This document shows positions 1 to 25,611 of a stretch of 25,611 bases of DNA, piece after piece. The notes under the pieces are model-generated. The model was not told where the DNA came from. It saw only the letters and a list, made by a program, of their open reading frames with translations, and made no database searches. This stretch comes from a virus. The stretch's first letter is position 1, and each line of letters opens with the position of its first letter. The stretch is taken from positions 1 through 25,611 of IMG/VR virus record IMGVR_UViG_3300025767_000112. One strand, given 5' to 3'. The translations under genes were made by a program, and so were the position numbers.

Positions 1-2
1 AA

Positions 3-524
3 GGTGGCGTTCGCAATGCTAATCAGCGAGTGTATCCTGTAAATGAAATAGGCAGGGCTGTCAAAACTCTCAATGATCAAATTACTGGAGGATACAGTGT
101 CCTTGGAGAAGTTGATCATCCAGAAGGTCTTAACATTAACATTGACCGTGTAAGCCATATGATAACTGAATGTTGGATGGATGGTGATAACGGTTACGGA
201 AAGATGAAGATTTTACCAACACCGATGGGAAACCTAGTTAAAACGATGCTTGAGGCAGGCGTTAAACTAGGTGTCTCGTCACGTGGTAGCGGTAATGTAG
301 CAGATGACGGCAGTAATACCGTCTCTGACTTTGAAATAATCACTGTGGACGTTGTGGCTCAGCCTAGCGCCCCTGGTGCATACCCCACAGCAATTTATGA
401 AAATTTAATGAATGCACGTGGAGGAATGAAGGCATGGGAACTAGCACAGGCAACAAAGCACGACACAAAGGCACAAAAGTATCTTAAGGAATCACTGATT
501 AGCATAATCAGTAAACTCCAATGA
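3..524 (+). CDS. 21: Prohead core protease, gp21-like (5' truncated)
   Basis: T4 gp21-type prohead protease (serine peptidase family S77), which degrades the scaffold and trims capsid proteins inside the prohead during maturation. The frame is open from the window edge: codons before the GTG at 30 read GGVRNANQRVYP, matching the NxNxRxYP segment near the start of this family, so the true start lies upstream and only a short N-terminal piece is missing. The active-site landmarks are visible: GEVDHPEG with the candidate catalytic His codon at 117-119, and GVSSRGSG with the candidate nucleophile among the paired Ser codons at 276-281. The gene is followed directly by the scaffold and capsid genes, as in T4. 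Identity is confident from motifs plus gene order; which Ser is the nucleophile is not resolved. Confidence 0.9.
   Translation, partial: GGVRNANQRVYPVNEIGRAVKTLNDQITGGYSVLGEVDHPEGLNINIDRVSHMITECWMDGDNGYGKMKILPTPMGNLVKTMLEAGVKLGVSSRGSGNVADDGSNTVSDFEIITVDVVAQPSAPGAYPTAIYENLMNARGGMKAWELAQATKHDTKAQKYLKESLISIISKLQ
494..512 (+). other. Perfect 8-bp hairpin before the scaffold gene start
   Basis: ACTGATTA (494-501), a 3-nt GCA loop, then TAATCAGT (505-512) form a perfect stem inside the last codons of the protease gene. It ends 15 bases before the ribosome-binding site of the scaffold gene. It has no U-run, so it is not a terminator. It could tune translational coupling or RNA processing between the two genes; that is inference. 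Confidence 0.4.
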
Positions 525-527
525 AAC

Positions 528-533
528 AGGAGA
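528..533 (+). promoter_or_regulatory. Ribosome binding site deciding the scaffold start
   Basis: AGGAGA lies five bases before the ATG at 539. The alternative ATG at 521, which overlaps the protease stop as ATGA, has no Shine-Dalgarno-like sequence in front of it. This favours 539 as the start. Confidence 0.65.
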
Positions 534-538
534 AAGTA

Positions 539-1642
539 ATGATAGATGCACTAAAAACTCTATTTGAAAACGATGTTGTTTCATCTGAGATTAGAGATCA
601 AATTGAAGAAGCTTGGACGCAAAAGATTCAGGAAAACAAAATGCAGGCAACTGCTGAGTTACGTGAAGAATTTGCTTCAAAGTACGAGCACGATAAGTCA
701 ACTATGGTTGAAGCTATTGACTCGCTACTATCTGAGCGTCTTGCTGAAGAGATCGCAGAGTTTGCAGACGACCGCAAACAGCTTGCAGAAGCAAAAGCAA
801 AATATGCTGTTGCAATGCGTGAAAATGCAGATCTACTGAAGGGTTTCGTTGCTGAGAATTTAGCAAGCGAAATTAAAGAACTAAGAGCAGACAAGAAAGC
901 AATGGCTGAATCATATGCCAAGCTTGAAGAGTTTGTTGTTGAGTCTCTAGCAGGTGAAATCGCAGAATTCAATGAAGACAAGAAAGACTTAGCTGAAACA
1001 AAAGTACGTTTAGTACGTGAAGCTAAAACACACTTCGCTAAGGTTAAAGCTAACTTTATCGAAAGAAGTGCTACAGCAGTATCTGAAATGGTTGGTAAAT
1101 CACTTAAAGGTGAAATTTCAGCACTTAAAGAAGATATTGATGCAGCACGAAGCAACGACTTTGGTCGTAAAATATTTGAAGCATTTGCAAACGAGTATAC
1201 AACTTCGCACTTGAATGAAAATTCAGAAGTAAGTAAACTTATGGGCGTACTTGCAGCAAAAGACAAGCAACTAGCAGAAGCAAAAGCATTTGCTGGCAAA
1301 GCTAAAACACTTGCAGAATCAGCAAACAAAGAGAAATCACGCTTAGTTGAATCAGCAAAGAGAGAAAAGATTATGAACTCGCTAATTTCGCCACTAGGCA
1401 AAACACAGCGTGAGATTATGACAGACTTACTGGAATCAGTACAAACCGATAGACTTCAAAAGTCTTTTGACAAGTACTTACCATCGGTTATCGACGGAAA
1501 TACTCCAGCCAAGCGCAAGGCACCACTTACAGAAGGCAAAGAAATTACAGGCAACCGTACGGAACAACCAAAAATGACAACTAAAGCAGACGAAACACAT
1601 AACAATGTCTTAGACATTCGTCGTCTTGCTGGATTAAATTAA
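539..1642 (+). CDS. 22: Prohead core scaffolding protein, gp22-like
   Basis: Predicted major internal scaffold around which the capsid shell assembles; in T4 it is then cut to small peptides by gp21. The start at 539 (367 aa) is chosen for its AGGAGA site; an ATG at 521 would add six residues. The protein is highly charged, Ala/Glu/Lys-rich and predicted almost wholly helical. A diverged repeat of roughly 35-45 residues can be followed in the first half: SERLAEEIAEF, AENLASEIKEL, VESLAGEIAEF, GKSLKGEISAL, the first three followed by an acidic D-(R/K)K stretch. Many (L/I)xE tripeptides (LAE, LVE, LLE, IAE), the T4 protease cleavage signature, are scattered through it. It lies between gp21- and gp23-like genes, the conserved position. 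Sequence similarity in this family is low, so the call rests on position, composition and coiled-coil character. Confidence 0.85.
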   Translation: MIDALKTLFENDVVSSEIRDQIEEAWTQKIQENKMQATAELREEFASKYEHDKSTMVEAIDSLLSERLAEEIAEFADDRKQLAEAKAKYAVAMRENADLLKGFVAENLASEIKELRADKKAMAESYAKLEEFVVESLAGEIAEFNEDKKDLAETKVRLVREAKTHFAKVKANFIERSATAVSEMVGKSLKGEISALKEDIDAARSNDFGRKIFEAFANEYTTSHLNENSEVSKLMGVLAAKDKQLAEAKAFAGKAKTLAESANKEKSRLVESAKREKIMNSLISPLGKTQREIMTDLLESVQTDRLQKSFDKYLPSVIDGNTPAKRKAPLTEGKEITGNRTEQPKMTTKADETHNNVLDIRRLAGLN

Positions 1643-1652
1643 GGAGATAATG

Positions 1653-2831
1653 ATGTCAGAACTACTAGAATCACGCTGGGTAGACACCAAAAATGCTCTT
1701 CTTGAAGGCCTGCAAGGCAACAAGAAGTCTGTTATGGCTGCTACACTAGAAAACACTCGCAAGTATTTGTCAGAGAGTGCAACTGCTGGCGCAACAAGTG
1801 CAGGTAACGTAGCAACACTTAACCGTGTTATCCTACCAGTTATCCGTCGTGTTATGCCAACTGTTATTGCTAACGAACTAGTCGGCGTTCAGCCAATGAC
1901 TGGCCCAGTTGGCCAAATCCATACACTACGTGTACGTTACAGCGACACTGTTGCAGCTAACGGCGGCGTAAATGGAACAACAGCAGGTGAAGAAGCTCTA
2001 AGCCCATTCAAAATTGCTGAACAGTACTCAGGTGCAACCTCAGGCAAAGCAGATGCAACAGCAGCACTAGAAGGTGCAGCTGGACGTAAAATGTCAATCC
2101 AAATCTTGAAGCAGACAGTTGAAGCTAAGACACGTAAATTGTCAGCTCGCTGGACGTTTGAAGCCGCACAAGACGCACAGTCTATGCACGGTATTGATGT
2201 TGAAGCAGAAATCATGGCAGCTCTTGCACAAGAGATCACTGCTGAGATTGACCAAGAAGTAATTGGTTCACTTGTAACTTTGAGTGGCGCTGCTGCACAA
2301 ACTTACAACCAAGGTACTGTAAGTGGTACTGCTACTTTCGTAGGTGATGAGCATGCTGCACTAGCAGTACAAATCAACCGCGTAAGTAACTTGATTGCAC
2401 AGCGCACACGTCGTGGCGCAGGTAACTGGGCTGTTGTATCGCCATTCGCGTTAACAATCCTACAATCTGCAACTACTTCAGCGTTTGCACGTACAACTGA
2501 AGGCACTTTTGAAGCCCCAACTAACACTAAGATGGTTGGTACTTTGAACAATGCTATGAAAGTATATGTTAACACATATGCAGCTGACAACGCACCAGTG
2601 CTAATCGGCTACAAAGGTTCAAGCGAATCAGATGCAGCGGCATTCTATTGCCCATACATCCCGCTAATGAGCTCAGGCGTTGTACTTGATCCAGGTACGT
2701 TCGAACCAACAGTATCATTCATGACACGTTATGGATATGTTGAGTTGAACAACACTGCGTCATCGCTTGGTAACGCAGCTGATTACTTAGGTAATGTTGC
2801 TATTACTGATACTTCAGTAAGCTTCAGCTAA
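1653..2831 (+). CDS. 23: Major capsid protein, gp23-like
   Basis: Major shell protein (HK97-fold family) forming the capsid hexamers. Family landmarks are in the N-terminal third: RVILPVIRRVMPTVIANEL followed by VGVQPMTGPVGQIHTLRVRY, the equivalent of the T4 'GVQPMxxPxGQ' segment. The prohead protease consensus (L/I)xE occurs at KYLSE/SATAG, giving a predicted cleavage after Glu41 and a mature chain of about 351 aa. AAGGAG at 1641-1646 precedes two adjacent ATGs (1650, 1653); 1653 has the better spacing. The stop codon of the scaffold gene overlaps this site, so the two are translationally close. At 392 aa it is well shorter than T4 gp23 (521 aa), suggesting loss of the T4 insertion domain. 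A strong terminator follows. No gp24-like vertex gene follows in this window. Confidence 0.95.
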   Translation: MSELLESRWVDTKNALLEGLQGNKKSVMAATLENTRKYLSESATAGATSAGNVATLNRVILPVIRRVMPTVIANELVGVQPMTGPVGQIHTLRVRYSDTVAANGGVNGTTAGEEALSPFKIAEQYSGATSGKADATAALEGAAGRKMSIQILKQTVEAKTRKLSARWTFEAAQDAQSMHGIDVEAEIMAALAQEITAEIDQEVIGSLVTLSGAAAQTYNQGTVSGTATFVGDEHAALAVQINRVSNLIAQRTRRGAGNWAVVSPFALTILQSATTSAFARTTEGTFEAPTNTKMVGTLNNAMKVYVNTYAADNAPVLIGYKGSSESDAAAFYCPYIPLMSSGVVLDPGTFEPTVSFMTRYGYVELNNTASSLGNAADYLGNVAITDTSVSFS

Positions 2832-2852
2832 GTTTTACTAACACAGTAAAAT

Positions 2853-2881
2853 AAAAAGGGCTCCTTAGGGGGCCCTTTTTT
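2853..2881 (+). terminator. Intrinsic terminator after the major capsid gene
   Basis: A 12-bp stem, AAAAAGGGCTCC (2853-2864) against GGGGCCCTTTTT (2869-2880) with a single T-G wobble and a TTAG loop, runs into a six-T tract ending at 2881. It begins 21 bases after the capsid stop codon. It separates the capsid operon from the independently promoted gene downstream. Confidence 0.92.
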
Positions 2882-2885
2882 ATGA

Positions 2886-2893
2886 CTAAATAT
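2886..2893 (+). promoter_or_regulatory. Late promoter-like box CTAAATAT
   Basis: CTAAATAT sits right after the terminator and about 20 bases before the lipoprotein start. It resembles the T4 late -10 element (TATAAATA) and the CTAAATA/ATAAATA boxes reported for T4-like cyanophages, read with the phage late sigma factor (gp55). The expected transcript would have a leader of only about 15 bases. Confidence 0.55.
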
Positions 2894-2912
2894 TCTTACG
2901 AAAGGGCAAACT

Positions 2913-3443
2913 ATGAAATATATATTAGGGGCGATAGTATTGATGTTAGCAACAGCGTGTACGTCACCTGGACACACTATAGAAAATGTAAAAGTGCCTA
3001 GAAAAATTATTAATCTAGGTCCAATCAATCCTGTTTATCTAGCAGTACAATACAACGGAATGCATGAGCGCACAGATAGAGCAGAACTTAAAGAACTGTT
3101 AGATGTAGACCCTGTGCGTACAGAATGGTGTGCTGCCTTTGTTAATGCAGTACTTGAAGAAAGTAAAATAGTTAGTAATAATGATCACAAGTATCCGCTT
3201 ACAGCAAGAGCGTTCTTAGACTGGGGTAGCAAGATTGCTAAAAAAGACATCCGGCCAGGTGATGTCGTTGTGTTTCCAAGAGGCAATCAAGGATGGCAAG
3301 GACACGTAGGATTTTATCTACGTACTATAGAAGTTAACGGGACAGAGTATTATTATATTCTCGGCGGCAATCAAAGCAATAAAGTATCAATTGAATTGTT
3401 TCGTGCGAATAAATCACTAGGCATACGCCGCAACTTAAACTAA
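2913..3443 (+). CDS. Lipoprotein with CHAP/NlpC-like amidase core (TIGR02594-type)
   Basis: A 176-aa candidate peptidoglycan hydrolase. Residues 1-16 form a lipoprotein-type signal: MKY, a hydrophobic stretch, then MLATAC with the candidate lipidated Cys16. The catalytic-looking residues of the TIGR02594/CHAP-like fold follow in order: Cys73 in EWCAAFVNAVL, the conserved GDVVVFPRG strand, His131 in GHVGFYL and Asn153 in LGGNQSN. In this family the Cys-His pair cleaves amide bonds in cell-wall peptides. It is preceded by its own promoter-like box and a GAAAGGG ribosome site, and lies alone between the capsid terminator and the fibre genes. A lipid anchor would place it in a membrane, facing the wall, either for lysis or as a late envelope factor. 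The fold assignment is fairly confident; the physiological role is not. The lipobox is imperfect (Leu at -4 rather than -3). Confidence 0.8.
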   Translation: MKYILGAIVLMLATACTSPGHTIENVKVPRKIINLGPINPVYLAVQYNGMHERTDRAELKELLDVDPVRTEWCAAFVNAVLEESKIVSNNDHKYPLTARAFLDWGSKIAKKDIRPGDVVVFPRGNQGWQGHVGFYLRTIEVNGTEYYYILGGNQSNKVSIELFRANKSLGIRRNLN

Positions 3444-3445
3444 TT

Positions 3446-3453
3446 GATAAATA
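3446..3453 (+). promoter_or_regulatory. Late promoter-like box GATAAATA
   Basis: GATAAATAC begins two bases after the lipoprotein stop codon and matches the T4-like late -10 element. Initiation near 3459 would give a leader of about 80 bases before the gene at 3540, long for this region. The sequence GATAAATACTA followed by TAATG recurs at 8501. Confidence 0.65.
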
Positions 3454-3473
3454 CTAATGTCATTAATCGTGCC

Positions 3474-3491
3474 GCATAAGCGGACTTATGC
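3474..3491 (+). other. Leader hairpin with a competing alternative stem
   Basis: GCATAAG (3474-3480), loop CGGA, CTTATGC (3485-3491) is a perfect 7-bp stem in the leader of the gene at 3540. It overlaps a second possible stem, CCGC (3472-3475), loop ATAA, GCGG (3480-3483), so the two cannot form together. No U-run follows. A role in RNA stability or start-site exposure is possible but unproven. Confidence 0.4.
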
Positions 3492-3539
3492 AGAAATGAC
3501 CCACTGCGTAAACCTAGAACGTTTTAAAGGAGAAAACAA

Positions 3540-3944
3540 ATGGGAAGACCACTAAACAAAAGATATTTTGGAGAGCCGACAGCCGGCGGCAATGAAATTA
3601 AAGTACGTTTTCGTGCTACAGGACAAGCAGAAGCAAACGGCTGGATCGTTAAGCAATTAGGATCTAAAAAGTTCCGTTGCACAGACGGCACAAACACAGA
3701 AGATTGCACCCTAGCTGATAAAGCACAGGGTACATTAGCTGTGGCTGATATGACTATTACTGTAAAAGACGATGGCGGAACAGCTCGTCAAGTTACTAAA
3801 ATTGCAGGACGTAAAGTAACACTTGACACAGGCACAAGTATTGCTTGGAACTTTAGTAATGCTACCGATGATGCAGCAGTTGAAATGGAAGAAGCTGGTA
3901 CAGATGATTCATTCACTGGCGCAGACGATTTTGAAGCTGACTAA
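3540..3944 (+). CDS. Small acidic virion-associated protein (hypothetical)
   Basis: 134 aa of unknown function. The start has a good AAAGGAG site seven bases upstream. The N-terminus MGRPLNKRYFGEP is a form I associate with small structural-region proteins of marine T4-like phages, but I cannot name a function. The middle looks beta-rich: VRFRATGQAEANGW, then KKFRCTDGTN and a basic RQVTKIAGRKVTL strand. The last 25 residues are strongly acidic (EMEEAGTDDSFTGADDFEAD). There is no signal peptide or membrane segment. It is the first gene of a late transcription unit with fibre-like genes downstream, so a virion or fibre-accessory role is likely. The short leading motif MGR also begins the two Cys-rich proteins at 22569 and 24151, which may be coincidence. 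Confidence 0.8.
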   Translation: MGRPLNKRYFGEPTAGGNEIKVRFRATGQAEANGWIVKQLGSKKFRCTDGTNTEDCTLADKAQGTLAVADMTITVKDDGGTARQVTKIAGRKVTLDTGTSIAWNFSNATDDAAVEMEEAGTDDSFTGADDFEAD

Positions 3945-3953
3945 GATTAGATT

Positions 3954-3973
3954 AGGGGGATTAAATTCCCCCT
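3954..3973 (+). terminator. G/C-clamped hairpin, possible weak terminator or RNA processing site
   Basis: AGGGGGA (3954-3960), loop TTAAAT, TCCCCCT (3967-3973) forms a 7-bp stem between two genes. It is followed by TACTTACTTTT, a broken rather than clean T-run, so it may attenuate transcription or protect the 3' end of the upstream message rather than stop it fully. No promoter-like box lies between it and the gene at 3996, so read-through would be needed. Confidence 0.45.
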
Positions 3974-3995
3974 ACTTACTTTTAAGGAATAGTAA

Positions 3996-4973
3996 ATGTC
4001 AAAGTATTTAAATGTACCAAATGGTAGCTATAAAATAACTGTTCAAACCGGCGGCGCAATCATTTTGGATACAGGTTTAGAAACTGGCACTGTTGAAATA
4101 TCTGGCAACTTATTAGTTAGAGGTGAAACTACAACTATTAACACTGCACAATTAGATATTGAAGATAATATTATTACGCTAAATAGTGGCGAAACAGGTG
4201 CAGGCATTACTCTTAATGACGCAGGTTTCAAAATCGAGCGTGGAACATTGCCGGATACGTTTTTTAAATACGACGAAGATGTTGCAGGCTTTATAGCAAT
4301 TGATAGTGCTAGTCAATTAATATCAATAGCAACAAATGAAATTGATTCAAGAAGTCAAAACTTAACCCTAAACGCAGGATCCAGCACAATTAACGTATCC
4401 CCTACTGTAGACTACGAGAAAAAAGTATTTACATATGATGGATTTGGTGAACTAACTGGATATAACGCTGCAAAAGCAGATGTAATACCAAACACACAAG
4501 CTATTGTTGATTACGTTGCATTTAACTTTGCAAACGTGTTTCTACGTCAAATTGGCGATGGTGTATTAAGTGTTAGTAGTATTACAATCGACGACGAAGA
4601 AAACACCGGTGTTGATAGTGTAATTAAATTTGCAATTGACGGTAATACTGTTTCACAACTTTATGCAGATCGATGGGAGTTTGATGAATTACGATTTACA
4701 GGTTCAACTATTGACACACTGTCGAGTAACGAAGATTTAGTTTTAAAATCTTCCGGAACAGGTAGTATTAGAATCGATGACACACTACACTTAAATCGTG
4801 TTCCTAGTGACGACGATCCAATTTTAACACCTCTTGCCCCGATAGACGGAACAAAAATTTATGTAGCTGATCAATATACAGGTAAATCAGGAATTTACTT
4901 TGTTAATGACCAAGGCAATAGAGACGAATTAGTAAGTAAAAACAGAGCACTCCTTTTTGGAATGTTATTTTAA
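3996..4973 (+). CDS. Fibre-like structural protein
   Basis: 325-aa beta-rich protein, probably a trimeric fibre or baseplate-attached appendage. The N-terminal 100 residues contain the strand-turn pattern typical of marine T4-like fibres: EISGNLLVRGETTTINTAQ, then LDIEDNIITLNSGETGAG. Further in are the ladder phrases LTLNAGSSTINVSP and LVLKSSGTGSIRIDD, the second closely matching segments of the big fibre genes downstream (GNGTVNIQS and GTGTVEIFA), so it shares building blocks with them. A VIPNTQAIVDYV segment resembles the VPTQxAI motif near the C-termini of the two largest proteins. The AAGGAA ribosome site sits at 3984-3989. No catalytic motif is visible. The exact position on the virion is unknown. 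Confidence 0.8.
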   Translation: MSKYLNVPNGSYKITVQTGGAIILDTGLETGTVEISGNLLVRGETTTINTAQLDIEDNIITLNSGETGAGITLNDAGFKIERGTLPDTFFKYDEDVAGFIAIDSASQLISIATNEIDSRSQNLTLNAGSSTINVSPTVDYEKKVFTYDGFGELTGYNAAKADVIPNTQAIVDYVAFNFANVFLRQIGDGVLSVSSITIDDEENTGVDSVIKFAIDGNTVSQLYADRWEFDELRFTGSTIDTLSSNEDLVLKSSGTGSIRIDDTLHLNRVPSDDDPILTPLAPIDGTKIYVADQYTGKSGIYFVNDQGNRDELVSKNRALLFGMLF

Positions 4974-4982
4974 GGAATAAAA

Positions 4983-5315
4983 ATGGCAATAGTAAATCAA
5001 CAATTAACGATCACACAGTTAGATATGATAACTGTTCCAGCAAGCAAATCATATGCAATTACAAATATTTTAGTTTGTAATAACGGAGTTGCAAGTGCAT
5101 CTTTTGATATGCACCTAATTCCGCAAGGCACAAGTTTAAACAATCTAGTAACAAGAGTTATTAATAATTTAATACTACCTGCCGGGGAGACATTTACTTT
5201 CGATAGCGAAAAAATTGTACTAGACGTAGGAGACAAATTGTCATTTGTTGCAGAGCCAGACATCGGCACTAACTTAACAAATCTGGCAGCAACAGTGAGT
5301 TATTTGGAAGTATAA
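4983..5315 (+). CDS. ~110-aa beta-sandwich protein, paralog 1 of 3
   Basis: 110 aa, of unknown function but clearly one of three related small proteins here (with 11984-12313 and 22226-22549). Shared pattern: an N-terminal strand ending VPA(S/D), an ITNILVCNN strand, a middle segment, (L/V)xxPAGETF, an IVLDVGDKLSF turn, and a final hydrophobic strand (ATVSYLEV). This predicts a compact beta-sandwich without signal or membrane segments. It begins nine bases after the fibre-like gene at 3996 and its stop abuts the next start by one base, so it is co-translated with fibres. A fibre tip, cap or assembly role is inference from the repeated fibre-adjacent placement. Confidence 0.8.
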   Translation: MAIVNQQLTITQLDMITVPASKSYAITNILVCNNGVASASFDMHLIPQGTSLNNLVTRVINNLILPAGETFTFDSEKIVLDVGDKLSFVAEPDIGTNLTNLAATVSYLEV

Positions 5316-5316
5316 C

Positions 5317-5895
5317 ATGAGATTAATCAAGGCACAAACTACTAATTTAAGAGGAATTTACTCTAAAGGTGTAAAGTATGATATTGACGATCAAGTAATT
5401 GTCGACAGCACTCGTGCAATGAAAGTGCCCGTAGGAACCTTGGCGCAGCGTCCGGGCGAATTAGGTATTGGCACAAGTTCTGCTGCTGGACAAGTTAGAT
5501 ATAACTCTACAGATCAACAGTTAGAAGCTTATCAAAACGGTGCTTGGAGAGAAGTGCGCTTTAAGGAACCAAATCAAGATCCAGGTATTGTTTGGCAGAA
5601 TCTAGGTGTAGGAAATATAGCAGCTGACGAAACAGTATTTGGAGAATTACAAAGTAATGATGCAGATTTTCCAGTACCAGCAAGTGCTAATAATATTATA
5701 GTAATGGTTGAGAATGTAGTGCAAATACCTACTACTAACTATACTATACATCAAACTGCTGAAATTACCAGCGGCGGCGCAGAAGAAGGACCTAATGCTC
5801 CTTATACTGCAACAGGGTCTGGCTGGTGGATTAAATTTACAAGTCCTGTTCCGACAGGCAAGCCAGTTACTGTAATTCATAACCTAGACAAATAA
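5317..5895 (+). CDS. Fibre-like structural protein with AQRP...RYN motif
   Basis: 192-aa predicted structural protein. It contains VPVGTLAQRPGELG, then GQVRYNSTDQQLEAYQNGAW. This motif (a P-x-G-x-x-x-x-R-P stretch, then RYN, then an aromatic-G-x-W end) recurs at the C-terminal ends of the 855- and 1117-aa fibres and is widespread in T4-like marine fibres. The C-terminal half (residues about 95-190) has a separate beta-rich pattern, including NNIIVMVENVVQIPTTNYTI and a SGWWIKFTSPVPTG strand, resembling a short receptor- or neighbour-binding module. The start at 5317 follows the previous stop by one base with only a weak GGAAG ribosome site, implying translational coupling. The N-terminus (MRLIKAQTTNLRGIYSKGV) shows no known anchor. 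Confidence 0.8.
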   Translation: MRLIKAQTTNLRGIYSKGVKYDIDDQVIVDSTRAMKVPVGTLAQRPGELGIGTSSAAGQVRYNSTDQQLEAYQNGAWREVRFKEPNQDPGIVWQNLGVGNIAADETVFGELQSNDADFPVPASANNIIVMVENVVQIPTTNYTIHQTAEITSGGAEEGPNAPYTATGSGWWIKFTSPVPTGKPVTVIHNLDK

Positions 5896-5898
5896 ATA
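5891..5898 (+). promoter_or_regulatory. Late promoter-like box AATAAATA
   Basis: AATAAATAC overlaps the stop codon of the 192-aa gene and lies 23 bases before the ATG at 5922, with AAAGGAG in between. The match to the ATAAATAC core seen at 3446 and 8501 suggests a late start point giving a very short leader to the 855-aa fibre. Confidence 0.55.
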
Positions 5899-5921
5899 CA
5901 TTGTCAAAGGAGAAGTAGGGC

Positions 5922-8489
5922 ATGGCAGAACCACAAAATGGTCGCATAGGCGGCGGCGTATTAAAAGATAATTTGTTACGCCAAGGTGTCGACTTAGCTT
6001 TCGATACAACTCTTTTATACTTAAAAGTAAACGGCGAAGTCCAAGGTAATGTCGGAGCTCCAGAGTACGACGACGGCGATCCTAATTTTGGTCTTGGATT
6101 AGGAAACAGGGGCTCGATAGCACAAGGCATTGGTATTAATACAAATGCACCAACGCATGAACTAACAGTTCCAAATCCAATAAGAACTGCACACTTACGT
6201 GTAACAAATAACGCTGATATCACCGGCAGCGGCGATTTTCAAATTAATGCTAGCAGTATTACGCATTTTGGCGGCGGCGACATAAATTTAGTTGCAGCTA
6301 ATAATATTTTTGCTACTGCTATTGCAACAGACGATTTAAAAATAGATTTTAATACAATTAGTACAACTACTCCAAATACTAATATTGAATTACGTCCTAA
6401 TGGCAACGGTACAGTTAATATTCAGAGCAATTGGAATATTACAGGCAGTTTACACTCAACTGGAAACATAACATTTGGCGGCAATCTTACACTCGGTAAC
6501 GATGACCAAGATAATGTAAGTTTTGCTGCTGATGTTGCCAGTGATATTGTTCCAGACCAAACTAACACAAGTGATTTAGGTTCAGTGTCTAAACAATGGT
6601 TGGGAATTTATAGTAATTTACTTAACGGCGAAGCTGTTAATATTGATGAACTTGTTGTCGGCGGCGCTGGCTCGAGTCTAGCACGTAGACAAGGTAATAC
6701 ATTTTATGTTAGTACACTAGGCAGCGATACTAATGTAGGAGATCATCAACACGGTGCATTTCGCACACTGAAACATGCACTTGCACAAAATGATGGAAGT
6801 TCATCAGGTCCGACCGTTATTCATATATTTCCTGGAGAGTACGAAGAAGATTTTCCACTAACTGTTCCTTCACATGTGAACATTAAAGGCGAAGATATAA
6901 GAAATACAATTATTAAACCAACAGTTGCTACGCAAAGCAATAATGCATTTTTATTAGAAGATGACGTAATTATTGAAGATCTTACTATTAAAGATTTCTT
7001 TAGTCCAGGACATGCATTTAGTTTTACGGCTGGCGGCTTAGTAAACACACGTTCGCCATATATTAGAAACGTAACAGTTATTACAAAAGGTAGTGTAACT
7101 AGTGCAAGCGACCCAAGAGGATTTAATCAAGGCGATGCAGGCAAAGGTGCGCTAATTGATGGAGCAGTATTAGATAGTACAAGTTTAGAAGCCAGTATGT
7201 TATTTCACAGTGTGACATTCATTACACCTGGCGTTGATTGTATTACAATGACAAATGGTGTAAGAGTAGAATGGCTTAACAGTTTTACATACTTTGCTAA
7301 TAGAGGACTGTATGCTACACAAGGCGCCAGTGGTAAATTGATGCCTAATGCATCTATACGTTATGGCGCAGAAGTTAGAGCAATTGGATCGGCGTGTGTA
7401 TATGGTAATTATGGTGCAGTTGCAGACGGCGCAAATACATTAATGTATCTAGTAGGACAGAACTTTGCTTACATTGGCACAGGCGGTGATGTAAGTAATG
7501 ATAAAACGCTTACAGTTCAAAGTCAAGAAACAATTGAATTAAATTCTGGAAGTATTGTTTATACAAGCACTGACGCTACTGGAACATTTAGAGTCGGTGA
7601 TAACTTTTATGTAGACTTTGAAACTGGAGAAACTAGTATAAATGCTGACACTATTGACTTCAGTGGCATCGGATCGATAACTGTAAATAATGGAGCTGGC
7701 TCAACTTATATTGACGGTAGTAGAGTTGATGCTAGTAATATAAGAATAACCGGTAATACTATTACTACTATTAATGGAGATTTAAATTTATCGCCTACTA
7801 CAGAATTGTTTATTACTGATAATAATGCAGGATTAATTGTTAGTAGAGGTACTGATATTCAGCGCAATAACGAAGCAGCTGATATTAGATATAACACACA
7901 AACAGATTTATTTGAAGGATTTTCATCAGGTAATTTAAGTTTCGGCGGCATATACTCAAGTGATAGACAAGAAGGTATCGACGCACATGATACTAATAAT
8001 ACTATTATATTAACAGCAGCAGGAGTTCAAGTAGGTTCTATTGATAGTAACAGTACTAATTTACATGGCCTTTCGACTGGCGATGTATTATTTGACAATA
8101 ATCTTGTAACAACAACACTAAGTAATTCAGACTTAGAACTTAGAAGAACAACTGCTGCAAACGTAGTTGATGTATTTGATTTTAATATAAAAGAAAATAA
8201 CTTTTCTAATTCTAGTAATAATTTATTAACAATATCTTCTACTAACAGAGGATATGTAAAATTCAATAGTACTACGGGGTTGGTTATTCCTATTGGCCCT
8301 ATTGCAGATAGAAATAGTTCTCCGGTATCAGGCGAAACTAGGTATAACACAGAAACTCCTGGGGGTGAATATTTAGAAACTTACAACGGAGAAACTGAAT
8401 CTTGGCAGCGCAGTGCAGGCGAAGGTGAAGAAGTTACTGATGACGTCTTAAAAGAACTAGTTGATTTATATGTCCTTGTACTGGGATAA
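5922..8489 (+). CDS. Beta-helix tail fibre protein (855 aa), paralog A1
   Basis: Large fibre-type protein, probably trimeric. Domains in order: an N-terminal anchor (about 1-40, GRIGGGVLKDNLLRQGVDLA) shared with the next fibre; strand ladders with GNGTVNIQSNWNITGS; a collar motif at about 190-231 (DQDNVSFAADVASDIVP, then LGSVSKQWLGIY); a pectin-lyase-like right-handed beta-helix from about 259 (FYVSTLGSDTNVG, IHIFPGEYEEDFPLTVP, NIKGEDIRNT) to about 550; an FRVGDNFYVDFETG segment near 556; and C-terminal GPIADRN and GETRYN motifs around 790-830, ending in YVLVLG. Such beta-helices bind or cleave surface polysaccharides; no catalytic residues can be assigned here. It has its own late promoter-like box and an AAAGGAG ribosome site. 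It is the simplest scaffold of four paralogs and lacks their inserted domains. Confidence 0.88.
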   Translation: MAEPQNGRIGGGVLKDNLLRQGVDLAFDTTLLYLKVNGEVQGNVGAPEYDDGDPNFGLGLGNRGSIAQGIGINTNAPTHELTVPNPIRTAHLRVTNNADITGSGDFQINASSITHFGGGDINLVAANNIFATAIATDDLKIDFNTISTTTPNTNIELRPNGNGTVNIQSNWNITGSLHSTGNITFGGNLTLGNDDQDNVSFAADVASDIVPDQTNTSDLGSVSKQWLGIYSNLLNGEAVNIDELVVGGAGSSLARRQGNTFYVSTLGSDTNVGDHQHGAFRTLKHALAQNDGSSSGPTVIHIFPGEYEEDFPLTVPSHVNIKGEDIRNTIIKPTVATQSNNAFLLEDDVIIEDLTIKDFFSPGHAFSFTAGGLVNTRSPYIRNVTVITKGSVTSASDPRGFNQGDAGKGALIDGAVLDSTSLEASMLFHSVTFITPGVDCITMTNGVRVEWLNSFTYFANRGLYATQGASGKLMPNASIRYGAEVRAIGSACVYGNYGAVADGANTLMYLVGQNFAYIGTGGDVSNDKTLTVQSQETIELNSGSIVYTSTDATGTFRVGDNFYVDFETGETSINADTIDFSGIGSITVNNGAGSTYIDGSRVDASNIRITGNTITTINGDLNLSPTTELFITDNNAGLIVSRGTDIQRNNEAADIRYNTQTDLFEGFSSGNLSFGGIYSSDRQEGIDAHDTNNTIILTAAGVQVGSIDSNSTNLHGLSTGDVLFDNNLVTTTLSNSDLELRRTTAANVVDVFDFNIKENNFSNSSNNLLTISSTNRGYVKFNSTTGLVIPIGPIADRNSSPVSGETRYNTETPGGEYLETYNGETESWQRSAGEGEEVTDDVLKELVDLYVLVLG

Positions 8490-8500
8490 TTTTCCAAAAC

Positions 8501-8508
8501 GATAAATA
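8501..8508 (+). promoter_or_regulatory. Late promoter-like box GATAAATA
   Basis: GATAAATACTA lies 12 bases after the stop of the 855-aa fibre and is identical over eleven bases to the box at 3446. Initiation near 8514 would leave a leader of about 110 bases before the next gene, the longest in the window. Confidence 0.65.
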
Positions 8509-8623
8509 CTATTAATGCAATGCAGCGACCCTTGCTTGCAGGTTCATACTGTGGTTAACCAGCAAAGAGTCGAAAGACTGAGAATTTGGCTAGAGGGACA
8601 GGATCCCCGTTTAAGGAGAAGAG
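8509..8623 (+). other. Structured leader of the 1117-aa fibre gene
   Basis: This untranslated stretch is dense in small hairpins. TTGCT/AGCAA arms can close around GGTT/AACC between about 8532 and 8565. AGTC-GAAA-GACT at 8568-8579 is a 4-bp stem with a GNRA-type loop. GGGA-CAGGA-TCCC lies at 8595-8607, just before the AAGGAGAAG ribosome site. It shares with the leader at 3454-3539 the starting phrase GATAAATACTA...TAATG and a TGCAG...GACCC segment. Regulation by RNA structure is inference. Confidence 0.45.
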
Positions 8624-11600
8624 ATGGCTATAGGTCGCATTAGTGGTCCGCTCTTAAAGGCAAACTTACTTCGCCAAGGAGTAAATCTAGCTTTTGAGAA
8701 CGACTTACTATTTTTAGATGTTAATAATAACCGCATAGGCATTAATCTCGGATTAAACGGCGGCGATCCATCTAACCCTATATTACCCCAATACGACTTA
8801 GACGTTGGCGGCACTATTCAAACACAAAACTTAATATCTACAACCAGCGCACAGATTGCTAATGTAAATATTACTGGAAATACAATATCGACAATTTCTG
8901 ACACACTAACATTAGGAACTAATGATAATGTTGTATATCAAAACAAACTGGTTATTGATAGTTTAGATTTAGAAAATAATGTTATTAGTTCAAACGAAAC
9001 TAATGCAAACATTGAATTTGCTCCCAATGGTACTGGCACTGTAGAGATATTTGCAGATACAAATGTAACAGGAAATATTACTGCAACGGGAAATATTACT
9101 GCTGACGGTAATATTACTATTGGTGATGCAGACACTGACAACGTTACATTTAACGCAGAAATTAATTCAAACATCGTTCCAGACGCTACTAACACATATA
9201 ACTTAGGTAGTCCTACAAAACAATGGGCTGACGTCAGAACACAAAACTTTTACGCCGGGACAGTTACTACAGCAGCAATTGTAGTTGACGGTGTAGACAT
9301 TGCACTGCGTCAAGGAAATATATATTACGTTGCTGAAAACGGCAGCGACAGCTATTCGGGTGACCATCCTAATGATCCATACGGTTCATTAAAGTTTGCA
9401 CTAACACAAGCAACTAGCGGTGATACAATTCACATTTATCCAGGAGTATACCAAGAGATATTCCCAATGACTGTTCCTGCAGGTGTAACTGTAAAAGGTC
9501 ACACAATGCGTGGAGTTAACATTACTCCAACTGCCGGAACAAATAGTAATGATGCATTTTTAGTTAATGCAGGTGTAACAATTGAAGACTTGACTATTTC
9601 AGGATTCTACACAGGCTATGCATTTAAGTTTGCTCCTGGATTTGCAGTATCAGGAAATAACCGCTCGCCTTATATTAGAAACATAAGTGTCATTACTCAA
9701 GGAAGCGTTACAAGCGCCGCAGACCCAAGAGGCTTTGCGCAAGGTGATGCTGGTAAAGGAGCGTACATAGACGGGTCCGTAGCGGGCGCTACAAGCTTGG
9801 AAGCTAGTATGCTGTTCCATAGTGCCACATTTATTACACCCGGCGTAGACGCTATTACAATAACTAACGGCGCTAGAGTAGAATGGTTAAACAGCTTTAC
9901 ATACTTTGCTAATCGTGGTATTTACGGTGTAGATGGTGTCACAGGCTTACGAGGAAGCGGACAGACAGCAGTTAGAGTAGATGACTTAACAGGTACTATC
10001 GTAGATGGAAACACGTTTACATACTACGACACAGATGGCGTAACAGTTCTTGCAACAGGTACTATTAACGGTGTAGATGCAGATGGTAAGTTTTATGTAG
10101 ACGGAAATCTAACAGGATTAGAAACTGCTGGCGAACGCGGCGGCAAAATCATAACCAAGTACGGAACACCTACTACAGACACAACTGTTAAAAAGTTCGG
10201 CACAAGTAGTTTAGAACTTAACGGAACTACTGACTACTTAGGCGTTGCATCAAATAACGACTTTGGGTTTGGTACAGACGATTACACTGTTGAAGGTTGG
10301 TTTTATTTTAATAGTGTAGCTGCTATTACAAACTTATTCGATTTTAGAGCAGGTGCAGGATCAGACGTAGCACCAGTAGTTTATATTGATGCGGGCGGCG
10401 AATTACGTTTTTATTCTTACAGTGCAGATAGAATTACAGGATCAACATTAACAACAGCAACTTGGTATCATATTGCAGTTAGTCGCAGTGGCAACGATAC
10501 AAAGTTATTTTTAAACGGTGCATTAGAAGGAACGTGGACTGTAGCAGCAACAGATTACGATGTTGCAAAACCTCTTATAATTGGTGCACGGTGGGATGCT
10601 GCAAATAAACTTGACGGTTATGTAGACGAATTTAGAGTTACAAAAGGGTTAGCACGTTATACTGGTGCATTTGTACAACCTTTATCAGAATTTGCAAGTG
10701 ATAGTAATACTAAGTTACTATTGCATTTTAATAATGCAGTTGACGGTGCAAGTACATTTATAGACGATACTACTAACTCACAAGATTTACGTTTTAGTAA
10801 TGGAGCAACAGCTACATTCTGTACATTAGCAGATCAAACAGAATTTGGTGCAGAAGTACGTGCAATTGCAAGTGCGTGTGTATACGGCAACTACGGTATT
10901 GTAGGAGACGGTCCAGGTGTACTAATGTACTTGATTAGTCAAAACTTAGCATACATTGGTGTAGGCAAAGAAGTTGATAATGACGAAACTGGTGTAATAC
11001 AAGCAAATGAAGTTGTCGAATTAAGCAATGCACAAATAAGATATAGCAGTGTAGATCACAAAGGTGATTTTAGAGTTGGTGATTTATTTTATGTAAATCA
11101 AGAAGACGGTACAGTAGACTTTGGCAGTTCGACGTTTAATATTAATACATCTCAAGGTTTAACAATCACTACAGGCGGCAGCACAACGACCATCACAGGC
11201 GACAGGTTCGATACTGGAAATTTACGCCTAAGTGGAAACACTATATCAAGTTTAAGCGGTGATATTAACTTGGATGCAGATAGCGGCACAGTTAGAATTA
11301 ACTCTACGAGTGCCCTACAGCTACCAAAAGGAAGTACTGCAAGTCGTCCTACTCCAGCAACAGGTATGATTCGTTATAATACCGATACAGCATTGTACGA
11401 AGGTTATGACGGCAACTGGATGGCACTTAACGGTGTTTATGATTTAGATTTAGACACACGTATCACAGCAGAACTTACTCCTGGCGCAAACGATGGTGTA
11501 ATTAGATTCTATATTCAAGACAGCGTAGTTACAACAATTGATGCAGATAAGTTATCTACTCCGAGAATAGAAGTAGACGATATAAGTATCGATGGAAATA

Positions 11601-11977
11601 GTATTACTACTGAAACAGCTAATACTGACTTAACATTAAGCGCAAACGGAACTGGGTCTGTAGTAATTGACAATCTTGCATTTAAAGATTCGACAATTAC
11701 AAATAGAGAAGTAGACGGCATATTAAACTTTCAGCAAGAAGGCAATGGCTACTTTAAAATTGAAGGAACTAACGGATTTGTTGTTCCGGTCGGAAATAGT
11801 GGACAGCGTCCTGCTTCTGCATACCGAGAAACTGGTATGACTCGCTTTAACACTGAGCAAGGTTATTTAGAAATTTGGGACGGAAACAGTTGGGTATCTG
11901 TGGCAGGTGCTTCAGGTGCAATTACATTTGCAGCAGCCGAAGACCTAGCAGTTGAATACGTACTAACATTAGGATAA
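8624..11977 (+). CDS. Beta-helix tail fibre protein with LamG-like insert (1117 aa), paralog A2
   Basis: Paralog of the 855-aa fibre. It shares the anchor (about 1-40, GPLLKANLLRQGVNLAFEN), a GNITATGNITADGNITIG ladder, the collar (about 166-212, DTDNVTFNAEINSNIVP, then LGSPTKQWADV), the pectin-lyase-like helix from about 231 (YYVAENGSDSYSGDHPND, IHIYPGVYQEIFPMTVP), FRVGDLFYVN near 815, and two C-terminal motifs (ASRPTPATGMIRYNTD near 900; GQRPASAYRETGMTRFN near 1055), ending YVLTLG. Between FTYFANRG and GAEVRA it carries about 300 extra residues (436-741). These include a LamG/concanavalin-like domain at about 525-705: SSLELNGTTDYLGV, YTVEGWFYF, TWYHIAVSRSG, KLFLNGALEGTW, LIIGARWD, GYVDEFRVTKGLARY. 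LamG folds commonly bind glycans, so the insert likely adds receptor specificity. Confidence 0.9.
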   Translation: MAIGRISGPLLKANLLRQGVNLAFENDLLFLDVNNNRIGINLGLNGGDPSNPILPQYDLDVGGTIQTQNLISTTSAQIANVNITGNTISTISDTLTLGTNDNVVYQNKLVIDSLDLENNVISSNETNANIEFAPNGTGTVEIFADTNVTGNITATGNITADGNITIGDADTDNVTFNAEINSNIVPDATNTYNLGSPTKQWADVRTQNFYAGTVTTAAIVVDGVDIALRQGNIYYVAENGSDSYSGDHPNDPYGSLKFALTQATSGDTIHIYPGVYQEIFPMTVPAGVTVKGHTMRGVNITPTAGTNSNDAFLVNAGVTIEDLTISGFYTGYAFKFAPGFAVSGNNRSPYIRNISVITQGSVTSAADPRGFAQGDAGKGAYIDGSVAGATSLEASMLFHSATFITPGVDAITITNGARVEWLNSFTYFANRGIYGVDGVTGLRGSGQTAVRVDDLTGTIVDGNTFTYYDTDGVTVLATGTINGVDADGKFYVDGNLTGLETAGERGGKIITKYGTPTTDTTVKKFGTSSLELNGTTDYLGVASNNDFGFGTDDYTVEGWFYFNSVAAITNLFDFRAGAGSDVAPVVYIDAGGELRFYSYSADRITGSTLTTATWYHIAVSRSGNDTKLFLNGALEGTWTVAATDYDVAKPLIIGARWDAANKLDGYVDEFRVTKGLARYTGAFVQPLSEFASDSNTKLLLHFNNAVDGASTFIDDTTNSQDLRFSNGATATFCTLADQTEFGAEVRAIASACVYGNYGIVGDGPGVLMYLISQNLAYIGVGKEVDNDETGVIQANEVVELSNAQIRYSSVDHKGDFRVGDLFYVNQEDGTVDFGSSTFNINTSQGLTITTGGSTTTITGDRFDTGNLRLSGNTISSLSGDINLDADSGTVRINSTSALQLPKGSTASRPTPATGMIRYNTDTALYEGYDGNWMALNGVYDLDLDTRITAELTPGANDGVIRFYIQDSVVTTIDADKLSTPRIEVDDISIDGNSITTETANTDLTLSANGTGSVVIDNLAFKDSTITNREVDGILNFQQEGNGYFKIEGTNGFVVPVGNSGQRPASAYRETGMTRFNTEQGYLEIWDGNSWVSVAGASGAITFAAAEDLAVEYVLTLG

Positions 11978-11983
11978 GATGAA

Positions 11984-12313
11984 ATGGCAACAACATTTAA
12001 AAATAAAATAATAACAGAAGTAGGCATAGCACCTGTAGTAGCAATAGCAACTGATGCTAATACTAGAAGTACCATTATAGGAATAAGTCTTGCAAATATT
12101 ACCGATGGAATAATATATGCAAATGTACTAGTTAAATCGGACGATAGTGTCATAGGATACTTTTTGAAGAATGTAATAGTACCGCCAAACACTAGTTTAA
12201 GGGCATTAAGTGCAGGCGAAAAATTAATTCTTGCACCAGAAAACCAGTTATTAATAGCAGCAGATCAAAACGAAGGTCTTGATGCTATTATAAGTTATGT
12301 AGATATTGTATAA
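11984..12313 (+). CDS. ~110-aa beta-sandwich protein, paralog 2 of 3
   Basis: 109 aa, function unknown, the most diverged of the three small beta-rich paralogs. It keeps the layout: an early strand pair (STIIGISLANITDG), a middle segment (YFLKNVIVPPNTSLRAL), the turn GEKLILAPENQLLI, and a closing strand (AIISYVDIV) like the ATVSYLEV end of the protein at 4983. It starts six bases after the stop of the 1117-aa fibre with only a weak AGGATAAG-like ribosome site, suggesting it depends on translation of the fibre. The conserved position beside fibre genes points to a virion accessory, cap or chaperone role, but nothing in the sequence proves it. Confidence 0.75.
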   Translation: MATTFKNKIITEVGIAPVVAIATDANTRSTIIGISLANITDGIIYANVLVKSDDSVIGYFLKNVIVPPNTSLRALSAGEKLILAPENQLLIAADQNEGLDAIISYVDIV

Positions 12314-12324
12314 GGAATAAAGAT

Positions 12325-12693
12325 ATGTCAAATTACACAGGAATGTCTCCAGAGAATATGATGAGCGCAGTACCGAACAGATTCTTTTACGGGTTTCGTA
12401 GAACGGATGCTGGCGAATTATTTCTAGCAAAATCGGATCAAATGAGCGGCACAGATGATATAACAATCAACAAAGCCGGAGAAACAGATGATAACTTTAC
12501 TGACTTTGAACAAGGACAAGACTTTTATGAAGGCAGAGATGTTTATCATAATTTAGTATATAAAAATTTAAACTACGAGCAATTTAGATGGGATGATAGA
12601 AATATTTATTATTATGTAAATGCCGAAGGCGAACTTGTTGCAAGGTTAAATAAAGCATACACATACCCTACCGGAACTAGTTCAGAAGGTTAA
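12325..12693 (+). CDS. Hypothetical 122-aa acidic, Tyr-rich protein
   Basis: No function recognised. The start at 12325 has a TAAGGAAT ribosome site. The protein is soluble-looking, acidic and rich in Tyr, Phe, Asp and Asn: NRFFYGFRRTDAGELFLAKS, a DDNFTDFEQGQDFYEGRDVY stretch and WDDRNIYYYVNAEGELVARL. There is no signal peptide, membrane span or cysteine. The ELFLAK and GELVARL strands look like paired beta-hairpins. It lies between the 1117-aa and 1332-aa fibres in a tightly packed run (11 and 15 bases to its neighbours), so it is probably expressed with them and may be a connector or accessory subunit. Confidence 0.75.
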   Translation: MSNYTGMSPENMMSAVPNRFFYGFRRTDAGELFLAKSDQMSGTDDITINKAGETDDNFTDFEQGQDFYEGRDVYHNLVYKNLNYEQFRWDDRNIYYYVNAEGELVARLNKAYTYPTGTSSEG

Positions 12694-12708
12694 AAATAGG
12701 AAAATAAC

Positions 12709-15700
12709 ATGGCAGATTTTAAATTAAATCGTATACGATATAACTGGAAAGGCGATTGGGCCGCAGGAACTAATTACATTAAAGACGATGTAGTTAGATA
12801 TGGCAGCAGCACTTTTGTAATAACTGAAACCCATACTAGTTCTAGTAGCTTTTATAATGATTTTGGATTAGACCCTACTGATTTAACAGTAACCGTTGGA
12901 AGAAATGCAGGCAACACAGCTGATGTATTTTATATAAATGGCGTAGAAACTCCTACTTTAGAACTAAGGCAAGGAAGAACGTATATATTTAATCAAGATT
13001 CTGCTACTAATATTGCGGGCACAGAAAATCCATTACATTTAAGCACAACAGCTGACGGTAGCAATACTGGCGGCGGAATAGCATATCTTGGAAATGTTAA
13101 GTATTACTTAAACAGAGCAGAAGTCAGTAGTGAGGTGTACTCGTCGGTCCAATTTGGTGACGTTGGAACTGTCCGCAGAGAATTAAGAATTACTATAGAT
13201 CAGTACACTCCTGCAACTTTATATTATTATACATCCGAAACAGCTACGCCTAATGCTGGCAATTCCGTTGCTACAACACTAACTTCTAAATTAGAATTAA
13301 TGATGGAAGGTTCATCGTTTAGTTCTGTATGGACTATATCTACATTATATAATGAAGACGATGTTGTAGTTTATGGCGGCACAGTATATAGATGTCGCCG
13401 CTCGCACACAAGCGCGGCTACAACATTATTAGGTTTAGAAAATGACATCCAAGATTGGGTGGTAATATCTAGTTCAGACAGATGGACTAATAATTGGGTA
13501 GCGACTACACGGTACCTAGTTAATGATTTAGTTAAATTTGGTGGCACAATATATCGTTGTACCGTAGCACACACTGCAAACCCATTGTTTTCGACAGATT
13601 ATAGCAATTGGGAAATAGTCATACAAGAAGTTGATTATAAAATTGACTGGGTAACATCTACCGAATATAAAATTAATGATATTGTAAAATATGGCGGATC
13701 GTTATGGCGAGCTACAGTACTTCATACTTCTTCAGCATTTGGAGCAGACGCAGCCAACTGGGAAATATACTTAGATGGATTGGAGTTTGACAGTAATTGG
13801 GATATAACTACAGCCTATCAACAAGGCGACGTTGTTCGTTACGGCGGATATGCTTATCGAGCAGTAAGGTATAATGTAGCTGTTACACCACCTGGAAACA
13901 CCAGTGACTGGAGTGCAATTTATGAAAGATTTACGTTTGCTCAAGACTGGAACTCAGAAAGTGTTTATAATCCAGGGTCTGTAGTAAGATTAAACGGATA
14001 TGTTTACGAAGCTATTGCTGACAATACAGAACAGTTGCCTCCTAACGTATCTTATTGGAAAGTACTTATATCTGGAGAAGCTTGGACAGGACTTTGGACT
14101 ACTGGAAACGAGTATAAATTAGGAGATCTTTCTACTTACGGTTCTCATACATACAGATGTATACTTGCACACGTAGGAGATAATGGAAAAAGGCCTGACA
14201 ATGACTTAGCAGGCACTGGGACATACTGGACCATGCACGTTGAAGGTGACTTAAACAATGTGATGGCAGAGCAAGGCGACTTATTAACATATCAATCAGG
14301 GACTAAAGCACGATTAGGCAAAGGTGTAGAAGACAGTGCGTTAAGAGTAGCTAATAACGGTACAAGTTTAGAATGGGACTTGTTTGGAGATACTAGCAAC
14401 GTATTTTACGTAGCACCTAATGGAGTAAACAACCCTAATTCAGGTACAACTTTAAATCGTCCATTTCTTACTGTTCAATATGCATGTGAGCACATACGTA
14501 CTAATATAGATACGTCGACAAATAATGCTACGGTATTTGTTAAAACTGGTATTTACAAAGAAATTTTACCTATCAGCGTTCCACAAAATACAGCTATTGT
14601 AGGCGACGAACTGCGCAGCACGGTAATTATGCCAGCTACTGGATATGAAGCATCTAATATGTTTTATATGAGAAACGGCACTGGATTAAGAAATTGTACC
14701 TTGCAAGGACTTAATACCACACTAGGTGATGCAAATGATTTTGGAACTAAGCGTCCAATTAGTAATACAGCCTTTGTAAGTCTTGATCCAGGCGCAGGCA
14801 CTTCGGATCAATCTGTATGGATTACTAACAAATCACCGTATGTACAAAATGTATCAACGTTTGGTACTGGATGTACTGGTCTAAAAGTAGACGGAGAATT
14901 GCACGCCGGCGGCAACGATAGTATTGTTGCTAACGACTTTACACAAATTATATCAGATGGAATTGGAGTTTGGGTAACTGGACAAGGTAGATCAGAACTT
15001 GTGTCGGTGTTTACGTATTATTGTCATATTGGTTACTTAGCAGAAGCGGGCGGAAAAATTCGAGGAACTAACGGTAACAATTCTTATGGCACCTACGGGT
15101 CTGTATCTGAAGGAGTTGCGTTAACTGAAACTCCAATAACTGGTAAAATCGATAATTTCGCACAAGAAGCAACTGTAGGATTTATAACCACTGATGGCAA
15201 CAACATACTTGCACTAGAATATGCAAATGCAGGTTTAGGTTACGATGCAAGTACATCTTATACATTTACAGGAACTGGTTTTGGAGCAACAACATCTGCA
15301 GCAAACGTAGTAAACGGTGGAATTTTTGAAATACGATTAACTGCTCCTGATGACAACACAACACCAGGCGGCTCTGGCTATATTCTTATCACAAGCAATG
15401 CACAAGCTGGAACTACGTCTACAATTACATTTAGCCAAGGCGATGAAAATGAAGAAGCTAATTACTTAGGAATGAGAGTAGTGCTAGTCTCAGGAGCAGG
15501 AGCAGGACAATACGGTTATATTACTGCATATAATAGTGCAACAAAGGTTGCAACGCTAGCTAAAGAGTCAGATGGCACTCCTGGCTGGAATCACTGGACC
15601 GATGTAGCAGTTGTTGCACCAGACACAACTACTAGGTATCAAATTGAACCTAGAGTTACATTTAGTTCAGGCGCTGCAATTGCAAGAGTCGGAGTTGCAT

Positions 15701-16707
15701 CTGGTAGATTAACTGGATTTAGAATAATAAATCCAGGATCTGCGTATGGAGTTGCGACGCCTCCAACTGTTACTATCACAGATCCAAATTCTACATCTGC
15801 CGGAACGTGGACTGTAAGAATTGGTAACGGAGTTTTATCTCAACCAACTTTTAGTAATAGAGGAACAGGATTCTTAACAGCAGGTGCAACACTAACTGGA
15901 ATCGGATATCAAGATTCATACCAAACAGGTAAATTTATAACAGCTTCGGGATTAACACTCGAGCCTGGTCCTGGCGCAAATTTACAAATTGCTGGAAACG
16001 CAACTGTATACAGACTTGTATCAGTTAGTGATGTAACCGGAGTTGCTCCTAACATTAGTGCTAAAATTAGAATTACACCAGCTTTAGAAACTTGGAATGC
16101 TCCCGAAGACGATGTTACTATAACAATTAGAGAAAATTACAGCCAAGTTCGACTAACAGGGCATGATTTCTTAGATATTGGTCTTGGTAATATTGGAGAT
16201 ACTAATTATCCAAATAATGTTGGCGCAGTAATATCTCCTGAAAATGAAATTTTTGAAGTAGGCGGCGGACGAGTATTTTACACAAGTACAGACCAAGATG
16301 GTAACTTTAGAGTTGGCGAACTATTTAAAGTCGAACAAGCAACTGGCATTGTTACACTAGATGCAGATTCATTTAGTTTGCAAGGACTTGAAGAACTAAG
16401 ACTCGGCGGAGTTATATTGGGCGGAACAGGCGCTGTTGTTAGAGAATTTAGTACTGATGCAACATTTAGTGCTAACTCAAATAATATTGTTCCGACTCAA
16501 CGTGCAATTGCTACATTCATTCAAAGTAGAATAGGTGGCGGCGGCGCCGATGTAAATGTAAATGAAATTACTATGGGACAAATTACAATATCAGGCAGCA
16601 CTATGACAGCAAGTGTGCCAACGATAAGTTTTGAAACTAAAGCAAATTTCAAAGACGGAACATTAGACGAGATGATAATCGCAACAGCGATGGCATCAAA
16701 GAGATAA
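12709..16707 (+). CDS. Multi-domain fibre with seven CBM-like repeats and beta-helix (1332 aa), paralog B1
   Basis: Large adhesin-like fibre. Residues about 10-514 hold seven repeats of roughly 45-50 aa with the pattern W-x(3-4)-Y-x-x-(D/G)D-(V/I)V-x-YGG-x-x-(Y/W)-R-x-x-x-x-HTS...W, resembling carbohydrate-binding modules of the chitin-binding (CBM5/12) type. The first repeat is split by a ~140-aa cupredoxin-like domain (about 48-190: VFYINGVETPTLELRQGRTY, then PLHLSTTADG and LYYYTSE). A pectin-lyase-like beta-helix starts at about 565 (FYVAPNGVNNPNSG, VFVKTGIYKEILPISVP, VGDELRST, MRNGTGLRNCTL). C-terminal parts include YSQVRLTGHDFLDIG, YTSTDQDGNFRVGELF (about 1190) and NIVPTQRAIATFI (about 1257). 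It is closely related to the 1820-aa protein. Role: surface-glycan binding is probable; enzymatic activity cannot be claimed. Confidence 0.88.
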   Translation: MADFKLNRIRYNWKGDWAAGTNYIKDDVVRYGSSTFVITETHTSSSSFYNDFGLDPTDLTVTVGRNAGNTADVFYINGVETPTLELRQGRTYIFNQDSATNIAGTENPLHLSTTADGSNTGGGIAYLGNVKYYLNRAEVSSEVYSSVQFGDVGTVRRELRITIDQYTPATLYYYTSETATPNAGNSVATTLTSKLELMMEGSSFSSVWTISTLYNEDDVVVYGGTVYRCRRSHTSAATTLLGLENDIQDWVVISSSDRWTNNWVATTRYLVNDLVKFGGTIYRCTVAHTANPLFSTDYSNWEIVIQEVDYKIDWVTSTEYKINDIVKYGGSLWRATVLHTSSAFGADAANWEIYLDGLEFDSNWDITTAYQQGDVVRYGGYAYRAVRYNVAVTPPGNTSDWSAIYERFTFAQDWNSESVYNPGSVVRLNGYVYEAIADNTEQLPPNVSYWKVLISGEAWTGLWTTGNEYKLGDLSTYGSHTYRCILAHVGDNGKRPDNDLAGTGTYWTMHVEGDLNNVMAEQGDLLTYQSGTKARLGKGVEDSALRVANNGTSLEWDLFGDTSNVFYVAPNGVNNPNSGTTLNRPFLTVQYACEHIRTNIDTSTNNATVFVKTGIYKEILPISVPQNTAIVGDELRSTVIMPATGYEASNMFYMRNGTGLRNCTLQGLNTTLGDANDFGTKRPISNTAFVSLDPGAGTSDQSVWITNKSPYVQNVSTFGTGCTGLKVDGELHAGGNDSIVANDFTQIISDGIGVWVTGQGRSELVSVFTYYCHIGYLAEAGGKIRGTNGNNSYGTYGSVSEGVALTETPITGKIDNFAQEATVGFITTDGNNILALEYANAGLGYDASTSYTFTGTGFGATTSAANVVNGGIFEIRLTAPDDNTTPGGSGYILITSNAQAGTTSTITFSQGDENEEANYLGMRVVLVSGAGAGQYGYITAYNSATKVATLAKESDGTPGWNHWTDVAVVAPDTTTRYQIEPRVTFSSGAAIARVGVASGRLTGFRIINPGSAYGVATPPTVTITDPNSTSAGTWTVRIGNGVLSQPTFSNRGTGFLTAGATLTGIGYQDSYQTGKFITASGLTLEPGPGANLQIAGNATVYRLVSVSDVTGVAPNISAKIRITPALETWNAPEDDVTITIRENYSQVRLTGHDFLDIGLGNIGDTNYPNNVGAVISPENEIFEVGGGRVFYTSTDQDGNFRVGELFKVEQATGIVTLDADSFSLQGLEELRLGGVILGGTGAVVREFSTDATFSANSNNIVPTQRAIATFIQSRIGGGGADVNVNEITMGQITISGSTMTASVPTISFETKANFKDGTLDEMIIATAMASKR
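16261..16319 (+). repeat. 59-nt near-identical block shared with 21764-21822
   Basis: This block, encoding the GGGRVFYTSTDQDGNFRVG segment, differs from 21764-21822 at only two of 59 bases, both synonymous. The surrounding coding sequence is much more diverged, so the block points to recent exchange between the two fibre genes or to very strong constraint. Confidence 0.7.
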
Positions 16708-16710
16708 ACT

Positions 16711-16718
16711 GATAAATA
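16711..16718 (+). promoter_or_regulatory. Late promoter-like box GATAAATA
   Basis: GATAAATAT begins three bases after the stop codon of the 1332-aa fibre and 37 bases before the start of the 1820-aa gene, with TGGAG as ribosome site. Same core as the boxes at 3446 and 8501. The predicted leader is about 24 bases. Confidence 0.6.
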
Positions 16719-16747
16719 TATACAAGTGTTATTAACTGGAGTTAAAA

Positions 16748-19700
16748 ATGGCAGAATTTAAGTTAGGAAGAATTAAGTTTGTTTGGAAAAACGAATGGGA
16801 TTCTAGTACAACATACTACGTTGATGATGTTGTACGTTATGGTGGTAAAACATATATCTGTGTTGTAGGGCATGCATCTAATGTAAACTTTTACACTGAT
16901 TTAACAGCAACTAAATGGAATTTAGTTAGCGACGGTCAAGAGTGGAAAAATGTTTGGTTAGGATCAACATATTATAAAGTAGGCGACATTGTAAAATGGG
17001 GCAGCTTAATATATATTTGTATTACTGGACATACTTCTCAAACTTACCTCGAAGACGATCAATCTAAATGGGATACATTTGCTGTTGCGTCTTTTGATTG
17101 GAAAACAGAATGGGCCATTAACACTTATTACAAATTAGGCGATGTTGTAAAATATGGCGGAACTGTATACAGATGTAACACTAGTCATTCTTCAGCAGCA
17201 ACTATTACACTTGGTCTCGAAGCAGATCAATCCAAATGGGATATTGTAATTCAGAGTTTTGAATACAAAGCTACTTGGTCAAATGCTTCAGTAAGATATA
17301 AGAAAAACGATGTTGTCAAATATGGCGGCGGACTTTGGATTGCTGTACTTCCGCATACTTCAGATGCCGGAACTACTTTTGAAACAGACGAAGATTCTGG
17401 CTATTGGGCGCAATTTGTTGAAGGGTTAGAATTTGAAGACACATGGTCAAGTGCTACAGTTTACCAACCAGGTGATATTGTAGCTTATGGTGGTAACCAG
17501 TATATTGCAACAGCTAACCATACAAACAGTGTTCCTACAGCGTTATCGAGTTGGGATTTGTTCTCGACAGGGTTTAAATATATCGGCGATTATACAGATG
17601 CTACGGACTATAAAGTAGGGGATATTGTAAGACTAAACGGCTATACATACCTATCTACGGGCGATCATACTAGTGCAGCAGGAAATAAACCACCGTCAGT
17701 TACTTACTGGCAGAGACTAAACTATGGGTATAAGTGGCAAGGTACGTGGGCTGATGCTACATCATATGAACTCGGCGATACTGTTAAGTATGGCGATAAC
17801 AGTTATGTGTGTGTACTAACACACCTTTCAGATGAAATAACATTACAAAACAGACCAGATCAAGATTTAGATGGCAGCGAATGGAATTTGTTAGCAGCAG
17901 GATCAAGTGTTGCAACTCTTACAACCGACGGTGATTTAGTTACATATGCAGGTGCTGGTCCAGCAAGATTGCCAATTGGTAATGAAGGCGACGTTCTTGT
18001 AATTAAAGACAATAACGTAACATGGGATCGTTGGGGAGATATTAATAATGTTTATTATGTTTCTCCGGAAGGTACAGATGCTGCAAGTTACGGTTACACA
18101 ACAGATAGAGCATTTAAAACAGTTCGTTATGCTACTGAACAAGTTCAAAAAGGTATTGTAAGAAATAACGCTGCAAGACTAATTGAATTAAACAGAGGCT
18201 ATATTGCAGAAGAAATTGTTGAAACAATTTATACAGCAAATCCTGCATTAACTAACAAAGAAACATGTAGACGCGATATGGGTCAAGTAATTGATGCAAT
18301 TGCTAGTGATTTGCGTAAAGGCGGCAATGTAAGTATAAGAGAAGCAACATTAACTTATTTCTCTGATGCTACTACTTTACTACCTAGCATTGCAGGAGAA
18401 ATTGCTGATACAATCACAGGTATTAATCACGGACTAACTGTAATTAAATATATTTTAGACAACGGCGCAGGCGCAATTAGTTACACTACTGTAGGAGCAA
18501 TAACAGCACAAACAATTAGTGGCATTGTTGCCGAAACAGCAGCATCCGCTGAAGCTACATCACTAACAGGAATTATTACTACCACACTTACGGCAGTTGA
18601 TACTTCCACGCTTCCTGCAATACACCGAACACAAAATACAATTTTTGTAAAAACTGGGCAATATGCAGAAGTGTTGCCTATAGTTGTTCCAAAAGATACT
18701 GCTGTTGTTGGAGACGAACTACGTTCAACTAGAATTGCACCGAGCCCGGTTGCTCTAGTAGCAGCAGCTGATACTCCTTATAGTTTAGATGGATTAAGTA
18801 GATTACAAGCAATCATATCTGATATTGTAACAGATCCTAGCACTGTTGTAAAAACAGGCGGTAATTCTCTTAATCCAGTTGACATGGCACCATTAATAGG
18901 GACCGCAGCCGCTGGAACCTTTGCATCAGAACTAGTACAACAGATATCTGACTATGTAGATTGGGGAGTAAACGGAGCTACAGGCGACTCGACAGTTCCG
19001 GTAACATACGGCACAAACACTCCAAATACAACAACAGATTACACATATGCTATTCAATCAATTGAAGCAAATAGAGAATTCTTAAAAGCAGAAGTTAATG
19101 CTTACATAGCAGCAACATATCCATCATATGTATACGATGCTGCTAAATGTGCAAGAGATATTGATAGATATATTGATGCTATTAAGTATGATATGATTTA
19201 TACAGGCAATTATAAATCACTACTATATGCACGTTATTATGTAAATGCTGTTAACGGTTCGTTACAAGAAGATATGTTCTACCTACGCAACGGAACTGGT
19301 TTGAGAAACTGTACATTAACTGGGTTAACAGGAACGTTAGGCGCTGCTAATGCATTTGGAACTAAGCGTCCAAGCGCCGGATCATTTGTAAGTCTTGATC
19401 CAGGATACGGCACAGCTGATACATTTGCGTGGATTACTAACAAATCACCGTATGTACAAAACGTGTCAACTTTTGGTACAGCGTGTATTGGCATGAAAGT
19501 AGACGGCGATCTACACGATGGCGGCAATGATAGTATTGTTGCAAACGACTTTACACAAATTATTAGTGACGGTATCGGAGCTTGGGTTACTAACTTAGGC
19601 AGAGCAGAACTTGTATCTGTATTCTCATACTACGGTCATATTGGTTACTTAGCAGAAGCAGGTGGTAAGATTCGTGCTACTAACGGCAACAGCTCTTACG

Positions 19701-22210
19701 GTACATTTGGCACAGTTGCAGAAGGTGTTGATATTACAGAAACTGAAATTACAGGAACTGTAAACAACAGAGTTTATGAAGCAACAATTGATTTAGTACA
19801 AACAAATGCTACTAAACTACTTGGGCTTGAATACAGTAATGCTGGCACTAACTATACAACAGAAAATAATGTATATATATTTACTTCGGGTGTAGGAGCA
19901 AATGTTGTAGGAAACGAAATTCGCGATAAATCAGTATTTGAAGTTAGAATGTTAACTGCTGGTGCTGATTACGGATTTGCAGAATCATATGCACAAACTG
20001 GTAATGCTACGAGTATTACTTTATCAGCAACAGACGGCGCAGGATCTCCTGACTATGTAGGAATGACAGTATATATTAAAGCTGGTAAAGGCGTAGGCCA
20101 ATATGGTAAAATTGCTACATACGATTCAGGTACTAAAATTGCAACAGTGCAAGATCGTTACGGCAACGCAGGCTGGAATAATATTGTACTAGGAACACCA
20201 GCACAGTCTAGTTTAGACTTAACATCACTATACCAAGTTGAACCGACAATAGAGTTTACTTCACCTACGTTTACTGAAACTGCTACTACACTGCCAACAG
20301 CTAATGTTTATAAAAAGCCCGCGGCATATGGTGATACAATTTTAGCTGTTGGCTCGACTAATTCTTCTATTTCAAAGAGTGTTGATGGCGGACAAACATG
20401 GAGTGCAAGCACAACAGCAACATCAGGAAGAGGTGCAATTGCAGCAGGCAATATTGGCGGAACTACTTATTGGGTAACTATTCCTTACGGACCAGGCGGC
20501 GCAAGTTCTGCTGGTGAATATAGCACTGACGCTGGAACTACATGGAATTCTATGACATTACCGTCAGCAAACAACTGGATTAGTGTTGCTTACGGTGATG
20601 GTGTATTTATGGCGATTGCACAAGGCGGCGATGTAGCAATTTCTTCAAATGGTAACACATGGACAGGTGCAACATCAATGGCTCCTTCACTATCAGGCGC
20701 TAATCTTCTTGCAGTAGCATATGGTGCAGGAAAATGGGTTGTAGCAAGTGCTAACGCACCAACTGATCCGATGCAGTATTCAGCTGATAATGGCACTACA
20801 TGGACAGTGTGTACAACACCTACAGGTGCATATAATGATATTACATTTGGTAATAATCTTTGGGTTGCTGTTGGCACATCGGGCGCACTTGCACATAGTA
20901 CCGACGGTATTACATTTACAGATAATGTTAACGCCGCTGGCACAAATACAAACTTCAGTGTAAGTTATGGACAAGGGTTGTTTGTGCTTTCGAGTTATAG
21001 TGGCAGTGTATATGAAGCTTACACAAGTGAAAATGGTACAACATGGACACAACGTGCATTAACAGAAAATTCCGTAGACACTAATTTTGTGTTTATAGCG
21101 CACTCTACACAGGGACCAACTTGGGTAGGAGTACCAGAAGGCAACCTAGTAACAGGCGCATGCTATTTTCCAAATATTACAACAGCTAGAGGAAGATCAA
21201 GACCGACTAGTGCTGGAGAGATTGCAAAAATAGTAATACTTGAGCCAGGTTCGGGATATACAAGTACGCCTACAATGACTATTGTCGATCCGGCAAATAC
21301 TGTCGAAGCAACTGTTACTATACGAACAGGCGACGGCGCACTAGCTCAACCAACATTTGTTGCTCGAGGCACAGGATTTAGTACCTCTACTGCAACTGTT
21401 GCAGGCGATGGTTATAAAGATCAGTACCAAGATGGCAAATTTATTAATGTTGCTGCTTTGTCTGAAGTTCCAGTTGCAGGATCAAATGTTGAATTTAATC
21501 TTGACGGAACAATTTATAAACTAGTTACTGTAACAGAATTGTTAGGATCAGGACCGTATACTGCAAGATTGCAAATAAGTCCTGCAATGTCAATTGTCAA
21601 TGCGCCTGAGCATAATGATCCGTTAGAAATGCGTATTCGTTATTCGCAAGTACGTTTAACAGGACACGATTTCTTAGACATTGGCACTGGTAACTTTGCA
21701 GATACTAACTATCCAGGAACGCCATCAAATGTTCCAAATCAAGAAAGCGAAGCAAAGGAAAACGGCGGCGGACGAGTATTCTATACAAGTACAGACCAAG
21801 ATGGTAACTTTAGAGTTGGCGACTTGTTTAGTGTAGAACAAGCAACAGGTAGTTCAACCCTAAACGCTGATGCTTTCAACTTAGCAGGTCTACAAGAATT
21901 GCAATTGGGCTCAGTAGCATTAGGAAGTTCGAACACTTCAATTAGCGAATTTAGCACAGACGGAACGTTTGCTGCTAATAGCGATAATATTGTACCAACA
22001 CAAAAAGCAATTAAAACTTACTTAGAAGGACAAATCGGCGGCGGCGGCAGCTCATTGAATGTTAACAAATTAACAGCAGGCACTGTTGAAATTTCAAGTA
22101 ATGTGATAACCTCTACAGGAAATATTCCTATAGACATAAATACTAAAGTAAAGTTTAAGGGTGGTGTTGACGGTACACCGTTAGCGTTAAACTTTTTCTT
22201 ATTAAGATAA
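16748..22210 (+). CDS. Giant multi-domain fibre with CBM-like repeats, helical inserts and Asp-box propeller (1820 aa), paralog B2
   Basis: Largest gene in the window. Seven CBM5/12-like repeats span about 10-385 (for example TTYYVDDVVRYGGKTY and INTYYKLGDVVKYGGTVYRC). A pectin-lyase-like helix starts at about 433 (YYVSPEGTDAASYG) and is interrupted twice by helical inserts: about 471-627 with CRRDMGQVIDAIASDLRKGGN, and about 666-841 with CARDIDRYIDAIKYDMIYTGN. A 280-aa insert at about 1188-1468 holds six Asp-box motifs at residues 1211 (SVDGGQTW), 1259 (STDAGTTW), 1299 (SSNGNTW), 1345 (SADNGTTW), 1384 (STDGITF) and 1427 (SENGTTW), spaced 39-48 residues, as in a six-bladed propeller. The C-terminus repeats YSQVRLTGHDFLDIG, YTSTDQDGNFRVGDLF and NIVPTQKAIKTYL from the 1332-aa paralog. 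Likely a receptor-binding fibre; sialidase-type catalysis is not supported because only structural Asp-boxes are visible. Confidence 0.9.
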   Translation: MAEFKLGRIKFVWKNEWDSSTTYYVDDVVRYGGKTYICVVGHASNVNFYTDLTATKWNLVSDGQEWKNVWLGSTYYKVGDIVKWGSLIYICITGHTSQTYLEDDQSKWDTFAVASFDWKTEWAINTYYKLGDVVKYGGTVYRCNTSHSSAATITLGLEADQSKWDIVIQSFEYKATWSNASVRYKKNDVVKYGGGLWIAVLPHTSDAGTTFETDEDSGYWAQFVEGLEFEDTWSSATVYQPGDIVAYGGNQYIATANHTNSVPTALSSWDLFSTGFKYIGDYTDATDYKVGDIVRLNGYTYLSTGDHTSAAGNKPPSVTYWQRLNYGYKWQGTWADATSYELGDTVKYGDNSYVCVLTHLSDEITLQNRPDQDLDGSEWNLLAAGSSVATLTTDGDLVTYAGAGPARLPIGNEGDVLVIKDNNVTWDRWGDINNVYYVSPEGTDAASYGYTTDRAFKTVRYATEQVQKGIVRNNAARLIELNRGYIAEEIVETIYTANPALTNKETCRRDMGQVIDAIASDLRKGGNVSIREATLTYFSDATTLLPSIAGEIADTITGINHGLTVIKYILDNGAGAISYTTVGAITAQTISGIVAETAASAEATSLTGIITTTLTAVDTSTLPAIHRTQNTIFVKTGQYAEVLPIVVPKDTAVVGDELRSTRIAPSPVALVAAADTPYSLDGLSRLQAIISDIVTDPSTVVKTGGNSLNPVDMAPLIGTAAAGTFASELVQQISDYVDWGVNGATGDSTVPVTYGTNTPNTTTDYTYAIQSIEANREFLKAEVNAYIAATYPSYVYDAAKCARDIDRYIDAIKYDMIYTGNYKSLLYARYYVNAVNGSLQEDMFYLRNGTGLRNCTLTGLTGTLGAANAFGTKRPSAGSFVSLDPGYGTADTFAWITNKSPYVQNVSTFGTACIGMKVDGDLHDGGNDSIVANDFTQIISDGIGAWVTNLGRAELVSVFSYYGHIGYLAEAGGKIRATNGNSSYGTFGTVAEGVDITETEITGTVNNRVYEATIDLVQTNATKLLGLEYSNAGTNYTTENNVYIFTSGVGANVVGNEIRDKSVFEVRMLTAGADYGFAESYAQTGNATSITLSATDGAGSPDYVGMTVYIKAGKGVGQYGKIATYDSGTKIATVQDRYGNAGWNNIVLGTPAQSSLDLTSLYQVEPTIEFTSPTFTETATTLPTANVYKKPAAYGDTILAVGSTNSSISKSVDGGQTWSASTTATSGRGAIAAGNIGGTTYWVTIPYGPGGASSAGEYSTDAGTTWNSMTLPSANNWISVAYGDGVFMAIAQGGDVAISSNGNTWTGATSMAPSLSGANLLAVAYGAGKWVVASANAPTDPMQYSADNGTTWTVCTTPTGAYNDITFGNNLWVAVGTSGALAHSTDGITFTDNVNAAGTNTNFSVSYGQGLFVLSSYSGSVYEAYTSENGTTWTQRALTENSVDTNFVFIAHSTQGPTWVGVPEGNLVTGACYFPNITTARGRSRPTSAGEIAKIVILEPGSGYTSTPTMTIVDPANTVEATVTIRTGDGALAQPTFVARGTGFSTSTATVAGDGYKDQYQDGKFINVAALSEVPVAGSNVEFNLDGTIYKLVTVTELLGSGPYTARLQISPAMSIVNAPEHNDPLEMRIRYSQVRLTGHDFLDIGTGNFADTNYPGTPSNVPNQESEAKENGGGRVFYTSTDQDGNFRVGDLFSVEQATGSSTLNADAFNLAGLQELQLGSVALGSSNTSISEFSTDGTFAANSDNIVPTQKAIKTYLEGQIGGGGSSLNVNKLTAGTVEISSNVITSTGNIPIDINTKVKFKGGVDGTPLALNFFLLR
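21764..21822 (+). repeat. 59-nt near-identical block shared with 16261-16319
   Basis: Second copy of the block encoding GGGRVFYTSTDQDGNFRVG, with two synonymous differences from the copy in the 1332-aa gene. A further 32 bases at 14818-14849 and 19430-19461, encoding WITNKSPYVQ, are identical between the same two genes. Confidence 0.7.
22135..22142 (+). promoter_or_regulatory. Possible intragenic late promoter-like box CATAAATA
   Basis: CATAAATAC lies inside the last 80 bases of the 1820-aa gene, about 85 bases before the start of the small gene at 22226. It shares the ATAAATAC core of the intergenic boxes and could drive the small protein and the Cys-rich pair independently. One such match could also arise by chance in AT-rich coding DNA. 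Confidence 0.3.
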
Positions 22211-22225
22211 ACGGAGAAGAATAAA

Positions 22226-22549
22226 ATGGCATCAGGCAGATTAGGTACACCAGCTGATTTAAGCGCAGCAACCCTTACTACAATTTATACAGTGCCTGCA
22301 GACAATTTTGCAGTAACTAGTATAAACATATTAAATAGAGGCGCATCGGCAGCAACAGTACGCCTAGCACTAGCTGCAACCGATACTCCTACAAACGCTG
22401 AATATATAGAATACGATGTTAGCATTCCAGCAAAAGCAGTCCTTGAAAGAACAGGTCTGGTATTAGCAGCAGGACAAAAACTTGTCGTATATTCAGATGT
22501 AACTAGCGTTAGTGTTGTAGCATACGGTATAGAAACATCAGCAGCATAA
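22226..22549 (+). CDS. ~110-aa beta-sandwich protein, paralog 3 of 3
   Basis: 107 aa, function unknown; third member of the small beta-rich family. Landmarks in the shared order: TIYTVPADNFAVTSINILNR, then ATVRLALAAT, YDVSIPAKAVLERTGLVL, AAGQKLVVYSD and a final VSVVAYGIET strand. The VPA(D/S)...(V/I)T(S/N)I(N/L)ILN opening matches the protein at 4983 particularly well. It has a GGAGAAG ribosome site, lies 15 bases after the 1820-aa fibre and 19 bases before the first Cys-rich protein. It is Ala/Thr/Val-rich with no Cys, unlike its downstream neighbours. A fibre cap or adaptor role is inference from placement. Confidence 0.8.
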   Translation: MASGRLGTPADLSAATLTTIYTVPADNFAVTSINILNRGASAATVRLALAATDTPTNAEYIEYDVSIPAKAVLERTGLVLAAGQKLVVYSDVTSVSVVAYGIETSAA

Positions 22550-22568
22550 ACATTAGGAGTTAATAAAT

Positions 22569-24149
22569 ATGGGACGTTTTGTACCAGTAAATTTAGACAT
22601 TCAAGTAGCAGAGAAAACGCCATCGGCGCAACCTGGCGCGAAGGTCTACTACGACGGAAAACAGTGTTGGCAGTATAAAGCTGTATATAAAGAACCAGGC
22701 GCTTATACATGGACAGCTCCGGCAGGAATTACTTGCGCGAGAAGTGTGCTTATTGGCGGCGGAGGCAAAGCTGTACATCAATCCAATACTTGTTGTTCGT
22801 TTGGCGGCGCAGGCGGCGCATATTCTGAAAAATGTATGGCAGTTGGGTCTAGTACATCATTTTGTATTATTGTAGGCAAACAAGAACAAGATTCAACGTT
22901 GTCGTGCAATGGCACTCCTGTACACACAGCAGGCGGAGCAACATGCTGTACTCCAGGTACAGCAACAGGTGGCGATTGGAACAGTTGCGGAGGTAACGCA
23001 GGTTATAGTTGTAACCATTGCGGCGGCAGCTACAGTCATCATTGTGGTAGTTGTACTTATATTACTAATGCTGCTTGCTGTGGTTATTGTATAATTTATG
23101 CATATAAAAATGCAAACGAAGGTGCTTCAAACTGCTGTAACATGTTATCAGTAGGCGGAGCAAGTGCTGGATCACCAAAGCATGTGAAAGGCGGCAACGC
23201 ACAAAACGCATGTGGATACAGAAACCAAACAGCAGCAGGCGGAGCAGGCATTGGAGATTTTTGTCGAGCGCATACTCATTGCGGAGAAGGCGCTTGGTGG
23301 TATAACTGCTGTCACTGTGTTTGTATAGCATATTGTACTGCTTATTCTAATCGTACTTGTTATCCTCCATCACTTGGCGGTGGCGGTGGCTCAAAAGGTG
23401 TACGAATGACCGGTACTCGTGGCTGGGAAGGCCAATGTGATGGCGGCATTTATCGCACAGGCGACGGCGGTAGCGGAGGCCCCGAAGGACATAATCAGGT
23501 CGGCTTCCAATTAGAATGGGGATATCATCAAATTTGTGCGTATCCATACGGCGCCGGATATCAAATTCCAGAATTTGAAATGAAAGATCCAAGTCCACCT
23601 CCACAACAGGTTGATTGGTGGGATATCTCAGACATATGTGGCAGCGGCGCTCCTGGCGCTCCAGGAAGAATATGGCCAGGGACATGTGAGTGCATGGGCG
23701 CTGGCAATGGCTCATGGCCTGAAAATTCAGGCGAAGGCGCGGGAACAGGCGGCACAGGCGGCTATGAAGGATGGCTAGGACAAGCTGGAATGAACTACGG
23801 CTCTCCGCAAAACCATGATGTTAACTGGTGTCTTGTTTGTCACCTAGGAGAGAAAAACTGGGAATCACAAGCATATAAACTCCAAAAACAACTTGTTCCG
23901 GCGCATATAACATATGCAGGAACACTAGGTGGCTCAGGCGGAACAAACTGGTGTCACTACAATCAAAAAGCAGGCGCAGGTGGCGGCGCAGGTCAAAGTT
24001 GGTGTCATATAGTGTGTGTATGCTACGGCGGCTCATACGATCTCTGTAACGGATCAGGACCAGCACTTGCATTTTCACCATGTCTACTCGACTCTCTTGT
24101 AAGTAATGCAGGCGAAGGTATGGCAATAATTTATTATAAGGAGACATAA
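22569..24149 (+). CDS. Glycine- and cysteine-rich adhesin-like protein 1
   Basis: 526 aa with about 41 Cys, close to 8 percent, plus abundant Gly, His, Trp and Tyr. N-terminal module: GAYTWTAPAGITCARSVLIG, then GGGGKA and GGAGGAYSEKC, the pattern of glycine-rich domains found in phage and bacterial adhesins (PGxYTxTxPxGVTxVRV, GGGG, GGAYxEK), which normally lack Cys. The rest has CNHCGGSYSHHCGSC (residue 148 on), CCGYC, CCHCVC, CECMG, WCLVC and WCHIVCVC, interleaved with GGGGGSKG, GTGGTGGYEG and a proline-rich PSPPPQQVDWWDISDICGSG. There is no signal peptide or membrane segment. The start has an AGGAG ribosome site. The CxxC/CC/His clusters suggest metal binding or disulfide cross-linking; which is unknown. 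It follows the fibre cluster, suggesting a fibre-tip adhesin. Closely related to the next gene. Confidence 0.85.
   Translation: MGRFVPVNLDIQVAEKTPSAQPGAKVYYDGKQCWQYKAVYKEPGAYTWTAPAGITCARSVLIGGGGKAVHQSNTCCSFGGAGGAYSEKCMAVGSSTSFCIIVGKQEQDSTLSCNGTPVHTAGGATCCTPGTATGGDWNSCGGNAGYSCNHCGGSYSHHCGSCTYITNAACCGYCIIYAYKNANEGASNCCNMLSVGGASAGSPKHVKGGNAQNACGYRNQTAAGGAGIGDFCRAHTHCGEGAWWYNCCHCVCIAYCTAYSNRTCYPPSLGGGGGSKGVRMTGTRGWEGQCDGGIYRTGDGGSGGPEGHNQVGFQLEWGYHQICAYPYGAGYQIPEFEMKDPSPPPQQVDWWDISDICGSGAPGAPGRIWPGTCECMGAGNGSWPENSGEGAGTGGTGGYEGWLGQAGMNYGSPQNHDVNWCLVCHLGEKNWESQAYKLQKQLVPAHITYAGTLGGSGGTNWCHYNQKAGAGGGAGQSWCHIVCVCYGGSYDLCNGSGPALAFSPCLLDSLVSNAGEGMAIIYYKET
23010..23053 (+). repeat. 44-nt near-identical block shared with 24616-24659
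   Basis: Encodes the CNHCGGSYSHHCGSC core of the first Cys-rich protein. It differs from 24616-24659 at three of 44 bases, marking the two genes as tandem duplicates. Confidence 0.75.
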
Positions 24150-24150
24150 G

Positions 24151-25611
24151 ATGGGACGTTTTGCAACAACTGGATCTGTACCGGCAAACATAACAAGTTC
24201 AGTGGTAACATCAGAATGTTATCAAGTAGACACGCACAAGTATGCATACGATGCGAATTCAGATTTTCAAAATAGAGTAATGCTAGATGCGCCAGGCAAC
24301 TATACGTTTACAATACCCGACGGAGTAACTTGTGTAAGAACAATTGCTGTCGGAGGCGGCGGCAAAGCAAAGTGTACACAAACATGTTGTGGCTATGCAG
24401 GTGCTGGCGGCGCATATTCTGAAAAATGGGATACTGTTTCTGGCGGCGCAACTATTAGTGTTGTAGTCGGTAGACAAGAACAAGATACTACTATATCATA
24501 CACAAATGCAGCAACACAGGCAATTACACTAACAGCAGGCGGCGCAGCTGGATGCAACCAAGGCGCTGCTTCAGGCGGTGATTGGAATAGTGCAGGCGGC
24601 GCAGCTGGAAAAAATTGTAACTATTGCGGAGGCAGCTACAGTCATTATTGTGGTAGTTGCATTTGTTGTTACGATACAACTTGCTGCGGATATTGCGTAG
24701 TATGGAGCGGAATTAGTGCAAGACGCCAGGATCCGTCGCACGACAGTAACGGTTGCTGTCAGGGCAGATATGCAGGCGGTGGCTCCGCAGGATCATTTAT
24801 TTACTGTTGCGGAGGCCAAGGACAAGGATCCTACAATAATACAAATAGTACATCAGAAAGTGGACCAAGTGCAGGTGGTGGCGGCGGTATCGGCTATATT
24901 CAACGAGAACCTGCAATTTCGTGGAGCTGTAACTGTATTTGTATGAAATCAGGTTATAACGGCCAACTGTATGGCAACAAGCTTAGAGATATATGTCGCT
25001 TGCCAGCTGCTGGCGGCGGCGGCGGAACTGCTTATCAGTGCTGCTCAAACTGCACTGCGCATCATATTCAAGGATGCTGTATGCACGGACGTTGGAGAAA
25101 TGGCCCAGGCGGATGGGGCGGCGCACACAACAACGAAGGCCGCGGCAGAGAATTCTACTGGGGCTCTAGTGAAGCACCAAACAGTCACGGTGACAGTTAT
25201 TGGACAGAGATTGAACAAGGTCCAGCACCAAAGATATATCCGTGGCATGACATACACGAAATGTGCGGAAGCGGTTCATCAGGAAGAAGTATGATGTTCC
25301 GTTGTCGTCCAAACGAAGGTTGGTGGGTAGGTCATACCGTTGATGGTAATCCTGATAATGCAGGCGAAGGCGCAGGAACAGGCGGAGTAGTATACAATTG
25401 CTGCAATCTACATAGTGTTTACGGTAACTGTTGTTTAGCTGGCGCAGATGCATGCGGCACAGTAAACTGGAATTTAGTATGTTGCTTAGGCACATCGAAT
25501 AAAGTATGTTGTGCAGACAGAATGATGGAGACAATACATCCGTATGTACTTGCATGCGCAGGAACACTAGGCGGCGCAGGCGGTACTGGCATATGTCACA
25601 TGACACAGAAA
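24151..25611 (+). CDS. Glycine- and cysteine-rich adhesin-like protein 2 (3' truncated)
   Basis: Open from the ATG at 24151 to the window edge (487 codons, no stop), with an AAGGAG ribosome site one base after the upstream stop region. About 41 Cys are visible. It parallels the preceding protein: MGRF start, GNYTFTIPDGVTCVRTIAVG, GGGGKAKC, GAGGAYSEKW, VGRQEQDTTIS, GGDWNSAGG, CNYCGGSYSHYCGSC (residue 156 on), CCGYC, WHDIHEMCGSG, NAGEGAGTGG and AGTLGGAGGTG. It differs in its N-terminal 45 residues and in the middle, and has more CC pairs (CCYDTTCCGYC, CCNLHSVYGNCC). The ending of the first paralog (AGTLGGSGGT followed by about 60 residues) suggests that only about 60 residues are missing here. 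Function inferred only from the Gly-rich adhesin module and the position beside fibres. Confidence 0.85.
   Translation, partial: MGRFATTGSVPANITSSVVTSECYQVDTHKYAYDANSDFQNRVMLDAPGNYTFTIPDGVTCVRTIAVGGGGKAKCTQTCCGYAGAGGAYSEKWDTVSGGATISVVVGRQEQDTTISYTNAATQAITLTAGGAAGCNQGAASGGDWNSAGGAAGKNCNYCGGSYSHYCGSCICCYDTTCCGYCVVWSGISARRQDPSHDSNGCCQGRYAGGGSAGSFIYCCGGQGQGSYNNTNSTSESGPSAGGGGGIGYIQREPAISWSCNCICMKSGYNGQLYGNKLRDICRLPAAGGGGGTAYQCCSNCTAHHIQGCCMHGRWRNGPGGWGGAHNNEGRGREFYWGSSEAPNSHGDSYWTEIEQGPAPKIYPWHDIHEMCGSGSSGRSMMFRCRPNEGWWVGHTVDGNPDNAGEGAGTGGVVYNCCNLHSVYGNCCLAGADACGTVNWNLVCCLGTSNKVCCADRMMETIHPYVLACAGTLGGAGGTGICHMTQK
24616..24659 (+). repeat. 44-nt near-identical block shared with 23010-23053
   Basis: Encodes the CNYCGGSYSHYCGSC core of the second Cys-rich protein; three of 44 bases differ from the first copy. 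Two of the differences change His to Tyr, one is silent. Confidence 0.75.

Follow-up and report, generated by a model that had tools for sequence, protein, structure and literature searches.

Tandem cysteine-rich, glycine-rich proteins encoded behind a phage tail fibre as candidate fibre-tip adhesins

Introduction

Tail-fibre tips help decide the host range of a phage. In marine and freshwater T4-related phages, the proteins at this position are largely unannotated. Among described systems, the T-even and S16 adhesin gp38 carries glycine-rich motifs at the tip of the long tail fibre. Cyanophage Pam3 gp24 (PDB 7ypx, 7yfw), a tail-fibre protein with a receptor-binding domain, is reported to be similar to S16 gp38. 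It comprises about 280 aa, with an N-terminal helical trimer domain and a tip domain containing 39% glycine, and is neighboured by its chaperone, gp25 (PMC9608196). The text of that paper makes no mention of cysteine or disulfide. A different kind of precedent is provided by Agrobacterium phage Milano. Its tail is crosslinked by many disulfides, which reach from the sheath and tube to the baseplate, spike and fibre; a few cysteines are listed for each protein (PMC10811340).

The window considered here is a stretch of 25,611 nucleotides from an IMG/VR virus record (IMGVR_UViG_3300025767_000112). Its last two genes, ORF A and ORF B, encode proteins that share glycine-rich motifs with gp38 and are saturated with cysteine; a glycine-rich adhesin of this kind is not described in the Milano passages considered. 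Their fold and role appear, from structural modelling, to be already known in kind, whereas the cysteine-saturated version differs. No description of this version, of its fixed paralogue sets or of its spread over jumbo phages and cyanophages was found in the open-access papers searched, which form a limited body. Open-access papers combining the terms "cysteine-rich" and "cyanophage" included none on such adhesins, as judged by titles and abstract openings.

Genomic setting of the pair

ORFs A and B sit downstream of a long fibre bearing carbohydrate-binding (CBM) repeats (Table 1). Between that fibre and the pair lies a small protein, and a counterpart of equal size occupies the equivalent position in a related IMG/VR contig (L003), in S-CAM1 and in AG-345-P14. 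Farther 5', the window encodes a fragment of a T4-type head protease, the major capsid protein and baseplate wedge proteins.

Table 1. Features of the fibre block in the window
Feature	Position	Strand	Evidence or remarks
Second CBM_5_12 fibre protein, same fibre block, seven repeats	12709..16707	+	Pfam and PHROG matches
Long tail-fibre protein, seven CBM_5_12 repeats	16748..22210	+	PF02839 1.8e-41; PHROG 9851 tail fiber 1.7e-186
Small fibre-associated protein, 107 aa	22226..22549	+	PHROG 11338 tail fiber protein 8.5e-13
ORF A, first of tandem pair	22569..24149	+	Cys-rich, Gly-rich putative fibre-tip protein, 526 aa
Ribosome-binding-like sequence of B (aaggag)	24134..24152	+	Sits within 3' end of A
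ORF B, second of pair	24151..25611	+	At least 487 aa; incomplete, runs off contig end

The first-pass annotation, made from the sequence alone, had proposed a survey of marine T4-like contigs. This setting can be refined. The capsid protein is nearest to those of the jumbo myoviruses Phosso, Vibrio 2.275.O, PA5oct and GAP32 (64-68%), not to those of typical marine T4-like cyanophages, and the largest contigs that bear the pair measure 280 and 356 kb. The capsid match and these contig sizes make it probable that the window virus is T4-related and of jumbo type, with a fibre module like that of cyanophages. The photosystem gene psbA was not found in 14 records, all of which may be fragments, a result compatible with cyanobacterial hosts.

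Composition and organization of ORFs A and B

ORF A contains 41 cysteines (7.8%), 18.6% glycine, 16 histidines and 16 tryptophans. The 487 readable residues of ORF B likewise contain 41 cysteines (8.4%), with 17.9% glycine; its relatives reach about 540-560 aa in full length. The two proteins are paralogues with 39-40% identity. The cysteine-saturated, glycine-rich tandem pair recognized in the first-pass annotation is confirmed. The remaining 14 complete proteins of the window hold only 27 cysteines in 7165 aa (0.38%). The cysteine level of the pair is therefore about 20 times that of its neighbours, and at the background rate the binomial probability of at least 41 cysteines in 526 aa is about 1.5e-39.

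An arrangement of these cysteines as CxxC, CC and CxC had also been proposed. All three motifs are present. Compared with shuffles that preserve the glycine frame, CC doublets are enriched 1.64-fold across the A/B proteins and C-x7-C spacings 1.69-fold, whereas CxC and CxxC remain at the level expected from composition (1.07-fold each).

Only one base separates the stop codon of A from the start of B. This gap, together with the aaggag sequence in the end of A, is consistent with translational coupling of the two genes. In other loci the spacing is 1-4 nt, if the conserved MGR is taken as the start.

Relatives in IMG/VR

Scanning IMG/VR with pair alignments of A and B recovered clear relatives on 27 contigs. 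The tandem pair is present on every one of these contigs that is long enough to show it, which establishes a fixed pairing and gene order at the sequence level. Complete, intact copies have 41-53 cysteines in about 520-565 aa. An IMG/VR scan with B as a single protein gave no match, whereas the pair alignment succeeded. Likewise, cultured phages yielded no direct tblastn match to A or B, for B even at E 10; low-complexity filtering probably contributed. In one locus (L011 7599-9223), the second cysteine-rich copy reads as two ORFs and is either broken or affected by a sequencing error.

With B running into the contig end of a fragmentary window, one might suspect that the cysteine count is an artefact of annotation, reading frame or composition. 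Frame, pairing and cysteine positions are, however, repeated in the 27 contigs, with dN/dS of 0.04-0.23 where sequences diverge enough, and cultured genomes encode comparable proteins. These comparative data refute the suspicion, to which we assign next to no probability. The tandem pairs in relatives, together with dN/dS well below 1, indicate that A and B are real genes.

Selection on the cysteines

Residue retention was computed on 17 A and 16 B proteins after removal of redundancy. Glycine is best retained in pairwise comparisons (0.81) and cysteine comes second (0.75), above tryptophan (0.60); histidine is poorly retained (0.38). At least 95% cysteine is seen in 20 columns of the A alignment and 13 of the B alignment, and columns with at least 80% cysteine account for 63% of the cysteines in A and 50% in B. 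Between the A protein of the window and its nearest relative (L028), 33 of 34 cysteines are kept, while residues other than cysteine and glycine are 78% identical.

From this second rank, the cysteines of the pair are, as judged from these alignments, under selection. The survey of homologues that the first-pass annotation had called for thus found conserved cysteines, not the variable and unconserved ones that would have told against its reading. The dN/dS values, taken from pairs with enough divergence, are similar to those of the fibre; they establish purifying selection and do not suggest hypervariable diversification of A and B. Many of the cysteines that do vary fall between glycine motifs.

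Predicted fold and family

AlphaFold2 models point to a TNF-like sandwich with glycine-rich extensions, of the Pam3 gp24 type. For A the model has low confidence (pLDDT 49.9), with the Pam3 fibre 7yfw as its best VIA-align match (Z 10.9). The model of B, built from a 34-sequence alignment, is better (pLDDT 71.7, pTM 0.76) and also finds the Pam3 fibre first (7ypx; Z 7.3, rmsd 2.6 over 119 residues), with unrelated rows at 3.7 or less. The next structural matches are the tail-tip protein of mycobacteriophage Bxb1 and the TG domains of ALK/LTK. Foldseek alone, run with both models against the PDB, returned the same names, none at E below 0.001. Against BFVD, model B had 18 matches with E no higher than 0.001, mostly phage proteins with glycine-rich domains.

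Family searches agree in part. ORF B matches Pfam Gly_rich_2 (PF21722) with 25.6 bits against a cut-off of 24.3, and ORF A alone does not match. Across the A/B group, Gly_rich_2 is matched by 8 of 34 members (E 0.01). The glycine-rich adhesin-type module seen by the first-pass annotation is supported. Neither protein matches the Pfam gp38 family at E 1, and gp38 is not among the structural matches listed; a likeness to it may still exist.

The resemblance to Pam3 gp24 is incomplete. The A/B proteins are longer (520-565 aa), occur in tandem and combine 8-10% cysteine with about 18% glycine; in a full-length relative of B, the most glycine-dense stretch of 220 residues reaches 24%. Neither model shows a helix near the N-terminus, where confidence is low over the first 14 residues of A and the first 28 of B.

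Cysteine-rich and cysteine-poor counterparts in cultured phages

Cultured carriers could be reached only by tracing the neighbouring fibre. Tandem sets of two or three cysteine-rich proteins (8-12% Cys, 14-18% Gly) are encoded in P-SSM2, P-SSM5, S-SSM7, Sf-FS3, S-CAM1 and S-CAM3. Examples are PSSM2_304 and 306 and SSSM7_114-116, all annotated as "hypothetical protein". The gene order in these cyanophages runs from the related fibre through a small protein, which is not in every genome, to the two or three cysteine- and glycine-rich proteins, and continues through additional genes as far as one for a Nol-like carbamoyltransferase. The pair had been considered strikingly unusual. Its cysteine saturation is real, but it is not isolated, as cultured cyanophages have it in the same slot. 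Long-cultured models such as P-SSM2 thereby offer concrete candidate receptor-binding proteins.

The cyanophage proteins resemble A and B in cysteine level, glycine-richness, tandem copies and position after the fibre, and many carry Gly_rich_2 (8 of 14 members). They are, however, shorter (260-356 aa) and show almost no direct sequence match to A and B. With a profile of the cyanophage group, a single A/B member is detected (E 0.009); the A/B profile, in turn, detects two cyanophage members (E 5e-5 and 2.5e-4).

In IMG/VR, 249 of 497 pattern-matched stretches encode relatives of the S-SSM7 type. Within a set of 80 retained loci (L043-L122) and five cultured genomes, 83 of 85 loci carry three copies, with 8.0-12.2% cysteine. 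Each of the three slots forms an orthologous lineage of its own; the nearest neighbour comes from the same slot in 114 of 115 cases. A trimeric fibre tip with one of each paralogue would account for the number three.

Other phages share the Gly_rich_2 domain with B at far lower cysteine content. These include Erwinia phage pEa_SNUABM_47, Sinorhizobium phage Phosso, pelagiphage Mosig and Syn9 (gp38/gp39). The proteins of the two jumbo phages and of Mosig have 0-4 cysteines and 26-43% glycine in the densest stretch, unlike A and B, and Syn9 gp38/gp39 have 2-7 cysteines. The Mosig protein is encoded behind a fibre, in the position equivalent to that of the pair, and pEa_SNUABM_47 and Phosso belong to the cultured phages with the capsid proteins nearest to that of the window. 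A second P-SSM2 protein with Gly_rich_2 falls in the same range of 0-4 cysteines and also has more glycine. Because these relatives have few cysteines and more glycine, cysteine enrichment is, in the genomes compared, a trait of particular lineages that goes with lower glycine content.

Two further records were considered. Marine virus AG-345-P14 (L019 5117-5965) encodes, in the position that follows its fibre and small protein, a product of 282 aa with 26 cysteines and only 11% glycine. This protein has no relative among cultured phages and may be unrelated and independently cysteine-rich. An "adhesin" mutation in S-PM2d (PMC9910659) was set aside as support, since the whole S-PM2 record has no Gly_rich_2 match.

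Proposed role of the pair

With moderate confidence, we infer that A and B are fibre-tip adhesins. Modelled separately, the two paralogues share their best structural match, and the order of fibre followed by cysteine-rich proteins is repeated in S-CAM1, S-CAM3, P-SSM2 and S-SSM7. The lower glycine content (18% against 39% in the Pam3 tip domain) and the missing N-terminal helical trimer domain in the models count against this assignment.

The more specific reading that we favour has about an even chance of being correct. It holds that A and B represent the known glycine-rich adhesin of fibre tips in a cysteine-rich form, which probably becomes locked by disulfides after lysis. The pair would form the distal receptor-binding adhesins of the long tail fibre, with a TNF-like beta sandwich and glycine-rich segments as in Pam3 gp24. 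In the A/B branch, glycine is less abundant and conserved cysteine fills a large share of the chain. Neighbouring, probably coupled genes would supply both proteins together, and these would probably act as a fixed set, either as a hetero-oligomer or as two tips. The chains would fold with reduced cysteines in the host cytoplasm; once lysis exposes them to oxygenated water, a dense disulfide network would fix the loops of the tip. Such a scheme would bear on the question, raised by these sequences, of how proteins with about 40 cysteines assemble in a reducing cytoplasm yet act outside the cell. If it is true, tips of this type would be unusually robust binding scaffolds.

A stricter version, which we hold to be possible but clearly less probable, concerns a tip matured by redox change. 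The jumbo lineage would use a fixed set of two, and many cyanophages a set of three, non-interchangeable cysteine-rich paralogues. These would assemble in reduced form as a hetero-oligomer and become covalently locked once set free; the product would be a rigid adhesin in which disulfides replace polyglycine packing. This proposal derives from the distinct orthologous slots and the near-constant three copies of the S-SSM7-type loci.

The gene that follows B bears on an alternative role. A conserved third gene of about 150-250 aa with a common N-terminus lies 3' of B (18 loci examined), in a position recalling that of the gp25 chaperone beside Pam3 gp24. In L003, L005, L029 and others (e.g., L003 9235-9741), this N-terminus reads MxWAKIVNDEIMQ...HPD...VGW and the C-terminus is variable. 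No significant Pfam match was obtained in three members scanned, and the product is possibly a fibre chaperone resembling gp25. With a conserved further gene next to the pair, several accessory factors are plausible, and A and B themselves could be fibre-cassette proteins other than adhesins, namely a cysteine-rich cap or sheath of the fibre or assembly factors absent from the virion. The PHROG nearest to B, PHROG 863, is indeed labelled "tail fiber assembly", but the match spans only about 70 residues. Moreover, the nearest solved fold, Pam3 gp24, is a virion fibre whose chaperone is a different protein (PMC9608196), and two or three large paralogues would be unusual for chaperones. We regard a non-adhesin role as unlikely, and place the pair provisionally on the virion, in contact with a receptor.

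Chemistry of the cysteines

The tips may be chemically locked, with disulfide bonds as the likeliest means. The enriched CC doublets, the conservation of the cysteines and the presumed extracellular site favour such bonds, for which the crosslinked tail of phage Milano is a precedent (PMC10811340). Pairs of cysteines are lost together in 37 cases against 16 expected in A/B, yet a tyrosine control behaves alike (26 against about 11), so that no signal specific to disulfide pairing emerges. Among S-SSM7-type proteins, co-loss was 0 against 0.9 expected. A search of ten phage records for DsbA found none. A search for an Evr1/Alr oxidase gave no match either, but as its control also matched nowhere, this result carries no weight.

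Cysteine counts are even in only 11 of 33 A/B proteins and odd in 22, which, like the co-loss result, speaks against strict pairing. The common odd counts, as well as the numerous variable cysteines between glycine motifs, would suit a tip with reactive thiols, in which exposed free cysteines form mixed disulfides with cysteine-bearing proteins of the host surface and so adhere covalently. The large share of cysteines in conserved columns fits a structural role better, and free thiols tend to oxidise in oxygenated water. Covalent adhesion of this kind is accordingly considered quite improbable.

Metal binding fares somewhat better, although we still judge it unlikely. Here, clusters of cysteine with some histidine and aspartate would bind zinc, iron or copper and would either hold the loops or engage a metal receptor of the host. 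The high cysteine content (8-12%) with CC, CxC and CCxxC clusters is compatible with this idea. In the S-SSM7-type class, a conserved column just before a conserved CGQGG flips repeatedly between cysteine and histidine (histidine in 17 of 115), and change from cysteine to serine is nearly absent. In A/B, on the other hand, the CxxC pairs typical of zinc sites are not enriched, histidine is scarce (1.7%) and poorly retained, and cysteines are lost mainly to tyrosine, alanine, threonine and asparagine, with no preference for other metal ligands. Evidence of iron uptake or metal insertion was not found, and the suggestion that such tails deliver iron to exploit host receptors gained no positive evidence. 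A disulfide network formed after lysis stays the preferred reading, at roughly an even chance.

Flanking genes and a bacterial match

A scan of bacterial genomes for A and B gave one match; the contig concerned was assigned by binning to an uncultured actinobacterium (L123 3-2164 and 2771-6777). Its cysteine-rich pair adjoins apparent host genes for cytochrome oxidase and the bc1 complex, an arrangement that is either a chimeric assembly or a hint of the host. Downstream genes also recur in part. L003 carries a carbamoyltransferase gene farther 3' of the cassette and, just 3' of it on the minus strand (9770-11018), two 2OG-Fe(II) oxygenase genes. Pelagiphage Mosig and Syn9 likewise have oxygenase genes of this kind annotated close to fibres.
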